Below, one piece after another: positions 1-64,000 of a stretch of DNA of 64,000 bases; position 1 is the stretch's first letter; every line of letters starts with the position of its first letter. A program made the position numbers and the translations under genes. Origin of the DNA: Rossellomorea marisflavi (lineage in GTDB: Bacteria > Bacillota > Bacilli > Bacillales > Bacillaceae_B); the NCBI RefSeq assembly GCF_022170785.1, contig NZ_CP081870.1, positions 3,844,001-3,908,000 of the forward strand. Reading direction: 5' to 3'. Below the pieces are notes generated by a model. The model searched no databases, was not told the origin of the DNA, and saw only the letters and a list, made by a program, of their open reading frames with translations.

Positions 1-806
1 AGTGTAGCTTTAATGAATCCAAACTTATCTCCCACATCATGACGCTCGCCTTCAAACTCATAACCAATAACCATTTGCATCTCGTTCAGCTTTTTGATTG
101 CATCAGTCAGTTGGATTTCCCCACCAGCCCCAGGAGGAAGATTTTCTAGAATTTCAAATATTTCTGGACGAAGAAGATAACGACCCATAATAGCATAGTT
201 GGATGGCGCATCCTCTGCTTTAGGTTTTTCCACAAGATCATTGATATGGTAGACACCATCGTCAAAACGATTTTGATTATAAGAGATAACTCCATATTTT
301 GATACATCTTGCTGTGGAACTTCCTTTACCCCTATAACAGAAGAATTATATCGCTCATAAATATCAATGAGTTGCTTTAAACAAGGATAATCTGGAGAGT
401 GAACGATATCATCCCCTAATAGAACCGCAAATGGTTCATTCCCTATAAAACGGCTGGCACATGAGATGGCGTGTCCTAATCCAAGTGGTTCTTTTTGGCG
501 GATATAGTGGATATTTGCAAGTTTTGAAATACTCTGTACTTCTTCAAGCTGATCGTATTTCTTTTTCTTAGCAAGAGTTTCTTCCAACTCATATGATTTA
601 TCAAAGTGATCTTCAATGGCACGTTTCCCACGTCCAGTTACAATGATTATATCTTCGATTCCGGAAGCAACAGCTTCTTCAATGATATATTGAATAGTCG
701 GCTTATCAACGATTGGAAGCATTTCCTTTGGTTGTGCTTTAGTAGCAGGTAGGAAACGTGTACCCAGACCCGCTGCAGGGATAATTGCTTTTCTTACTTT
801 CTGCAT
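1..806 (-). CDS. galU: UTP--glucose-1-phosphate uridylyltransferase (GalU/GtaB), 3' end cut by window edge
   Basis: Makes UDP-glucose from UTP and glucose-1-phosphate in the cytoplasm, feeding exopolysaccharide and teichoic-acid glycosylation. The reading frame is open from an ATG at 806 to base 1, so the C-terminus lies outside the window. The N-terminus carries the nucleotidyltransferase signature [20 protein letters not shown]; further in are [15 protein letters not shown] and EKP motifs typical of bacterial GalU. An AAGGAGTG ribosome site precedes the ATG. It is the last visible gene of the minus-strand exopolysaccharide operon, 14 bases after the EpsC/CapD-like gene. Family assignment is secure; whether it is the only galU copy in the genome cannot be seen. 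Confidence 0.93.
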
Positions 807-820
807 AGATGACACTCCTT

Positions 821-2641
821 TTAATTGGCACTCTTCATGAGAATGCCTTCATTCTTATTAGCAAGTTCCAATACATAATTAGAAATGGATTCTTTGTCAA
901 ACTCATGGTGATTTTCAATTAGATTGTTCACGTGTTCATAATTAAATTCCACTGTCCTTCCAATAAATATTTTAGGGAAGATCTCCTTACTATGGACCTC
1001 GTTTTCTCCGAGCAGTTCTTCGTACATCTTCTCTCCGGGGCGAATTCCAGCGTATCTGATACCGATCTCATCCATGGAATAGCCAGAAAGTCTAATCAGG
1101 TTCTTAGCAAGATCCACAATTTTCACCGGTTCTCCCATGTCAAGGACGAAAATTTCCCCACCACGTGCCAGCGCACCGGCTTGAAGAACTAGTCTGGATG
1201 CCTCAGGTATTGTCATGAAGTAGCGTGTCATATCCGGATGGGTGACAGTGACAGGTCCACCTGCCTGTATTTGACGTTTAAATAAAGGAATTACACTTCC
1301 CCTGCTACCTAGGACATTACCAAACCGAACGGCGACGAAGCTTGTATTACTATTTTTGTTTAGATTCTGGATGATCATCTCGGCAATCCGCTTCGTAGAG
1401 CCCATCACGTTTGTTGGATTAACAGCCTTATCTGAGGAGACAAGGACAAAAATCTGAACTCCAAATGTATCTGCAGCTTCCGCTACATTCTTGGTTCCGA
1501 TAACGTTATTCTTGACAGCTTCTTTAGGATTGTACTCCATGAGTGGTACATGTTTATGTGCCGCTGCATGGTAAACCACATCAGGAGAATGAATGTCCAT
1601 CACTTCAAAAATTCTATTACGATCTTGTATATCAGCAATAATTGGTACAATCTCAATATCCAACTTATACTTTGCTCTCAACTCCATGTCTATACCGTAT
1701 ATGGAGTTTTCTCCATGTCCTAGGAGTAATAGCTTTTTAGGCCCAAATTTACTAACTTGACGACATATTTCAGATCCAATGGACCCACCTGCCCCCGTTA
1801 CCAGAATCGTCTTACCTGACAACTTTTCTGAAATACTATGGGTATCCAATTCAACAGGATCGCGGCCTAGAAGGTCTTCAACCTGAACATCTCTGAACTG
1901 GTTAACGGAAACTTTTCCTGATACAATATCTTCAATCATGGGCATAATCTGTGTTTTTGCAGACGTCTTGCTGCATTCCTGATAAATAGTTTGTATATCA
2001 TGCTTGCTCATTGACGGTATGGCAATAATAATGTTATCTACCTGTAGTCTATCAACAATTTCAGGAATATCTTTCGTTTGACCAAAAACCTGGACTCCAT
2101 AAATTTGAAGTTTGTACTTTTTCGGATCATCATCGATAAAAGCCACCGGTAGAAGTTCGGCATCATAATTTTTCAGAAGTTGTCTGACTAGCATTGAACC
2201 CGCAGAACCAGCTCCAATGATCAGCGCACGCTTTTTCTCTTGTTTTGAATTAATATAATGATCTCTATACATTCTCCATGAGAAACGTGAACCACCAATA
2301 AGTAGTATATGGAGCATCCAAGTTACGGCCATTACTCTTATATAAACATGTTGATTAATAATCAATTGTACAATTGCTGTTGTCAAGATGGAAAGTGTGA
2401 TTGCACGTATGATAGCAACCATCTCCCCTACGCTTGCATACTCCCATGCTTTTTGATAAAGGCGATAAATGAATGCGAATAGGTGATGACTGATTAGAAG
2501 ACAGATCGAGCTGAAAATTAGTGTTGGGATGGTGAAAACATTAAGCGTTGGATTAAGAATGAAATACCCTGCATAAATGGCTGTGAGGACAATGATGGAA
2601 TCTAACACCATCAATAGCGAAATTCGCTTTTTATAGTTCAA
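821..2641 (-). CDS. EpsC/CapD-type polysaccharide biosynthesis protein (nucleoside-diphosphate-sugar 4,6-dehydratase)
   Basis: 606-residue membrane enzyme of the EpsC/CapD/FlaA1-like family, which forms 4-keto-6-deoxy UDP-HexNAc precursors for surface polysaccharide. Roughly four N-terminal membrane helices (residues 8-110) are followed by a CoA-binding-like Rossmann motif ([12 protein letters not shown], about 143) and the catalytic SDR domain with GAGGSIGSE (about 286) and a [17 protein letters not shown] segment. Here the usual Tyr of a YxxxK site is replaced by Met (MGSTK), as in many long CapD/FlaA1 relatives. The start is TTG at 2641, chosen because AAGGAGGAG stands at ideal distance. 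It follows a structured leader RNA and ywqE, and precedes galU. The organisation parallels the B. subtilis eps operon. Confidence 0.9.
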
Positions 2642-2835
2642 TTGGACTCCTCCTTAGTAAATTTTACGACAAATGAAATACCTAAGGAAAACATATAGTC
2701 TCGACTATATCCTTACCTTAGGCATCCAGATACGAACAATTTTAACGAAAAATGAATATTTAGACCTGCTTATTTAAAATTTACTTTATTTCGGAATTAT
2801 TATAAAATAATAGTAAATAGGCATTTAACCTGTCC

Positions 2836-2936
2836 TCTCATCACCCCACCGACGACAAGCGTCTAAGGTCTGGAGTCTCCTCCTGCCCACAAGGTGATCG
2901 AGTGCCTCCAATTATAATGGATAGGAGGCATTCCCA
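2836..2936 (-). ncRNA. Structured leader resembling the EAR (epsC-associated) antitermination element
   Basis: A GC-rich island of about 100 bases sits in the otherwise AT-rich 382-base gap between ywqE and the epsC-like gene. On the minus strand it can fold into a 7-bp hairpin (TGCCTCC at 2903-2909 with GGAGGCA at 2924-2930). A second closing stem (ATCACC 2840-2845 with GGTGAT 2893-2898) encloses a small GACG/CGTC hairpin (2851-2854 with 2860-2863). EAR is known as a processive antitermination RNA located just upstream of epsC in Bacillus exopolysaccharide operons, and the position here matches. Identification rests on position and foldability; I could not score it against the Rfam model. 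Confidence 0.55.
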
Positions 2937-3023
2937 AAATCCTACTGTTGTCTATAATTCTTGTTAAGGCTTTGTTTAACGACAATAGTACCTCATGACC
3001 TTTTTGTCTGATATTTATCCTAT

Positions 3024-3791
3024 TTAAAAAATTCCAAAGAATTTCTTTTTTTTAATCCGTTCGGGAATCTCTTTGTATATGTTTTTCCCCTCTATTAAAA
3101 GCTCTGCATTTTTAATAAAGTAGTCAACCATGTCGATACCGTATTGCTTCTCAGTCATTTCCAATGCTTCAGCCATTTTAAACGTGCGGTTCTTTACGTT
3201 ATGAGCGTCAGATGCGATAAAATGGACAAGATTTGCCTCTATCATCTGTTGGGAAAACTTTTGAATATTCTTCCCAAAGTAACCGGTCAACGAAGCTGCC
3301 GTAACTTGAGTGGTAGCACCATTCTTTACTAGGTTGTAAAGCTTATCCGGCCTCTCCATAAGTTCCGCATTTCGCTCAGGATGTACAATGATTGGGATTA
3401 ACCCTTCATTCTGCAAATCATATAAGAGTCTTTCAGCATAGCCAGGAACAGAGCTTGATGGAAACTCCACAAAAAGATATTGGGACCCATTATTTAGCGT
3501 CAGAAGTTCACCCTTACGGTAATCTTCCACCATTTCACCGTAGATCCTTGTCTCTTGTCCAGGTAGGACCTTTAAAGCAATGCCTTGCTCTTGAAACGTC
3601 TTATTCAATTCCTCAACACGCTGAAGAATATCCTCTTTTACATTCTCATACTTCCCATTACGATGATGCGGTGTTGCAAGGATAGTGTGGATCCCCTCAG
3701 ACAAAGCTTTTTCTGCAAGGATGATACTGTCTGTATAGCTCTGCGCACCATCGTCAATACCAGGTAAAATATGACTATGGATGTCAATCAC
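3024..3791 (-). CDS. ywqE: Protein-tyrosine phosphatase, PHP family (YwqE/CpsB-like)
   Basis: 255-residue manganese-type PHP phosphatase that dephosphorylates the tyrosine kinase encoded next to it and so tunes polysaccharide export. Metal-binding motifs are visible: HSHILPGIDDGAQ at residues 4-16, TPHHRNG near 41-47, HPERN near 137-141 and SDAHN near 194-198. Length matches YwqE/CpsB. The start is GTG at 3791, preceded by a G-rich ribosome site; there is no better in-frame ATG. It is third in the ywqC-ywqD-ywqE order, 83 bases after the kinase, and is followed by the leader RNA of the dehydratase gene. Confidence 0.93.
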   Translation of the reverse strand: MIDIHSHILPGIDDGAQSYTDSIILAEKALSEGIHTILATPHHRNGKYENVKEDILQRVEELNKTFQEQGIALKVLPGQETRIYGEMVEDYRKGELLTLNNGSQYLFVEFPSSSVPGYAERLLYDLQNEGLIPIIVHPERNAELMERPDKLYNLVKNGATTQVTAASLTGYFGKNIQKFSQQMIEANLVHFIASDAHNVKNRTFKMAEALEMTEKQYGIDMVDYFIKNAELLIEGKNIYKEIPERIKKKKFFGIF

Positions 3792-3874
3792 GTGTAATCC
3801 CCCCCGAGTGAAACCTCATACTATTTTACTACTAGCTCAAAATTTGTAAATAGGTGAAATTTGTCGAATAGTAG

Positions 3875-4582
3875 TTAATTTTTTCCGTAATAATAATAAC
3901 TCGTATCCTTCATCTCTCGGTTATTAAGAATCACCCCAAGCAGCTTCCCTTTCGTAGTGTCCAACAGCTCTTTCGCTTTCTTAGCACTGTCCACTTCGGT
4001 GGTTCCCGAGCTTAAAACAAGAACTGTTCCGTCACATTTATTGGAGAGTACCTGTGCATCCGTGACGGCTAAGAGCGGGGGAGTATCGAAAACGACCATA
4101 TCGTAATCCTGATAAATATCCTTTAGTAGTTCTTCCATCGACCTAGAACTTAATAGTTCCGCTGGGTTCGGCGGGATCGGTCCACATGTCAAAAGATCCA
4201 GGTTTTTGATATCGGTTTGATGGACAACTTCCCGGAGGGCTTTTTGTCGCGATAGGGTCGATGTCAGACCAAATGTGTTATTTACATTGAACGTATAGTG
4301 AGATGTTGGTTTTCTCATATCTCCATCTACAAGAAGCACGTTCTTTCCTTCTTGGGCGAATACGACGGCCAGATTCGCAGCCGTTGTGGATTTCCCTTCC
4401 CCTGGTCCCGAAGAAGTCACCACGATGGAACGAATTTGTTGATCAACAGAAGAAAAGTTGATGCTTGTACGAACCGTTTTGTACTGCTCTGAAATTGGTG
4501 ATTGCGGATTATCATGGGCGATCAGTTTACGCCTGGTTGACATCATGATCTGCTTCAGTTTTTTACTCTTCTTACTACCCAA
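3875..4582 (-). CDS. ywqD: Bacterial tyrosine kinase (BY-kinase), YwqD/EpsB-like
   Basis: Cytoplasmic autophosphorylating ATPase controlling capsule or exopolysaccharide synthesis; it also phosphorylates enzymes such as UDP-glucose dehydrogenases in relatives. Walker A SSGPGEGKST (Lys about 64), Walker A' LLVDGDMRKP (about 83-92) and Walker B VVFDTPPLLAVTDA are all present. The C-terminus has the tyrosine cluster DTSYYYYGKN that is the autophosphorylation site. I place the start at TTG 4582 (235 residues, the usual YwqD length) because AGGTGA lies 5 bases upstream; a longer frame reaching ATG 4657 would overlap ywqC by 83 bases. The start overlaps the end of ywqC by 8 bases, implying translational coupling. 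Confidence 0.93.
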   Translation of the reverse strand: MGSKKSKKLKQIMMSTRRKLIAHDNPQSPISEQYKTVRTSINFSSVDQQIRSIVVTSSGPGEGKSTTAANLAVVFAQEGKNVLLVDGDMRKPTSHYTFNVNNTFGLTSTLSRQKALREVVHQTDIKNLDLLTCGPIPPNPAELLSSRSMEELLKDIYQDYDMVVFDTPPLLAVTDAQVLSNKCDGTVLVLSSGTTEVDSAKKAKELLDTTKGKLLGVILNNREMKDTSYYYYGKN

Positions 4583-5303
4583 TGCGCTCACCTCTTTCTT
4601 CTGTGCTTCTTGATTTCTTCTCTGCTTTTGTGTCTCCAATCCTAGCAACCGATCCAAGAACAGGTACGTCTAACACTTTTTCCACGTCTTGCTCAGTTTT
4701 GATCGTATTATCGAGGAATTCAAGCAAGAATGAAATTCCTACACCAATCATAAGACCAACAACCAAAGCGATTACAACATTTAGAAGTGGTTTCGGCTTT
4801 ACAGGAGACAGTTTTTCCCCTACTTCTGCTTTGGTCAGGATCGTGACATTGTCGACATTCATAATGTCTGGAATATCTTTCTGGAAGACGTCAGCCGTCT
4901 CATTAGCAATTTTCGCGGCTTTCGCAGGATCAGTATCCTGTACAACCAACTTAACGACCTGCGAATCGTTTTGATTGGATACAGTCATGTTGGACTGGAT
5001 ATCACTTGTTTTCATATTAAGTTCCTTTGAAACTTTGTCCAAGATGACCGGACTTGTGATAATTTCCTTATAAGTATTAATTAACTGTAGATTCGTTTGG
5101 ATTTGACCTGGGTTATTATAGGCGGATTGATCGGATTTGGACTGATTGACAAGCAGCTGGGTCGAAGTTTCATAAACGGGGGTTAACAGAAAAAAACTTA
5201 CCCCTCCGCTGACTAAGACTGCTGTAAGGGTAATAAGGATAATCAGGCTCATTCTTTTCTTGAGGGTTTGCATCAAATCACGTAAATTGATTGTTTCTTC
5301 CAT
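4575..5303 (-). CDS. ywqC: Tyrosine-kinase modulator / Wzz-type chain-length protein (YwqC/EpsA-like)
   Basis: 242-residue membrane activator of the adjacent BY-kinase. A short cytoplasmic N-terminus is followed by a transmembrane helix (about 20-40), an extracytoplasmic Wzz domain, a second helix (about 172-192, preceded by the proline-rich KLSPVKPKPLLN typical of Wzz proteins) and a cytoplasmic tail that docks the kinase. AGGAGG stands 6 bases before the ATG. First gene of the minus-strand operon; its promoter should lie between 5304 and about 5450, where AT-rich sequence separates it from the divergent SGNH gene. Confidence 0.92.
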   Translation of the reverse strand: MEETINLRDLMQTLKKRMSLIILITLTAVLVSGGVSFFLLTPVYETSTQLLVNQSKSDQSAYNNPGQIQTNLQLINTYKEIITSPVILDKVSKELNMKTSDIQSNMTVSNQNDSQVVKLVVQDTDPAKAAKIANETADVFQKDIPDIMNVDNVTILTKAEVGEKLSPVKPKPLLNVVIALVVGLMIGVGISFLLEFLDNTIKTEQDVEKVLDVPVLGSVARIGDTKAEKKSRSTEERGERIG

Positions 5304-5504
5304 GAAGTGCCTCCTGTAAATTGTGAAAAAATATGTAAGATTCTTTCAGTTTTAGTTGTATTTCCGTGAAAATCTTGTCATAATTTTAAATAAAATGTAA
5401 TATTGTTGCCATTACTCTCTATTAAACTACAGATTTTTCTATTTGAAAAGGGTATTTTCAACAAAAGTGAATATTTCTTGCAGAAATTCATTCAGGGGGA
5501 ATTT

Positions 5505-6293
5505 ATGATGAAACAGTTCTTATTGGTGGTACTCGCTATTGCATGCGCTGCCGTGCTGATTATGGGGAACCTTTATTGGCAAGAGCGAACAGCATTAACA
5601 AAAACAGAGCAAAAGGAGGATACCCAGGTATCTCCGAAAGAGAAGCCCACTAAAGAAAAAAAGAAGGTGAAGGATGAAGAGACCGAATTTACCGCCAAAT
5701 GGCCGAAGAATGCAAAGGCTGTTTATAAGAAAAAAGTGAAGAATGGTGATCCATTCAAAATCGTCATCCTTGGCTCGCCTGCCCTTGGAGCAAGCGAAGG
5801 AGGCTGGGCTCCTCAACTGAAGGAGTCGTTGCTTACGGCATATGACGACACCATTGAAGTGACCATCCATGAATGGGATACGACCTCTGTGGAATTCGTA
5901 AATGGGACGAATGTGGATACGGTTCTTGAAGAGACTCCTGACCTGGTACTTTGGGAACCGTTCACTCTGGTAGATAACTCGAATGGAGTGGGTCCTCTTC
6001 AGAATCACGACAGTATCCTTATCTTTGATCGGGAGCTGCATGAAACGAACGAAACGGCTACTCTCATTCTTCAACCCCCTCATCCAATCGAAAATGCTAC
6101 TTATTATCCAGCGAATGTGGACGAGCTGAAAGCATTCGCCGAGGAAGAAAGTATCCCTTATCTCGATCATTGGAGCGATTGGCCTGAAGACGGTACACTT
6201 TCCGATTATCTAATTGAAGACCAGGATACACCAAATGCCAAAGGCTACACGCTTTGGAACGATTACTTAGTAGACTACTTTATTGCTGACTAG
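5505..6293 (+). CDS. SGNH/GDSL-family hydrolase, membrane-anchored or secreted
   Basis: 262 residues from ATG 5505, chosen over the longer frame at 5403 because AGGGGGAA lies directly upstream and a proper signal/anchor helix then begins the protein (MMKQFLLVVLAIACAAVLIM). A Lys/Glu-rich linker follows (about 30-70). The GDSL block I reads ILGSPALGASEGGW (Ser in the nucleophile position) and a C-terminal TPNAKGYTLWNDYL block resembles the catalytic end of SGNH esterases, although the usual His is not obvious. Such proteins often sit beside polysaccharide loci and deacylate or deacetylate glycans; substrate is unknown. It diverges from ywqC and ends in its own terminator. Confidence 0.75.
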   Translation: MMKQFLLVVLAIACAAVLIMGNLYWQERTALTKTEQKEDTQVSPKEKPTKEKKKVKDEETEFTAKWPKNAKAVYKKKVKNGDPFKIVILGSPALGASEGGWAPQLKESLLTAYDDTIEVTIHEWDTTSVEFVNGTNVDTVLEETPDLVLWEPFTLVDNSNGVGPLQNHDSILIFDRELHETNETATLILQPPHPIENATYYPANVDELKAFAEEESIPYLDHWSDWPEDGTLSDYLIEDQDTPNAKGYTLWNDYLVDYFIAD

Positions 6294-6314
6294 CCTGATG
6301 GCTAGTCTTTTTTT
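6288..6314 (+). terminator. Rho-independent terminator of the SGNH gene
   Basis: GACTAGCC (6288-6295), loop TGAT, GGCTAGTC (6300-6307), then seven T. The stop codon lies inside the left arm. Confidence 0.9.
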
Positions 6315-6331
6315 ATATAATAGAAGAAACT

Positions 6332-6345
6332 AGTAAGCGTTTACA
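6332..6345. promoter_or_regulatory. Candidate CcpA catabolite-responsive element (cre)
   Basis: AGTAAGCGTTTACA is a near-perfect dyad matching the cre consensus TGWAAGCGNTNWCA except for the first base pair. It lies 117 bases upstream of the LCP gene ATG. The match is visible; CcpA binding is inferred. Confidence 0.45.
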
Positions 6346-6461
6346 CTTTAAGTGCTATCTCATTTGGATGAATGTAAATACAAAAGAAAATATTTCCTAT
6401 CCAAATATGACATAATCTGATATCTTATTAACTAGGTTCAGGAAAAGGAAGGGAAAAATAC

Positions 6462-7430
6462 ATGAGATCAGATAAACATACTGGTAGAAAAAAGAGAAAA
6501 TGGCCGAAAGTTGTTGGGATCATTCTTCTCGTGTTGGTGCTCGGTGGGGGAATCTATGGCTATACGATTTACAAATCTCTGAATGATGCGGTCGGTGCTA
6601 TGCACGATCCGTTGAAAAGAGAAAAGTCTGAGAAACGTGCGGAAAAAGTCACCTTTAAGAAGAAAGATCCTTTCTCCGTTCTATTGCTCGGTACAGACGG
6701 GTCGTTTGATCGTAAAGGAGATGTCGGCCGTTCGGATTCGATGATTGTGTTGACCGTCAACCCGAATAAAAAGTCTGTCAAGATGCTTAGCATCCCTCGT
6801 GATACACGGACGGAAATTGTTGATAAAGGGACCGTGGATAAAATCAATCACGCCTATGCATTCGGTGCGGCCAAAGGGGGGCCATCCCAAGGGGCAGAAT
6901 GGTCGATGAATACGGTGGAAAACCTGTTGGATATCCCAATTGACTACTACGCCACCATCAACATGGACGGATTCAAAGACATTGTCGATGCAGTCGGCGG
7001 AGTCACAGTCAATAATGACATCGACTTCGTTCAAGATGGGTATACGTTTACCAAAGGATCGGTAACTCTAGATGGGAAGAAAGCACTTGCCTTCTCACGT
7101 ATGCGTCATGAAGACCCCCGCGGGGACTTCGGACGTCAGCTCCGTCAGCGTGAAATCATCAAAGGGGTCATCAATCAAGGTGCCAGCCTATCAAGCCTCT
7201 GGAACTTTGACGATATCTTCGATGCTCTTGGAGCAAACGTAAAAACGAACCTTTCCTTCAAGGAAATGGTCGACATCCAAAAGAATTATAAAGCAGCTGC
7301 AGGAAATATCGAGCAGATCAAGATTGAAACTGGCGAGGGAACCAACATTGATGGAATTTACTACTATGTCATTCCTGATGCTGAACTCGGTGAGATCCAG
7401 ACAACGCTTAAAGAGCAATTAGAAATCTAA
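6462..7430 (+). CDS. LytR-CpsA-Psr (LCP) family glycopolymer ligase
   Basis: 322-residue type II membrane protein that transfers undecaprenyl-linked glycopolymers (teichoic acid or capsule) to peptidoglycan outside the membrane. N-terminal Lys/Arg-rich segment, transmembrane helix (about 15-35), then the LCP domain: LLLGTDGS (about 70), GRSDSMIV with the catalytic-type Arg/Asp, SIPRDTRTEI, KINHAYAFGG-like segment, and FSRMRHEDPRGDFGRQLRQRE, the pyrophosphate-binding arginine cluster. The usual length for LytR/TagT/U. A GGAAAAGGAAGGG ribosome site precedes ATG 6462. Its terminator has been split by the downstream IS element. Which polymer it attaches cannot be told from sequence; the exopolysaccharide operon next door and the teichoic genes in this window are both possible. 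Confidence 0.93.
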   Translation: MRSDKHTGRKKRKWPKVVGIILLVLVLGGGIYGYTIYKSLNDAVGAMHDPLKREKSEKRAEKVTFKKKDPFSVLLLGTDGSFDRKGDVGRSDSMIVLTVNPNKKSVKMLSIPRDTRTEIVDKGTVDKINHAYAFGAAKGGPSQGAEWSMNTVENLLDIPIDYYATINMDGFKDIVDAVGGVTVNNDIDFVQDGYTFTKGSVTLDGKKALAFSRMRHEDPRGDFGRQLRQREIIKGVINQGASLSSLWNFDDIFDALGANVKTNLSFKEMVDIQKNYKAAAGNIEQIKIETGEGTNIDGIYYYVIPDAELGEIQTTLKEQLEI

Positions 7431-7529
7431 AAAAACCGCTTGGGAATCAATAGAGAGACCTAACAAAATGAGACTGAATAAAACACCTTCAAGTAGTAAA
7501 TAATCATTTACATTTGGAGGTGTTTTTCT

Positions 7530-7865
7530 ATGGGTAAAAAAGTGTTTTATCCAGAGGAAGTTAAGAAAGAAGTTGTCCGTTTAAAATTAGAAGGTCATTA
7601 TTCAAATCAAGAGCTTATGGACATGTTTGGAATCAAGAATCGATCTCAGATTAAGACGTGGGTGAAATGGTTCAAGAATGGAGAGTCTCATCGGTTTGCT
7701 TAACCTCTCGGGAAACAATATTCTTATGGGAAAGGTCCAGATGAGGATAGTGAACTAGCTCAGTTACGAAAGAAAGTCGCTAATTATGAAATGCGTGAGG
7801 AATTGGTGGGAAAGTACAGGGAAATCGAAAGGAAGTGGTCCCAGGAGTATTCGTTCAAATCGTAG
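7530..7865 (+). pseudogene. IS3-family OrfA (HTH), interrupted by an in-frame TAA
   Basis: The ATG at 7530 follows TTTGGAGG. The frame encodes a helix-turn-helix transposase subunit (FYPEEVKKEVVRLKLEG, then NQELMDMFGIKNRSQIKTW) but stops at TAA 7701-7703 after 57 codons. The same frame then continues without interruption as PLGKQYSYGKGPDEDSE and a leucine-zipper-like coiled coil (LAQLRKKVANYEMREELVGK) to TAG 7863. A single C-to-T change (CAA to TAA) explains it. The frame overlaps OrfB by about 30 bases, where -1 frameshifting would normally make the OrfAB transposase. The element is therefore probably unable to transpose by itself. Confidence 0.82.
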
Positions 7866-8689
7866 AGATGTTAAAACATAAATATACCGTTATGACCCTT
7901 TGTGAGTGCTTTGGAGTGGCTAAGGCTACCTATTATCGTTGGCGTGGAAAGTCATGGGGACCGTCGGAGTTAGAGGAGAAAATCATTAATCTGTGCGTTG
8001 CGTTGAAATTTCGCATTGGGCACCGGATGGTTCGCGGCCTTTTGCGTAAAGAGCACAATCTCGAAGTCAATCGGAATACGGTACAGCGAATCATGCAGAA
8101 ATTCAACATCCAGTGCCGCGTTAAAAAGAAAAGACAAAACTATCTAGCTGGTGAAAGTAAAATTGTCGTGCCGAATATCTTAAACAGAGAGTTTACTGCC
8201 ACGAAACCAAATGAAAAATGGGTGACAGATATTACCTATCTTCCTTATGGGGAGAAAATGATATATTTATCAACAATTATGGACCTGTATAATAACGAAA
8301 TTCTTGCTTTCACCATTGGAGATAAACAGGATAAAGCGTTAGTGTTAGATACGTTGAAAAGAGCGTGTGAGGGTCGAAATGTATCTGGATGCATCCTTCA
8401 TAGTGATCAAGGATCTCAATATACCTCCTATGATTTTCAGGAAGACTGTAAAAAAAGAGGCATTATCACAAGCATGTCCCGACGAGGAAATTGCTTTGAT
8501 AATGCCGTCATCGAATCCTTCCACTCTTCTTTAAAGTCAGAAGAATTCAACCCACTGGATCGTGGGAAGTTAACCACTCATACAGTACGAAAGAAAATCG
8601 AATCGTACATGTATTATTATAATTATTGTCGCCCTTTTACAAAATTAAACTGCCAGACTCCAATAGAATTTAGAGTCATGGCAGCCTAG
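7835..8689 (+). CDS. IS3-family transposase OrfB (DDE integrase core)
   Basis: 284 codons from GTG 7835, read in the -1 frame relative to OrfA. HTH_21-type region RIGHRMVRGLLRKEHNLEVN, then the rve domain with catalytic Asp in WVTDITYLPYG, second Asp in LHSDQGSQYTS and Glu in NCFDNAVIESFHSSLKSEEF. All DDE residues appear intact. Normally produced as an OrfAB fusion by frameshifting; with OrfA stopped early the fusion cannot be made, although OrfB alone might still be expressed. Confidence 0.93.
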   Translation: MVPGVFVQIVEMLKHKYTVMTLCECFGVAKATYYRWRGKSWGPSELEEKIINLCVALKFRIGHRMVRGLLRKEHNLEVNRNTVQRIMQKFNIQCRVKKKRQNYLAGESKIVVPNILNREFTATKPNEKWVTDITYLPYGEKMIYLSTIMDLYNNEILAFTIGDKQDKALVLDTLKRACEGRNVSGCILHSDQGSQYTSYDFQEDCKKRGIITSMSRRGNCFDNAVIESFHSSLKSEEFNPLDRGKLTTHTVRKKIESYMYYYNYCRPFTKLNCQTPIEFRVMAA

Positions 8690-8746
8690 GTGTTTTATTT
8701 AGTCTTAATTGACTGGGTCACTCCACAAATCCCAAGCGGTTTTTTC

Positions 8747-10102
8747 TTATGCTTCTACAGCAACTTCCTTTTTCTTAAGCGTAAAGAATGTGATGGCGAA
8801 TCCGACACCAAGGGCTAGCAGGATCCCAATAATGGCGTACGGGAAGTACGGTCCGATGTAGGCAACAAGGCTCACGATACTGGACAGGATGTACCCATAG
8901 ATGCGGACGCCCATGATGGCGAAGAATGCTGATCCGGCCATGCTGGCAAGGGTACAGGCGAGGAACGCCTTCTTATAGCGGATGAGGACACCGAATAGGG
9001 CCGGTTCCGTGATTCCGAGTAGCGCCGAGATGGCCGCTGATAGAATGATGGATTTTTCTTTCTTTCCTTTTGCCTTGAAGAAGACGGCGAATGTTGCTCC
9101 GGCGATGGCCATGTTGGTCATGAAGAACATCGGCATGAGCATGTCGAAGCCGTTGTCTGCGAAGTTTTGCAGGGCGATCGGCGTCATGGCGTGGTGCATG
9201 CCGAAGACGATGGCAATCGGACGGATGCCGCCGACGACGATTCCGGCTAATACCGGTGATAGTCCGAATAGCATTTCAATGAAGGCAGCAAGCAAGCTTC
9301 CTACATAGGCACCCAGTGGCCCGGTTGCGATCAGGGCGAACGGGATGGTGATGAACAAGGTGAGCGTCGGGGTGAAGACCGTTCGTAGCACGCTCGGCAT
9401 GAACTTGTCGACGTACTTCTGGATATAGCTCATGGCCCATATGGACAGGATGATCGGGATGACGGTGGCGCTATAGTTGATGACTGGTACCGGCAGACCG
9501 ATGAAGGTGAACTGACTGACTTCTCCGAGCTTGGCTGCATCGAGCAAGGACGGATACATGAATCCTCCCGCTACGGCAAGGGCCAGGTACTGATTCGTCT
9601 TGAAGATGTTCGCGGCCGATGCTGCCAGGAAGAACGGCAGGAAGTAGAACACGGCGCTTGCGACGAGATCCAGGATGATGACGGCGTCGCTTTCTTTATT
9701 GAGGACTTCGAGGGCGATGAGTCCGGCGAGGATCCCCTTGATCATCCCCGCTCCGGCGATGGCCGGTACGATCGGTCCGAACACGCCGGATACGATATCG
9801 AGGAGTGCTCCGAAGAATCCTTTCTTTTTCCCCGGTGCTTCGCTCTTCACGTCTGTTGTCTCGAGCTCTGCGGTCAGGGCTTCGTGGACCTTCTGGACGT
9901 GGGTGCCGACGACGATCTGGTATTGATCGTTCGTAAGCTGATCCCCCATGATGCCGTCGAGCTCTTTTACTTTGGCGCGGTCGATGGCGTCAAAGTCGTG
10001 GAGGTCGAAGCGCAGGCGGGTCATGCAGTGCCACACTTTCTTGATATTGTCTTCCCCGCCGACAGCGGTGATGATCTGTTTGACCAATTGTTGATCTCCC
10101 AT
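8747..10102 (-). CDS. PTS sugar transporter subunit IIBC (glucose/sucrose/beta-glucoside superfamily)
   Basis: 451-residue membrane permease-kinase that phosphorylates an incoming sugar. The IIB domain at the N-terminus carries the phosphocysteine motif HCMTRLRF (Cys26); a linker ending EAPGKKKGF leads to the IIC domain with about ten membrane helices and the GITEPALFGV motif. No IIA domain, so it must borrow one, as TreP does. The start is ATG 10102 because AGAAGGGG lies upstream; the frame extends to 10147 without a ribosome site. Diverges from the rspA-like gene and its GntR regulator. Substrate is not deducible. Confidence 0.9.
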   Translation of the reverse strand: MGDQQLVKQIITAVGGEDNIKKVWHCMTRLRFDLHDFDAIDRAKVKELDGIMGDQLTNDQYQIVVGTHVQKVHEALTAELETTDVKSEAPGKKKGFFGALLDIVSGVFGPIVPAIAGAGMIKGILAGLIALEVLNKESDAVIILDLVASAVFYFLPFFLAASAANIFKTNQYLALAVAGGFMYPSLLDAAKLGEVSQFTFIGLPVPVINYSATVIPIILSIWAMSYIQKYVDKFMPSVLRTVFTPTLTLFITIPFALIATGPLGAYVGSLLAAFIEMLFGLSPVLAGIVVGGIRPIAIVFGMHHAMTPIALQNFADNGFDMLMPMFFMTNMAIAGATFAVFFKAKGKKEKSIILSAAISALLGITEPALFGVLIRYKKAFLACTLASMAGSAFFAIMGVRIYGYILSSIVSLVAYIGPYFPYAIIGILLALGVGFAITFFTLKKKEVAVEA

Positions 10103-10357
10103 GTGAACCCCTTCTTTCTGTCTGTGGTGTTGTCGTTGATTAGCCATATCGTAGCACAGGGACCCAAAATTGAAAACGTTTTATAAAATACCAATCATAA
10201 CACTTAAACCCTTGATACATAAGGTTTTATCATCATTTACATTAAAATTGGTACGGTAAATACCTCCTATCCCTTGTGAAAACATGACCAAATTGACCGC
10301 GGTGATTTGCCTGTGTTTTACTTGAGTCATCGTAAACGAAATGGAAGGTGTGTCCAC
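10103..10357. promoter_or_regulatory. Divergent promoter region with candidate cre and GntR operator
   Basis: TTGAAAACGTTTTATA at 10170-10185 resembles a CcpA cre box. ATTGGTACGGTAAATACC at 10247-10264 has GGTA/TACC inverted half-sites, and a further TACCAAT half-site lies near 10189-10195; these are plausible operators for the GntR/UTRA regulator encoded at 11575. Seen as motifs only; binding is inferred. Confidence 0.35.
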
Positions 10358-11557
10358 ATGGAACCGAATCTTATTACACATATAGAAGCTGTCGTCACGA
10401 ACCCCCACCGTCATAACTTTGTTGTCGTGAAGGTGGAGACGAGCAGCGGCATCACCGGGTACGGCTGCGCGACGTTCCAGCAGCGTCCGCTCCCTGTCCA
10501 GATGGTGGTGGAAGAATACTTGAAGCCGATCCTCATCGGACGGAACGCTCACGATATTGAAGATCTCTGGCAGATGATGATGGTGAACTCCTACTGGCGG
10601 AACGGCCCGATCATCAATAATGCCATCGCCGGAGTCGACATGGCCCTGTGGGATATCAAGGCGAAGCTTGCCGATATGCCTCTCTATCAATTATTCGGAG
10701 GGAAATCGAAGAGCGCCATCGCCGCTTATGCCCACGCCGACGGTCTGACCCTGGCTGAACTGTTTGAAGGTGTCGATGCCCTGGTGGAACGTGGATTCCG
10801 CCATATCCGCTGTCAGCTCGGGAAGTACGGTGGGAAGAATCATGCTATGCATTTGCCGGATCAGCTCATGGACGGGGAATACTATGATCCCGATATCTAC
10901 ATGCGCGATGTCGTAAGGATGTTCAAGGCACTGCGTGAGAAGTACGGATACGAACTCCACTTCCTTCATGACGTTCATGAGCGCCTGTCCCCGAATCAGG
11001 CGATCCGCCTGGCGAAGGAACTCGAGCCGTATCAACCGTATTTCCTAGAGGATGTCCTCCCTCCAGATCAGAATGAGTGGCTCGATCAGCTGCGGAGTCA
11101 GACGACGACGCCAATCGCAACGGGGGAACTCTTCAATAATCCGATGGAATGGAAGGATCTCATCGTGAATCGCCGAATCGACTACATTCGCTGTCATGTG
11201 TCACAGATCGGTGGCATCACGCCGGCGTTGAAGCTTGGGGCCCTTTGTGCGGCGTTCGGCGTGCAGATCGCCTGGCATGGTCCGTCGGATATGACCCCGA
11301 TCGGTGTTGCCGTTAATACGCACCTCAATATGTTCCTTCATAATGCCGCCATCCAGGAAGTGCAGGAGCCGGAGGATGTGATCCGCGAGATGTTCCCGGG
11401 TACCGTCGAGGTGAAGGAAGGCTATATTTACCCGATCGAACGGGCAGGAATCGGCGTCAGCTTTGACGAAGACATGGCGAAGGGGTATCCTTGCGTGTAC
11501 AGGAAGCACGAATGGACCCAGTCCCGCCTGCCGAACGGGACGATCCATACTCCTTAA
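10358..11557 (+). CDS. Enolase-superfamily dehydratase, RspA / D-mannonate dehydratase (ManD) family
   Basis: 399 residues, the usual family length. Cytosolic acid-sugar dehydratase fold. The Mg-ligand set is visible at Asp205 (LHDVHER), Glu231 (FLEDVLPP) and Glu257 (TGELFNNP), with catalytic His207 in the DxH pair and candidate acid-base residues Arg151/Tyr157 (RCQLGKYGG). [13 protein letters not shown] and [11 protein letters not shown] complete the barrel. Start at ATG 10358 with GGAAGGTG upstream rather than the longer 10307 frame. Members range from efficient mannonate dehydratases to nearly inactive RspA-like proteins, so the true substrate is open. Followed after 17 bases by the gntR gene. 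Confidence 0.88.
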
Positions 11558-11574
11558 CGGAAGGAGAGGGTGAG

Positions 11575-12279
11575 ATGAAGAAGCGGGAATTCATCGCCGA
11601 TGACCTGCTGAGCAAGATCTATCAGAATAAGTATCCGCCTGGCGGCAAGCTCCCGACGGAACGGGAGCTTGCCGATCAGTATGGGGTATCGCGGTATACG
11701 ATCCGAGAGGCGCTGAAGAAGCTCCTCAACATCGGGAGTATCCACGTTGTACAGGGATCGGGGATTTTCGTCACCGACACGATCACCCAGAGTCCGTTAA
11801 TCTCCAACTCCCTCCAGGAGAAGAAGTTCAAGGACATTGAATCAAAGGTCGTCTACTTGAAACGGGAGAAAGCGTCAGCGTCATCCCAGCGGATCTTCGA
11901 CAGCCAGAGTGATGTCTGGTCCTTCAAGCGTGTGCGTCTCGTTGACTACCAAAAGGTGCAGATTGAAACGTCCCTTTTGCCCGTGGAGCTCTTCCCGGAT
12001 CTGGATGAAGGTGTGATTGCCCAGTCGGTTCATGAGTATGTACAGAAATGCGGATATGATATCTCTCATTTTATCACGAGCTATAGCGCCGTAAATGTCT
12101 CGAAGGAAGATGCGGAGCTGTTGAACTGCAAGAAGGGGCTCGCCGCGATGAAGATCGTGAACCGCGGGATCCTGAAGGATGGTCAGGTGTTTGAATACAG
12201 CGAGCTGATCAATCTCGATTATTCGGTATCTTACTTCACGCCGTTCAATACGAATAAGCATCAGTTCCGGAAGAACTGA
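11575..12279 (+). CDS. GntR/HutC-family transcriptional regulator
   Basis: 234 residues from ATG 11575 (GGAGAGGGTGAG upstream). N-terminal winged helix: PPGGKLPTERELADQYGVSRYTIREALKKL and a wing VVQGSGIFV; C-terminal UTRA effector domain (VYLKREKASAS to LINLDYSVSYFTPF). UTRA domains bind small sugars or sugar phosphates. Co-transcribed with the RspA-like dehydratase, so it very likely controls that gene and the divergent PTS gene. Confidence 0.92.
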   Translation: MKKREFIADDLLSKIYQNKYPPGGKLPTERELADQYGVSRYTIREALKKLLNIGSIHVVQGSGIFVTDTITQSPLISNSLQEKKFKDIESKVVYLKREKASASSQRIFDSQSDVWSFKRVRLVDYQKVQIETSLLPVELFPDLDEGVIAQSVHEYVQKCGYDISHFITSYSAVNVSKEDAELLNCKKGLAAMKIVNRGILKDGQVFEYSELINLDYSVSYFTPFNTNKHQFRKN

Positions 12280-12308
12280 AGAAGCGAGCCTCTTGGGCTC
12301 GCTTCTTC
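12278..12308. terminator. Hairpin between convergent gntR and a small membrane-protein gene
   Basis: GAAGAAGCGAGCC (12278-12290), loop TCTT, GGCTCGCTTCTTC (12296-12308): a 13-bp perfect stem. The T-run on either side is weak, but the position between convergent stop codons supports a bidirectional terminator. Confidence 0.7.
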
Positions 12309-12490
12309 TATGTTCTCATGGTAGTCAAAAAGTAGACCAGCACTGTCCCTCCCTGGATGATGGCCGGAACGAAGGCATATTCGTTCGGCAGCACCCAGTA
12401 CAGGACCATGCTGACGATGAGGATTGGCATGACCGCGAACAGCCACAGCCTCACCTTCCGATTGGACAGATTGAATTCGCACCGTTCCAT
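12308..12490 (-). CDS. Small two-helix membrane protein, unknown function
   Basis: 60 residues. Two hydrophobic segments (about 15-33 and 38-56) with charged N-terminus MERCEFNLSNRKVR. An ideal AAGGAGGGG ribosome site 5 bases before ATG 12490 and 18-base spacing from the preceding secreted protein gene indicate a genuine operon member. I do not recognise the family. Confidence 0.7.
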   Translation of the reverse strand: MERCEFNLSNRKVRLWLFAVMPILIVSMVLYWVLPNEYAFVPAIIQGGTVLVYFLTTMRT

Positions 12491-12508
12491 GCGTTCCCCT
12501 CCTTTTAT

Positions 12509-13039
12509 TTACCTGGTTTCCCTGGTCTGCTTTTCAAGATAGTCTTTCTCCTGTTTGGCGGATAGAAGTCCCTTCGCTTTCCCGATGTTACCGCCCATGA
12601 GGCGCCAGACGGTGTTATGATCGCCGACGGCCTGTGAGAAGTCCCCTTTTTCCCATCGGGTGAGGATGTCCCGGTACTCTTCATCGTTCTTATAGTTTTT
12701 TTCATCCAACTGTTGAAGCAGGAAGGCGATCCGCTCATCGGTGATTTCGAAGAACGACCATTTCTCCCCTGCCCTCACCTTCTGGTGGCTCATGGCGTGG
12801 ATGTATTGGCGCATCAGCTTCTCCGATATTGGAGTCTTGACGTCTTCTTCAAATGGATTGCCGTCCACTTTACCCGTTACAGTAGATTGATTCGACTTTA
12901 CATCCGCTGCCGAAGCTGAGCCTTCTTTACTTTGCGCGGACTTCGGTACCCGCTCAAGACTCTCAAGTGCCATATAAACGCCTGCCACGGTCACCAGCAG
13001 TACCGCTCCCAGAATGATCCCCACCCATTTCCTGCTCAT
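12509..13039 (-). CDS. Membrane-anchored DUF6241-like protein
   Basis: 176 residues: N-terminal anchor helix (about 5-25), a Ser/Lys-rich linker, then a helical domain with NPFEEDVKTPISEKLMRQYI, MSHQKVRAGEKWSFFEITDERI and ILTRWEKGDFSQAVGDHNTVW. This pattern resembles small extracytoplasmic Bacillus proteins annotated DUF6241; the assignment is from memory of the motif and is moderate. Ribosome site AAAGGAGGACG. Forms a two-gene operon with the small membrane protein at 12308. Function unknown. Confidence 0.75.
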   Translation of the reverse strand: MSRKWVGIILGAVLLVTVAGVYMALESLERVPKSAQSKEGSASAADVKSNQSTVTGKVDGNPFEEDVKTPISEKLMRQYIHAMSHQKVRAGEKWSFFEITDERIAFLLQQLDEKNYKNDEEYRDILTRWEKGDFSQAVGDHNTVWRLMGGNIGKAKGLLSAKQEKDYLEKQTRETR

Positions 13040-13113
13040 ACACGTCCTCCTTTTTCTCTCTTATGGTATTTATTTCTATATAAAACCGCCATAATCCTTC
13101 CTGGTGGTCATGC

Positions 13114-13140
13114 AAAAAAAGAGCCCCCTTTTGGGAGCTC
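13114..13140 (-). terminator. Terminator of the first TarS-like gene
   Basis: On the minus strand GAGCTCCC, loop AAAA, GGGGGCTC then seven T (one G-T pair). Confidence 0.88.
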
Positions 13141-14686
13141 ATTGTTTCACGATCAAAGAAAGATTTCCTTTTTTTGTTTGATACAGCACATAGGTCTTGT
13201 CCTTACCTTTCAACTCATATGTCGCATCAGAGTCTTTGGATACCATCACGGATTCATAGTCATCGTAGCGCAAAGTCAGGATATACTTGCCCTCTTCCAA
13301 GAATGCTAAATCCTCTGGAGAAAATGCAACGGTGAGAAGGTTTTCCTTTTGATCTATCAAGCCTTCCACTGCGAAGACGTCCTCGACAAAGTCGCGATTT
13401 TGCAAGACGACTGCTTCGATTTCCGGTGTGCGATGACCTGTAAGCTCAATCGAAAATTCGGCCTTCTTGCCTGAAGACTTTTCCTCTGCCACTCTTGCCT
13501 TAACGAGGATCTCAATCGGAATCGTTGTTCCATCTGAAAGCTCGGCCATCTTATAGGGCATCCCTTCTACCTTTTCAATCTTGCCCTTTTCTCCTGAAGT
13601 TGCCCATTCAGCTAAAGCGGCAATCCGATTATACTCTTCATTTAAGTAAAGGTTTAAGTACACTCTGTTTAAAGGCTTTATGAGGATTTCTTCAATGGAG
13701 TAGGAACGTTTATAGCTCGCGAATAGGCTAAGAACTTCTTGAAATTTATCATAGTACTCTTGTTTATTTTCACTCTTCACGAAATGTTTTCGATTAAACA
13801 GCCTTGTGATGCTATCGAATTCGACCAGTCGATTGACGATCATTTTTTCTTCCTCTTCAGGTAACTGTTTATCCAAGACATATTTCAACACTGCGATATT
13901 CGTGTCCATCTTTTCCATCACATCCGTCTGTCTTGTCAGCGACACGTTTTCCGAAAACCGATTGATGTAGTAGATATTTTCGGTGGTGGTCGAGATTTCC
14001 CCTACGGTTGTGAGGATGTCGATGAAAAATTGCTTATCCTCCGCGTACTTCATCTCAGGGAACCTGATATTCCGCTCTTTCAAAAAGGACAGCCTCATCA
14101 TCCGTGCAGTCGGGCCAAGATGATAGAAGATGTGTGGAATGGAGTAAGGTGAAACCCTTTTCCGCACCCGACTGGACTCGTACCGACCTACCAGCTTTGC
14201 TTTTTTTGAATCCACCTGTATGGTTTTGCCGACAGCGTAGTCCGTCTTTGCTTCCTCCATTAAAACATAGAGCTGGCGAATCCCATCATGATCCAGCCAA
14301 TCATCGTCATCCAGGAACATAAGATACGTGGAATTGGCCAGATGAATCCCTAGATTCCTCGGAAAAGCAGGTGTTCCGGTGTTCTCTTCCAAGAGAACGA
14401 CCACGATATTGTCATACAAATCGACAAACTTCTTCAAGATCGGTCGGGATTTATCATCGGATCCGTCGTCGATCAAGATAACGGTGATGTTCGAGAACCC
14501 GAATGTTTGGACGATGACGGAATCAATCGCCTTGACCAGGTACTTCTCTGCGTTGTAGACAGGAATAACTACCGTAACCTTTGCTTGTTTGTGCAAGGCT
14601 TCGTGATTATAGACTGTATAAGGAACCTTGTCGAAGTATTTTTCATCTTCGTTCTTGGTGAATGGGAATAAATTTAACAGCTTCAT
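13139..14686 (-). CDS. GT2 glycosyltransferase, TarS-like (wall teichoic acid or surface polymer glycosylation)
   Basis: 515 residues. GT-A fold at about 35-240: VVIPVYNAEKYLVKAIDSV, LIDDGSDDKS and the metal-binding aspartate stretch MFLDDDDWLDHDG. Then a helical linker with EKMDTNIAVLKYVLDK and a C-terminal region of beta-rich modules ending KGNLSLIVKQ. The overall architecture is that of TarS/TarP-like transferases that decorate teichoic acid with N-acetylhexosamine at the cytoplasmic face, and I infer a similar role. It is a clear paralogue of the gene at 14960. Ribosome site AGGAGA precedes ATG 14686. It appears monocistronic, with its own terminator. Sugar and acceptor are unknown. Confidence 0.85.
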   Translation of the reverse strand: MKLLNLFPFTKNEDEKYFDKVPYTVYNHEALHKQAKVTVVIPVYNAEKYLVKAIDSVIVQTFGFSNITVILIDDGSDDKSRPILKKFVDLYDNIVVVLLEENTGTPAFPRNLGIHLANSTYLMFLDDDDWLDHDGIRQLYVLMEEAKTDYAVGKTIQVDSKKAKLVGRYESSRVRKRVSPYSIPHIFYHLGPTARMMRLSFLKERNIRFPEMKYAEDKQFFIDILTTVGEISTTTENIYYINRFSENVSLTRQTDVMEKMDTNIAVLKYVLDKQLPEEEEKMIVNRLVEFDSITRLFNRKHFVKSENKQEYYDKFQEVLSLFASYKRSYSIEEILIKPLNRVYLNLYLNEEYNRIAALAEWATSGEKGKIEKVEGMPYKMAELSDGTTIPIEILVKARVAEEKSSGKKAEFSIELTGHRTPEIEAVVLQNRDFVEDVFAVEGLIDQKENLLTVAFSPEDLAFLEEGKYILTLRYDDYESVMVSKDSDATYELKGKDKTYVLYQTKKGNLSLIVKQ

Positions 14687-14862
14687 TGTATTTCTCCTAT
14701 TGTTCGTTATAGATGTCCTTTACTGCTTACCCTATTTACAGAGAAAATCACATGAATCGGCATGTTTTTTCGTTGAAGTTTATCCGAAATTACGCCATGC
14801 CCCTGCTTCTTTTCTTATTTGTCCCCTGTCCAGGTGGAGTTATTCAACTCAATCACCCATTC

Positions 14863-14905
14863 TAAAAGCCGGACAATGTCGACGAATCGAACTGTCCGGC
14901 TTTAT
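14863..14905 (-). terminator. Terminator of the second TarS-like gene
   Basis: AAAGCCGGACA (14865-14875) pairs with TGTCCGGCTTT (14893-14903); on the minus strand the hairpin runs into TTTTAGA. Confidence 0.8.
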
Positions 14906-14959
14906 AGCAGGTTTACTTCTCTATAGATGATTTAAATAATGCGGTGGAAGTGAGCCGTA

Positions 14960-16516
14960 TTATTGATTTCCGATAATTTGAAACGAAAGGTTTCCGTTGA
15001 CTGTGCGGTAAAATTCATACGTTTTTTTACGATCCTTGATGCTGGATACAGATTCAGCATCCTTTGCCACCGTCAGTTTTTCATAGTCTTTATAGCGAAG
15101 GGACAAGATGTATTTCCCATCCTCCATCTTTGCCATATCCTCAGATGTCAAATTGACAGTCACGATCCCTTTATCCTGTTCTATCGCATGAGGAACGTCA
15201 TATGTTGAGGCAATGTAATCCCGGTGCTGGAAGTTCACTGCCTGAATTTCAGGGATGTCATGCCCCGACAACTCAATAGTGAACATAGCTGCACCTTTTT
15301 TCTTCTTCTCACTTACCAAGTGTGCTTGTACCGGAATGGGGATTTCCACCTTCTTGCCGCCATCCAGATGTGCCACAGTGTATGGCAGTCCATCAATCAC
15401 TTGATAAGAGCGTGTTCCTTTAAACTTGGACCACTTTGATAACTTGATGATGCTATCATAGTCTTTTTGGACAAAATAGGTGAAATAGAGCTTATTGATC
15501 GGTTTTTTAATCATGTCTTCAATCTGATAGCTACGGTTATAGGAATAAAACACCTTTAGCAACTTTTCGAGCTTTTCAAAGTATTGATCGCGATCGTCAC
15601 TGCGGGTGAAGTGCTTGCGATCAAAAAGGCGTGCGATGCTATCAAATTCGATGATTCGATTCACGATCATGATTTCCTCTTCAACAGGAAGATTTTTATC
15701 CATCACATATTTAAGGGCTGTTATGTTCGTGTCCATCTTCTCCATGACACTTGTTTGCATGATCAGTGAAGCATTATTCTCCGGGATGCGATTCAAGAAA
15801 TAAATCACTTCCGTTGTTGTAGAGATTTTTCCCACTTTCGTAAGGACATCAATAAAGAACATTTTATCCTCTGAATACTTTAACTCAGGGAAAAGAATCT
15901 GATGCTTCTTGATAAATGACAGCCTCATCATCCTTGCGCGCGGTCCAAGATGATAGAAAAGATGTTCGATTGAATAAGGAGATACATTTTTCCGCACCTT
16001 ACATGATTCATACCGTCCAATCACCTTTTCACCCTTCGCACTTACCTCTACCGCTTTGCCGACAGCATAATCACACCCGGTTTCCTCCATTAATGAATAG
16101 AGCTGGCGGAGTCCGTCATGATCGAGCCAATCATCAGCATCCAAAAACATAATGTACTCCGAATTGGCCAGATGTGCACCCAAGTTCCGGGGGAACGCAG
16201 GCGAGCCCGTATTCTCCTCAAGGAAGACGGATACGATATTAGGATAAAGTTCAGCATACCGCTTCATCATATATCTCGATTTATCCTTTGAGCCATCATC
16301 AACCAGGATCAGGGTGATATTCTGAAGTCCTAACGTTTGAACAATAACGGAATCTACCGTCTGCTTCAAAAACTTATCGGCATTGTAGACGGGGACAACG
16401 ACTGCCACATCTGTTTTCTTCGTAAGCGCTGCATGATTTTGAATACTGTAAGGAATCCGTTCAAAATAATTCTCTTTTTCCTTTTTGGCGAAGGGCAACA
16501 GGTTTTTTAGTTTCAT
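14960..16516 (-). CDS. GT2 glycosyltransferase, TarS-like, paralogue of the neighbour
   Basis: 518 residues with the same layout as the gene at 13139: VVVPVYNADKFLKQTVDSV, LVDDGSKDKS, MFLDADDWLDHDG, the shared VMEKMDTNI segment and a C-terminal beta-rich region ending GNLSFQIIGNQ. Both proteins also begin with the same MKL-NL-PF-K pattern, so they arose by tandem duplication and then diverged, chiefly in the linker and C-terminal modules. GGGAGA lies before ATG 16516. Probably glycosylates the same class of polymer with different sugar, position or chain specificity. Confidence 0.85.
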   Translation of the reverse strand: MKLKNLLPFAKKEKENYFERIPYSIQNHAALTKKTDVAVVVPVYNADKFLKQTVDSVIVQTLGLQNITLILVDDGSKDKSRYMMKRYAELYPNIVSVFLEENTGSPAFPRNLGAHLANSEYIMFLDADDWLDHDGLRQLYSLMEETGCDYAVGKAVEVSAKGEKVIGRYESCKVRKNVSPYSIEHLFYHLGPRARMMRLSFIKKHQILFPELKYSEDKMFFIDVLTKVGKISTTTEVIYFLNRIPENNASLIMQTSVMEKMDTNITALKYVMDKNLPVEEEIMIVNRIIEFDSIARLFDRKHFTRSDDRDQYFEKLEKLLKVFYSYNRSYQIEDMIKKPINKLYFTYFVQKDYDSIIKLSKWSKFKGTRSYQVIDGLPYTVAHLDGGKKVEIPIPVQAHLVSEKKKKGAAMFTIELSGHDIPEIQAVNFQHRDYIASTYDVPHAIEQDKGIVTVNLTSEDMAKMEDGKYILSLRYKDYEKLTVAKDAESVSSIKDRKKTYEFYRTVNGNLSFQIIGNQ

Positions 16517-16691
16517 AATTTAATCTCCCATTTTGTTAATTACTTCACATTTTATTTTTCTATCATAACATGTCTAGAGGAATTCCTCATTAAGTTACTG
16601 GTTTGATTATTAGACGATGCCTGTCATTAAAAAGTTTCACCACTGGAACAAACACCCAAAAATCAAGACTTTCGAACTATTCTGTGGACAT

Positions 16692-16726
16692 AGAAAATGC
16701 AAGGACGATTGGAGCGTCCTTGCATT
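16692..16726 (-). terminator. Terminator of the LysM-NlpC/P60 gene
   Basis: ATGCAAGGACG/CGTCCTTGCAT stem (16697-16706 with 16715-16725), followed on the minus strand by TTTTCTA. Confidence 0.85.
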
Positions 16727-16741
16727 CGTTCAAATAAGGTA

Positions 16742-17725
16742 TTAGAAACGCTTATATCCGACAAACTTCGGAGCCCAATACGTATTGTTCAGCTTCGTCA
16801 CAACTACGCCGCTGTCAGATGCATGGATGAATTCCCCGTTGCCGAGGTAGATTCCCATGTGGCTGATGCCGGCTTTGTAGGTATTTTCGAAGAATACGAG
16901 GTCACCCGGTACCGGACTTGATACGGATTTAGCCTGGCTGTAGTAGCCTTCCGTGTTCGTACGGGAGATGGAGTAGCCCGCTTCGTTGAATACATAGTAG
17001 ATGAAGCCACTGCAATCGAATCCAGATGGCGTCGTACCGGCCCATTTATACGGAGTGCCGAGGTACTTCTTCGCCACGTTCACGACCGTCGATGATGACG
17101 GAGTCTGTGTGCCCGTGCTCGCGGTTTTGACCGTTCCAGTCGAAGTGGAAGTCGAGGTCGAGCCGCTCACCTTGAGCTTCTGGCCCACATAGATCGTGTT
17201 AGACGTCAGCTTATTCCATGACTTCAATTGAGAAATGGTTACATCATATTTGTACGCGATGTAGGATAAAGAGTCACCGGATTTGACCGAATAGCTTCCG
17301 GTTGTTGACGGTTTTGAAGCCGTCGTAGTCGATGTCGAAGTGGACTTCGAGCTTCCGGACACGATCAATTTTTGACCAGGATAAATCAGGTCACTCTTTA
17401 GATTGTTCCATTTCTTCAGATCTGCCACATACACATTGTACTTCTGACCGATCTTCGACAGGTAGTCCCCTGACTTCACGGTGTATGTTGTAGTGGATGA
17501 TGAGGTTGTTGTCGATTTCGACACTTCCAATACCTGATTCACATAGATCATATCGGTCTTCAGTTTGTTCATGGATTTCAGACTTGAGACACTTGTATTG
17601 TATTTAACGGCGATTCCAGAAAGCGTATCCCCAGACTTTACTTTATAAGAGGCAGCCTCAATCGAATCGACAGCCATAGATGACAGAACAGCAGCAGTTG
17701 TAAAAGCGATTATCGTTTTTTTCAA
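16742..17725 (-). CDS. Secreted LysM-NlpC/P60 D,L-endopeptidase (LytE/LytF-like autolysin)
   Basis: 327 residues. TTG start at 17725 chosen because AAGGAG precedes it and the product then begins with a compact signal peptide ([16 protein letters not shown]) cleaved near VDSIEA. Three LysM repeats ([55 protein letters not shown]) separated by Ser/Thr linkers bind peptidoglycan. The C-terminal NlpC/P60 domain has the catalytic Cys in [10 protein letters not shown] and His in [10 protein letters not shown]. It cleaves the gamma-D-Glu-meso-DAP bond in relatives. A paralogue lies at 56979 with a nearly identical leader and also a TTG start. Confidence 0.93.
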
Positions 17726-18034
17726 GATCTTTCTCCTTCGCAAATAATGTCGTTTTTGCACGCTTACCCATTATCTCCGAACTAGTCCGATAGGTTAATA
17801 GGCTTATTTTCTTATGTGAAGAAAAACATGGAAGAAAGCCCAGTATAATCACGTTTAGTAATTTGTGGTAATGATGGTAGTTTGGTTTGTTCATAGGCGG
17901 TTTGGGGTATTTATGGGGGCTGTTTCCTGAATTGGGGGCTTTATAAGGAAATAATTAACATATTATTGGGATTTCAAGGTATAATACTAATAAGAACGGT
18001 TTACCGTATTTTTGAAGCGGAATGGGGTGGGGTG

Positions 18035-18526
18035 TTGAAGAGGATTTTGCTTTTTTCTTCTATATTGGTTGTTGGGATTCTTTTGGGGGTTGTGGTGTGG
18101 GTACAGAACGAGGGTCAGACTGCTCCCCTGTCGATGAAAGAAAAGATCGAGGCCGCTGCTAAGGAGATTCATGTCCGGGACATTCTACAGAGCCACTCGA
18201 TTGATGATGGCCTAGAAGCGGTTTCATTCCTTCTGAAGGACGGCCGGATCGGATATGCCCTCGTAAAGGATGATGAAATTCACCACGTATTGTGGACGGA
18301 TACAAATCAAACCTATGACCAGTATCAACATTATGTCATCTTGCTGGGGAAGAAGGAAGATCCTGCCCATACACGTTTGTCGGCGACGATCATAAGGCCT
18401 CTTGACCAGCCGAAATACTATCGTACGGTAGAGCTTGGAGAGGGCGAGTACTATCTGGCATCGTTTGAGATTCCGGAGGAGGATGGACAGGTACGGTTTG
18501 GGGAAGATGGATGGCGGTTTAAGTGA
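18035..18526 (+). CDS. Membrane-anchored protein of unknown function
   Basis: 163 residues if begun at TTG 18035 (GTG 18032 is equally possible); the G-rich GGGGTGGGG just upstream is the only ribosome-like site, and the longer frame from 17966 has none. One N-terminal helix (KRILLFSSILVVGILLGVVVW), then a soluble extracytoplasmic domain of mixed secondary structure with no motif I recognise. Stands alone between a LysM autolysin and a repeat array. Confidence 0.6.
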   Translation: MKRILLFSSILVVGILLGVVVWVQNEGQTAPLSMKEKIEAAAKEIHVRDILQSHSIDDGLEAVSFLLKDGRIGYALVKDDEIHHVLWTDTNQTYDQYQHYVILLGKKEDPAHTRLSATIIRPLDQPKYYRTVELGEGEYYLASFEIPEEDGQVRFGEDGWRFK

Positions 18527-18529
18527 TTT

Positions 18530-18555
18530 GGGCCCTGGTTGGGGCTTTTTTTGTG
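18530..18555 (+). terminator. Weak terminator after the unknown membrane protein
   Basis: GCCC (18532-18535) and GGGC (18542-18545) followed by eight T. The stem is short. Confidence 0.4.
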
Positions 18556-18647
18556 AAGATGAGGTTTTTTTTGAGGAATGGGGGCTTTTTTTCGGCGGGT
18601 GGGGGATTCATATAGCTTGGATTGATACAAATGGAGTCGAATCGGTA

Positions 18648-18685
18648 GGCTGGCGGGGTGTTCGAAACCATGCGCCAGCCTTTTT
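18648..18685 (+). terminator. Hairpin with T-run just before the 21-bp repeat array
   Basis: GGCTGGC (18648-18654) and GCCAGCC (18674-18680) with a 19-base loop, followed by TTTTT. There is no annotated gene immediately upstream on the plus strand, so it may end leftover transcription or belong to the repeat region. Confidence 0.4.
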
Positions 18686-18686
18686 C

Positions 18687-18862
18687 TACCGACTTTTGAA
18701 ATTTTATTACCGACATTTGAAATTTTTCTACCGACTTTGGAAAATTCATTACCAACTCTGTTCGGCGCAGTCCATTCCATTCCCAACTTGAATGACATTT
18801 TCCCAAGAAGAATGACTTATTACCGACTACGGGTGGCTTATTACCAACTCTACGACCATATT
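18687..18862. repeat. Degenerate ~21-bp tandem repeat array (TACCGAC units)
   Basis: Units begin TACCGAC, TACCAAC, TCCCAAC or TCCCAAG at 18687, 18708, 18729, 18750, 18781, 18801, 18821 and 18842, so spacings are 21, 21, 21, 31, 20, 20 and 21. The first three share TACCGAC-TTTGAAATTTT almost exactly. Read on the minus strand, the first units give a 7-residue pattern (SKVGRKI, SNVGNKI), but the 20- and 31-base units break the frame and there is no ribosome site, so I treat it as non-coding. It directly abuts the histidine-kinase stop codon. Confidence 0.75.
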
Positions 18863-18871
18863 CACAAGCTC

Positions 18872-20308
18872 CTATCTAATAGGAAGCTCCACCACAAACA
18901 CCGTCCCTTCAGATGAGCTACGCTCCAGGCGAAGGCTGCCTCCGTGGGCCTGGGCGAGCATCCGGGAAAACGGCAATCCCAGTCCGAGGCCACGCGTCTT
19001 GAGCTTCTTCTCTTCTCCGCGGTAAAAGCGTTCGAAGATCAGTGCTTGTTCGGCTTCCGAAATGCCACTCCCAGTGTCGCTGACCGATATGGTGCAGGTG
19101 TCCCCCGCCCGCTCGAGCTTCACACGCAGACTGCCATCCGCATCTGGCAGGGCCTGTCGTGCGTTGTTCAGGAGGTTGATGAGGATCTGTTCGACCCGCA
19201 ACGGATCCACGTCTGCTTCCATGTCTTCAGCAGGCGTCTCTACTTCCAACCGGAATGCCTCCTTCACATGGGTCTGCTTCCACTGATTCACGATATCCTC
19301 CACAAGGTCGTTCATGGAGACGGTCTCTTTCCTCACGGGAATTGCACCCGATGAGAAGGAGTTGAAGTCAAGAAGGTCGCCGATCATCCGCTGCAGGCGG
19401 TCCACTTCCTTAAGGGAAATATCGAGGAATTCCTTCGCTTCGTCCTCGGTCACGACCTCGTCCTTCACCGCCTGGATGAGGCCGCTGATGGAGGTGACCG
19501 GTGTCTTCAGATCATGGGTGACGCCGGCAAGGAGCTCCGACCTGAGCTGTTCAAGGTGTTGGAGCTTCTCGGCCATCTGCTGGAAGGAGTCCACGAGCTC
19601 GTAGATTTCCTTCTCCTTCGCGGTTTCTTTCAGGCTGACGTTGTAATTCCCTTCACTAACGACTCTCGCGGCTCTGGCCACTTCCGAGATTGGAGCCGAC
19701 AGCTTGCGTGACAGATAGTAGATGACGAGCCAGCCAAGGAGCCCGAGGCTCACCAGGAGGATGGCGAGGAGCCTGTACTCCTGGTTCACTTTCCCGAGGT
19801 CCTTCTCAAGGTTCAGCATGACCACATAGCCGAGGACATCGTCTCCGTTTTTCACCGGCTGACTGATGGCGTACGCCTTCCCTTCTTCACCAAGATCGAT
19901 CTCTACCTTTCTCTTTTCAAAAAACGTCGTCGAGATTTTCTGCGCCTGTGGCTGGGCACCCGGTGGCCCTCCGCGGAAATGGTTCTTATCGGAGAGGACA
20001 TTGCCTTCAGGGTCGACGACGAAGGTGGCCGGCGGCTCATCAAGGTTCAGGAGCTTACTCCGCTCTTCGACGACATCTTTCAGGACAGGTGGGATGAGGA
20101 TTTGTCCGTCTTCCGTCACGATGCGGTCGGCGAGTTCCTGAGCCATGACCTGGGTCAGGTTCAGGCGGTTATCAATCGTCGTCTTCCGGATCCAGATCGC
20201 CGAGATGAGGGCGATGACGAGGAGTCCGACGACAAGGGTGATGAGGTAGCGGGTCGTCCAGTAGCGGAGGAGCGTCTGGCGGCCCGGCTCTTTAGCTTTC
20301 GTGAACAC
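18872..20308 (-). CDS. Sensor histidine kinase
   Basis: 478 residues. Two membrane helices (about 21-41 and 178-198) flank an extracytoplasmic sensor of about 135 residues. Then come a HAMP linker, HisKA with phospho-acceptor His265 in AGVTHDLKTPVTS, and HATPase with N (LINLLNNARQAL), G1 (SDTGSGISEAEQ) and G2 (RGLGLGLPFSRML) boxes. Starts at GTG 20308 inside the end of the response-regulator gene (17-base overlap), the usual sign of coupled translation. It follows a response-regulator gene and, further upstream, a secreted acidic repeat protein that could be its ligand source or target. The stimulus is unknown. Confidence 0.92.
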   Translation of the reverse strand: MFTKAKEPGRQTLLRYWTTRYLITLVVGLLVIALISAIWIRKTTIDNRLNLTQVMAQELADRIVTEDGQILIPPVLKDVVEERSKLLNLDEPPATFVVDPEGNVLSDKNHFRGGPPGAQPQAQKISTTFFEKRKVEIDLGEEGKAYAISQPVKNGDDVLGYVVMLNLEKDLGKVNQEYRLLAILLVSLGLLGWLVIYYLSRKLSAPISEVARAARVVSEGNYNVSLKETAKEKEIYELVDSFQQMAEKLQHLEQLRSELLAGVTHDLKTPVTSISGLIQAVKDEVVTEDEAKEFLDISLKEVDRLQRMIGDLLDFNSFSSGAIPVRKETVSMNDLVEDIVNQWKQTHVKEAFRLEVETPAEDMEADVDPLRVEQILINLLNNARQALPDADGSLRVKLERAGDTCTISVSDTGSGISEAEQALIFERFYRGEEKKLKTRGLGLGLPFSRMLAQAHGGSLRLERSSSEGTVFVVELPIR

Positions 20309-20978
20309 TGAACTGATACCCCAATCCCCTGAGCGTGCGGATCTCCCCCTGCTCCTTCGGCCACTCCTCCAGTGACTTCCGGATCCGCTTCACGGCAAGA
20401 TCCACGGCGCGGTCGCTTCCTTCATAATCCATGCCCCACACCCGGTCGATGAGCTGCTCGCGCGTGAACGTCTGATTCGGATGGTCAGCAAGGAAAAGAA
20501 AAACGGAAAGATCTCTCGGCGTCAAGGCGATCTCCTCCCCTTTCAAGTGAACGGTATGGGACTGGCGATTTATTTTCAGATCACCATAGAGCCTTACACT
20601 TCCCGTATCGTACACGGGGCCGCTCCGCCTCAGGACAGCCTGGACCCGTGCGACAACTTCATCCCCAATGAACGGCTTCGCTATGTAATCATCGGCACCC
20701 GAAGTCAGACCCTTCAGGCGGTAATCCACGTCGCCCAGGGCCGTGAGCATGATGACAGGCGTCGGTGCTAGAGTCCTGATTGACTCCAGGACCGACCAGC
20801 CATCGCCGTCCGGCAGCATGACATCGAGAAGCACAAGATCCGGCTGCACATCCCTATAATCCTTCATGGCCTCGCTTCCTGAGTACGATTGCACTACGTC
20901 AAAGCCGTTCTTCGTCAGGTACGCCTTCAGGACCCTGGATATGGTGATTTCATCTTCAACGATCTGTATGGTTTTCAT
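20292..20978 (-). CDS. OmpR/PhoB-family response regulator
   Basis: 228 residues. Receiver domain with phospho-acceptor Asp52 (LVLLDVMLPDGDGW), acidic pair EDE near residue 8-10 and switch Lys in IAKPF. C-terminal winged-helix Trans_reg_C domain: LTPRDLSVFLFLADHPNQTF, REQLIDRVWG and VKRIRKSL, ending RTLRGLGYQFS. AGGAGGATTTCTC precedes ATG 20978. Pairs with the overlapping histidine kinase. Confidence 0.94.
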   Translation of the reverse strand: MKTIQIVEDEITISRVLKAYLTKNGFDVVQSYSGSEAMKDYRDVQPDLVLLDVMLPDGDGWSVLESIRTLAPTPVIMLTALGDVDYRLKGLTSGADDYIAKPFIGDEVVARVQAVLRRSGPVYDTGSVRLYGDLKINRQSHTVHLKGEEIALTPRDLSVFLFLADHPNQTFTREQLIDRVWGMDYEGSDRAVDLAVKRIRKSLEEWPKEQGEIRTLRGLGYQFSVHES

Positions 20979-21039
20979 ATGAGAAATCCTCCTATAGAAG
21001 CATTATAAGGGAAAAACGGGTGGGGAAGAAATGCTTGGG

Positions 21040-21073
21040 GAAAAAGAAAGAGTGCCAGGGGGACGGCACTCTC
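21040..21073 (-). terminator. Terminator of the acidic repeat protein gene
   Basis: GAGTGCC/GGCACTC stem (21050-21056 with 21065-21071) running into TTTCTTTTTC on the minus strand; located between this gene and the response-regulator gene. Confidence 0.78.
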
Positions 21074-21089
21074 ATTTATAGGAAAGGGG

Positions 21090-21860
21090 TCAAAGGGTCA
21101 CGCTGGTCTTCGATGCATCCAAATCGGTCTGGTCATCAGACTGATCGTCTTCCTTCGTGATGCCCGCTGGACCGTGATCACCGCCACCGCGCGGACCTTT
21201 CATCTTCACGCCGAGATCTTCAAGCTGATCATGCGCTTCTTCCTCGGTGATGGTCCCTTCGACCGCCTTCTTCAGGATGGCCTGGGCTTTTTTCTTTGTT
21301 GCTGCATCCAGATCGGCAAACGGATCCGGCATCATGTCGAGGTCGAAGTCGACATCGAGCTCATCCAGCTCCTTCTGCGCCTCTTCCTTCGTTATCATGC
21401 CAGCGATGTAGCGGTCGCGGATGTCATGGGTTTTCTGGTGAGTCTCTTCATCCATCCCGTCCGGTCGCTGCGGCATCTCGATACTGAGGTCAGCGATCTT
21501 TTCCTTCGCTTCTTCCTCCGTCAGATCACCCGACTTCACCTGATCCCGGATGTCATCCAGCTTCTTTCGCGTCTCATCATCAAGCTCCATGCCAGGCCCG
21601 CCGTGATGACCACCGCGCCCCGGAGGACGGATCCCCAACTCATCGAGCTTTTCTTTCGCCTCATCCCTTGTGATGGTCCCATCCTCCACCTGGCCCTTGA
21701 TTTCATCAAGCTTGGACTTTGTTTCCTCATCAAGCTGCTGCTTCTCCTCCACTTGCGGCTTCTCCGCCGTGTCCTGCGTCGTCGCCGTATACGCAGCCGG
21801 CGCCAGGATTCCCAATGACAATGCACCCGCCACCACTTTTGCCGATAGTACATTCAACAT
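21090..21860 (-). CDS. Secreted acidic protein with four SHOCT-like helical repeats
   Basis: 256 residues. Signal peptide with Ala-rich end (LSLGILAPAAYTA), then four imperfect repeats of about 45 residues built on a pattern such as LDDETRKKLDDIRDQ, SGDLTEEEAKEKL, ADLSI: a helix, a turn with Gly/Asp, then EEAxxxLxxLG. The second-half motif resembles SHOCT short C-terminal domains. Linkers are rich in Gly/His (GRGGHHGGPG), Met/Pro and Asp, which could bind metal. Ribosome site GGAGGTAGG. Same strand and upstream of the two-component genes but with its own terminator. No enzymatic motif is seen; I infer an exported structural, metal-binding or sensor-linked protein. Confidence 0.75.
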   Translation of the reverse strand: MLNVLSAKVVAGALSLGILAPAAYTATTQDTAEKPQVEEKQQLDEETKSKLDEIKGQVEDGTITRDEAKEKLDELGIRPPGRGGHHGGPGMELDDETRKKLDDIRDQVKSGDLTEEEAKEKIADLSIEMPQRPDGMDEETHQKTHDIRDRYIAGMITKEEAQKELDELDVDFDLDMMPDPFADLDAATKKKAQAILKKAVEGTITEEEAHDQLEDLGVKMKGPRGGGDHGPAGITKEDDQSDDQTDLDASKTSVTL

Positions 21861-22117
21861 CTTACCTACCTCCAGTTCATTTTGAATTTGTAGATTTCAG
21901 CCTTGCAAGATTGATTGTAGGGGGTGAATGTGTCAGGAGGATGTCGGCGGAAAGTTTATTTTATTTTCTTAAGTTCGCTACTAAATCAGGTTTGCAAATG
22001 GGGAAATCTGTATATAAACTTCTATAAGTTTAAAACATCCTTCCACGAAACTTTAATACATCACTCAAAGAATGAGACGCATGTTCCATCTATTCCTGAT
22101 CAGAAAGAGGTTAAAGT

Positions 22118-22408
22118 ATGGGTTATAATCCTTTGATCAAAGCTTTAAAAGACAATAGGAAATCTACAATAGTAATTGAGTGGGAAAATGGACTGAAAGT
22201 TAGTGGGAAATTAGATACCATTTTTGAAACAGATAATGGACTTGAAGATGCTGATGAGAATTTCAAAGAATATGATTCAGCTATATTTAAAGTGGATAAC
22301 ATATTATCTGAACCACACGACGTGGACAATGATATTTATAAATGGCTGGCTAATCATAAGGGCGATCATTACAATTTGGAAACACCTCTAATACTCTATT
22401 ACAATTAA
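22118..22408 (+). CDS. Small acidic hypothetical protein
   Basis: 96 residues from ATG 22118 with AGAGG upstream. Predicted mixed alpha/beta soluble protein (NPLIKALKDNRKSTIVIEW, GLKVSGKLDTIFETDNG, TPLILYYN). The WENG-KVSGKLDTIFETDNG stretch looks like a small beta-barrel turn seen in single-domain immunity or carbohydrate-related proteins, but I cannot assign a family. AT-richer than neighbours; ends in a strong terminator. Confidence 0.65.
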   Translation: MGYNPLIKALKDNRKSTIVIEWENGLKVSGKLDTIFETDNGLEDADENFKEYDSAIFKVDNILSEPHDVDNDIYKWLANHKGDHYNLETPLILYYN

Positions 22409-22424
22409 AGTAGTCATACTAACC

Positions 22425-22468
22425 CCCAAATAGGCATTTGCAACAAGATGCCTATTTGGGTTTTTTTT
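22425..22468 (+). terminator. Strong terminator upstream of the trehalose promoter
   Basis: CCCAAATAGGCAT (22425-22437) and ATGCCTATTTGGG (22448-22460) form a 13-bp stem followed by eight T. Confidence 0.92.
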
Positions 22469-22494
22469 AATAAAAAATTATTTAGTCATCAATT

Positions 22495-22510
22495 ATGAAA
22501 ACGCTCTACA
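22495..22510. promoter_or_regulatory. Candidate cre (CcpA) site of the trehalose operon
   Basis: ATGAAAACGCTCTACA resembles a cre box with one extra base in the right half and lies 7 bases before the -35 hexamer of treP. Confidence 0.4.
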
Positions 22511-22516
22511 TTTTCA

Positions 22517-22569
22517 TTGACAACATGTATATACAAGATTACAATTGAACTAGATCTTGTATATACAAC
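22517..22569 (+). promoter_or_regulatory. treP promoter with two TreR operators
   Basis: TTGACA (22517-22522), 17-base spacer, TACAAT (22540-22545): a near-consensus sigma-A promoter. The spacer itself is the TreR-type palindrome ATGTATATACAAG (22525-22537), and a second copy CTTGTATATACAAC (22556-22569) overlaps the start of transcription. TreR of Bacillus is known to bind TTGTATATACAA. Repression by steric block of RNA polymerase, relieved by trehalose-6-phosphate, follows directly. Confidence 0.9.
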
Positions 22570-22672
22570 ACAGTATTTTGGAAGCGTTACCGATATATTA
22601 GGAGTTTCTACTCATTCCATATGGGGAATGGTTGTTACAAATGTAAGCGAACACATTTTGGGAGGGATTCAC

Positions 22673-24088
22673 ATGAGCGTGGATAGACAATCGGTTAAAC
22701 AGATCATCGAAGCCATCGGGGGAGCGGACAATATTTCGACCGCGACGCACTGCGTGACACGTCTTCGCCTTATTCTGAAAGATGAAGGAAAAGTCGATAA
22801 AGAGAAATTGGATGATATCGATATCGTAAAAGGATCATTCTCTTCAAACGGACAGTTCCAGGTTGTCATCGGGCAGGGACTCGTTGATAAGGCCTATAAA
22901 ATCCTCGCTGAGGAAACAGGCATCCAGGAAGTATCAAAGGAAGATGTGAAAAATGAAGCGTCCAAGAATTTGAATCCGCTTCAACGGGCCATTAAGACCC
23001 TTGCAGACATCTTCATCCCAATCCTGCCGGCCATTGTCATGGCGGGTCTGTTGATGGGACTGAACAATATCCTTACGGGTCCCGGAATCTTTTTCGACGA
23101 TAAGTCCGTCATCGACGTCTATCCACAATGGGCAGACCTCACCAATATCATCAACCTGATCGCCAACACGGCCTTCACCTTCCTACCTGCACTCATCGGT
23201 TGGTCGGCCATGAAGCGTTTTGGCGGGAATCCACTCCTTGGGATTGTCCTTGGATTGATCCTCGTCCACCCGGACCTTCTCAATGCGTGGGCCTACGGAT
23301 CTGCTGAAAAGATCCCAACATGGAACATCTTTGGTCTTGAAATCGATAAAATCGGGTATCAGGGACAAGTCCTCCCGATCCTCGTTGCTTCTTATGTATT
23401 AGCGAAAATCGAGCGTTTCTTAGATAAACATGTTCATGATTCAATCAAGCTGTTGGTCGTAGCACCTGTTGCCTTGCTCGTAACTGGATTACTTTCTTTC
23501 ATCGTCATCGGTCCGATCACGTTCTTCATCGGTAACCAACTGACAGACGGCGTCATCTGGATCTTCAGTCATTTCGGCTGGCTCGGTGGTCTACTGTACG
23601 GTGGATTGTACGCAGTCATGGTCATCACCGGGATGCACCACACGTTCCTGGCCGTCGACCTGCAGCTCGTATCCAACACAGGCGGGACATTCCTATGGCC
23701 GATCCTGGCACTATCAAACATCGCACAGGGATCTGCCGCACTCGCCATGATGTTCCTTGCGAAGAAACAAAACCAAAAACTGAGCGGCCTGGCCGGTACC
23801 TCCGCCCTTTCCGCTTATCTCGGAGTAACTGAACCTGCCATGTTCGGGGTCAACCTGCGCTACAAATTCCCGTTCATCGCAGCCATCATCGGTTCCGCCA
23901 TCGGAGGAGTCCTGCTCGCCACAACAGGCACCGAAGCCTTCTCCATCGGCGTAGGAGGAATCCCAGGAATCTTCTCCTTCAAACCGCAATACTACCTAAC
24001 ATTCGCCATCGGAATGGTCATCTGTATCATCATCCCGTTCCTACTCACCATGCTATTCGCCAAATTCAGCAAAAACAAAATCAGCTAA
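22673..24088 (+). CDS. treP: PTS trehalose transporter subunit IIBC
   Basis: 471 residues. Imports trehalose as trehalose-6-phosphate. N-terminal IIB domain with phosphocysteine motif THCVTRLRL (Cys27); IIC domain with about ten membrane helices, GMHHTF and VTEPAMFGVNL motifs typical of TreP. No IIA domain; Bacillus TreP uses the glucose-type IIA. Start at ATG 22673 with GGGAGGG upstream; the frame open from 22517 runs through the promoter and is not translated. The identity is supported by TreR operators, treA downstream and treR nearby. Separated from treA by a terminator and 1 kb of repeats. Confidence 0.95.
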   Translation: MSVDRQSVKQIIEAIGGADNISTATHCVTRLRLILKDEGKVDKEKLDDIDIVKGSFSSNGQFQVVIGQGLVDKAYKILAEETGIQEVSKEDVKNEASKNLNPLQRAIKTLADIFIPILPAIVMAGLLMGLNNILTGPGIFFDDKSVIDVYPQWADLTNIINLIANTAFTFLPALIGWSAMKRFGGNPLLGIVLGLILVHPDLLNAWAYGSAEKIPTWNIFGLEIDKIGYQGQVLPILVASYVLAKIERFLDKHVHDSIKLLVVAPVALLVTGLLSFIVIGPITFFIGNQLTDGVIWIFSHFGWLGGLLYGGLYAVMVITGMHHTFLAVDLQLVSNTGGTFLWPILALSNIAQGSAALAMMFLAKKQNQKLSGLAGTSALSAYLGVTEPAMFGVNLRYKFPFIAAIIGSAIGGVLLATTGTEAFSIGVGGIPGIFSFKPQYYLTFAIGMVICIIIPFLLTMLFAKFSKNKIS

Positions 24089-24100
24089 AACAGTTGAATC

Positions 24101-24118
24101 AACTTGTATATACAAGTT
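24101..24118. promoter_or_regulatory. Third TreR operator, downstream of treP
   Basis: AACTTGTATATACAAGTT is a perfect 18-bp palindrome containing the TreR core, better than either promoter copy. It lies 13 bases after the treP stop and 8 bases before a terminator. Confidence 0.8.
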
Positions 24119-24125
24119 AAAATGA

Positions 24126-24161
24126 GGGAGCGACAAGGACAACCAGTCCCGCTCCCTTTTT
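24126..24161 (+). terminator. Terminator after treP
   Basis: GGGAGCG (24126-24132) and CGCTCCC (24150-24156) enclose an inner GGAC/GTCC stem; five T follow. It would separate treP from treA transcription unless read through. Confidence 0.88.
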
Positions 24162-24264
24162 ACTAATCAAAAAGAAAGCAACCTGGATAGGTCACTACAC
24201 TCTATCAATCTTGGAGATAATCAGGAGTAGAGCCAAGGCGTGACTTCCAAACCCACATATAATC

Positions 24265-25135
24265 GCACTACTTATTACGAAGTAGAGAGGGTTTTCGACA
24301 CCCATTAAATGGATGCCGAACAAATCATTCTCCCTCCCACCACAAAGTGCCTTGCAGCGAAGGCCACCTGACTCCTACGGGAATAGAGGGTAGCCTGAGA
24401 CCCTGCAGGCGCCAGCCGAAGCGGCTCTGGCACCCTCCCCGAGGAAAGCAGGTGGCCGCAGCGAAAAGGCACGAACCTATCAAATAGTCCATGAAGTAGA
24501 AGAGGGGTTTTCTCACCCATCAAAAGGGATGTCGAACACAGCATCCTCCCTACCACCACAAAGTGACTTGCAGCGAAGGTCGGACGACTCCTTCGGGAAT
24601 AGAGGCAAGGTTGAGACCCTGCAGGCGCCAGCCGAAGCGGCTCAGGCACCCTCCCCGAGGAAAGCAGGTGGCCGCAGCGAAAAGGCACGAACCTATCAAA
24701 TAGTCCATGAAGTAGAAGAGGGGGTTTCTCACCCATCAAAAGGGATGTCGAACACAGCACACTCTAAACAACTACTAAGTGCCTTGCAGCGAAGGGCGGC
24801 CGACTCCTTCGGGAATAGAGGCAAGGTTGAGACCCTGCAGGCAAAGCCGAAGCGGCTCAACTGACTCCCCGATGAAAGCGGACGACCGCAGCGGAAAGGC
24901 ACGAACCCAATCAAATAGTCTAGAAGTAGAAAAGGGTTTTTCACACCCATCAAAAGGGATGTCGAACGAATCATCCTCCCTATCACCCCAAAGTGCCTTG
25001 CAGCGGAGGCCACCTGACTCCTACGGGAATAGAGGGTAAGTTGAGACCCTGCAGGCGCAGCCGAAGCGGCTCAACACCCTCCCCGAGGAAAGCAGGTGGA
25101 CGCAGCGAAAAGGCACGGAACCAATCAAATAACCC
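24265..25135. repeat. Four tandem ~216-bp repeats between treP and treA
   Basis: The landmark CTTGCAGCG recurs at 24351, 24567, 24783 and 24997 (spacing 216, 216, 214). Each unit has a variable lead with ACCCATCAAAAGGGATG followed by a GC-rich core of about 125 bases. The core includes GACTCCT-CGGGAATAGAGG, GAGACCCTGCAGGC, CGAAGCGGCTC and CCCGAGGAAAGCAGG, ending GCAGCG-AAAGGCAC. Within each core CTCC and GGAG-type arms and GAGACC/GGCTC arms can pair, so the core is probably a structured repeat of the intergenic kind common in Bacillaceae. Because 216 is divisible by three, long open frames cross it on both strands; they show no ribosome sites and repeat the same peptide. Confidence 0.9.
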
Positions 25136-25179
25136 ATGAACCACACACTAATAACCACACTAAAAGGAAGGTGTCCCAA

Positions 25180-26874
25180 ATGACCCAACAAACACAACCA
25201 TGGTGGAAAAAAGCGGCCGTCTACCAGATCTACCCCAAAAGCTTCAACGACACAACAGGAAACGGAGTCGGAGACATCCAAGGCATCACCCAAAAACTCG
25301 ACTACCTCAACAAACTAGGCGTCGACGTCATCTGGCTCACCCCCATCTACGAAAGCCCACAGCGCGACAACGGCTACGACATCAGCGACTACTTCTCCAT
25401 CCATGCCGAATACGGCACCATGGAAGACTTCGAGAACCTCCTGAGTGAAGCACACGCCCGCGGCATCAAAGTCATCCTCGACATCGTCATCAACCACACA
25501 TCCACAGAGAACCAGTGGTTCATCGAGTCCCGCCAGTCAAAAGACAGCGAATTCCGTGACTTCTACATCTGGCGCGATGATAAACCCGACGGATCCGAGC
25601 CGACAAACTGGCAGTCCAAGTTCGGCGGAAACGCCTGGCAGTATGACGAAGCGACAGGCCAATACTACCTTCATCTCTTCGACGTCACCCAAGCCGACCT
25701 CAACTGGGAAAATGATGCTGTCCGCCGTAAGCTGTACGACATGATGCTCTTCTGGCTCGACAAGGGCGTCGACGGCTTCCGTCTTGACGTCATCAACCTG
25801 ATTTCAAAAGACCAGCGCTTCCCTGATGACGACGGCTCCACGGCTCCCGGGGACGGACGCAAGTTTTACACGGACGGTCCCAAGGTCCATGATTACATGC
25901 AGGAGATGAACCGTGAAGTCTTCTCGAAGCACGACATCATGACCGTAGGCGAGATGTCGTCTACGACGATCGATAACTGCATCAAATACTCGCGTCCCGA
26001 CCGGAACGAACTCAGCATGACCTTCAATTTCCACCACTTGAAGGTGGATTACCCTGGCGGCGAGAAGTGGACGGTCGCAGACTTCGACTTCCAACAGCTC
26101 AAGGACATCCTCTCCACCTGGCAGAAAGAAATGCACGACGGCGGTGGATGGAACGCCCTCTTCTGGTGTAACCACGACCAGCCACGTATCGTGAGCCGCT
26201 ACGGAAATGACGGGGAGTTCCATAAGGAATCGGCGAAAATGCTGGCCACCACGATCCACATGATGCAGGGGACGCCTTATATTTACCAAGGAGAAGAATT
26301 CGGGATGACGAATCCGAAATTCACGAGCATCGATGAGTATCGGGATGTGGAATCAATCAATATGTTCAACATCATGAAGGAACAAGGGAAATCGGAAGAC
26401 GAAATCCTTGAGATCCTCCGTCACAAGTCCCGTGACAACTCCCGCACGCCTGTTCAGTGGGATGGAAGTGAAAACGCAGGATTCACCTCAGGACAACCTT
26501 GGATCCCCGTGGCGAAGAATTTCAGGGACATCAATGCCGAAGTCGCCATGGATGATCCGACATCTGTGTTCTATCACTATCAAAAGCTGATCAGTCTCAG
26601 AAAAGAATACGATGTGATCACGGATGGTGATTATGAGCTCATCCTCGAGAACGATCCGCGCTTGTTCGCCTATGTCCGCAATGGCGTGGATGAGAAGCTC
26701 CTCGTGGTGAATAATTTCTACAGTACAGATGCCGATTTCACCCTGCCTGAAGAGGTAAAGGTGAATGGATGGAGCAGTGAGATCTTGATCTCGAACTATG
26801 AAGATTCCGCCAATGTCTATACGCATATGAACCTTCGACCTTATGAATCCGTTGTGTTCCGCTTGACGAAATAA
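25180..26874 (+). CDS. treA: Alpha,alpha-phosphotrehalase (trehalose-6-phosphate hydrolase)
   Basis: 564 residues, GH13 amylase fold, typical for TreA/TreC. Cytosolic; splits trehalose-6-phosphate into glucose and glucose-6-phosphate. Visible motifs: WWKKAAVYQIYPKSF, DVIWLTPIYESPQRDNGYDI, region I DIVINHTS, region II GFRLDVINLISK with the nucleophile Asp, region III VGEMSS with the acid Glu, region IV NHDQPRIVSRYG, and QGTPYIYQGEEFGMTN. Start at ATG 25180 with AAGGAAGG upstream; the longer frame from 25096 begins in the repeat array. Transcription source is unclear because a terminator and the repeats precede it. Confidence 0.96.
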   Translation: MTQQTQPWWKKAAVYQIYPKSFNDTTGNGVGDIQGITQKLDYLNKLGVDVIWLTPIYESPQRDNGYDISDYFSIHAEYGTMEDFENLLSEAHARGIKVILDIVINHTSTENQWFIESRQSKDSEFRDFYIWRDDKPDGSEPTNWQSKFGGNAWQYDEATGQYYLHLFDVTQADLNWENDAVRRKLYDMMLFWLDKGVDGFRLDVINLISKDQRFPDDDGSTAPGDGRKFYTDGPKVHDYMQEMNREVFSKHDIMTVGEMSSTTIDNCIKYSRPDRNELSMTFNFHHLKVDYPGGEKWTVADFDFQQLKDILSTWQKEMHDGGGWNALFWCNHDQPRIVSRYGNDGEFHKESAKMLATTIHMMQGTPYIYQGEEFGMTNPKFTSIDEYRDVESINMFNIMKEQGKSEDEILEILRHKSRDNSRTPVQWDGSENAGFTSGQPWIPVAKNFRDINAEVAMDDPTSVFYHYQKLISLRKEYDVITDGDYELILENDPRLFAYVRNGVDEKLLVVNNFYSTDADFTLPEEVKVNGWSSEILISNYEDSANVYTHMNLRPYESVVFRLTK

Positions 26875-26881
26875 GTGGACG

Positions 26882-26925
26882 ATACAAAAACCGGGCAGCC
26901 CCTCTAGGCTGCCCGGTTTTTGTAT
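26882..26925. terminator. Bidirectional terminator between treA and the Nudix gene
   Basis: AAAAACCGGGCAGCC (26886-26900) pairs perfectly with GGCTGCCCGGTTTTT (26907-26921); T-runs on both strands. Confidence 0.95.
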
Positions 26926-26929
26926 GTAA

Positions 26930-27334
26930 TTAAATGGATCCAGGACTGAGTTCGTTGATGATCCTCCTGGCTTTCGTGACCAGTGGAGATGGCAGGTCAT
27001 CAAGTGAGAAGTATCTTAACTCCCTGGATTCTCCTGTGACCTTAGGCGTGCCCATGATCCTTCGAGCCAGGTACACCACCGTCACACCGAAGATTTGATC
27101 ACCGTTCGGGTAGGTGTGGCATTCCTCCGGTCCAGAGAGAATCCGGATGAACTGAAGCTCCCCTGCGAGGAGTCCCGTTTCTTCGTGGAGCTCACGGGCA
27201 GCCGTCTCTTCAAGGCTTTCACCATACTCCATCACCCCGCCGGGAAGCCCCCATATATCGGCATCTGATCGGTACTGAAGGAGCAGTTCTTTTCTCTCAT
27301 TTATACACAGGACGGTGGCTCCTGCTACCATCAA
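26930..27334 (-). CDS. Nudix hydrolase, N-terminus interrupted by an amber codon
   Basis: 134-residue remnant beginning at TTG 27334 or ATG 27331. The Nudix box is intact: GVMEYGESLEETAARELHEE followed by TGL fits GX5EX7REUXEEXGU. The natural start is almost certainly ATG 27382, which overlaps the stop codon of the upstream phosphatase gene (ATGA). That frame gives MSDYIKEMRKLIGT, then TAG (27340-27338), then PLMVAGATVLCINE, exactly the N-terminus expected of this Nudix subfamily. A single change in codon 15 explains the stop. The protein may still be made by reinitiation or readthrough, or the gene may be dying. Confidence 0.8.
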   Translation of the reverse strand: MMVAGATVLCINERKELLLQYRSDADIWGLPGGVMEYGESLEETAARELHEETGLLAGELQFIRILSGPEECHTYPNGDQIFGVTVVYLARRIMGTPKVTGESRELRYFSLDDLPSPLVTKARRIINELSPGSI

Positions 27335-27378
27335 GGGCTAGGTCCCTATCAACTTTCTCATTTCCTTTATATAATCGC

Positions 27379-27921
27379 TCATTTCCACACCCTTTTAATC
27401 ACAGGGGCCTCCACCGAGAAATCTAATCGATAGATATCCGGGTTTGATAGTGTCTTCCACTGTGTGAAACCAAATGTGTCATCGAATCGTTTCAGTAATA
27501 GAGCCATGAGGTTCCCATGGGTAGCAATGACGGTGACGGGGTGTTGGCGCTGCAGCACGTCATCGATCACCTCCATCCCCCTCTCCATCGCCTGCCGACT
27601 AGACTCTCCGCCTGGATAGGAAAGCTCCAGATCCGTGAAGGTCCGCTCCAGCATGGACAGCCATTCAGGCTGATCCTGCCCTGCCAGTACCCTTTCCGAA
27701 AGGCGTGTCTCTTCTTCAAGAGGGATCCCATGGTCCTCTGCCAGTCCCCTGACCGTATCGACCGCTCTCAGATATGGACTCGTCAAGATGGCGTCCACGC
27801 TGATCTCTTTGAAAAAGACTGTGACACGATCTGCCTGATCTTTCCCTTCTGTGGTCAACCGGGCATCAGGCGCCTGCCCTTCTGCCTTGCAGTGCCTGAC
27901 AAGATAAATGGTTTTGTTCAT
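27379..27921 (-). CDS. Histidine phosphatase superfamily protein
   Basis: 180 residues. The RHG-like catalytic motif is LVRHCKAEG (His10), with the second Arg in SPYLRAVDT, Glu in YPGGESSRQAME and second His in VIATHGNLM. A compact phosphoglycerate-mutase-like phosphatase; substrate unknown. AGGGGGAATAGAG precedes ATG 27921. Its stop overlaps the original Nudix start, so the two formed a coupled operon. Confidence 0.88.
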   Translation of the reverse strand: MNKTIYLVRHCKAEGQAPDARLTTEGKDQADRVTVFFKEISVDAILTSPYLRAVDTVRGLAEDHGIPLEEETRLSERVLAGQDQPEWLSMLERTFTDLELSYPGGESSRQAMERGMEVIDDVLQRQHPVTVIATHGNLMALLLKRFDDTFGFTQWKTLSNPDIYRLDFSVEAPVIKRVWK

Positions 27922-28156
27922 ACTCTATTCCCCCTATGTCGCTTTATGTCTATTTCATTATTCTTCCCATGATGAAAGATACCCTTTTTTGTAAAATGTT
28001 AGATTGAATTTCTTGAATATGGGTATATAGTAACCTGTACCTCACTTCCTCTCAACAACCTCCTTTTTTGGTATCTTAGACCTATTTATCTTAAATGTTT
28101 CCATTTGATACCATAACATAGGTATATACATCACATTTTTGAAGGGGCTGAATCCT

Positions 28157-28522
28157 TTGTCCTACCTATCATTCATGGTCACACAGATCGGGGAAAAGCG
28201 TAAGCAGCTTGAACGTCTGAGGACCTCCAAAACCAACATGAATCAACTCCAAGGTGAATTCAATCAGTATACTCAAAAAGTAAAGCAGCCCGAGCTTAGC
28301 GCAACAACCTGGCAGGGAACCCGTGCCAATGAGTTTGAAGAAGTCCGGGAGCAGTTCAATGAAGCCTATCGGGATATCTCCCAAAGTCAGATGGACTCTG
28401 CCATCACATCCATCGAATCGAAGATTTCCTCTCTTGAAGCCGAGATCGCGGCCCTCGAGGTGAGTATGGAAAAAGAGGTCAAGCGCCTCGAAGAAGAGAA
28501 TAAGAAGGATCCGATAATGTAA
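28157..28522 (+). CDS. DUF5082 / YwqH-like protein (type VII secretion LXG-associated), orphan
   Basis: 121 residues from TTG 28157 (AAGGGG 9 bases upstream; TTG 28139 is an alternative without a site). Almost entirely alpha-helical and coiled coil, with a WxG-like turn (TTWQGTRANEF) and a charged C-terminal helix (VSMEKEVKRLEEENKKD). This is the pattern of YwqH/DUF5082 partner proteins that accompany LXG toxins in Bacillus type VII secretion loci. No LXG toxin, YwqI-like partner or immunity gene follows, only a four-helix membrane protein. Assignment is by pattern and is moderate. Confidence 0.7.
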   Translation: MSYLSFMVTQIGEKRKQLERLRTSKTNMNQLQGEFNQYTQKVKQPELSATTWQGTRANEFEEVREQFNEAYRDISQSQMDSAITSIESKISSLEAEIAALEVSMEKEVKRLEEENKKDPIM

Positions 28523-28549
28523 CGAACCTTTTTAGAAGAGATTTAATCC

Positions 28550-29041
28550 ATGACCCCAGAACAACATTTCAAGCGGAATACATACCGCATGATTCTGCTC
28601 GCATTCGGAATTCTCGGCCTGATAGCAGGAATCACACCACTGATCATTGCCCTGAGGATGATCAGCAAGCATCCTCTTACGGATTATCTTGCCTTCTTGA
28701 TTGCCGGGGGTGTGAATCTACTTGTTGTTAGCATCATCTTTTGGGTGCGCACACGCTTCTTTCCAAAGGTGGCAGCGGCCGAGGTTCAGCCTTCAACGCC
28801 CGATCCACCTGAAGAACTGACGCCGCTGAAGAAGTTTTTGAGAATCGCGGTCCTTATTTATGCGATTTTCATCGTGATCGCGTCGACGATTTCTTCCGGT
28901 ACATTATTCATCGTCTCTCTCATCCATGGCGAGCTCACTTGGAAGAATGTCGCCGGACTCGCATTCGTGCTTGTCTTATCATACGGATTTGCCGGAATCA
29001 TCCTGTGGATCCGTTCCAGATTTTTAAGAAAGCCCGTGTAA
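28550..29041 (+). CDS. Four-helix membrane protein of unknown function
   Basis: 163 residues with two helix pairs (about 13-35 and 45-66; 98-120 and 128-152), separated by a Pro/Glu-rich loop (AAAEVQPSTPDPPEELTP). The pairs end similarly (IFWVRTRFFPK and ILWIRSRFLRK), suggesting internal duplication. Ribosome site is weak (AGAAGAG). 27 bases after the DUF5082-like gene and followed by a terminator. It could be an immunity-type or accessory membrane protein; nothing proves it. Confidence 0.65.
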   Translation: MTPEQHFKRNTYRMILLAFGILGLIAGITPLIIALRMISKHPLTDYLAFLIAGGVNLLVVSIIFWVRTRFFPKVAAAEVQPSTPDPPEELTPLKKFLRIAVLIYAIFIVIASTISSGTLFIVSLIHGELTWKNVAGLAFVLVLSYGFAGIILWIRSRFLRKPV

Positions 29042-29042
29042 A

Positions 29043-29075
29043 AAGGACTGCCCCATCAGGAGCAGTCCTCTTTCT
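29043..29075. terminator. Terminator between convergent genes
   Basis: AGGACTGC and GCAGTCCT arms around 29045-29070 followed by CTTTCT; serves the membrane-protein gene and possibly the convergent lipoprotein gene. Confidence 0.75.
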
Positions 29076-29674
29076 CATTCTTCGTCATCGCTTGCCTGGA
29101 AGAAGATCGCTACAACCTTCCATCCATCGTCCTGCTTGTTGAATACCGTCACCTGACGCCCGGAGCGCGTCACTTCTTTCCCGCTGTCAGGATCCTTGGT
29201 TGTTGCGCTGATTTCAGCGTATACATCTGACTTCACTTCATTGTAGTTGATGACCTTGACGTTTTCTGCCGTACGTTTTGAATCGACTGAATCAAAGATC
29301 TGCTTCACATACTTTTCTTCATCTTCATATTTGAAGTTGATCGGTTGCTTCGAGATGAGATTCATATACGCATCATAGTCCTTCTCATTGAAGGTCTTGA
29401 TATATTGATCAAACGTCTGGGTCAACTCTTCTTTATCTTCTGCAGGGATTCCTTCTGCTTCCTCCAGCTTCTGGGCCCGTTCGACAATTTTGTCATTTTC
29501 GGAGGTCGGGAGCTCTTGCTGAACTTGTTCCTCGCTCTTTTTGTTTTCATCCGCCTTGGATTCTTCGGATGTTTTCTTGTCTTCCTTCTTCTCTTCGTCT
29601 GCACTGCATGCCCCGAGAAGCAGCGTACTGATGCCTATACCCAACATGATTTTTTTCCAATGCTGTTTCGACAA
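29075..29674 (-). CDS. Lipoprotein with NTF2/SnoaL-like C-terminal domain
   Basis: 199 residues from TTG 29674 (GGGTGAAGAG upstream). Type II signal peptide with lipobox LLLGAC, so Cys23 is lipidated and the protein sits on the outer face of the membrane. A highly charged Lys/Glu linker (about 26-60) follows. The C-terminal domain (QTFDQYIKTFNEKDYDAYM to DGWKVVAIFFQA) has the layout of a cone-shaped NTF2-like fold. No catalytic residues are evident. Function unknown. Confidence 0.8.
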   Translation of the reverse strand: MSKQHWKKIMLGIGISTLLLGACSADEEKKEDKKTSEESKADENKKSEEQVQQELPTSENDKIVERAQKLEEAEGIPAEDKEELTQTFDQYIKTFNEKDYDAYMNLISKQPINFKYEDEEKYVKQIFDSVDSKRTAENVKVINYNEVKSDVYAEISATTKDPDSGKEVTRSGRQVTVFNKQDDGWKVVAIFFQASDDEE

Positions 29675-29795
29675 TGCTCTTCACCCTTATTCATTAGATT
29701 TGCACTATCTCCATTCTATTGAAAATATTCGCAACACTCAAGTCGATTCTCAATTCTTTGTGACAGATATGGTAAAATGAGAACAGGTGATCATA

Positions 29796-30518
29796 ATGAC
29801 AAAACGGAATAAATACCATCAGATCTATACCGATTTATCGGACCATATACAGAACGGTACCTACGCACCCGACACGATCCTCCCTTCGGAGAATGAACTG
29901 TCCGACATGTACGATACCTCCCGTGAAACGATCCGCAAGGCGCTCACGATGCTTGCACAGAATGGATACATCCAGAAGCTTCGCGGAAAGGGATCCCTTG
30001 TCCTGGACGTTTCCCGAATGAACTTCCCCGTCTCGGGACTCGTGAGCTTCAAAGAACTGCAGCAGTCCATGGGCCGAGAAACAATCAAGACCCATGTTCA
30101 CCGTTTCGGTCTCATCCTTGCTGATGACCAGCTTGCCTCCCTCCTCCAGACCAATGCAGGAGATGAAGTCTGGGAGGTGGCCCGCTCCCGTGAAATCGGC
30201 GGCGAACGGATCATTCTAGACAAGTCGTATTTCCTGAAGTCCCGCGTCCCTCTCCTCACCCAGGAAATCTGTGAGAACTCGATTTATGAGCATCTCGAAG
30301 GTACCCTAAATCTCCCCATCGATTTTGCCAAAAAGGAAATCGTCGTGGAGCCCTGTACAGAAGAAGACGAGAAGCTCTTGGATCTGAAAGGGTATGACCA
30401 TGTGGTCGTTGTGCGGAACATGGTCCACTTGAAGGACGCCGCCCGTTTTGAGTACACAGAATCACGTCACAGGCTGGATATGTTCCGGTTTGTCGATTTT
30501 GCGAGACGGAAGCATTGA
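29796..30518 (+). CDS. treR: Trehalose operon repressor TreR (GntR/HutC family)
   Basis: 240 residues. Winged helix with ILPSENELSDMYDTSRETIR and KALTMLAQNGYIQKLRGKGS, then a UTRA domain. The stretches PVSGLVSFKEL, ICENSIYEHLEG, EIVVEPCTEEDEKLLDLKGY and ESRHRLDMFRFVDFARR match Bacillus TreR closely. It represses treP-treA until trehalose-6-phosphate binds. Start at ATG 29796 with AGGTGA upstream; GTG 29787 overlaps that site. In B. subtilis treR follows treA directly; here it has its own transcription unit about 2.9 kb downstream. Confidence 0.94.
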   Translation: MTKRNKYHQIYTDLSDHIQNGTYAPDTILPSENELSDMYDTSRETIRKALTMLAQNGYIQKLRGKGSLVLDVSRMNFPVSGLVSFKELQQSMGRETIKTHVHRFGLILADDQLASLLQTNAGDEVWEVARSREIGGERIILDKSYFLKSRVPLLTQEICENSIYEHLEGTLNLPIDFAKKEIVVEPCTEEDEKLLDLKGYDHVVVVRNMVHLKDAARFEYTESRHRLDMFRFVDFARRKH

Positions 30519-30528
30519 TAGCGGAAGA

Positions 30529-30554
30529 GCCATGGTGGATGCCGTGGCTTTTTC
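30529..30554 (+). terminator. Terminator of treR
   Basis: GCCATGG (30529-30535) with CCGTGGC (30542-30548), then TTTTT. Confidence 0.82.
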
Positions 30555-30555
30555 T

Positions 30556-30591
30556 ATAAAAAAAGAAGACAGCCAGGACGGCTGCCTTCTC
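30556..30591 (-). terminator. Terminator of degU
   Basis: On the minus strand GAAGGCAGCC, loop GTCCT, GGCTGTCTTC (one mismatch), then seven T. Confidence 0.85.
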
Positions 30592-30602
30592 GAAAATCTG
30601 TA

Positions 30603-31283
30603 TTATCGTACTTCCACCCAACCATTTTTGATGGCGGTGACGACTGCTTGCGTTCGGTCGTTCACATTCATCTTCTGAAGGATGTTACTGACGTGGTTCT
30701 TGACGGTTTTCTCACTGATGTAGAGAGCTTCACCGATCCCACGGTTGCTCTTCCCATCTGCAAGCATCTGCAGGACTTCACACTCACGGCGCGTGAGGAG
30801 GTGAAGCGGGCGGCGAACTTCGGATTGCTGGAATCCGCCTGAGTTGGATGCATTGGCAAGGCGGCGGTATTCAGCCACCAGGTTGTGCGTCACTTTCGGA
30901 TGGATGTATGATCCACCATCAGCTACGATTTTGACTGCGTCCACAAGGGCATCGGAATCCATTTCCTTAAGCAGGTAGCCTAGGGCACCTGTTTTCAAAG
31001 CATGGTTTACGTAGTTTTCATCATCGTGGATGGAGAGGATGATGACTTTTGTCTCCGGATATTTATCCATGAGCTCACGCGTTGCCTCGACGCCGTTGAT
31101 TTCAGGCATATTGATGTCCATGAGGACGACATCCGGCTCGTGCTCTGCCACAAGGCCTGAGGCATCTGCTCCGTCATCCCCTTCTGCTACTACGTTGAAT
31201 GAAGGTTCGAATTCCAAAATCCGTTTTACCCCTTCACGAAATAGCTGATGATCATCGATGATAACGATATTAGTTGTTGCCAT
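30603..31283 (-). CDS. degU: Response regulator DegU
   Basis: 226 residues. NarL/FixJ-type regulator with receiver Asp56 ([13 protein letters not shown]) and a C-terminal LuxR helix-turn-helix ([39 protein letters not shown]). Sequence and partner identify DegU, the master switch for exoenzymes, biofilm, motility and competence in Bacillus. Likely targets in this window include the secreted subtilase and exopolysaccharide operon. 30 bases downstream of degS. Confidence 0.97.
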
Positions 31284-31313
31284 GTCATTCGCCTCCCTAA
31301 ACCTTAGAAAAAT

Positions 31314-32456
31314 TTACATATTCAGAGGTACGCGGATCAGTATGACTGTCCCGCCTCCTACTTTTGAGTCGATCGTGATGTCTCCTTCCAGAAGGTCGAC
31401 ACGCTCTTTCATCCCCATGATGCCAAAGGATCCCGTTTTTTGTGTATGTAGATCGAATCCCTTGCCGTTGTCTTTGATGACGACGGTTATATTGTCTTTC
31501 TTTACTTCCACTTTTACTTGAATGTGAGTGGCCTCGGCATGCTTGAGCGAGTTCTGGACGCTTTCCTGCACCATTCTGAAGAGGGCGACTTCGAACTTCG
31601 GCGGGAGCCGGATATCGAGACCCATATTGATGAACTGGATGCTCGTCTTATCGTTGTATTCTTCAATGGTACTCAAGTATTTCTTGAGCGTCGGCACGAG
31701 TCCCAGATCATCAAGTGCCATGGGACGCAGGTCGTAAATGATTCGACGGACCTCATAGAGTGCCGAGCGGACCATGCGTTTCAGATCGCGGATTTCTTTG
31801 ATCGCATCATCGGTCGTCTTCTCACGGAAGACCCGTTCGATGAGATCGGAACGGATGAGGACGTTTGCCATCATCTGGGCCGGTCCATCATGGATTTCCC
31901 TGGAGACACGCTTACGCTCATCTTCCTGGGCTTCAATGATCTGGAGGCCGAAATCCTGACGCTGCTTCGCGTCTTCAAGGGCTTCATTCACTTCACGTAA
32001 ATCACTGTTCAAATAATTGAGAACCACGGAAATCTGCGAGCAGAGATTCTCTGCCTTATCGATTGTCTCCCCCAATGACCTCATGCGTCGTTCGAGTTCA
32101 TCGCGGCGGTCGCGCAGCTGCTTTTCCTGCTGTCGGTTCATAAGAAGTTTCATTTGGAAATCGTGGGCTTTTTCATAGGCGTCCCTGACCTGGTCTTCGG
32201 AGTAGGTCTGAAAATGCTTGCTCACTTCAGAAAGCCTGAGGCGTGCGAGCCTTGACCTCTTGTGGAGCTCATCCCCCTCGTCAATGACCTTCAGGACCTT
32301 ATTCTTAACATCTAATAGTTCTTGCATTAAGTCTTGGTAATCATTCCGGCATTGCTCACCGATCTGAAAGATTTCACCCTTGCTCTCATCGACCGTGTCG
32401 ATCATCTTCTCAAGGATTCCATCCAGGATCTTGGTGTCGATTTTTTTCAGTGACAC
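31314..32456 (-). CDS. degS: Sensor histidine kinase DegS
   Basis: 380 residues, cytoplasmic, no membrane helix. N-terminal coiled coil (DUF948/SensorHK-like) to about residue 170, HisKA_3 with phospho-acceptor His189 in REIHDGPAQMMANVL (the same number as B. subtilis DegS), HATPase with DNGKGFD and SFGIMGMKERV. GTG start at 32456 with GAGGGGTG upstream. Forms an operon with degU. Confidence 0.97.
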   Translation of the reverse strand: MSLKKIDTKILDGILEKMIDTVDESKGEIFQIGEQCRNDYQDLMQELLDVKNKVLKVIDEGDELHKRSRLARLRLSEVSKHFQTYSEDQVRDAYEKAHDFQMKLLMNRQQEKQLRDRRDELERRMRSLGETIDKAENLCSQISVVLNYLNSDLREVNEALEDAKQRQDFGLQIIEAQEDERKRVSREIHDGPAQMMANVLIRSDLIERVFREKTTDDAIKEIRDLKRMVRSALYEVRRIIYDLRPMALDDLGLVPTLKKYLSTIEEYNDKTSIQFINMGLDIRLPPKFEVALFRMVQESVQNSLKHAEATHIQVKVEVKKDNITVVIKDNGKGFDLHTQKTGSFGIMGMKERVDLLEGDITIDSKVGGGTVILIRVPLNM

Positions 32457-32914
32457 GGTACACCCCTCTTTTGTTCCACGATAATCATGGACTTCGATTA
32501 GAGTTGGAAACGCTATACTTCTATACTAAGTACACATCCAACAATGTTCAACACGTTTCGGTCGAAAAGATAGTGACCTAAGTCCCAATCAGCATCGAAA
32601 CATCGCATTCTCTAACCATTTCCATAGGGATAGTTGAAACTCCTTTATTCATCTAGGCATATTCCTACATCCTTTACATACCCAAGGAAGGCATTGGCAA
32701 AAACCTGTACCTTTCCAGGAGGTAGAAAGTATGACTATCAGCGTCCATTATACCATGTCGCCTATAGGAGGAGATTAAAGTTTCATTACATTGTATTACC
32801 ATTATTTCATGTAATACCAACTATTCCCTCGAATAAAGTCGTTCCCTTGTGCATTATGATTCATTTTTTTATATAGTAGGAATAGAGTATTCACGCCGTT
32901 AGGAGGTAAGCGAA
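32457..32914. other. Intergenic region between divergent degS and yvyE
   Basis: 458 AT-rich bases holding both promoters. A possible -10 TATAGT (32872-32877) precedes yvyE. No gene with a credible ribosome site and no repeat was seen. Confidence 0.4.
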
Positions 32915-33547
32915 TTGCTTCATAAATATTATACTGTAAAAGGACCCGGCGAGAACGAGATCGTCATCGAACGCTCCCGCTTCATCGCCCATGTAGCCCG
33001 CGCGGAAACAGAAGAAGAGGCACAAGCCTTCATCGCTGATATTAAGAAGCAGCATTGGAGCGCAAATCATAACTGCTCAGCTTACATGATCGGGGAAAAC
33101 AACCTCATCCAGAAGGCCAATGATGACGGAGAACCTAGCGGAACGGCAGGCGTTCCCATGCTTGAAGTGTTGAAGAAGCGCGACTTGAAGGATACCGTCG
33201 TGGTTGTCACCCGCTACTTCGGCGGCATCAAACTCGGTGCAGGCGGCCTCATCCGCGCGTACGGTAAGAGCACGTCTGAAGGCTTGAATGCGACCGGTGT
33301 CGTCGAACGGAAGCTCATGCGCATCATGAAAACAAAAATCGACTACACATGGCTCGGCAAGGTGGAGAATGAAATCCGTTCCTCCCACTACCAGCTCAAG
33401 GAGATCCACTATCTCGATGCTGTTGAAGTAGAGGTGTATGTCGAAGAAGCTGCCAAAGAGGGCTTCACTTCCTGGATGACCGAACTCACCAATGGACAAG
33501 GTGAAATCAGTGAAGGCGAAGTGGAATATTTGGAGACGCTTATATAA
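32915..33547 (+). CDS. yvyE: YvyE/YigZ (IMPACT) family protein
   Basis: 210 residues starting at TTG 32915 with AGGAGGTAAG ideally placed. N-terminal UPF0029 domain with ERSRFIAHV, ANDDGEPSGTAGVPML and VTRYFGGIKLGAGGLIRAYG, then a DUF1949 ferredoxin-like C-terminal domain. IMPACT-family proteins interact with translation or GCN1-type factors in eukaryotes; the bacterial role is not settled. Position between degS and the LCP gene is the conserved B. subtilis order. Confidence 0.93.
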   Translation: MLHKYYTVKGPGENEIVIERSRFIAHVARAETEEEAQAFIADIKKQHWSANHNCSAYMIGENNLIQKANDDGEPSGTAGVPMLEVLKKRDLKDTVVVVTRYFGGIKLGAGGLIRAYGKSTSEGLNATGVVERKLMRIMKTKIDYTWLGKVENEIRSSHYQLKEIHYLDAVEVEVYVEEAAKEGFTSWMTELTNGQGEISEGEVEYLETLI

Positions 33548-33557
33548 ACACTAAGGA

Positions 33558-33585
33558 GGCAGATTCCACGGGATCTGTCTTTTTT
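33558..33585 (+). terminator. Terminator of yvyE
   Basis: GGCAGAT (33558-33564) with ATCTGTC (33573-33579, one G-T pair), followed by TTTTTT. Confidence 0.75.
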
Positions 33586-33684
33586 CATCATAAGGTGTAG
33601 GATGAATGAAAAACGGGTATAGAACGATGTTAGGAATATCAAAATCGGCTCTAACGAGTACCTACTATCTTGAGGATTGCAGCG

Positions 33685-33707
33685 GCGGGGTCTGTCCCGC
33701 TTTTTTT
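33685..33707 (+). terminator. Second terminator-like hairpin before the LCP gene
   Basis: GCGGG (33685-33689), loop GTCTGT, CCCGC (33696-33700), then seven T. Confidence 0.6.
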
Positions 33708-33834
33708 GTAAGTGTACTGTAATAAAAATTTCATTTTACGGTGGTTATGTAACATAGTACAATTGAGCTTAGGTAAAAAACGCGAATATTCTTAGATATT
33801 GTAGGTATTACTCGAAAAAAGGAGCTTCTTAAAT

Positions 33835-35067
33835 ATGTCGCATAACGGAATATATCGAGATGATCAGATCATGAAAAAGAAGAAACGCCGCAGAAGAATC
33901 TTCTTCTTCCTCATCATCCCCCTTCTCATCGTCACCTTTTCAGCCGCCGCATTCGGTGCAGTCGTTCTTAAAAAAGCAGAAAACGCATTCAATAAATCGT
34001 ACGATAACATCGACGGCCGCGAAAAATCCAACCTCCGCGAAACCGCAGTAAACCCCGACGTTGATAATGTATCCATTTTGTTCATCGGTGTTGATGGCAG
34101 TGACGTACGTGGAAACACGAAAGATCGCTCAGATGCCTTGATGCTTGCCACCTTGAACGAAAAAGATAAATCGGTGAAGCTGGTCAGCATCCCACGTGAC
34201 TCATATGTCTATTTGGAAGACGCAGGCTATAAAACGAAAATCAACCACGCTCACGCCTACGGAGGACCGAAAGCCTCCATCGAAGCAGTGGAACAGCTGA
34301 TGAACATCCCGGTTGACTACTACGTGAAAATGAACTTCAACGCCTTCATCGATGTGGTCGATGCCCTTGAAGGAATTGATGTCGACGTACCATATGAATT
34401 AAAAGAGCAGAACTCCAAAGATAAAGCAGAAGCCATCCACCTGATGCCGGGCCAGCAGACCCTGGACGGGGAACAAGCCCTTGCACTGGCAAGGACCCGA
34501 CACTACGATAATGACATCGAACGCGGTAAACGACAGCAGATGATCCTCCAGGGAATCGTGAAGAAAGCTGCTTCGGGCAACGCCATCACGAAGTATGACG
34601 ACATCCTTGAAGCGATCGGAAACAACATGGCCACCAACATGACGTTCGACGAAATGAAAGCTTTCTCAAGCTACGGATTGACCAAGAAGCTATCCATCGA
34701 GAACATCACCCTTGAAGGGGAAGACACTTACATCGACGGCGTCTACTATTGGCTACTCGATGATACAAGCGTCGCCAACACCAGCCTGGAGCTGAGAAAC
34801 CATCTGGGACTGTCCCAATCGCAGACAGCGGATAACATTAACACCGAAGAAAACGGTGAAGAAACCGACCCTTATGGCACTGAAGATGATGCTACGACTA
34901 CTGAAGAAGAAAGCGACCCTTACAGCGAGTCTACCGATGAATCCGGAACGTACGATGATACTTCGGACGACACCGGAACCTATGATGAAACCGGAGAAGA
35001 TACGGGCCCTGCACTGGAAGAGATTCCTCATGCAGAGACCGAATCGGATCCTTATGCAGAACAGTGA
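33835..35067 (+). CDS. LCP-family cell-wall glycopolymer ligase (TagV/YvhJ-like) with acidic tail
   Basis: 410 residues. Lys/Arg-rich cytoplasmic start, transmembrane helix (about 22-44), LCP domain with LFIGVDGSD, RSDALMLATL, SIPRDSYVYL, KINHAHAYGG and ARTRHYDNDIERGKRQQMIL. An unusual tail of about 75 residues is low-complexity and acidic (DPYGTEDDATTTEEESDPY and related repeats), probably reaching into the wall. Synteny with degS-yvyE upstream and tagO downstream identifies the B. subtilis yvhJ (tagV) position, so it most likely anchors wall teichoic acid. GGAGCTTCTT before ATG 33835. Confidence 0.92.
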   Translation: MSHNGIYRDDQIMKKKKRRRRIFFFLIIPLLIVTFSAAAFGAVVLKKAENAFNKSYDNIDGREKSNLRETAVNPDVDNVSILFIGVDGSDVRGNTKDRSDALMLATLNEKDKSVKLVSIPRDSYVYLEDAGYKTKINHAHAYGGPKASIEAVEQLMNIPVDYYVKMNFNAFIDVVDALEGIDVDVPYELKEQNSKDKAEAIHLMPGQQTLDGEQALALARTRHYDNDIERGKRQQMILQGIVKKAASGNAITKYDDILEAIGNNMATNMTFDEMKAFSSYGLTKKLSIENITLEGEDTYIDGVYYWLLDDTSVANTSLELRNHLGLSQSQTADNINTEENGEETDPYGTEDDATTTEEESDPYSESTDESGTYDDTSDDTGTYDETGEDTGPALEEIPHAETESDPYAEQ

Positions 35068-35073
35068 TGGAAG

Positions 35074-35103
35074 AGCACCCGCCCGGTTGGCGGGTGCTTT
35101 TTT
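35074..35103 (+). terminator. Terminator of the TagV-like gene
   Basis: AGCACCCGCC (35074-35083), loop CGGTT, GGCGGGTGCT (35089-35098), then six T. Confidence 0.93.
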
Positions 35104-35129
35104 GTTGTGGTGCGGCGGTGTGGCGCGGT

Positions 35130-35242
35130 GGTGCCAGGCACCTTTTGCCATTTTTGTGCCTGGCACCATTCCCCCTTTCTGTGCCTGGCACCATATCCCC
35201 TTTTTGTACCTGGCACCATATCGCCATTTGGTGCCAGGTACA
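35130..35242. repeat. Five 12-bp palindromes spaced exactly 25 bp
   Basis: GTGCCAGGCACC, GTGCCTGGCACC (twice), GTACCTGGCACC and GTGCCAGGTAC begin at 35131, 35156, 35181, 35206 and 35231: a strict 25-bp period. Between them are 13-base pyrimidine-rich spacers such as ATTCCCCCTTTCT. The array sits between the terminators of two convergent genes, so it is unlikely to be a promoter. Confidence 0.88.
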
Positions 35243-35271
35243 AAAAATCCTCCCCTCACCACACCAAACAC

Positions 35272-35309
35272 AAAAAAGCAGCCAACCCGATGGGGTTGGC
35301 TGCTTTTTG
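35272..35309 (-). terminator. Terminator of tagO
   Basis: AAAAAGCAGCCAACCC (35273-35288) and GGGTTGGCTGCTTTTT (35293-35308) form a 16-bp stem; T-runs on both strands. Confidence 0.93.
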
Positions 35310-35320
35310 CATCTATCATC

Positions 35321-36382
35321 TTATTTCCTACTCGTCCGTGCCTTGACGAACTTGATGAGCGGTTGGTAGTTGGAGTTGACCAAACCGATGCTCTCGATGA
35401 ACCATTCGATGGCGAAGAGCAGGATCGTGAGGAGGATCAGGCCTCCCCAGACGGTGGACATGGAGAAGATGATGGCGGCCAGGCTGAACATGGCGGCCAT
35501 GGCGTAGATGATGATGACCGTTTGTTTGTGACTGAAGCCCGCCCTCAGCAAGCAGTGATGCAGGTGGGATTTGTCCGGTGCGGACAATGGGCTTTTGTTC
35601 TTGTACCTTCTGAGTATGGCGAAGAAGGTATCTGAGATCGGTACTCCAAGGATGATGAACGGGATGACGAGTGAGACCATTGTGACGTTCTTGAATCCGA
35701 GGAGGGCCAGTACGGATATGATATATCCGAGGAAGAGGGATCCCGTGTCCCCCATGAAGATCTTGGCCGGATGAAAATTGTAGTACAGGAAGCCAAGGGA
35801 GCTTACGAGTACGATCATGGCGAGCGTCATGACGAAGATATCGCCTTTAAGCATGGCCATGAAGCCGATGGTGGCAAGTCCGATGGTGCAGACACCTGCT
35901 GCCAGTCCGTCGAGCCCATCAATGAAGTTGATGGCGTTTGTGATCCCGACGATCCAAAGGATGGTGATCGGGATGCTGAGCAATCCGAACTTCAACTCTG
36001 TGTCGAAGAACGGCACGTTGATGAAGTTGATTTTCACACCGCCTAGGACGACGATGAGTGCCGCAGCAATTTGTCCGACGAACTTCCATTTTGCCGATAG
36101 CTGGAAGATGTCATCTGCCATCCCCGTAAGGAGGATCACGCCGCTTCCGATGATGATCGGCAGGGCATATTGATCTTCTGGACGGAGGATGAGATATCCC
36201 GTGATGAATCCGATATAAATGGCCAGTCCGCCAAGGCGGGGCATGATTTTGCTGTGCACCTTGCGATCCTCCGGTTTGTCGGTCGCGCCCACTGCGAATG
36301 CAAACCGCTTTACAAGGGGTGTGATCGCGATGGTGAGGGCAAAGCATATGAGTAATGTCAGAATTAACATTGGCATTGTCAT
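35321..36382 (-). CDS. tagO: Undecaprenyl-phosphate N-acetylglucosaminyl 1-phosphate transferase TagO
   Basis: 353-residue polytopic membrane enzyme (about 11 helices) of the WecA/MraY family. First committed step of wall teichoic acid: transfers GlcNAc-1-phosphate from UDP-GlcNAc to undecaprenyl phosphate. Conserved motifs: TDKPEDRKVHSKIMPRLGG, ADDIFQL, NAINFIDGLDGLAAG, FMGDTGSLFLG and the basic loop motif DKSHLHHCLL. Ribosome site AAGAGGTG before ATG 36382. Downstream of, and on the same strand as, a GT4 transferase and tagA; the intervening gaps suggest separate or partly coupled units. Confidence 0.96.
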   Translation of the reverse strand: MTMPMLILTLLICFALTIAITPLVKRFAFAVGATDKPEDRKVHSKIMPRLGGLAIYIGFITGYLILRPEDQYALPIIIGSGVILLTGMADDIFQLSAKWKFVGQIAAALIVVLGGVKINFINVPFFDTELKFGLLSIPITILWIVGITNAINFIDGLDGLAAGVCTIGLATIGFMAMLKGDIFVMTLAMIVLVSSLGFLYYNFHPAKIFMGDTGSLFLGYIISVLALLGFKNVTMVSLVIPFIILGVPISDTFFAILRRYKNKSPLSAPDKSHLHHCLLRAGFSHKQTVIIIYAMAAMFSLAAIIFSMSTVWGGLILLTILLFAIEWFIESIGLVNSNYQPLIKFVKARTSRK

Positions 36383-36450
36383 TGTACACCTCTTAATCGT
36401 TAATCTACCCGGTTGGTCGATTGATGAATACAGGTAATTCTTAGATGCGG

Positions 36451-37560
36451 CTATCCGAGCAGCCTCAAATATACATTATAAACGTTCTTGGCGAAATGCT
36501 CTACTGAAAAATTGTCCCTGCTGTGCATTCTTAACTTTTGTCCTATTTCACGGAGTCGCTCATTCCGCTTCAGCTCAATGGCAGCGAGGAGCTTTTCCGT
36601 CAAGCTCTTCTCATCATCGATGGGGACGATCCATCCGTAGTCATCTGAGGGGATCAGTAGGTCGACCCCACCGACGTCCGTGGTGATCACGGGGACGTTG
36701 GATCGTGCTGCTTCCAACAGGACAAGGGGAAAGCTTTCGCTGTAGGATGTAAGGAGCACAAGGTCCGATAGAGGGTACAATCGCTCTACATCATTACGGT
36801 GACCGAGGAACCCTACGCAGGATGAAAGTCCATTAGCCTTGACGAAGGATTCCAGTCCTTCCCGCTCCGATCCGTCACCGGCGATGAGGAGTTTGATTCC
36901 GGTCTGGTGGTGGTGTTGAATCAGGTTCCGAAGGGCAGTGAAGGCCAGCTTATGGTTCTTCACCGCTTCGAGCCTGGCCACCATCAGCATGACGAAGTCT
37001 CCTTCTTTTACCCCTAATTCTTCTCTTTCAAACGGTTTCGACAGCGGTTTGTCGAAATCGATCCCGTTCAATATGACAGTGATCTTCTCTGCAGGGATAC
37101 CGAGGTCCATCAGGATGGTCTTGAACCGCTCCGAGATGGCAAGGAAGTGGTCTGCCTGTTTGAGGGCATTCAGGTTCGTCCTGGAGAAGACTTTCCCGGT
37201 GATCCCTTGGCCCATGAAGTCATCTCGGGGATCACTATGTACGGTCACCACCCACTTCACGCCCGTCCTTTTCCGGATGAAGGGCGCATAGCAGTTCGCT
37301 CTTGCTCCGTGAGTGTGAATCATGTCGATTCCATGCTTTCCTATAAAGGTACCAATTTTTCTGACAACCGTAAAGTCGAATCTTGACTTTTGGTCAAAAT
37401 TTACCAGTTGGATGTTCTGCTCAACCCCGCGCTTATACATTTCTCCCTTTTCAAAAACGCCGAGAAAAAATTCTTCCCGGTTCAGCTCATTTAATAAGGA
37501 CAGGATATGAAACATGCCTCCGCCGCTCTCATTGCCGGCATTCAGGTGCAGGATTTTCAC
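36451..37560 (-). CDS. GT4-family glycosyltransferase
   Basis: 369 residues from GTG 37560, where GGGAGG stands 7 bases upstream; a longer frame reaching 37671 would overlap tagA by about 90 bases and lacks a site. GT-B fold: acceptor side with NAGNESGGGMFHIL and IHTHGARANCYAPF, nucleotide side with LMVARLEAVKNHKLA, LLIAGDGSEREGLE and SYSESFPLVLLEAARSNVPV (the EX7E motif). Lies 17 bases after tagA, so it probably acts on the same lipid-linked chain or on a related surface glycan. Donor and acceptor are not deducible. Confidence 0.88.
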   Translation of the reverse strand: MKILHLNAGNESGGGMFHILSLLNELNREEFFLGVFEKGEMYKRGVEQNIQLVNFDQKSRFDFTVVRKIGTFIGKHGIDMIHTHGARANCYAPFIRKRTGVKWVVTVHSDPRDDFMGQGITGKVFSRTNLNALKQADHFLAISERFKTILMDLGIPAEKITVILNGIDFDKPLSKPFEREELGVKEGDFVMLMVARLEAVKNHKLAFTALRNLIQHHHQTGIKLLIAGDGSEREGLESFVKANGLSSCVGFLGHRNDVERLYPLSDLVLLTSYSESFPLVLLEAARSNVPVITTDVGGVDLLIPSDDYGWIVPIDDEKSLTEKLLAAIELKRNERLREIGQKLRMHSRDNFSVEHFAKNVYNVYLRLLG

Positions 37561-37577
37561 GATGGGACCTCCCAGCG

Positions 37578-38306
37578 TTATTCTTTGGTTTTCATGACGG
37601 TGATGATGAATTGTGGCAGCACGAGCATCCTTCTCCAGCGTGAAGGCTGCTTCAGAAGCCGGTAGAACCACTCCAAGTGCACTTTTTGGAAAAAGACCGG
37701 GGCTCTCTTTACATGGCCAGCCAGGACATCAATGCTTCCGCCCACTCCCATGAAGACCCCTTTTTCGACCTTGGGCAGATTGGACGCAATCCATTTCTCT
37801 TGGCGCGGGAATCCAAGGGCGACCAGGATGACATCCGGTTTCGTTCTCTGAATGTCTTCAATGATCGTTTCATCGTCATCTTGGAAGTAGCCATGATGAT
37901 GACCTGCCAGATGAAGATTCGGATATGTGGTGTGTAGGTTCTGAACGGCTTCTTCAAGGATCTCCGGCTTTGCTCCTACTATATAGAAGGAAATGGGGTT
38001 TTCATTCCCAAGGGTAAGCAAGTCCTCCATCAGTTCAAAACCAGGCACGCGCTCCAGCAGGGGCGTCTTCTTCATCTTGGAGGCGATGATCACACCAATG
38101 CCGTCGGGGACGATGATGTCGGCTGTCTGCAGGATGGCGTGGTATTCCCGGTCTTCCCTCGCCTGCATGACGATTTCCGGATTGGCCGTGACCACAAGGG
38201 CTTTCTTTTCTTCTTTTATATACTGATGATAGAGGTCTTGTACGACCTCGGATTTACGTTGATTCACAAAAGGTACGTCGAGTATGGTGATGGTTTGGTT
38301 TGTCAT
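37578..38306 (-). CDS. tagA: N-acetylglucosaminyldiphosphoundecaprenol N-acetyl-beta-D-mannosaminyltransferase TagA
   Basis: 242 residues, GT26 (WecG/TagA/CpsF). Adds ManNAc to GlcNAc-PP-undecaprenol to form the teichoic acid linkage unit at the cytoplasmic membrane face. Conserved segments: VTANPEIVMQARED, ADIIVPDGIGVIIASK (catalytic-type Asp), RVPGFELMEDLL, VALGFPRQEKWI and GVGGSIDVLAG. AGAGAGGT lies upstream of ATG 38306. Followed by the GT4 gene. Confidence 0.94.
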   Translation of the reverse strand: MTNQTITILDVPFVNQRKSEVVQDLYHQYIKEEKKALVVTANPEIVMQAREDREYHAILQTADIIVPDGIGVIIASKMKKTPLLERVPGFELMEDLLTLGNENPISFYIVGAKPEILEEAVQNLHTTYPNLHLAGHHHGYFQDDDETIIEDIQRTKPDVILVALGFPRQEKWIASNLPKVEKGVFMGVGGSIDVLAGHVKRAPVFFQKVHLEWFYRLLKQPSRWRRMLVLPQFIITVMKTKE

Positions 38307-38568
38307 TATCGTGTCTACCTCTCTTGTCGATTCTCCCCTTTATTCTATCCCAGCCGCCCCGCTACTGAAACAGTTATTGTGTTATAACTCCATGACTTTG
38401 GAGGAATTTCCGATTCGACTCTATAATAAGATAAATTGTCGGCGGATGGTTCCATGTCATCAATTTTTTACCATCCCTTTAGGAATCTTTACAAAATGTT
38501 AAATAAAACAATAAATACGTTTATTAAGCTTATACTAGGAAATAACCTCTCAGAAGGGTGGTCATGTT

Positions 38569-40029
38569 TTGTTGTCGAAGCTTCAGCATCTGGTATTGCT
38601 GGTGGTCATTGCGCTAGTGGTACCCTCCATATTCACACATCCGGTGGTTGCCTATCTCTCCACCCTCATTAGCTTATTCTTCATCGCATGGAATAAGAAG
38701 AACGGATTGTTGCTCTTATTCATATACTTCCCAATCCGGCCGTTCTTACTAGAATTGAATCCGGGGTTCAAGCTCATGGGCGACTGTCTGCTGATCGTCT
38801 TATTCCTTGCCGCCCTTTATGGCTTCCTCCGGGACCGGGGTTCGTGGAAGACGTATGCATTCACGGGATTCATCCTGCTGTTCTGTCTCGTCGGGACGAT
38901 CGCAGCCATTCAGACGGGTGTCGGCCTGTCTGCCATCATCTTTCAGAATCGCGCCTATCTCATCACCTTCCTGATCCTCTTCATTGTCGGTCAGTGGAAG
39001 ATGAATCAAGAGGATATCCGGTATTTCATTCACCTCTCCATTGTGATGGGGTCCATCCTTTCTCTGCACGGAATCATGGAGTACCTCTTTTCCAGGACAC
39101 TTCTTGTTCCGGAGGCATGGAGGAACTGGAATCTGTCTTCTGTCAATGAGATGAGGGTGTACGGCCTGACGGCGAATCCGAACGTACTTGGTACATATTT
39201 ATCCATTTGTCTCTTTATCACCCTTTATGTCCTGTCCGTTGCGAAGCGATGGCGAATCATTTACGTCCTTGCCTCCATCCTGATGCTCGGCACCCTCTGC
39301 CTCACCTACTCCAGGGGTTCGATCCTGGCCTTCGGGGTTGCCTTCATCGTGTATGTTCTCTGGAAAAGGGCTTGGAAAATGGGAGCGGGACTGATTCTAT
39401 CCATTGTATTGGGGCTCTTCCTCATCTATTACCCTGCCGGTATTGCACGGGAAGAGATCGACGCACATACGATAAGCGATGGGCATTTGCCCGATGTTCC
39501 ACAAGAAGAAGTTGAGCCTGACAGCGTACCGCCACCGAATGAGCGGTCATCTGCATTCTCCAACCGGTTCAAGGAGATCTTCTCTGATGACATCATTGAG
39601 AAAAGCAGTCAGTGGGGCCGGCTATATGTGGTATTCAAGGGGCTTGATATCTATCTCATGAATCCGGTGATCGGGACAGGGTTCGGGACGTTCGGGGATT
39701 CGGCGACACTGAGCTACGGGACGCCGATTGCCGAGACGTATCAGCTTCCCGACAGGATGTACTCGGATAACCAATACATCCAGCTTCTTGTTCAGACCGG
39801 TACGCTGGGGACAGTAAGCGTCCTCGCATTTGTGGTGGCGATCTTCATCATCACGTGGAAGAGGAGAAAAGACCCCGTTGCTCCGGTGCTTTTCTGCCTG
39901 ACCCTGGCGACATTGCTCATGGCCCTGTTCTATAATGTACTGGAGGAGAAGATTCTTACGCTGTACTTCTACTCCCTACTGGGCTATTTCCTTACGAAAG
40001 AAAGGACGCCCCATTCTCTTGAAAAATGA
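38569..40029 (+). CDS. O-antigen ligase/polymerase (Wzy/WaaL)-like membrane protein
   Basis: 486 residues with about 12-13 hydrophobic helices and a large extracytoplasmic loop (about 300-370) rich in Glu/Pro/Ser. The Wzy_C-like signature is visible as GLTANPNVLGTYLSI and, in the loop, NPVIGTGFGTFGDS, matching O-antigen ligase family proteins. TTG start at 38569 with AAGGGTGG upstream. Next gene begins 9 bases after its stop, and a GT4 gene follows, so the three form an operon for a flipped and ligated or polymerised surface glycan. Confidence 0.85.
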   Translation: MLSKLQHLVLLVVIALVVPSIFTHPVVAYLSTLISLFFIAWNKKNGLLLLFIYFPIRPFLLELNPGFKLMGDCLLIVLFLAALYGFLRDRGSWKTYAFTGFILLFCLVGTIAAIQTGVGLSAIIFQNRAYLITFLILFIVGQWKMNQEDIRYFIHLSIVMGSILSLHGIMEYLFSRTLLVPEAWRNWNLSSVNEMRVYGLTANPNVLGTYLSICLFITLYVLSVAKRWRIIYVLASILMLGTLCLTYSRGSILAFGVAFIVYVLWKRAWKMGAGLILSIVLGLFLIYYPAGIAREEIDAHTISDGHLPDVPQEEVEPDSVPPPNERSSAFSNRFKEIFSDDIIEKSSQWGRLYVVFKGLDIYLMNPVIGTGFGTFGDSATLSYGTPIAETYQLPDRMYSDNQYIQLLVQTGTLGTVSVLAFVVAIFIITWKRRKDPVAPVLFCLTLATLLMALFYNVLEEKILTLYFYSLLGYFLTKERTPHSLEK

Positions 40030-40038
40030 GGAATTCAT

Positions 40039-41559
40039 ATGAAATCGCTCACCAAAGCCGTCGGGCTTGTCACGATCATCTCCGGTCTCGGAAAACTGCT
40101 CGGATTCGCACGGGAGAGCATCATTGCGGCGTACTTCGGCACATCTGACGTAGCAGACGTGTTCTTCGTCTCAAGTCTTGTCCCGACCCTGCTCTTCACA
40201 GCGATCGGGACGGCGATCCAGGCAGGGACGATTCCCCTCTTCATGGAGGCACGCGGACGGAGTAAGAGGGAATCACGGGAGCTCATGAGCCTACTCGGCA
40301 CGTTTTTCCTCGTCATTTCCCTTGCCTTCATCGCGGTGACGCTCCTCTTCACGGAGCCACTCATGAAGCTGATGGCACCGGGCTTCACCCCGGGTCAGCT
40401 TGATCTCGCCGTGGAACTGACACGGATCATGATCCCGAGCATGATTTTCCTGACGTTGACCGCCATCTCGACTGGGGTACTGAACGCGAACAAACAGTTC
40501 GTCCTCCCAGCCTTCACGTCGACGGTTCAGAATGTGGTCATCATCCTGGCAACCGTCCTCCTTACAAATACGTACGGCGTGTACGGTTTGGCCGCCGGTG
40601 TCCTTATAGGCGCTGCAGGACAGTTCTTCATCCAATATCCTTCGTTCAGGAAAGAAGGGATCGGATTCAATTTCGCCTTCACGGAGAATAAAGAGCAAAT
40701 CAAGCGAATCATGATCCTGTTTTATCCGATCATCATCGCGGCGATTTCCATCCAGTTGAACAGCCTGGTGGACCGCATGGTTTCGTCGGGACTCGAAACA
40801 GGGAGCGTATCGGCCCTGAATTATGGGAACCGCCTATTGTGGCTCCCCCTCAGCGTGATCCTGACGCCGCTGATCACCGTCCTGTATCCTTCACTCGTAG
40901 AAGGGGCACTCGAGGGCTACAAGCGTTTTTTCACCATCATACATAAAGGGACGTCGATCATTCTGTTTGCCGGACTCCCCTTCACGGTGCTCCTTGCTGT
41001 GAGCGGAGATGATCTGATCCGTCTCGCCTTCGAGCGGGGAAGCTTTGATGCGGGCGCCACCTCCATCACCTTCCAGGCCCTCTTCTTCTATGGGATCGGC
41101 CTTGTCTTTTTCGCCCTCAGGGATTTCCTGATGAACGGATTCTATGCCCTGAAGAAGACGAAGATCGCCATGTACTCCTGTCTCGGTGCCGTCGCGGCCA
41201 ATGTAGTCCTGAGCATCATCCTGGCACGGTTCATGGGCGTCGGGGGGATCGCCCTCGCTTCGAGCATCTCCATGCTCATCCAGTGCGTCGTGCTCTTCAG
41301 CTATCTATTGAAAGGGTACGGCGAAAAGAAGACCTACTCAAAGCAACTCGGGAAAGAATCAGGCAAGCTTCTCCTCGCAACGGCAGGAGCTTTAGCAGGA
41401 GCGCTTGTGGCTAAGTCCTGGCTCGCAGATGACCTGAATATCATCATCCACACGGTCATCATGACCGCCGTCATCTTTATCGTCTATTGTATGCTGGCCT
41501 TCCTCTTCAAGGTACAGGCCGTATCACTGCTCACCCAAAAGCTGAAAAGGAGCCGATAA
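40039..41559 (+). CDS. MurJ/MviN-family lipid-linked glycan flippase
   Basis: 506 residues, about 14 membrane helices of the MOP exporter superfamily. MviN/MurJ motifs: GLGKLLGFARESIIAAYFG, SDVADVFFVSSLVP, NSLVDRMVSSGL, GSVSALNYGNRLLWLPLSV and ERGSFDAGATSIT. Could be the peptidoglycan lipid II flippase, but the operon with a Wzy/WaaL-like protein and a glycosyltransferase suggests a dedicated flippase for another lipid-linked glycan. Stop codon is separated by only 2 bases from the next ATG. Confidence 0.88.
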   Translation: MKSLTKAVGLVTIISGLGKLLGFARESIIAAYFGTSDVADVFFVSSLVPTLLFTAIGTAIQAGTIPLFMEARGRSKRESRELMSLLGTFFLVISLAFIAVTLLFTEPLMKLMAPGFTPGQLDLAVELTRIMIPSMIFLTLTAISTGVLNANKQFVLPAFTSTVQNVVIILATVLLTNTYGVYGLAAGVLIGAAGQFFIQYPSFRKEGIGFNFAFTENKEQIKRIMILFYPIIIAAISIQLNSLVDRMVSSGLETGSVSALNYGNRLLWLPLSVILTPLITVLYPSLVEGALEGYKRFFTIIHKGTSIILFAGLPFTVLLAVSGDDLIRLAFERGSFDAGATSITFQALFFYGIGLVFFALRDFLMNGFYALKKTKIAMYSCLGAVAANVVLSIILARFMGVGGIALASSISMLIQCVVLFSYLLKGYGEKKTYSKQLGKESGKLLLATAGALAGALVAKSWLADDLNIIIHTVIMTAVIFIVYCMLAFLFKVQAVSLLTQKLKRSR

Positions 41560-41561
41560 CC

Positions 41562-42734
41562 ATGAAGATCCTTTTATCTACCATATTCGAATATCCTCAC
41601 GAGGGAGGCCTCTCCACCCATGTGGCGACCCTTAAGAATGGCCTCGAGGCACTTGGCCACCAGGTGGACGTCCTTTCCTTCACCGATTTGAATCCCCTCG
41701 TGCGAAAGGCATACGCCCAGGCACCGGGATTCATCGCAAGTAAGATCAAACCGGGGTCCGGCCAGCTCATGAACGATCAGAATCGGATGACGCTGATCCA
41801 TAAAGAATTGAACAAGCTCAAAGGACAGTACGACGTCGTGAACACCCAGGATGTTTATGCCACATTGGCTGCAGAAGGAACCGGCATCCCCGTCGTTGAG
41901 ACGGTCCATGGCTACTATTCCTTCGAGGCCATCAGCCGCGGGGCAATCGCAGAGGGAAGCAAGGAAGACATCACTGTCCGCGAGCGCGAAAAAAGGGCCT
42001 ACACCCTTGCCGACGAAGTGGTCACCGTCGATCAGCGGATCAAGGATTATGTGAAATCCATGTCTGGTGTTGAAGCGACAGCCATCAAAAATTTCATCGA
42101 CGTAGAAGACTTCGATCCCGGGAAACTAGATCTATCAGGTATACGGGAGGAATTCGGCATCCCGACAGATAAGAGGATGCTCTTCGTCCCAAGAAGAATG
42201 ACCGAGAAAAACGGGGTCATCTATCCGACCCTCGCCCTCAGGAAGGTCCTCGACCGCCATCCCGATACCGTCCTCGTCTATGCCGGGACCGGTGAACAGA
42301 TGCCTGCCATCAAGAAGGAAGTCGAACAGCAGGGCCTTGAGGGTGATGTCCTCCTCCTTGGCACGGTGCCTCATGAAAAGATGAAATACCTGTACGGGAC
42401 TTCGGACATCGTCCTTGTGCCGAGCGTCCATTCCTACGGTGTCGAAGAGGCGACCTCGATTTCCGCCCTGGAAGCGATGGGTTCAAGATCCCCTGTCATC
42501 GCAGGCGCCGTCGGCGGTTTGAAGGAAATCATCGAGCACGAAAAGGACGGTCTCCTCGTGACGGAGAAGGATGTGGACGGCCTTTCCGAAGCGATCCTGA
42601 AGGTATTGGGCTCACCCACATTCGCCGAACAGCTCGCCCGGAACGCCCGGACGAAGATCGAGCAGATGTACTCTCACCACTCCGCCGCCACACGGTTCGA
42701 AGAGATTTATATGAAAGCCGCCAACAAGGCTTGA
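41562..42734 (+). CDS. GT4-family glycosyltransferase
   Basis: 390 residues. GT-B fold with EGGLSTHVATLKNGL near the start, VETVHGYYSFEA, FVPRRMTEKNGVIYPTLAL, VYAGTGEQMPAI, and the EX7E region HSYGVEEATSISALEAMGSR. ATG 41562 follows AAGGAG at good distance; the longer frame from 41487 lies inside the flippase gene. Third gene of the O-antigen-ligase/MurJ operon; likely builds the oligosaccharide those proteins move and attach. Confidence 0.9.
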   Translation: MKILLSTIFEYPHEGGLSTHVATLKNGLEALGHQVDVLSFTDLNPLVRKAYAQAPGFIASKIKPGSGQLMNDQNRMTLIHKELNKLKGQYDVVNTQDVYATLAAEGTGIPVVETVHGYYSFEAISRGAIAEGSKEDITVREREKRAYTLADEVVTVDQRIKDYVKSMSGVEATAIKNFIDVEDFDPGKLDLSGIREEFGIPTDKRMLFVPRRMTEKNGVIYPTLALRKVLDRHPDTVLVYAGTGEQMPAIKKEVEQQGLEGDVLLLGTVPHEKMKYLYGTSDIVLVPSVHSYGVEEATSISALEAMGSRSPVIAGAVGGLKEIIEHEKDGLLVTEKDVDGLSEAILKVLGSPTFAEQLARNARTKIEQMYSHHSAATRFEEIYMKAANKA

Positions 42735-42754
42735 GCCCACCGCTCGAGCCTTTT
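42728..42754 (+). terminator. Terminator of the O-antigen-ligase/MurJ/GT4 operon
   Basis: GGCTTGAGC (42728-42736) pairs with GCTCGAGCC (42742-42750, one G-T), then TTTTC. Confidence 0.8.
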
Positions 42755-42821
42755 CTTATGGCGTATAATCCCACAGGGGGAATCATACACTAATTCCTAT
42801 ACTCTACTGGGATGTGACTGT

Positions 42822-44594
42822 ATGCATACGCTTCGAAACCCACTCACGTACATAAATGAACTCCTGTATATCCTGCTCTTCTTCAAAGTGATCCTGTTTC
42901 ACTCGTTCACCGATACCCCCTTATCAAGCGGAGTCTTTTCCACGTCCATCGGCTTCCTTCTTGCCTGCTACGGCCTGTCCTTTCTGTTCAGCGGAAAATG
43001 GCGACTTGCATTCAGTGGACTGATCTCCCTTCTTGTATCTTTTGTCTTCCTCTCGAATGCCGTATATCTCGATTATTACAGCTCCCCCATCACCCTATCG
43101 ATCTTCGGACAGATGGCCAACCTGGGCGGTCTCGGGGATAGCATCACGTATTTATTCAAATTCCGGTACCTACTCTTTGTAGTCGACCTGGTCGTTCTGC
43201 CTTTCTTTCTATGGAGCACGTTTCCATACACGAAAAAAAGATCCATGGTGAAGGGCGTCATCCCCTTCCTCACCCTCGGTCTCCTCTTCCTGGTCATGAA
43301 GCCCGCAAAGCTCATATTTGTTGACGGCATGGAGAACCCGGTGCAAGCCTACGATTCTCTGGATCACGTTGTCCAATACGGTCTCATCGGCCATCACATG
43401 CTGGATTCGTATTCCTACGTAAGGGACCGGAACTACAAACTGAGCGATGATGACAGGAAGCGGATCGGGACGGTCTTCGCCGCTGAACGGGACCCGGCCG
43501 ATCACCCTTATAAGACCTATGGAAAAGGCAAGAATCTCATCATGATCCAGGTGGAGTCCCTCCAAAGCTTCGTCCTGAACGAAGAAATCGGGGGCAAGGA
43601 AATCACCCCGACCATGAACCGGATGATGAAGCACAGCCTGTCCTTCCCGCACTTTTACGCCCAGACGATCGCAGGGAACAGCTCTGACGCCGAATTCTTG
43701 ACGCAAACCGCTCTATACCCTTTAAAGTCCGGATCGGTCTTCTTCCGCTATCCGTCCAATACGTACCGCAGCATCGGAAACTCACTTAAAAAGGACGGGT
43801 ATTCCACCCTGGGCGTCCATGCAGACGAGAAGACGTTCTGGAACCGTCATCTGATGTATCCGTCCCTCGGCTTTGAGGACTACAAGACCATCGAACAGTT
43901 TCCCCAAAAGGAACTGGTTGGGATGGGAGTCGGCGATAAAGAAATGTTTACGGAAACGGCGGGCATATTGAAGGAGCAGCCCTCCCCCTTCTACTCCCTG
44001 ATCGTCACCCTGACCAATCACATGCCGTATGACCTTCCTGTGGAGAAGCAGTCCCTCTCCCTCCCGAAAGAAGTGAACGGTACCCTGCTCGGGGATTATC
44101 TCCAGACCGTGCGCTACACCGACGAAGCCATCGGGTTGTTTTTAAAGGAACTGGAATCCGATGGACTGCTCGAAGACTCCATCATCGTACTGTACGGCGA
44201 TCACAACGGAATCTTTGAGCGCGACAAGTCCCTGATTGAGAAATGGAAGGGCAAATCGATCTCTACCGAGGAATGGTACCGGGAATACGCCACTGTGCCG
44301 TTCATGATCTACAACCCAGGCATAAAAGGAAAGGAAATCGATGCATATGGCGGCCAGGTGGATGTGTACCCGACGATTGCCTCCATCATGGGGACCTCCT
44401 ATACATCGGGGCTTGGTGAAAACCTTCTTGGTTCACCGTCCGGGACCGTCGTGATCCCGAGCGGTGGGTATGTGACGAAGTCGTTAGTGATCGGGAAGGA
44501 TGGGATAGTGGAAGGATTGGGAGAAGAGGAGAAGGAAATGCTGAGCACTTCGGAGTTGATTATTAAAGGGAATTATTTGCATGATAGTGAATGA
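42822..44594 (+). CDS. LTA synthase-family (LtaS/YfnI-like) sulfatase-fold phosphotransferase
   Basis: 590 residues. Five membrane helices (about 12-165) precede the extracellular catalytic domain. Metal ligands are visible as Glu245 (MIQVESLQSF), the motif IAGNSSDAEF around 285-293, and YGDHNGIF with Asp/His. In LtaS the nucleophile is Thr within GKTSDSEF; here the aligned residue is Ser287 in GNSSDAEF. Family members polymerise or prime glycerol phosphate on glycolipid. Only a weak GGGATGTGA ribosome site precedes ATG 42822. Close to the teichoic acid genes but a separate unit. It could be a primase, an alternative synthase or a different phosphotransferase. Confidence 0.85.
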   Translation: MHTLRNPLTYINELLYILLFFKVILFHSFTDTPLSSGVFSTSIGFLLACYGLSFLFSGKWRLAFSGLISLLVSFVFLSNAVYLDYYSSPITLSIFGQMANLGGLGDSITYLFKFRYLLFVVDLVVLPFFLWSTFPYTKKRSMVKGVIPFLTLGLLFLVMKPAKLIFVDGMENPVQAYDSLDHVVQYGLIGHHMLDSYSYVRDRNYKLSDDDRKRIGTVFAAERDPADHPYKTYGKGKNLIMIQVESLQSFVLNEEIGGKEITPTMNRMMKHSLSFPHFYAQTIAGNSSDAEFLTQTALYPLKSGSVFFRYPSNTYRSIGNSLKKDGYSTLGVHADEKTFWNRHLMYPSLGFEDYKTIEQFPQKELVGMGVGDKEMFTETAGILKEQPSPFYSLIVTLTNHMPYDLPVEKQSLSLPKEVNGTLLGDYLQTVRYTDEAIGLFLKELESDGLLEDSIIVLYGDHNGIFERDKSLIEKWKGKSISTEEWYREYATVPFMIYNPGIKGKEIDAYGGQVDVYPTIASIMGTSYTSGLGENLLGSPSGTVVIPSGGYVTKSLVIGKDGIVEGLGEEEKEMLSTSELIIKGNYLHDSE

Positions 44595-45150
44595 GAACGC
44601 ACAGAATAAAACGTTAACATCCCTTGATATATTTACTTAACACAACAAGCTAACAGTAGGTTGGTATATAATTCAACAGCAAATTCCCACACTGATTTTT
44701 GTAGTGCGGTATGATTTTCTTCCTTTATAAAAAAGGATCCTTACAGTGCACAATCTAAATCATTTATTCCAAGCTCAGGACCCCTGGGCTTTTTTGAATT
44801 CTTCTGACTCACCACTGTAAGCGTCATCGGTGCAATACTTTACAAGAAGCTTCAAACACTATATTCCCTTCGACTCATTTTCACAAAATTCGACATTTTC
44901 ACTTCTTTTTTAAATGAAACTTTAGACTTATTTCTTTCGGTCCTTAGATTGAAATATACATGTTAAATAAACTCACTTATATTTCACTTTCACAAAAAAC
45001 AAGGGCAAAAAGAATTATTAACGGAAGTACTTTTTACCATTAACCCCATACTAATCTATGTCGACATATGGTAGAATGATTTTGTCATATAAGTAATTAT
45101 TTTGTAGATTACTTAACTATTAACTCTAATGGAGGGATTATCAAAAGCAT
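44595..45150. other. AT-rich intergenic region with a terminator and promoter-like sites
   Basis: 556 bases without a convincing gene. AGCTCAG (44772-44778) with CTGGGCT (44784-44790) and a T-run forms a terminator. An extended -10 (TGGTAGAAT near 45069-45077) lies about 75 bases before the glucosaminidase start, and a TATAAT occurs at 44667-44672. Base composition becomes markedly more AT-rich here than in the preceding 14 kb. Confidence 0.5.
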
Positions 45151-47970
45151 ATGGTTTCTTACAAAAGAATATTTTCTTCTCTGCTTGCACTGTCATTGGT
45201 CTTCTCAGGATTTTCAACTTTAGCTCAGGCAGCGCCAAGTGATGCCGAACAAAAAGCCCTTGTCACAAACGTCGAAGATCGTGCTGTGATTCACGTATTC
45301 GAAGAACCTTCTGAAGACAGCGACATCCTATCCGACCTAGATGCGGAAACAGAAGTCACTATTGTCGCGGAAGAAGGACTTGATCCTATCTTCTCAAAAG
45401 TTTCTTTCAAGAACAAAGAAACCGGTGAAGATGAGACAGGGTACATATTGACGGAAAATCTCACATTCACAGAACCTGATGTACCATCAGAATTACCTGC
45501 GGATGATGTAGAATCAGGCCTTCCTGCAGAAGAATCGCCGGATGTTTCTGAAGGTCCTTCAGCAGACGAAAATTCGGAAGAATCTGACGAATTTCAAGAA
45601 GAGAAGGAATCAGGCGTAACCGAGGATGGAGAATCTTCCAAAGATGGGACTATTGTTCCAGAATCCAACGATAGCGACCAGGATGTCGAAGACGCTGAAG
45701 AGGATGCGAATTCTGATGAAGATAAATCGACATCGGATGACATCGCTCCTGCAAAGCGAACCATGATGGCGTCGGTTCAGCCTAAGCTGACATTCGAGGA
45801 CGGTGGAACAACCTATCAAGGAATTGCCTTGAAGAGTCCTACTGCTATTTATGAGACTCAATCCTCAAGTTCCAAAAAGATTAAAACCTATGCACAAGGC
45901 AGCCAACTTTATTACAAAGAGTTAAACAAAGACTGGTATATTGCACTTGTGTACATTAAAGGCAATGCCACAACTGGATTCATATCAAAAAAGGATGTCA
46001 CCAACCTTCCTGCCAGCCAGTCTGACCTTAGAGGGGTAGCTATCAGTCCTACCAAGATTTACTCAAAGGCATCTACCGGCTCAAGTGTCCTGAAAAGTTA
46101 CAGTCAAGGAAGTATCCTTTACTACAAAACCTTGATTCCTGGGTGGTATGAGTGTTTTGTTTATATTAACGGCGTTAAAACCTCCGGATATATCAACGCA
46201 AAAGACGTGTCTTCCATTTCGGCCAATCAAAAAGACTTAAAAGGAATTGCCAATCTTTCTTCTACACCTATTTACACCAAAGCTTCCTCTGATTCAAAAG
46301 CATTGAAGAGTTACCCTAAGGGCAGCATCCTTTACTACAAAACCTTTATTAACGGTTGGTACGAGTGCTTTGTATATGTCAACGGCGTCAAAACGACGGG
46401 ATATATCAACGCTTCCCATATCACAGATTATCCAACCAACCAAAAGGATCTAAAAGGAATCGCCAATCTTGACTCAACACCAATTTATAGTAAGTTATCA
46501 ACCGATTCAAAAGTGCTAAAAAGCTACTCGAAAGGCAGCATCCTTTACTACAAAAGCTTTATCGATGGTTGGTATGAGTGCTTTGTATATATCAATGGCG
46601 TCCAAACGTCCGGATATATTAACGCTTCTCATGTTGTAGATTTCCCGACCGATCAAAAGAGCTATCAAGGGGTTACACTTAAATCTCCAACGAAAGTGTA
46701 TAAAAAGAATACCTCCTCTTCCTCTGTAGTAACATCTATTGCCCAAGGAGAAGAACTTACGTATAAGTCCTTCACAAGTGGGTGGTTCGAAGTTCAAGTT
46801 ACTGTTAATGGAGCAAAAGCAACAGGTTACATCGCTTCAAGTGATGTCGAGAAGACCCTTCCATCAGGAGATCAACTCAAAGGACCTGCATTAAAGAGCT
46901 CTACTCCTGTTTACAGCAGGGCTTCCACTTCATCTTCGGTCTTAAAGAGCTATCCACAAGGAAAAGTTCTACTGTATGAAGCATTTTCTTCATCATGGTA
47001 TAAAGCTGTAGTATTTATTGATGGAAATCCCAAAACAGGTTACATCAATAAAAAGGATGTAAAGACTCTGGGCACAGATGTCATCCAAGATTCTACCGAT
47101 TATGGCATCACCTTAGATGAAATGTTCCAAAAACAAATGAAGACGAATCCTCAAACGGATCTCTATCGTAACGAAACGAAATATATCTGGTCTTCGTATA
47201 TTGATAAAAATGGAAGGATTACGGAAGATAGAGTGAATGTTCGTTCACATCCTTCAACGTCATCCGATAACTACATTTTAGGAACCGTCAATAAAGGGAC
47301 CCAAGTAATTGTCAAAGAGAGACAGGGCGACTGGGCACGCGTGCAAGTAACATGGATTAATGCGAAAGCAAGCGATGTACTCCCATATATCGATCCTACT
47401 AAAGTAACCTTCGGTTCTAAACAATACTATCAGTTCCTTAAGCTCTCTACTCCAGCCTACATCAGCGTTGCTGAAACGAATCAGAAAGTCCTTAAAGGTA
47501 AGGGAATTCTGGATGGGAAAGGCCAAGTTTTTGTAGATGCGGCTAATATGTATGGCATCAATGAAATTTATCTCATGTCTCACGCACTACTTGAAACAGG
47601 TAACGGTGGATCTGAATTGGCTAAGGGTGTAACCTACAAAGGACAAACCGTCTACAATATGTTCGGTTATGGAGCCTACGATGCCTGTCCGGTGGACTGT
47701 GGAGCGAAATATGCATTTGACCAAGAGTGGTTCACTCCTGAAGCAGCTATTTATGGCGGGGCGAAGTTAATCAGTCAGGGGTACATTTACCGTGAGAACG
47801 GTATGCAACAAGATACCCTATACAAAATGAGATGGGAACCTTCTGTTTCTCATCAGTATGCTTCTGATATCGGCTGGGCCGTCAAGCAAGTAGATAGCAT
47901 CTACAGTATCTACTCGTTATTGGAAAACTACACATTGCATTTCGACCTTCCATATTATAGTGTCAAATAA
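45151..47970 (+). CDS. Secreted N-acetylglucosaminidase with six SH3-type wall-binding repeats (LytD/Atl-like)
   Basis: 939 residues. Signal peptide ends STLAQA-AP; a first SH3-like segment, then an acidic Glu/Asp/Ser linker (about 110-205). Six repeats of about 69 residues follow (about 222-636), each with a core like GSILYYK, GWYECFVYINGVKTSGYI; repeats 3 and 4 are almost identical. After a classical SH3_3 (DRVNVRSHPSTSSDNYILGT, about 692-735) comes a GH73-type glucosaminidase domain with catalytic Glu in SHALLETGNGGSELAKG (about 815). It cuts the glycan strands of peptidoglycan. GGAGGG is 13 bases before ATG 45151, slightly far. In B. subtilis lytD also neighbours the tag genes, so the placement fits. 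Confidence 0.92.
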   Translation: MVSYKRIFSSLLALSLVFSGFSTLAQAAPSDAEQKALVTNVEDRAVIHVFEEPSEDSDILSDLDAETEVTIVAEEGLDPIFSKVSFKNKETGEDETGYILTENLTFTEPDVPSELPADDVESGLPAEESPDVSEGPSADENSEESDEFQEEKESGVTEDGESSKDGTIVPESNDSDQDVEDAEEDANSDEDKSTSDDIAPAKRTMMASVQPKLTFEDGGTTYQGIALKSPTAIYETQSSSSKKIKTYAQGSQLYYKELNKDWYIALVYIKGNATTGFISKKDVTNLPASQSDLRGVAISPTKIYSKASTGSSVLKSYSQGSILYYKTLIPGWYECFVYINGVKTSGYINAKDVSSISANQKDLKGIANLSSTPIYTKASSDSKALKSYPKGSILYYKTFINGWYECFVYVNGVKTTGYINASHITDYPTNQKDLKGIANLDSTPIYSKLSTDSKVLKSYSKGSILYYKSFIDGWYECFVYINGVQTSGYINASHVVDFPTDQKSYQGVTLKSPTKVYKKNTSSSSVVTSIAQGEELTYKSFTSGWFEVQVTVNGAKATGYIASSDVEKTLPSGDQLKGPALKSSTPVYSRASTSSSVLKSYPQGKVLLYEAFSSSWYKAVVFIDGNPKTGYINKKDVKTLGTDVIQDSTDYGITLDEMFQKQMKTNPQTDLYRNETKYIWSSYIDKNGRITEDRVNVRSHPSTSSDNYILGTVNKGTQVIVKERQGDWARVQVTWINAKASDVLPYIDPTKVTFGSKQYYQFLKLSTPAYISVAETNQKVLKGKGILDGKGQVFVDAANMYGINEIYLMSHALLETGNGGSELAKGVTYKGQTVYNMFGYGAYDACPVDCGAKYAFDQEWFTPEAAIYGGAKLISQGYIYRENGMQQDTLYKMRWEPSVSHQYASDIGWAVKQVDSIYSIYSLLENYTLHFDLPYYSVK

Positions 47971-47993
47971 TACCTGCCTGACATAAAGACATC

Positions 47994-48030
47994 CCGAAAG
48001 TTAGAGTAACGTCTAGCTTTCGGTTTTTTT
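47994..48030 (+). terminator. Terminator of the glucosaminidase gene
   Basis: CCGAAAGTTAGA (47994-48005) pairs with TCTAGCTTTCGG (48012-48023, one G-T), then seven T. Confidence 0.9.
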
Positions 48031-48055
48031 ATTTCATTTTAGAGATCTCGATCAT

Positions 48056-48099
48056 AAAAAAACTGGCATAAGGATGGTTTAACACCATCCTTATGCCAG
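48056..48099 (-). terminator. Terminator of tagD-tagB
   Basis: CTGGCATAAGGATGG (48063-48077) and CCATCCTTATGCCAG (48085-48099) form a perfect 15-bp stem, running into TTTTTTT on the minus strand. Confidence 0.93.
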
Positions 48100-48126
48100 C
48101 AGCATATGTCTTCAATCACTTTATAT

Positions 48127-49293
48127 TCACTTAATCGAATACTTAATCATTTCTACGACATTTTTACTGGAACTCCCTCTAGAATACTCATTCCATTTAT
48201 GAGCAAAGCCCTCTACTTTATCAAGATCATATACTCCATCACGAATAATCTCATATACCTGTTCTGTAGTCGACGCTACAGGACCAGGTAAATCAGATTC
48301 GAACTCTTTCCATACTCCACGTTCCTTCTTATATGCTTCAAAGTCCGGAAAGAAAAAAACAATCGGACGATTCAACAATGAATATTCAAATGGAATCGAA
48401 GAATAATCCGTGATAAGAAGATCGGCCACAAACAGTAGATGGTTTAGATTATGATGGTGAGAGACGTCCATTACTCTGTCATCAACACCCGCTAAATCAA
48501 ACCGATCGCTTATTGCCGGATGTAATTTAACCAGCAAGACATAGTCCTCTGATAAAGAATTCATCAACATCTTTACATCAAGTAGCATATTGAATCGAGA
48601 GAGGTCAGATTCTCTATAAGTAGGGGCGTATAATAAAATTTTCTTCCTTTGGAATTCAGGATATTGCTCAAAGAACTTCTTCTTCAAGATATCCCTTTTC
48701 ACCGTATCAAAAAACACATCTGTACGGGGAATTCCGGTCTTAACCAATACTTCATCTGCTGTTCGAAATGCTTTCTTATAAATATCACCCATCGAATCGG
48801 AACCTATAAGCACTTTCGTGAAACGGCTATACACCCGACCAAAGCGAAAGATGGCTCGTTCACTGCGTTTTTGGATTGAGGGATCTTCAAATCCAAACTT
48901 TTTGACCGCACCGTTAGCATGCCAAATTTGTACGCACTCTACACCCTTCTTGAACTCTGTCTTAGCAAGAAATCCATAATAATTATCTACAAATACAACT
49001 TTTGATGTAGCTAAATGAAAAATTGATCGCACAAAATGCAAAGGCTTTTTTATTTCAAACACCAACGTTGTTGCATTCTTCCGATTGGAAAACACCTTAA
49101 ACATTTTATCGGTAGTCAAAAAAACAGTACGACAAGAAAGATCTTGTCGTACCATTTCATCATGGATACGCTTGTTGTTTTCACTAAAAGATACAACAAA
49201 CACCACTTTGTTTTCCAAACTGAAGAGTTTGCATATCCTAAATAATACTGTGAATACTAAAAGATAAAGCGTAACAGCAAGTTCTCTAGCCAT
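48127..49293 (-). CDS. tagB: CDP-glycerol:glycerophosphate glycerophosphotransferase, TagB-like primase
   Basis: 388 residues. Peripheral membrane GT-B enzyme that adds the first glycerol phosphate to ManNAc-GlcNAc-PP-undecaprenol. Hydrophobic N-terminus, then QIWHANGAVKKFG with the catalytic-type His, KTGIPRTDVFF, LLYAPTYRESDLSRF, LLVKLHPA, and DLLITDYSSIPFEYSLLNRP, all family signatures. Starts inside the end of tagD (8-base overlap), as expected for a tagD-tagB pair. TagF-type enzymes elsewhere in the window are about twice as long, which supports the TagB assignment here. Confidence 0.92.
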   Translation of the reverse strand: MARELAVTLYLLVFTVLFRICKLFSLENKVVFVVSFSENNKRIHDEMVRQDLSCRTVFLTTDKMFKVFSNRKNATTLVFEIKKPLHFVRSIFHLATSKVVFVDNYYGFLAKTEFKKGVECVQIWHANGAVKKFGFEDPSIQKRSERAIFRFGRVYSRFTKVLIGSDSMGDIYKKAFRTADEVLVKTGIPRTDVFFDTVKRDILKKKFFEQYPEFQRKKILLYAPTYRESDLSRFNMLLDVKMLMNSLSEDYVLLVKLHPAISDRFDLAGVDDRVMDVSHHHNLNHLLFVADLLITDYSSIPFEYSLLNRPIVFFFPDFEAYKKERGVWKEFESDLPGPVASTTEQVYEIIRDGVYDLDKVEGFAHKWNEYSRGSSSKNVVEMIKYSIK

Positions 49294-49684
49294 TGTTCAC
49301 TGTCAGCAGATCCTCTTTAATCTTTGATGTAGAAATCCCAATCGTCCTAGGAAGATAAACTACTTCACAATGTTCTTTAAGGAAATCAAACTTTCCTTCC
49401 CAATCATCGCCCATAACAAAGACATCGATGTCATTATTGATTACATCACTGACTTTTTGTTCCCAATCGTTTTCAGCAATGACTTCGTCCACATAGCGAA
49501 TTGATTCAAGAATCATTTTTCTGTTTTCAAAGCTATGGTAAGATTTTTTATTCTTAAGTTCATTGAATTCATCTGAAGAAATGGCCACTGTCAAATGGTC
49601 ACCCAGCTTCTTTGCACGCTTCAACAGGTTAATATGTCCCCAATGTAACAGATCAAAAGTACCGTAAGTTATAACCTTCTTCAT
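49286..49684 (-). CDS. tagD: Glycerol-3-phosphate cytidylyltransferase TagD
   Basis: 132 residues. Makes CDP-glycerol, the precursor for poly(glycerol phosphate) wall teichoic acid. TYGTFDLLHWGHINLLKRAK contains the HxGH motif and RTIGISTSKI the second nucleotide-binding signature. Full family length. Good ribosome site (AGGAGGATTTGCA) before ATG 49684. Shows that the teichoic acid is glycerol-type. Confidence 0.96.
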   Translation of the reverse strand: MKKVITYGTFDLLHWGHINLLKRAKKLGDHLTVAISSDEFNELKNKKSYHSFENRKMILESIRYVDEVIAENDWEQKVSDVINNDIDVFVMGDDWEGKFDFLKEHCEVVYLPRTIGISTSKIKEDLLTVNNG

Positions 49685-50398
49685 TGCAAATCCTCCTTGA
49701 TAAATTTCACTTATTTTATTTAAAACTATAATGATGATCTATATGGCATTTGTTATAAGGTCTAATTTCATAACAATAGTGTAATTGTAACGCTACTAGT
49801 TTACAAGAAGTTTATGAGAAATTTACAATCATATTATACCGTAATTTGTCTAATATTGTAACTTCCCCATTCTAATCAATTTTAAATGAGATAACCTAAG
49901 TTATCAAGGTCTGTTATGTGAAAGTTAAGTGAACGCAAACCAACTAATAAGTGTATTACCCAAAACTTACTATAGATAGTCTTTTTCTTTTTTTATTTTT
50001 CGTTTCTCTATTCAAATGTTGAAATACTGGTCCCCACTCGTTTAAAAAGCATTCTATTTTCTTTACCTATTTCTTTCTACATTTAAGAACTGTATGCTTT
50101 AATGGTAGTATTGTGCGAATGTTCATATGTTTATGAAGTTATCCAGTTGTAAATATAGATATTAGTCCAAGTTGCCATTTATGAAGGTGATTATCGACAA
50201 AAGCACATTTAAACGTTGATAATTTTTTCATGGAAGAAGGTTCACCACCTCCAAAAGTTACTATTAATTCACAGCTAAAAACCTTACCAAAATATGAATA
50301 TATAATAAGGAAGTTAACAAAATCCAGAACCATCCGTACTTAGCAAAAATCAAACTGACGATCGCGTGAGTATTTCCAAGTTAGAAGGGGAGTATACG
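49685..50398. other. Long AT-rich divergent promoter region between tagD and a tagF-like gene
   Basis: 714 bases with no convincing gene. Several TATAAT-like hexamers occur, including TATAAT at 50301-50306 about 95 bases before the tagF-like ATG. A 64-codon open frame on the minus strand (50139-50333) lacks a ribosome site. In B. subtilis the tagA/tagD divergent region holds regulated promoters, and the same may be true here. Confidence 0.45.
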
Positions 50399-52480
50399 AT
50401 GGAAACAGATATTCAAAAGCATAAGACTGATGAATTAAAAGAATTATTGATGATTGAACAGAATCATGACACATATACATACCAGGGCCACCTCTCAGAT
50501 GAGCGATTCTGTGTGATTTCATTAGTAACCAAGCCTCGAAGTCAGGCAAAGAATCTATCTAAACTTACAGATAACCACTCTGAAAAACCTGGTACGTTTC
50601 ATTTTCCATTTACCTTTGAGGAGTTTTTGGAAAAAACCAATTACGAATACCAAGATTCAACTGAGACGTATGACTTGTTCTTACAAGTCTTGGTAAAAAG
50701 TGATGTCTTAAATGAAAAGAAATACAAAAAGCTGCGAAAACATGCTGTTGAAGAAGAACATCATTCTATACTTCAACTCCGGATGGGTAATTTCAACAAA
50801 ACGAAACGGCTTCGTGACACTTCACTTACTTACAAGGATCAAACGCTTGCGAATTATGTGACCGTCAAAGGGAATGTATCATTGTTGCTCAACAAGGACA
50901 TCCCTCTATCTTGTAAGCCACAAATTCACGAGCTCTCTTCATCAAAAGGAGCATTAACTATCCGCGGACATCTTTACAGTGCCAATGCCTATATTGAGCA
51001 TTCGCAGTTGCTGTTAAGCGGGAGGAATAGCGAAAAGAGCTTCGAATCATCTGTGACAATAAATTGGTCCGATCTGACTGAAGAACATTTCGGATTATAC
51101 ACGTTTACTTTTGAGTCCACCGTACATTTTGAAGCTATAAATGATGGGGATATCCTTCCACAAGATACGTTTGATTTGCACTTAATCAATACATATTCAG
51201 GAATAAAAGAACCTAATTTGGTCAGACTGGGTAAACCTATCAAAGAACTTCACGATGCAATTCCGGACACGCACCATTTTCACGGAACCAAGGTAGGCGT
51301 GATCAGTCCTTTCTATACGTTTAAAGGCAGTAACTTATCATTTGACGTAATTAAATTTAACAGATTTACATACGAATATTTAGAATATAAACTTAGCAAA
51401 AGCAGAGAGACTGACAAAGACATCTGGATTATAGGAGAGAGACCTTATAAAGCGCAAGATAACGGTTATTTTTTCTTCAAATATATGCGAGAGAACTACC
51501 CGAAAAAGAAAGTCTATTATGTAATAGAAAAGGATTCTCCAGACTTGGATAAAGTTAAGGAACTTGGAAACATCCTTTACTTTAAATCAAGAAAGCACAT
51601 TAAATATATGTTGATGGCTGATGTCATTTTGTGTACCCATCATGCAGACTTCCTTTACCCCATACGTTCTCAAAGATTTAAAAATGCTGTTGCTGCCAAG
51701 AAAGTTTTTCTTCAACACGGGATCTTAGGAACCAAGAATATTTTAGCTAATTATGGAAAAGACGCGCACTCTTTTGAAACTGACTTATTTCTAGTTAGTT
51801 CTGAATTTGAAAAGAAAATTGTGGTCAATGATTTCAACTATCTTCCAGCTGAAGTCAAAGTTACAGGACTATCCAGATTTGATTCTTTATTAAATCCCGA
51901 TGTGCCTCCCAAGAATCAACTACTCATCATCCCAACCTGGAGAAATTGGCTAAGCGAAAAAGAAACATTCGTAAAAAGCGAATATTATTCAAGATACTTG
52001 GCTCTTCTACAATCAGAAGAACTAAGAACCTTTTCAAAAAAATACTCAATGGAAATATTGTTTTGTTTGCACCCAAATATGCAACAGTATACCAACCTAT
52101 TTGAACAAGACGGGGTCACCATCGTTCATCAGGGTGATCGAGATGTACAAGTTCTCATGAAAGAGAGTAAGCTAATGATTACAGATTACTCAAGTGTGGG
52201 CTTTGACTTTAGTTTTCTTGATAAACCGGTCATCTACTATCAATTCGATCGAGAGAAATTCCTTGGGAAGGACCCTTCTCATTTGAATTTGGATCAAGAC
52301 CTTCCTGGCTCAATCGTTTTGAATCAAGAGGACTTGTTTGAAACGTTAAGTCTTTATGGAAAAAGTCATTTTGCTATCAGCGAAGAAAGCAAGAAAAGAG
52401 CTGAGAAATTCTTAACCTATAGAGATAGGCATACAAACGAAAGGATATTAAAAGCCGTTTCTTCGCTAACATCCTCCTGA
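50399..52480 (+). CDS. CDP-glycerol glycerophosphotransferase, TagF-like (first copy)
   Basis: 693 residues from ATG 50399 (AGAAGGGGAG upstream; the GTG 50366 frame has none). The N-terminal 330 residues have no motif I know; the C-terminal glyphos_transf domain has FLQHGILGTKNI (His), VTGLSRFDSLL, IIPTWRNWLSEKE, CLHPNMQQY and KLMITDYSSVGFDFSFLDKP. QHG replaces the WHG typical of TagF. Most likely a teichoic acid polymerase or an enzyme adding glycerol phosphate or another polyol phosphate. Low GC. It ends in a hairpin before tagG. Confidence 0.85.
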   Translation: METDIQKHKTDELKELLMIEQNHDTYTYQGHLSDERFCVISLVTKPRSQAKNLSKLTDNHSEKPGTFHFPFTFEEFLEKTNYEYQDSTETYDLFLQVLVKSDVLNEKKYKKLRKHAVEEEHHSILQLRMGNFNKTKRLRDTSLTYKDQTLANYVTVKGNVSLLLNKDIPLSCKPQIHELSSSKGALTIRGHLYSANAYIEHSQLLLSGRNSEKSFESSVTINWSDLTEEHFGLYTFTFESTVHFEAINDGDILPQDTFDLHLINTYSGIKEPNLVRLGKPIKELHDAIPDTHHFHGTKVGVISPFYTFKGSNLSFDVIKFNRFTYEYLEYKLSKSRETDKDIWIIGERPYKAQDNGYFFFKYMRENYPKKKVYYVIEKDSPDLDKVKELGNILYFKSRKHIKYMLMADVILCTHHADFLYPIRSQRFKNAVAAKKVFLQHGILGTKNILANYGKDAHSFETDLFLVSSEFEKKIVVNDFNYLPAEVKVTGLSRFDSLLNPDVPPKNQLLIIPTWRNWLSEKETFVKSEYYSRYLALLQSEELRTFSKKYSMEILFCLHPNMQQYTNLFEQDGVTIVHQGDRDVQVLMKESKLMITDYSSVGFDFSFLDKPVIYYQFDREKFLGKDPSHLNLDQDLPGSIVLNQEDLFETLSLYGKSHFAISEESKKRAEKFLTYRDRHTNERILKAVSSLTSS

Positions 52481-52494
52481 CCATATAACGATCC

Positions 52495-52548
52495 ATGCTC
52501 TGTGGAACATGTGACTTTTTGACAGTCCCTGTCCACAGAGCATGTTTG
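52495..52548 (+). terminator. Hairpin after the first tagF-like gene
   Basis: ATGCTCTGTGGA (52495-52506) and TCCACAGAGCAT (52532-52543) form a 12-bp stem with a 25-base loop; the following T-run is weak. Confidence 0.6.
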
Positions 52549-52702
52549 GATTTACACTCAAAGCATTTCTTTCATTTTCGTATCAAAATAAGTTATCTAT
52601 TGAAGATTTATTCTTTTTATTGCAGAATAGTCTTGACCCTTAGAAGGGGAAATTAGATAAGATCAATGAGAACTTATAAAAGTAGCTAAGAGAGGAATCA
52701 CT

Positions 52703-53533
52703 ATGAAATCAGCCGTCACTGTTTTAAAAGAGCAACTATCTAATTTTTATCTCATACAAAGACTTTCTCTATACGAATTAAAAAGTAACAATAAAAATAA
52801 TCTACTTGGAATGCTTTGGGAAGTGATAAACCCAGGAATTCAAATTGCTATCTATTGGTTTGTTTTTGGGTACGGTTTAAAAACAGGAGGACAAGGAAGA
52901 AGCGCTGTTGGTGATGTACCATTCGTCATATGGCTACTAGCTGGAATGGTGGTCTGGTTCTTTATCAGTCCGGCTATTGTTCAATCCTCCAAATCGGTTT
53001 ATACACGTATACGAATGCTCTCTAAAATGAGTTTTCCCATGAGCGCTATTCCGTCATACGTCATTATGTCGAAGTTTTACCCGCATCTCTACCTTACAGG
53101 AATCACCATCATCATTTTTCAATTTATGGGGTATCCTATCAGTGTCTATTATCTGCAACTACCCTACTTCATGGTATCTGTCATCGCAGTAGTCTTTGCC
53201 ATTTCTCTCATTACTTCGACACTTTCCACCATGATTCGAGATGTGCAAATGGTTGTTCAATCCCTCATTCGGATGCTTTTATATTTAACCCCTATTCTTT
53301 GGAATATGGAGGGGATATTCAAAGGAAAAAATGACCTGCTATTAACAATCATGAAGCTAAATCCGTTTTACTATATTGTAGAAGGCTATCGGAGTTCGTT
53401 ATTGGGTAAAGGTTGGTACTTCGTTGAACATGCCCAATACACCTTATATTTCTGGGGATTAGTACTTGTATTATTTATGTTTGGCTCCTTTATTCACGTT
53501 AAATTCAGAAGACATTTCGTTGATTTTCTATAA
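52703..53533 (+). CDS. tagG: Teichoic acid ABC transporter permease TagG
   Basis: 276 residues with six membrane helices of the ABC-2 type. Exports undecaprenyl-linked teichoic acid with TagH. Typical segments: LYELKSNNKNNLLGMLWEVI, NPGIQIAIYWFVFGYGL and MIRDVQMVVQSLIRMLLYLTP, plus a NPFYYIVEGYRSSLLG motif near the end. GAGAGGAATCACT before ATG 52703. The stop is immediately followed by tagH. Confidence 0.94.
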   Translation: MKSAVTVLKEQLSNFYLIQRLSLYELKSNNKNNLLGMLWEVINPGIQIAIYWFVFGYGLKTGGQGRSAVGDVPFVIWLLAGMVVWFFISPAIVQSSKSVYTRIRMLSKMSFPMSAIPSYVIMSKFYPHLYLTGITIIIFQFMGYPISVYYLQLPYFMVSVIAVVFAISLITSTLSTMIRDVQMVVQSLIRMLLYLTPILWNMEGIFKGKNDLLLTIMKLNPFYYIVEGYRSSLLGKGWYFVEHAQYTLYFWGLVLVLFMFGSFIHVKFRRHFVDFL

Positions 53534-53551
53534 ATGAAAGTAGAGGATACT

Positions 53552-54349
53552 ATGGAAAAATCTGTGATTGCAAAAGATGTCACAAAAAAATTTAAACTTT
53601 ATAATAAGTCCTCCGAACGCCTTCTTGACATGATTTTGCCCAAGAGTTTCGGTGAGGATTTTTATGGTTTACGCGGAGTAAGCTTTGAAGCTAATAAGGG
53701 AGATATTATTGGTTTTGTTGGTGTCAACGGATCAGGAAAGTCCACACTTGCCAATATCTTAGCTGGAATCATCCCAGAGACCTCCGGGACTGTAGAAGTC
53801 AACGGGAAGACGGCCCTTATTGCCGTTTCTGCCGGGTTGAACAACCAACTATCAGGACGGGAAAACATCGAATTGAAGATGCTGATGCTTGGATTTAATA
53901 GAAGTGAAATCAAGAACCTTGAAGAAGAAATCATTGAATTTTCCGAGCTGGGTAAATTTATCGACCAGCCTGTAAAATCCTATTCGAGTGGGATGAAATC
54001 TCGTTTAGGCTTTGCAATATCTGTTCATATTGACCCTGATATTTTGATCATAGATGAAGCACTTTCAGTTGGAGATAAAGCTTTTGCTGAAAAAAGCTTG
54101 GAAAAAATGTATGAGTTTAAAGAAAAGGGAAAAACGATGTTTTTTGTAAGCCACTCGATTGGACAAATGAAGAAGTTCTGCGAGAAAATCCTTTGGCTGG
54201 AATATGGAGAAGTAAGGGCCTTTGGATCTGTTGAAGAAGTCATCCCTCAGTACGAAAAGTTCTTTAAAGATTATAAAGCCATGTCAAAGGCCGATAAGAA
54301 AAAATTCAGAGAAGAAGCTATGAAGAAACAAAGCGGTTTGACCGTATAA
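53552..54349 (+). CDS. tagH: Teichoic acid ABC transporter ATP-binding protein TagH (short form)
   Basis: 265 residues from ATG 53552 (AGAGGA close upstream; ATG 53534, adjacent to the tagG stop, is the alternative). Walker A GVNGSGKST, signature YSSGMKSRLGF, Walker B DILIIDEALSVGD, and switch His in FVSHSIGQM. LIAVSAGLNNQLSGRENI is characteristic of TagH. B. subtilis TagH has a long C-terminal extracellular extension; this protein ends after a short Lys-rich tail, like S. aureus TarH. Confidence 0.93.
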   Translation: MEKSVIAKDVTKKFKLYNKSSERLLDMILPKSFGEDFYGLRGVSFEANKGDIIGFVGVNGSGKSTLANILAGIIPETSGTVEVNGKTALIAVSAGLNNQLSGRENIELKMLMLGFNRSEIKNLEEEIIEFSELGKFIDQPVKSYSSGMKSRLGFAISVHIDPDILIIDEALSVGDKAFAEKSLEKMYEFKEKGKTMFFVSHSIGQMKKFCEKILWLEYGEVRAFGSVEEVIPQYEKFFKDYKAMSKADKKKFREEAMKKQSGLTV

Positions 54350-54363
54350 ATAGATTCATTAAG

Positions 54364-54407
54364 CCTGTAGAACCTGCCTCATTCCAGACAGCTTCTACAG
54401 GTTTTTT
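54364..54407 (+). terminator. Terminator of tagGH
   Basis: CCTGTAGAA (54364-54372) pairs with TTCTACAGG (54393-54401), then six T. Confidence 0.85.
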
Positions 54408-54635
54408 CTGTATCGGATTAAACGAAGAGCAAAAAGTGAAGACGTTATCAATAGCCCAAACAAAGCAGTTTTTTATAAGTAAGAGAAATTGGGTATACTA
54501 GATGCAACCTAAAAATTAGTATGTTTTTTTACAATTGGAATAGGATTATATTACAACTTTTTATTCTGGCAAATCTTCATATATAATACCTTTTAGGACA
54601 AATTGTTCTTATCTAGAGAGGAGCAGAGGACCTTA

Positions 54636-56765
54636 ATGACTGACCACGATTTTCATAATAGACAGCTTACATCTTTAACTATTAAAGAGACTCCTGAAGG
54701 TCGGTATCTGTCTTTTGAAACTAGCTTTTTAAAGACATTCATAACTTCCTTTACACGTTTCCATTTTTGCTTACTAGTGAGGGGAACTGAGGATTTTATA
54801 CAGTTTGATGCCGAAAAAAAGCCTTTTGAAGATGAAACAATGGATATATTAACTGGGGAACTGCACCTGGAACCTCATTTAAAAAATCTCAAACCGGGCG
54901 TTTATTGGGATCTTTGTCTTATAGGAGAATCCAATGGAGAATGGAAATACACAAGGATTAAAGCCGGCATGGAAGACATCAGGCTTAATTCATTTCCATA
55001 TCACAACGATATCTTTATTCCATACCGAACAAAAAAAGGGAATGTGTCCTTTAAGTTATCCCCTTCCACCCCCATTTCCATGGTAGAAGATTTGAAACTT
55101 ACGGATGGCGGGGTCATTAAACTTACCGGATATGCCGTGTATTTACCTGAAACAAAAGGGGATGTCAAGGTTGTATCCAAGAATCTTGTCATAACTAATC
55201 ATCTGACCGAAGATGAAATAATGGTTCCTCTGGAGAATGAAATTCGTCAAGATCTAACTGAACGATATGCTAGAGGTAATGATGATTACTCTACGAGTGG
55301 ATTTTATGGTGAAGTTACTCTTCATTCCTTTAATAATCAGCCTAGTAACAATTACTATAAATTTTTTGTTGAAATTGCCATTGAAACTTCTGAAGGAATT
55401 CAACATATTCGCAGTAAACGTCTGAAGTTCCAACCTAGGAACGCCACCTCAAAAAATCAAGAAACCACTGTAAGGCTTAAGGGAGCCTCGTGGAAATTAC
55501 GTGTGAAACCTACGAAAAAATCAGATTTTCTGTCTGTCAGGATGTATCAATACAAGCCGCTGAGACAAATTGCCGGAAAGGCAAAGAGGTTTCTATTGCG
55601 GGTTAAACAAGGTAAGACTGTCAAAAGGGCTTACAAAACAGCTTTTGTTCTTCTCGGAAAGCTCCCTGCTAAAAAGAAACAGGTGGTATTTGAGAGCTTT
55701 CTTGGAAAACAGTACAGCTGCAACCCCAGGGCGATATACGAATATATGGAAGAACATCATCCAGAATACGATATGTATTGGAGCATCGATCCCCGAAGTG
55801 CCGGAGTGTTTAAAGGAAAAGGGTTGAACACCATCAATCGTTTTTCGATCCCATGGCTCTTTAAGATGGCTCGTTCAAAGTATTGGGTTTCTAATAGCCG
55901 TTTGCCAATTTGGATACCGAAACCTAATCACACAACTTATCTGCAAACATGGCATGGTACACCACTAAAACGCCTTGCCGCTGATATGGACGAGGTTCAT
56001 ATGCCGGGTACAAATACGGCAAAGTACAAACGGAACTTCCTGAAGGAATCAAGCCGATGGGATTACCTGATCTCTCCAAATCGATATTCATCAGAAATAT
56101 TTTCCAGGGCTTTTGGCTTTGAGAAGGACATGATTGAATCGGGCTACCCAAGGAACGATTTCCTTCATAACGCCAATAATGCTGAGACGATGTACTCGTT
56201 GAAGAAACGTCTAGACTTACCACTGGATAAAAAGGTGATCCTCTATGCACCTACCTGGCGCGACAATGAGTTCTATGCAAAGGGTAAATACAAGTTCAAT
56301 CTTAAGCTGGAGCTTGATAAGATGCAAGAAGAGCTTGGCGATGAGTATATCGTCCTTCTCCGCATGCACTACCTGATTGCCGAGAACCTCGATATCACAC
56401 CGTTTGCCGGATTTGCGTACGATGTATCGCATCACACGGATATCAGCGAGCTGTACCTTATCTCTGATCTTTTGATTACCGATTATTCGTCTGTGTTCTT
56501 CGATTATGCGAATCTTGGACGTCCTATGATTTTCTATGTATACGATATCGAGAATTATCGCGATACGCTTCGCGGGTTCTACTTCGACTTTGAAGCACAG
56601 GCACCAGGTCCACTGGTGAAGACGACGAAAGACGTCATTCGCCATATTCAACACCCGGATCCGGCATCCCAAGCCAACTTCGATGCGTTCTATGAAAAGT
56701 TCTGTTACCTCGAAGACGGAGAAGCCAGCAAACGAGTTGTCGAAAAAGTGTTTAAAACGAAATAA
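54636..56765 (+). CDS. CDP-glycerol glycerophosphotransferase, TagF-like teichoic acid polymerase (second copy)
   Basis: 709 residues from ATG 54636 (AGAGGA upstream). N-terminal half without known motif; the C-terminal domain has the canonical YLQTWHGTPLKRLAADMD, ESGYPRNDFL, ILYAPTWRDNEFY, LLRMHYLIAENLD and DLLITDYSSVFFDYANLGRP. The intact WHGTP and SHHTD motifs make this the better candidate for the main poly(glycerol phosphate) polymerase. Codon use changes along the gene: AT-rich up to about 56100, then clearly GC-richer to the stop, as in the downstream genes. This suggests the 3' end was a recombination junction. Confidence 0.9.
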   Translation: MTDHDFHNRQLTSLTIKETPEGRYLSFETSFLKTFITSFTRFHFCLLVRGTEDFIQFDAEKKPFEDETMDILTGELHLEPHLKNLKPGVYWDLCLIGESNGEWKYTRIKAGMEDIRLNSFPYHNDIFIPYRTKKGNVSFKLSPSTPISMVEDLKLTDGGVIKLTGYAVYLPETKGDVKVVSKNLVITNHLTEDEIMVPLENEIRQDLTERYARGNDDYSTSGFYGEVTLHSFNNQPSNNYYKFFVEIAIETSEGIQHIRSKRLKFQPRNATSKNQETTVRLKGASWKLRVKPTKKSDFLSVRMYQYKPLRQIAGKAKRFLLRVKQGKTVKRAYKTAFVLLGKLPAKKKQVVFESFLGKQYSCNPRAIYEYMEEHHPEYDMYWSIDPRSAGVFKGKGLNTINRFSIPWLFKMARSKYWVSNSRLPIWIPKPNHTTYLQTWHGTPLKRLAADMDEVHMPGTNTAKYKRNFLKESSRWDYLISPNRYSSEIFSRAFGFEKDMIESGYPRNDFLHNANNAETMYSLKKRLDLPLDKKVILYAPTWRDNEFYAKGKYKFNLKLELDKMQEELGDEYIVLLRMHYLIAENLDITPFAGFAYDVSHHTDISELYLISDLLITDYSSVFFDYANLGRPMIFYVYDIENYRDTLRGFYFDFEAQAPGPLVKTTKDVIRHIQHPDPASQANFDAFYEKFCYLEDGEASKRVVEKVFKTK

Positions 56766-56773
56766 ATGTGGGT

Positions 56774-56806
56774 AAAGGACGCAGGTGATCCCTGCGTCCT
56801 TTTTTG
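56774..56806 (+). terminator. Terminator of the second tagF-like gene
   Basis: AGGACGCAGG (56776-56785) and CCTGCGTCCT (56791-56800), then TTTTT. Confidence 0.92.
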
Positions 56807-56978
56807 TCGATTTTTCGCCCTTCCCTCCTAATTGCTCTTCCGTTATTCGGCACGTTGTGATAACACAGCCCAAAGTACTATTTCTTTTTACATTTTTGGT
56901 GATTTTACACCCTTTTTTCTATTAATTTATGGTAAAATGACAAAAAACTATCAATCTATACATAGAAGGAGAAACCCA

Positions 56979-58046
56979 TTGAAAAAAACGATTGTAACAT
57001 TTGCTGCTACCGCCGTTCTGTCTTCTACCTATGCATCTGCTGCCGCGGCAAGTTCGCACAAAGTAGAATCAGGAGACTCCCTATGGAATATTGCCCGTAA
57101 GTACAATACGTCTGTGTCGAACTTGAAATCGCTTAACAATTTGAAATCAGACATGATCTTCCCGAATCAGGTCCTGAAGGTGAATGCAAAAGCCTCCACT
57201 ACACCGTCTAAACCTTCAGCGCCAGCGCCGGCTCCGTCTTCGCCAGCTAAAACCTATACGGTCAAATCTGGGGATACGCTGATTGCCATTGCCAACCGCC
57301 ACTCCATTTCACTCGGTGAACTGCAGAAATGGAACGGGATCTCAAGTCACTTGATCTACCCAGGACAAAAACTATCGGTTTCATCCGGCGGATCCGGATC
57401 TTCTTCTCCGGCACCGGCACCGGCTCCTTCAAAGCCTGCACCGGCACCAGGTAACAGCGCAACAGGCTCTTACAAGGTTGTATCAGGGGATACGCTTTCC
57501 CACATCAGCCTCCGCTATAGCATGAGCGTGAGCGAGCTTAAGAAACTCAACGGACTGTCCGGAAATATGATTTATGTTGGGCAGACACTTAAGGTCAACG
57601 GAGGTTCTTCTTCCTCTCCGGCACCAGCACCTTCCAAGCCTTCACCATCAGCTCCTAAAGAAGATACGGTTACTTCCTTTGACGTCAACCGCCTTCTCTC
57701 AGCTGCAAAAGGACAGATCGGTAAACCTTATGTATGGGGTGGATCAACCACTGCAGGCTTCGACTGCAGCGGATTCATTTATTATGCCTTCAACCAGGCA
57801 GGCGTAAGTATGTCCAGAACGTCTTCAGAAGGATACTACAGCCGCTCGTACTATGTCGACAAACCAGCAATCGGCGATATCGTATTCTTCTCGAATACAT
57901 ACAAAAAAGGCATTTCTCACCTAGGAATCTATGTCGGCAACAATCAGTTCATCCACGCGGGTGACAACGGCGTCGAAATCTCCAGCCTGAACAACTCTTA
58001 TTGGAAATCAAAATTCGACAGTTTCAAACGCTTCTACAGTCTTTAA
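56979..58046 (+). CDS. Secreted LysM-NlpC/P60 D,L-endopeptidase (LytE/LytF-like), second copy
   Basis: 355 residues. TTG start at 56979 with AGAAGGAGAAACCCA upstream; the frame open from 56832 has no site. Signal peptide KKTIVTFAATAVLSSTYASA, three LysM repeats (HKVESGDSLWNIARKYNTS, YTVKSGDTLIAIANRHSIS, YKVVSGDTLSHISLRYSMS) joined by Pro/Ala/Ser linkers, and a C-terminal NlpC/P60 domain with Cys in [12 protein letters not shown] and His in GISHLGIYVG. Paralogue of 16742. Linkers here are Pro-Ala rich rather than Ser-Thr rich. Role in lateral wall turnover or cell separation is inferred. Confidence 0.93.
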   Translation: MKKTIVTFAATAVLSSTYASAAAASSHKVESGDSLWNIARKYNTSVSNLKSLNNLKSDMIFPNQVLKVNAKASTTPSKPSAPAPAPSSPAKTYTVKSGDTLIAIANRHSISLGELQKWNGISSHLIYPGQKLSVSSGGSGSSSPAPAPAPSKPAPAPGNSATGSYKVVSGDTLSHISLRYSMSVSELKKLNGLSGNMIYVGQTLKVNGGSSSSPAPAPSKPSPSAPKEDTVTSFDVNRLLSAAKGQIGKPYVWGGSTTAGFDCSGFIYYAFNQAGVSMSRTSSEGYYSRSYYVDKPAIGDIVFFSNTYKKGISHLGIYVGNNQFIHAGDNGVEISSLNNSYWKSKFDSFKRFYSL

Positions 58047-58101
58047 ACACTACCCGGTACTATGTTCCCAACAGGGATGGAAATGTACTACTCGGCAGTG
58101 C

Positions 58102-58133
58102 AAACCGGTTGCCCCCTTGGCAGCCGGTTTTTT
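58102..58133 (+). terminator. Terminator of the second LysM-NlpC/P60 gene
   Basis: AAACCGGTTGCC (58102-58113) with GGCAGCCGGTTT (58119-58130, one G-T), then TTTC. Confidence 0.85.
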
Positions 58134-58256
58134 CGTGTGCGAAGGTGTCAGTATTTGCCGAATAATATTTCGCTTTTGCGTCAAGAAATATATTCCAATT
58201 AAGAGAGTTATGTGGTTTAATTAATTGATTTTACTAATAGGATATTGGAGGATACT

Positions 58257-61200
58257 ATGAGGAAAAAGTTGATCAAGAGTTTACTAGCTTTGATTGTGAT
58301 TTTCAGTGTTTGCCTGCCACAGCTCCCACAAGCAAACGCTGCAACGGTGATTGAAGAATTGCCGCTTGCCATGTCGGAATTAACAGAAGGGAGTTTTACC
58401 GGTGATGATCATGTTCAGTGGTATAAAATCACCCCTGGAAATGATACTGTCGAACAGTTTACACATCTGAGAATCAAGCTTGAATCCCAATCTGAGGTGA
58501 ACATGAGTATTTACTCAAGCCTCGAAAATGCCACCGATGACAATACGTTCGAACAATATAGAGGCTATTCCTATAATCAGGAAACCGCGTCCATCGACTT
58601 CCCGATCTCGTGGGTGGGTCCTTACTATATCAAACTCGAAAGCTATGTAGAAGAGGATGAAGACGGCAATCTGCTGCCTAACCCTTATAAAATAAGCTAC
58701 GACGGCGTATCCCTCCCACCTTCTAATGGGGCTGTAGGAGAAGAATGCCCTGCAGAACTCAGCGTCGAGAAAAAGAAAAATGGAAAAGTGATTTTGTCCG
58801 ACCTTCGTTCGATTCGTGAGAATCTGCTTTCCAAAACAGATAATGGAAAAGAACTGACGGCCGTATATTATAAGTCCGCTCCATTCATCACGTCTAAAAT
58901 GCTGTTTGATAAAAACCTGCGTGAAGACGTGTATGCAAACCTATCCATCTTGAAAAATCTTTTGAGTGATACCGCGAAGAACGGCGGATCAAGTACGTAC
59001 GCAATCTCTGACAAAGAGCAGGAAGCCATCAGCAACCTGTACACGATCGCTCATGATGCCGTACCGGGCCCTCTGAAGACACAGCTTGAAAACTCCGTTA
59101 AGAATGTGGATCTTTCGAAGTTAACCGGCACATCCGTTTCACAAGTAGTCTCAAAAGCAGGTCTCAGCACCTCAAGTTCAACCACTGATCCTTCCCGCCT
59201 GATCGTGAAAGTAAAGGACGGTCAGCCAACAAGCCGCGTAAAATCCAAAGTAGAGACTTACGGAATCAAATCCGTGGACGACCTGTCCAAAAAAGAGTTG
59301 AAATCAGATCGCTTCCTTGTCGTGGAAGTAAAGAATAATGGTAAAGGGTTCTCGGCTAGTTCGAAAACAACGGCCAATCAAATCGCCAAACTACCTGAAG
59401 TCGAATTCGTAGAGCCGGTACAGACCTACAAGGCTCTATCCGCAGACGTTCAGTATGAGCATCAATGGTCGTTAAATAACGGCGAGAAAAAAGGCAGCGA
59501 TATCGGGTTTGAAGCCCTTGAGAAACTGTTGAAAAATAAGAAACTAGACAAAACTGTGATTGCCGTTGCTGATACTGGTGTCGATCACACCCTTGCAGAC
59601 CTTTCAGGTAATGTCCTTGTAGATAAAGGATACAATTTTGTGGATCGTAACGATGATGCCATGGATGACAATGGCCACGGGACACATGTATCTTCCATCA
59701 TTGCAGCAAAGTCCGATAATCATTACTCCATGGCCGGGATCAATCCATATGCTGAAATCCTGCCGATCAAGGTGCTTGATTCATCTGGTGGCGGGGATAC
59801 CGAACAGATCGCAGCCGGGATCATGTATGCAGCCGATAATGGAGCCAAGGTGCTGAACCTTAGCCTTGGAGGCGGATACAGTCGTACGATTGAATATGCC
59901 CTGCGTTATGCAAGTGACAAAGGCGTGACCATCGTAGCCGCAAGCGGTAATGACGGGATGGAGGAACTGAACTACCCTGGTTCTTCTAAATATGTAATCG
60001 CAGTCGGTTCAACCAGCAAATTTGATATCGTTTCCGATTTCTCGAATTACGGAAAAGGGTTGGATCTTGTAGCGCCTGGTTCGGACATCCCTGCCCTCCT
60101 TCCAGACGGGAACGTCACCTACATGAGCGGAACATCCATGGCGACACCGCATGTTGCCGCAGTAGCCGGTCTGCTCCTTTCTCAGAAACCAACGATGAAG
60201 GCTTCTGAAGTGCAGGCACTGCTGAATAAGACAGCCGTCGATGTCGCTTTCGACGAACAGGATAACCCGTATACTGGAGAAGAAGACTATTGGGATGAAG
60301 AAGTAGATGGTCCATACCCTGTCGAGGTCTTACCGCCTGGATACGATCACGTATCTGGATATGGACGCTTGGATGCGTTCAGTGCCGTCAGTACACTTGA
60401 CCTGGGGGCAACCATCAATCCGATCCTTAATAACTCAAAAGCCGTTACAGGGAAAGCCAAAAACGGATCTACAGTAGAAGTATGGAACGGGAAAAAGTCA
60501 CTTGGCAAGGGAACCGTCAAATCCGGCTCCTACAGCGTGGCCATCCCGGTACAAAAAACCGATCAGATCCTGACCGTAGTCATTACAAATGGCATTGCTA
60601 AGACTTCTGTAAAACAAGTCGTAGAAAAAGCACCGGATAAACCAAAAGTTAAAAAAGTAACCAATAAAGATACCACCCTGTCAGGTACGGCCCAGGCAAA
60701 CCTGAAAGTGAATATTAAAAATGCTTCCCGCAAAGTCATCGCAACAGGGAAAGTCGATAAAAACGGTTCATTCAAAGTAAAGATCCCCAAACAAAAAGAA
60801 AACGCGGTCCTCTACGTAACCGTACAGGACGGCTACAAAGAAAGCTCTGAAACAAAAGTGACCGTCATCGACGTCATCCCACCGGCTGCTCCAAAAGCAA
60901 AAGCAATCAGCGATAAGAGTACTTCCATCACCGGCACAACCGAAGCAAAAGCCCAGGTCGTCGCCAAGGTGAAGGGTAAACAGATCGCGAAAGCCAAAGC
61001 GGATGCAAAAGGGAAATTCACCCTTAAGATCAAGAAACAAAAAGCAGGTACCACCGTTGTCGTGACCGCGACCGATGCCGCAGGCAACACGAGCAAAGGC
61101 ACAAACTTAAAAGTAGCAGACAAAACACCACCTGCTGCACCAAAGGTGAACAGCGTCAACAACAAAAGCACTTCCGTCAAAGGTAAGACTGAAGCCGGTG

Positions 61201-61376
61201 CCACTGTCACCGTCAAAGTGAAGAACAAAAAACTCGGTGAAGCCAAGGCCAACAAAAAAGGCGAATTCACCGTCAAAATCAAGAAACAAAAAGCAAAGAC
61301 CGTCCTATCTGTCACAGCCAAAGACAAAGCAGGCAACGTAAGCAAGGCGAAAAACGTGACTGTGAAGAAGAAATAA
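58257..61376 (+). CDS. Large secreted subtilisin-family (S8) protease with C-terminal Ig-like repeats
   Basis: 1039 residues from ATG 58257 (TGGAGGA upstream). Signal peptide ends PQANA-AT. An N-terminal PPC-like beta-domain (about 35-150), a helical region, and an inhibitor-type propeptide (RLIVKVKDGQPTSRVKSKV) precede the catalytic domain with Asp439 (ADTGVDH), His474 (NGHGTHVSS) and Ser627 (SGTSMATPH). The domain contains an acidic insert after KTAVDVAFDEQ. The tail from about 720 has four bacterial Ig-like modules with the recurring KGKFTLKIKKQKAGT pattern, all very Lys-rich, probably holding the enzyme on the anionic wall. It is a plausible DegU-controlled exoenzyme. Confidence 0.92.
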   Translation: MRKKLIKSLLALIVIFSVCLPQLPQANAATVIEELPLAMSELTEGSFTGDDHVQWYKITPGNDTVEQFTHLRIKLESQSEVNMSIYSSLENATDDNTFEQYRGYSYNQETASIDFPISWVGPYYIKLESYVEEDEDGNLLPNPYKISYDGVSLPPSNGAVGEECPAELSVEKKKNGKVILSDLRSIRENLLSKTDNGKELTAVYYKSAPFITSKMLFDKNLREDVYANLSILKNLLSDTAKNGGSSTYAISDKEQEAISNLYTIAHDAVPGPLKTQLENSVKNVDLSKLTGTSVSQVVSKAGLSTSSSTTDPSRLIVKVKDGQPTSRVKSKVETYGIKSVDDLSKKELKSDRFLVVEVKNNGKGFSASSKTTANQIAKLPEVEFVEPVQTYKALSADVQYEHQWSLNNGEKKGSDIGFEALEKLLKNKKLDKTVIAVADTGVDHTLADLSGNVLVDKGYNFVDRNDDAMDDNGHGTHVSSIIAAKSDNHYSMAGINPYAEILPIKVLDSSGGGDTEQIAAGIMYAADNGAKVLNLSLGGGYSRTIEYALRYASDKGVTIVAASGNDGMEELNYPGSSKYVIAVGSTSKFDIVSDFSNYGKGLDLVAPGSDIPALLPDGNVTYMSGTSMATPHVAAVAGLLLSQKPTMKASEVQALLNKTAVDVAFDEQDNPYTGEEDYWDEEVDGPYPVEVLPPGYDHVSGYGRLDAFSAVSTLDLGATINPILNNSKAVTGKAKNGSTVEVWNGKKSLGKGTVKSGSYSVAIPVQKTDQILTVVITNGIAKTSVKQVVEKAPDKPKVKKVTNKDTTLSGTAQANLKVNIKNASRKVIATGKVDKNGSFKVKIPKQKENAVLYVTVQDGYKESSETKVTVIDVIPPAAPKAKAISDKSTSITGTTEAKAQVVAKVKGKQIAKAKADAKGKFTLKIKKQKAGTTVVVTATDAAGNTSKGTNLKVADKTPPAAPKVNSVNNKSTSVKGKTEAGATVTVKVKNKKLGEAKANKKGEFTVKIKKQKAKTVLSVTAKDKAGNVSKAKNVTVKKK

Positions 61377-61380
61377 TGAG

Positions 61381-61419
61381 AAAAACCGCTCCGGGGTCAT
61401 ACCCCGGAGCGGTTTTTTT
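61381..61419. terminator. Strong bidirectional terminator after the subtilase
   Basis: AAAAACCGCTCCGGGG (61381-61396), loop TCATA, exact complement (61402-61417), T-runs on both strands. Confidence 0.95.
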
Positions 61420-61455
61420 GCATAAAAAAAGACACCGGACCTTCTTCCTCCAATG

Positions 61456-62127
61456 TCATGCTGCTTCGTATTTCTTTGGTTTCTCCCGTTTCCGCAAGCG
61501 AAGGCCCACATAGAGTGAAATCAAGCCTGCAAATGCTGTTGAAATCAAGGTCAACACCGGATGGTCCTGATAAGGAAGACTGGTATGATAGCCGATTTTA
61601 TCTTCTGTCAGCCCGCGAATCCACTGGGTCTCGAGCTTGGAATTCTCCCCCGACGGGAAGGTCGACTTTTTCACGACGCCATTTTCATTGATCCGGAACG
61701 TCTGGAACTTCTGATCCCCTTCTTCCACCACTCCTGGCGTCAAACGCAGGGCGGCAATGAACCACTCTTCCCCAGTTTCCTTTTCCTTCATTACCTTGTA
61801 CTGGACAATGCCCTTGAACACCTTCATGTCGCTCTTTTCACCCGTTTCGACTCCTGGCACCTTCACCTTGGCCCGCTCCTCTTCCTGAAGCTCCAGGAGC
61901 ACCTCAGGACCATCCCGGTACGTCTGCACCTTCACCCCGTGGAATACCTGAACCATTTCCGTATCCTCCGGTGACTGGAACGAGTAGCTCTTTTCAATTC
62001 CATTCTGATACACAAGCTCCCTGACAGACTGCACGGTGAAATAAAGGACGATGGTGAGCAGGACGGCTCCTGCGGCGAGTAGTAAGACTGAGATGAGTTT
62101 TGATAGATTGATGGGTTTGTTTGGCAT
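61456..62127 (-). CDS. Membrane protein with extracytoplasmic domain, unknown function
   Basis: 223 residues from ATG 62127 (GAGTGAT upstream; GTG 62136 is the alternative). Two helices near the ends (about 10-33 and 188-208) enclose a beta-rich domain of about 150 residues (HGVKVQTYRDGPEVLLELQEE-like, limited here to its general character). Cytoplasmic tail is Lys/Arg rich. The two-helix plus domain layout resembles DUF3592-type proteins, but I cannot confirm a family. Separate from the regulator gene upstream by 37 bases. Confidence 0.65.
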   Translation of the reverse strand: MPNKPINLSKLISVLLLAAGAVLLTIVLYFTVQSVRELVYQNGIEKSYSFQSPEDTEMVQVFHGVKVQTYRDGPEVLLELQEEERAKVKVPGVETGEKSDMKVFKGIVQYKVMKEKETGEEWFIAALRLTPGVVEEGDQKFQTFRINENGVVKKSTFPSGENSKLETQWIRGLTEDKIGYHTSLPYQDHPVLTLISTAFAGLISLYVGLRLRKREKPKKYEAA

Positions 62128-62163
62128 TGGGATCACTCAGATCTTCAAAAGAATTTCACAAAA

Positions 62164-63039
62164 CTATTGTGATAGTTGCTTGATTTTGTCCTTAATAAAA
62201 TTCATATATTTATCATCTTGTTGTAGTTCGAATACAATTAATGCTTTTTCCATAAGCTCTTTAGCTTCCTTTGGTTTGTTTACTAATTCAAGATTGTAAC
62301 CTTTTTGGTAAAGGATTTCTCCCAACAAGTAAATACTATCTCTTTGTAGACACCACTTAATCGCTTCAGCACAATACTTATTTGATTCATCTAATCTATT
62401 TAGTATTGTAAGAGTTCTTGCCAAATTGTAATAGAGCCTGGTTTTAATCGTGTAGTCATTTAAATGAGGCAGTAATTGAACATGACTGCCCACTTCTTCA
62501 AATATTGTTAGTGCCATATTTATATCTGCTTCTGAGTAAATTGCTCCAATAGTTAGCAGGATCTCTATTTCTCTTTCCTGCATAATTTTCCCTTTCACAT
62601 CCGCAATGTGTACCGCTTTATAAAGTGTTTCAATTGCTTCATCTTTCTTATTTTCTACTTCATATAAATAAATCCCTTTATGCCATAGTAGAAGTTGTAA
62701 ATTTTTTTTGTTTTGTGAAAACAGTGGGTTTACCTCTTCAGCTTTCACTATATCCATCATTTCTTTGAATCTCAGACTTCTTCTCATGATTTGTAATTGT
62801 TCGACGACTTCTTGAACGTAATCCAACCGTGGAGTTGTTCCTATATCAAAGAAGTAATTAACATCCACACCTAACTTCTGCGATATTTGATATAGTGTGG
62901 AGGCATACGGAAAGACAAGACCTTTTTCAATTTTACTAATCTGAGCTTGTGTACATATCCCTTCAGACAATTCTTCTTGTGACAAACCACTGTTTTTTCT
63001 TAATTCTTTAATTTTTTTTCCCACAGCGGAAAAATCCAT
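62164..63039 (-). CDS. PlcR-like RRNPP-family quorum-sensing regulator (HTH-TPR)
   Basis: 291 residues from ATG 63039, chosen because AGGAG lies 8 bases upstream (GTG 63048 would overlap that site). N-terminal Xre helix-turn-helix: GKKIKELRKNSGLSQEELSE, CTQAQISKIEKGLVFP. The remainder is an all-helical superhelix of tetratricopeptide-type repeats, for example TRLYYNLARTLTILNRLDES, NKYCAEAIKW and IYLLGEILYQKGYNLE, the same arrangement and length as PlcR. RRNPP regulators bind short imported peptides in the TPR groove. It diverges from a small secreted-peptide gene, and a box repeated elsewhere lies in its leader. The pheromone pairing is inferred, the family is well supported. Confidence 0.88.
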   Translation of the reverse strand: MDFSAVGKKIKELRKNSGLSQEELSEGICTQAQISKIEKGLVFPYASTLYQISQKLGVDVNYFFDIGTTPRLDYVQEVVEQLQIMRRSLRFKEMMDIVKAEEVNPLFSQNKKNLQLLLWHKGIYLYEVENKKDEAIETLYKAVHIADVKGKIMQEREIEILLTIGAIYSEADINMALTIFEEVGSHVQLLPHLNDYTIKTRLYYNLARTLTILNRLDESNKYCAEAIKWCLQRDSIYLLGEILYQKGYNLELVNKPKEAKELMEKALIVFELQQDDKYMNFIKDKIKQLSQ

Positions 63040-63052
63040 ACAATTCACTCCT

Positions 63053-63075
63053 AAATATGCCTAAAGTTATATTTT
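63053..63075. promoter_or_regulatory. Candidate operator box 1 of the PlcR-like regulator
   Basis: The 20-base core AAATATGCCTAAAGTTATAT is followed by TTT. It recurs with only two changes at 63421-63443. Outer ATAT/ATAT half-sites give partial dyad symmetry, and TATG-N8-TATA loosely recalls the PlcR box TATGNANNNNTNCATA. It overlaps the regulator leader and lies about 60 bases upstream of a TATACT -10 element (63123-63128) of the peptide gene. Confidence 0.6.
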
Positions 63076-63235
63076 ATGAGATAAACCACAATATACGTGT
63101 AGTTTTCAGTGAAAAATAAGAGTATACTTAATTTTATTTAAAAAATGCCCATATTAAAAATGTGTTTTAATTATTATAACATCTGTAAACAAAAACTGAT
63201 TGACTTATATTTAAAATCCAAAGGAGGAAAGCCCT

Positions 63236-63352
63236 ATGAAGAAATTCGTTTTAAGTGCATTTACCGTGTTGGTTCTAGTACTTGGATTTGTAGGTACATC
63301 ATATGCCTCAGAGATTCAGCCTTTATCCACCTTGCCTGGAAAAGCATATTAA
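63236..63352 (+). CDS. Small secreted peptide, candidate pheromone precursor (PapR-like)
   Basis: 38 codons, ATG 63236 with a perfect AAAGGAGG 8 bases upstream. Lys-Lys start, hydrophobic core (FVLSAFTVLVLVLGFVG) and signal-peptidase site TSYA-SE leave the 14-residue tail SEIQPLSTLPGKAY. PapR-type precursors have the same build: signal sequence plus a short C-terminal peptide processed to 5-8 residues and re-imported. The active PapR peptide also carries Leu-Pro and an aromatic C-terminus (ADLPFEF). It lies divergent from the PlcR-like regulator, 197 bases apart, between the two copies of the shared box. Role is inferred from layout; the gene itself is well supported. Confidence 0.78.
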   Translation: MKKFVLSAFTVLVLVLGFVGTSYASEIQPLSTLPGKAY

Positions 63353-63420
63353 TTATAGGTGCTTGTAAATTTCACGCCTCCTAGTATGGAAGCGTTTTTC
63401 TTTTGCCTAACTAATTTTGT

Positions 63421-63443
63421 AAATATGCCCAAAGTTATATATT
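63421..63443. promoter_or_regulatory. Candidate operator box 2 of the PlcR-like regulator
   Basis: The core AAATATGCCCAAAGTTATAT followed by ATT differs from box 1 at two positions of 23. It lies about 70 bases after the peptide stop codon and 125 bases before the next gene; a weaker relative (ATATTTACCCAAAATC) follows near 63460. Confidence 0.6.
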
Positions 63444-63567
63444 TACTCAAAAACAGAACATATTTACCCAAAATCAAAGATGCATCAATTATATACCTTA
63501 ATAAGCCAAAATCCCCTTGTTTTTAAAGTGTGGTAGTATAAAAGTACAATAAAAGAAAGGGGGCTTC

Positions 63568-63891
63568 ATGATGAATAGCATAAGCATGAAAGTAAATCCT
63601 CTATATTCTGAAATTGATTTGTCGATTCAGTTCCATTTTGAGTTCTTGCAAGGTGATTGCAAGGTCGGGGAGGCACTCGCATCCACGTATCCGATCGAGA
63701 ATCATCAGCAAGCCCTCAAGCCTAAGCATTTGTCGTTTCCAAAGGTAGAAAAATGTGCAGTCATTGATTTGTTTGATGTCGTTGGGGATTTGGAGAAGGG
63801 CTGTCTGAAAAAGCTCCACCACTTCCTGAAGGTGATTGGAATGAAAGAAGTTCATGCAGGTTATGACATACAGCGCGAAAGCATGGTATAA
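63568..63891 (+). CDS. Small hypothetical protein, putative target of the PlcR-like regulator
   Basis: 107 residues; ATG 63568 (or 63571) follows GAAAGGGGGC. No signal peptide or membrane helix. Predicted mixed alpha/beta (NPLYSEIDLSIQFHFEFLQG, CAVIDLFDVVGDLEKGCLKK) with no motif I recognise. The promoter area carries operator box 2 and a TTGTTT/TATAAA-like pair, so control by the PlcR-like protein is possible. Ends at a strong hairpin. Confidence 0.6.
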   Translation: MMNSISMKVNPLYSEIDLSIQFHFEFLQGDCKVGEALASTYPIENHQQALKPKHLSFPKVEKCAVIDLFDVVGDLEKGCLKKLHHFLKVIGMKEVHAGYDIQRESMV

Positions 63892-63923
63892 GAAAAGGCG
63901 GTCCTCATGGGCCGCCTTTTCTT
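63890..63923. terminator. Bidirectional terminator at the right end
   Basis: AAGAAAAGGCGG (63890-63901) with CCGCCTTTTCTT (63912-63923), between convergent stop codons. Confidence 0.88.
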
Positions 63924-64000
63924 ATGTGTTGAGGACCGCTGCCGTTTCCACTACCAGTAGCGCTGCGATCCGGCTCGTCATATCCCTGAAATCGAGCGTA
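63922..64000 (-). CDS. C-terminal fragment of a gene running off the window
   Basis: On the minus strand an open frame enters at 64000 and ends at TAA (63924-63922), giving DFRDMTSRIAALLVVETAAV followed by LNT. The codon use and the terminator right after the stop suggest a real gene. Too short to identify. Confidence 0.5.
   Translation of the reverse strand, partial: TLDFRDMTSRIAALLVVETAAVLNT

Follow-up and report, generated by a model that had tools for sequence, protein, structure and literature searches.

The PlcR-PapR system of the Bacillus cereus group pairs an HTH-TPR regulator with a small Sec-type precursor, the C-terminus of which carries an LP core (PapR7, ADLPFEF), and 45 genes are controlled there through the box TATGnAnnnnTnCATA. 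This box lies at varied distances before the -35 element in B. cereus (PMC2464732). In Bacillales systems, the pheromone is encoded immediately downstream of its receptor, and precursors with repeated mature signals, up to six each, occur in the Rap, NprR, AimR, and PlcR subfamilies (PMC9765709). PlcRa-PapRa of Bacillus cereus ATCC 14579 has papRa upstream of plcRa, and its targets are devoid of the PlcR box (PMC3519770). In Paenibacillus polymyxa, AloR-AloP combines a receptor, an adjacent peptide gene, and an adjacent target, which is spo0E-like in Alo13, with many pairs per genome and some receptors without a peptide (PMC7425212).

The locus described here lies in a 64-kb stretch of Rossellomorea marisflavi DNA (the window, C1:3844001-3908000 of its genome) and resembles PlcR-PapR in the length and predicted fold of its regulator, in its small Sec-type precursor, which has an LP core at the C-terminus, and in a box with a 16-nt core. 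It differs in the sequence of that box (TATKCCTAnAGTTATA), in having apparently one private target instead of 45 controlled genes, and in its gene order, the peptide gene being divergent from the regulator rather than immediately downstream of it. With PlcRa-PapRa it shares a peptide gene upstream of the regulator, targets without the PlcR box, and a similar groove, in which the signal CSIPYEY was docked in the case of PlcRa, whereas the papRa product is 93 aa long and contains its signal internally, the main target of PlcRa, abrB2, is a regulator gene, and the authors found no motif conserved upstream of the PlcRa targets (PMC3519770). The likeness to AloR-AloP resides in the adjacency of receptor, peptide gene, and target and in the presence of additional receptors without a peptide, but the AloP peptide is of the SHGRGG type, the target is another one, and the peptide reduced target expression (PMC7425212).

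We read this locus, with a probability of roughly 0.73, as a peptide quorum-sensing circuit of the PlcR/PapR type that serves one dedicated output, a reading built on gene order, conservation, the box, its spacing, and co-inheritance as they come out of sequence comparison. The kind is already known, namely the PlcR subfamily of RRNPPA; what is new is a proposed private target, the box before it, and the near-invariant spacing. The first-pass annotation had proposed a new pair of the PlcR/PapR type in an organism apparently not of the B. cereus group. Kinship with PlcR in sequence and structure searches and a conserved LP-core peptide argue that the pair is real, but the novelty of its kind was overstated, PlcR-subfamily pairs and multi-copy precursors being already published (PMC9765709). 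That annotation also lacked the third gene, the constant geometry of the promoters, and the occurrence of the unit in several genera. Large RRNPP surveys list receptor-peptide pairs, and outputs appear to be known for few of these; comparative genomics here names a candidate operator, both promoters, and a putative private output gene, making the whole circuit testable in ordinary environmental Bacillaceae.

The regulator and the divergent peptide gene

The regulator gene (62164..63039, minus strand) encodes a 291-aa PlcR-like protein with an HTH and a TPR-type helical domain. Its start is better placed at ATG 63039, with the Shine-Dalgarno (SD) sequence AGGAG 8 nt upstream, than at the listed GTG 63048, because the latter overlaps this SD. 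Pfam reports HTH_19, HTH_3, TPR_8, and RNPP_C above cut-off, and both the size and the TPR repeats are those of RRNPP/RRNPPA receptors (250 to 500 aa). Kinship with the PlcR subfamily extends over the full length in sequence and in fold: phmmer aligned residues 7 to 292 of a 294-aa reading of the protein with PlcR (2qfc, E 6.7e-19), no other solved structure matching over the full length at E ≤ 0.01, and the all-helical AlphaFold2 model (pLDDT 89.4) retrieved the PlcR-PapR7-DNA complex 3u3w first in Foldseek (E 6.2e-12, 24% identity over the structural match), ranks 1 and 2 both being PlcR. NprR receptors are ~420 aa long. They carry an extra three-helix bundle, and the 291-aa regulator, passing from the HTH directly to TPR-type helices, is not of that type. 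In the alignment columns corresponding to the peptide-backbone contacts of PlcRa, N205 is found in 40 of 45 rows and R/K208 in 43 of 45; these positions are docked contacts (PMC3519770), mapped to PlcR through alignment.

The same genome carries five PlcR-like paralogues arranged head-to-tail at C1:3616394-3620960 (L007:4356-8961, minus strand), which form their own clade in the tree. No peptide gene was seen between them in the ORF list, and they are possibly orphan receptors or eavesdroppers.

Divergent from the regulator, the 38-aa pro-peptide gene lies at 63236..63352, preceded by the SD AAGGAGG (63221..63227), these and all following features of the peptide gene being on the plus strand. 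The precursor starts with KK and a hydrophobic core detected by the hydropathy filter, and its 24-residue signal sequence (63236-63307) ends in TSYA, the SYA cleavage site being read by eye; the 14-residue tail SEIQPLSTLPGKAY occupies 63308-63349. Within this tail, TLPGKAY (63329-63349) is the candidate mature signal, placed by analogy with the heptapeptide PapR7. The precursor combines the direct adjacency and Sec-type signal of RRNPP/RRNPPA propeptides with the PapR-like, LP-core C-terminus of the PlcR subfamily, and a terminator-like hairpin with a T run, also recognized by eye, follows at 63374..63404. The divergent arrangement, the SD, the signal sequence, the tail, and the two boxes are all present as the first-pass annotation had described them.

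A peptide gene not conserved beside the regulator had been named beforehand as an observation that would refute the pair; the comparison did not refute it, the gene being present at every orthologous locus found in the genus. Across 41 genomes (own plus 40 relatives), the best regulator match reached 62 to 100% identity in 24 of the 25 same-genus genomes, the exception, G009, being 84% complete. At each of these 24 loci (L008-L031), which are orthologous in the sense of a best match per genome, not a reciprocal one, a divergent ORF with an SD, a signal-type N-terminus, and an LP-core tail is present; the last residue is Y or H in 24/24 and [E/D]LP occurs in 22/24, the window having TLP. Beyond this set, 74 named relatives have the locus (L049-L122, with overlapping assemblies, e.g., L122 = L009 and L050 = L012), belonging to Rossellomorea, Cytobacillus, Peribacillus, Niallia, Bacillus, and others, the nearest being R. 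marisflavi JCM 11544. The divergent LP-core gene is intact in 60 of these 74, frame-broken in one (L093), and was not found in ten (L092, L104, L108-L115). In the remaining three (L117, L119, L121) an LP-core peptide is encoded downstream of the regulator on the same strand, the strict PlcR-PapR order, which is not that of the window. These three loci are from Thermoactinomycetaceae, and their in-line peptide ends in LYTLPFQH.

In the alignments, the SD, the signal sequence, and the LP-core end of the peptide gene are kept and the middle part diverges. The LP-core unit is repeated in frame 2 to 5 times in 23 of the 60 intact precursors, which points to a peptide as the product; the window precursor has a single copy. 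Compared with the repeated precursors described for RRNPPA, related species here differ in copy number (1 to 5), and the signals are of the LP-core type. The signal also differs between sister lineages, with LPGKAY here and LPENIY in R. marisflavi JCM 11544, the regulator of which is 79% identical. Such a change of signal, together with the varying copy number, makes the locus a good case for the evolution of peptide dialects and repeated precursors. In another family, the L138 precursor has five ELPPVH units and the third gene is absent from that genome. ELPSVY, ELPPVY, ELPGLY, LPGKAY, and ELPTQF were not found in the literature searched, and the corresponding pairs may sit in supplementary tables of PMC10075063 and PMC9765709.

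Box, promoter spacing, and the third gene

The core TATKCCTAnAGTTATA precedes both the regulator/peptide pair and a third gene. Box 1 (AATATGCCTAAAGTTATATTTT, 63054..63075, plus strand, 32.7 bits with the position weight matrix) is the proposed operator between the regulator and the peptide gene and adjoins the regulator's SD; box 2 (AATATGCCCAAAGTTATATATT, 63422..63443, plus strand, 25.0 bits) is the proposed operator of the third gene. The intergenic alignment displays the conserved AAATATkCCTAnAGTTATATTTT beside the regulator and TGnTTTAAT before the peptide gene. A regulator-side site with at least 17 of 22 matches to the consensus, which was written from the genus alignment, is found in 69/74 named loci, and the box profile was trained on 29 distinct sites of this kind. 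Upstream of the third gene, the best profile site beats 20 of 20 shuffles of its own region in 58/58 named loci (single bases shuffled, 20 shuffles per region). In many loci, a second box copy lies 3' of the peptide terminator. The 1.3-kb unit proposed by the first-pass annotation holds for the regulator, the peptide gene, and the boxes but not for its extent; box 2 belongs to the third gene and the unit runs to 63891.

In the window, only two boxes score above 9 bits, and both have an extended -10 with its hexamer starting exactly 102.5 nt from the box centre: TGtTTTAAT (63163..63171, plus strand) for the peptide gene and box 1, and TGgTAGTAT (63531..63539, plus strand) for the third gene and box 2. 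An extended -10 was defined as TG, one base, and T....T with at least 4/6 matches to TATAAT, scanned at 140 positions (29.5 to 168.5 nt). The four of the 74 loci with a box score below 15 (L105, L117, L119, L121) were left out, and the 70 peptide-side promoters include ten from loci without the peptide gene. On the peptide side, the extended -10 lies at 101.5/102.5 nt in 66/70, with 26 instances spread across the 138 other positions; before the third gene, it does so in 54/58, with 6 instances elsewhere, and 52 of the 58 loci have this geometry at both promoters. Shuffled spacers gave the geometry in a mean of 0.5 (peptide side) and 0.26 (third gene) loci, the largest counts being 3 and 2 in 200 shuffles. 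Since a few loci had an overlapping partner site with a higher score, the box of the third gene was taken among the three best windows with preference for GTTAT or ATTAT. The sequence of the box-to-promoter spacer is near background (median identities 0.37 and 0.34), and among representatives with less than 70% spacer identity the geometry still holds in 43/46 and 31/35. The candidate -35 is mostly poor, the best match being at most 3/6 in 54/70 peptide-side and 47/58 third-gene promoters. We infer from the fixed spacing an activation from a set upstream site via a rigid complex, and its near-constancy raises the question of how activation by a PlcR-like protein could reach so far and tolerate so little variation.

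The third gene (63568..63891, plus strand), the proposed private target, encodes a 107-aa protein which structure prediction assigns a GNAT-like fold. In GNAT proteins the acetyl-CoA motif [RQ]xxGx[GA] sits between strand 4 and the following helix. At that position the motif is found in 0/44 rows of the third-protein alignment, and the pattern occurs elsewhere in 9/44 rows, only at residues 29 to 33, in the strand 2-3 turn. Pfam, NCBIfam, and PHROG profiles gave no match at E ≤ 1, and a viral structure library returned top names that are mostly N-acetyltransferases, none at E ≤ 0.001. Among the literature matches listed, no title concerned the third gene or the ~102.5-nt spacing.

The third gene has been inherited together with the closest relatives of the regulator and with no others. 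It lies near the regulator in 58/74 named loci, all 58 with the divergent peptide gene (frame-broken in one), while three loci have the peptide gene only (L103, L105, L106), 13 have neither, and none has the third gene only. Across the order, it is present in 20/249 genomes, all 20 with a best regulator match of E ≤ 1.4e-124, a value reached by 0/229 genomes without it, the threshold (1e-124) having been chosen after inspection of the E values. The box moreover travels with displaced third genes, located 4.5 kb from the regulator in L116, 1.1 kb in L062, L065, and L067, and on the other side in L061; the extended -10 stands at 102.5 nt in the first four, and L061 has the box with no extended -10 at ~102.5 nt. 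In seven further third-gene loci, a box above 12 bits precedes the third gene in five (L130-L132, L135, L136), and none above 12 bits does so in L133 and L134. In L130-L132, from another family, the third gene with its box is 1.3 to 3.6 kb from the regulator. Among these five, the extended -10 rule holds in L131 and L135, and by eye the element lies at 103.5 nt in L130 and L132; the box strings of L136 are identical to those of L118. The exceptions in L061 and in these further loci, like the three loci with the peptide gene only, weigh against the circuit reading.

A proposed circuit and the readers of its box

We propose a model in which the 38-aa precursor would leave the cell through Sec, lose its signal sequence by cleavage after TSYA, and be shortened to about TLPGKAY, this LP-core peptide being then re-imported and bound by the regulator in its TPR groove. 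In this loaded state, the regulator would bind the 22-nt box and activate two promoters, mostly without a good -35 and with an extended -10, acting on each from the same fixed position with the box centre ~114 nt before the start site. Activation of the peptide promoter would yield more peptide in a positive feedback, and that of the other promoter would yield the 107-aa GNAT-like protein as a private effector. Because box 1 adjoins the regulator's own SD, its occupation may in addition restrict synthesis of the regulator. The steps that this model adds to the comparison are secretion, maturation, and import of the peptide, its binding by the regulator, DNA binding, the sign of the effect, and the effector role.

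The sign could also be opposite, the free regulator activating both promoters and the imported peptide switching it off, since the AloR13 peptide shuts off the target of its activator, AloR13 itself activating its neighbour's promoter (PMC7425212). The promoter geometry is silent on sign, and ten named loci keep the box and the promoter without the peptide gene, as would suit such an arrangement. However, the nearest characterized kin, PlcR and PlcRa, need their peptide for activity or DNA binding (PMC2464732, PMC3519770), and we consider the opposite sign rather unlikely.

A true peptide-receptor pair could also be accompanied by a box read by another factor, such as a long HTH regulator, the third gene being merely co-regulated. 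In the own genome, the two locus sites are the best matches to the box pattern (0 and 1 mismatch), with 11 matches at up to 3 mismatches against 14 in the control; by profile, one site beside a 426-aa HTH gene scores above box 2 (31.4 versus 25.0 bits) and two more score 23 bits, all three without the geometry. Because of this stronger site without geometry, the box may be shared with the long HTH regulator, a possible link to a second peptide-sensing regulator. Near-identical boxes stand beside genes for 418- to 426-aa HTH regulators in the own genome (L123, C1:2322301-2322318) and in two relatives (L127, L128), at 31.4, 29.8, and 31.4 bits; from its length we take the 426-aa gene product of the own genome to be NprR-like. 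This recurrence speaks for another reader. Against it, the 102.5-nt geometry is found at only the two locus sites of the 11 own-genome matches, the third gene is co-inherited only with the regulator's closest relatives, and loci devoid of the peptide gene still have the box next to the regulator. A box read by another factor is improbable in our view, and we retain the regulator itself as its putative reader.

Two wider regulons were considered and set aside. For the box described here, 213 matches with at most 2 mismatches were counted against 136 in the reversed control over 31 genus genomes (sums over per-genome rows), and 6 against 4 in the own genome. For the PlcR box, no exact TATGnAnnnnTnCATA occurs in the window and the genome has 5 palindromic sites against 4 in the control; the strict PlcR-PapR arrangement, with this box before the controlled genes, is not the one found here.

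In L124, L125, and L126, two inverted boxes ~174 nt apart, without the 102.5-nt geometry, precede a large secreted-protein gene, presumably encoding a subtilisin-type serine protease, next to a gene which we take to be dihydrolipoamide acyltransferase-like.

Loci without the peptide gene and the surroundings of the unit

The ten loci in which no peptide gene was found all keep the box and the extended -10 at 101.5 or 102.5 nt, and the promoter is followed, by eye, by a short sequence ending in a terminator-like hairpin and a T run. No conserved ORF follows it: within 220 nt, an SD-preceded ORF of at least 10 aa is absent from five of the ten, and those of the others are unrelated. In seven Niallia-type loci, this stretch is ~200 nt long with 82% mean column identity (e.g., L109:4650-4846, minus strand). 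Rfam at the gathering threshold, run on L109, L111, L113, L092, and L104, had epsC as its sole match, in L092 and L104 and at a distance from the promoter, and gave no match for the Niallia-type stretch in the three loci searched. The comparison suggests that the product of the peptide promoter changed there from a peptide to a putative RNA, an output switch that would be striking if confirmed.

The idea that the small gene of the window is no pheromone either, being a regulatory RNA with an incidental ORF or an antimicrobial or structural secreted peptide, draws on these ten loci with the same promoter and a short terminated sequence and on a sub-threshold Rfam match (rli41, E 0.0033, 27.6 bits versus a gathering threshold of 55) overlapping the peptide gene, but is very improbable given the divergence of its middle part against a preserved SD, signal sequence, and LP-core end.

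Coming back to the peptide circuit with a dedicated output, a bolder form of it would define a rigid-position class of RRNPP regulators, acting from ~114 nt through a fixed complex not described for PlcR, on a single effector with a GNAT fold devoid of acetyl-CoA binding, and with the pheromone gene replaced by a regulatory RNA in Niallia and some Bacillus (~200 nt, seven loci). Taken as a whole, this extended form is tentative, and we regard it as possible with the odds somewhat against it.

The secreted protease near the locus, which the first-pass annotation had placed beside its unit, is found within ~5-kb flanks in only 7/74 named loci and is therefore not counted as part of it. A 226-aa gene at 61456-62136, tried as a further member, is likewise in the flanks of 7/74 named loci and was rejected. 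The protease gene of the window occupies 58245-61376, encodes a large secreted protein with repeated C-terminal segments, and is presumably of the S8 type.
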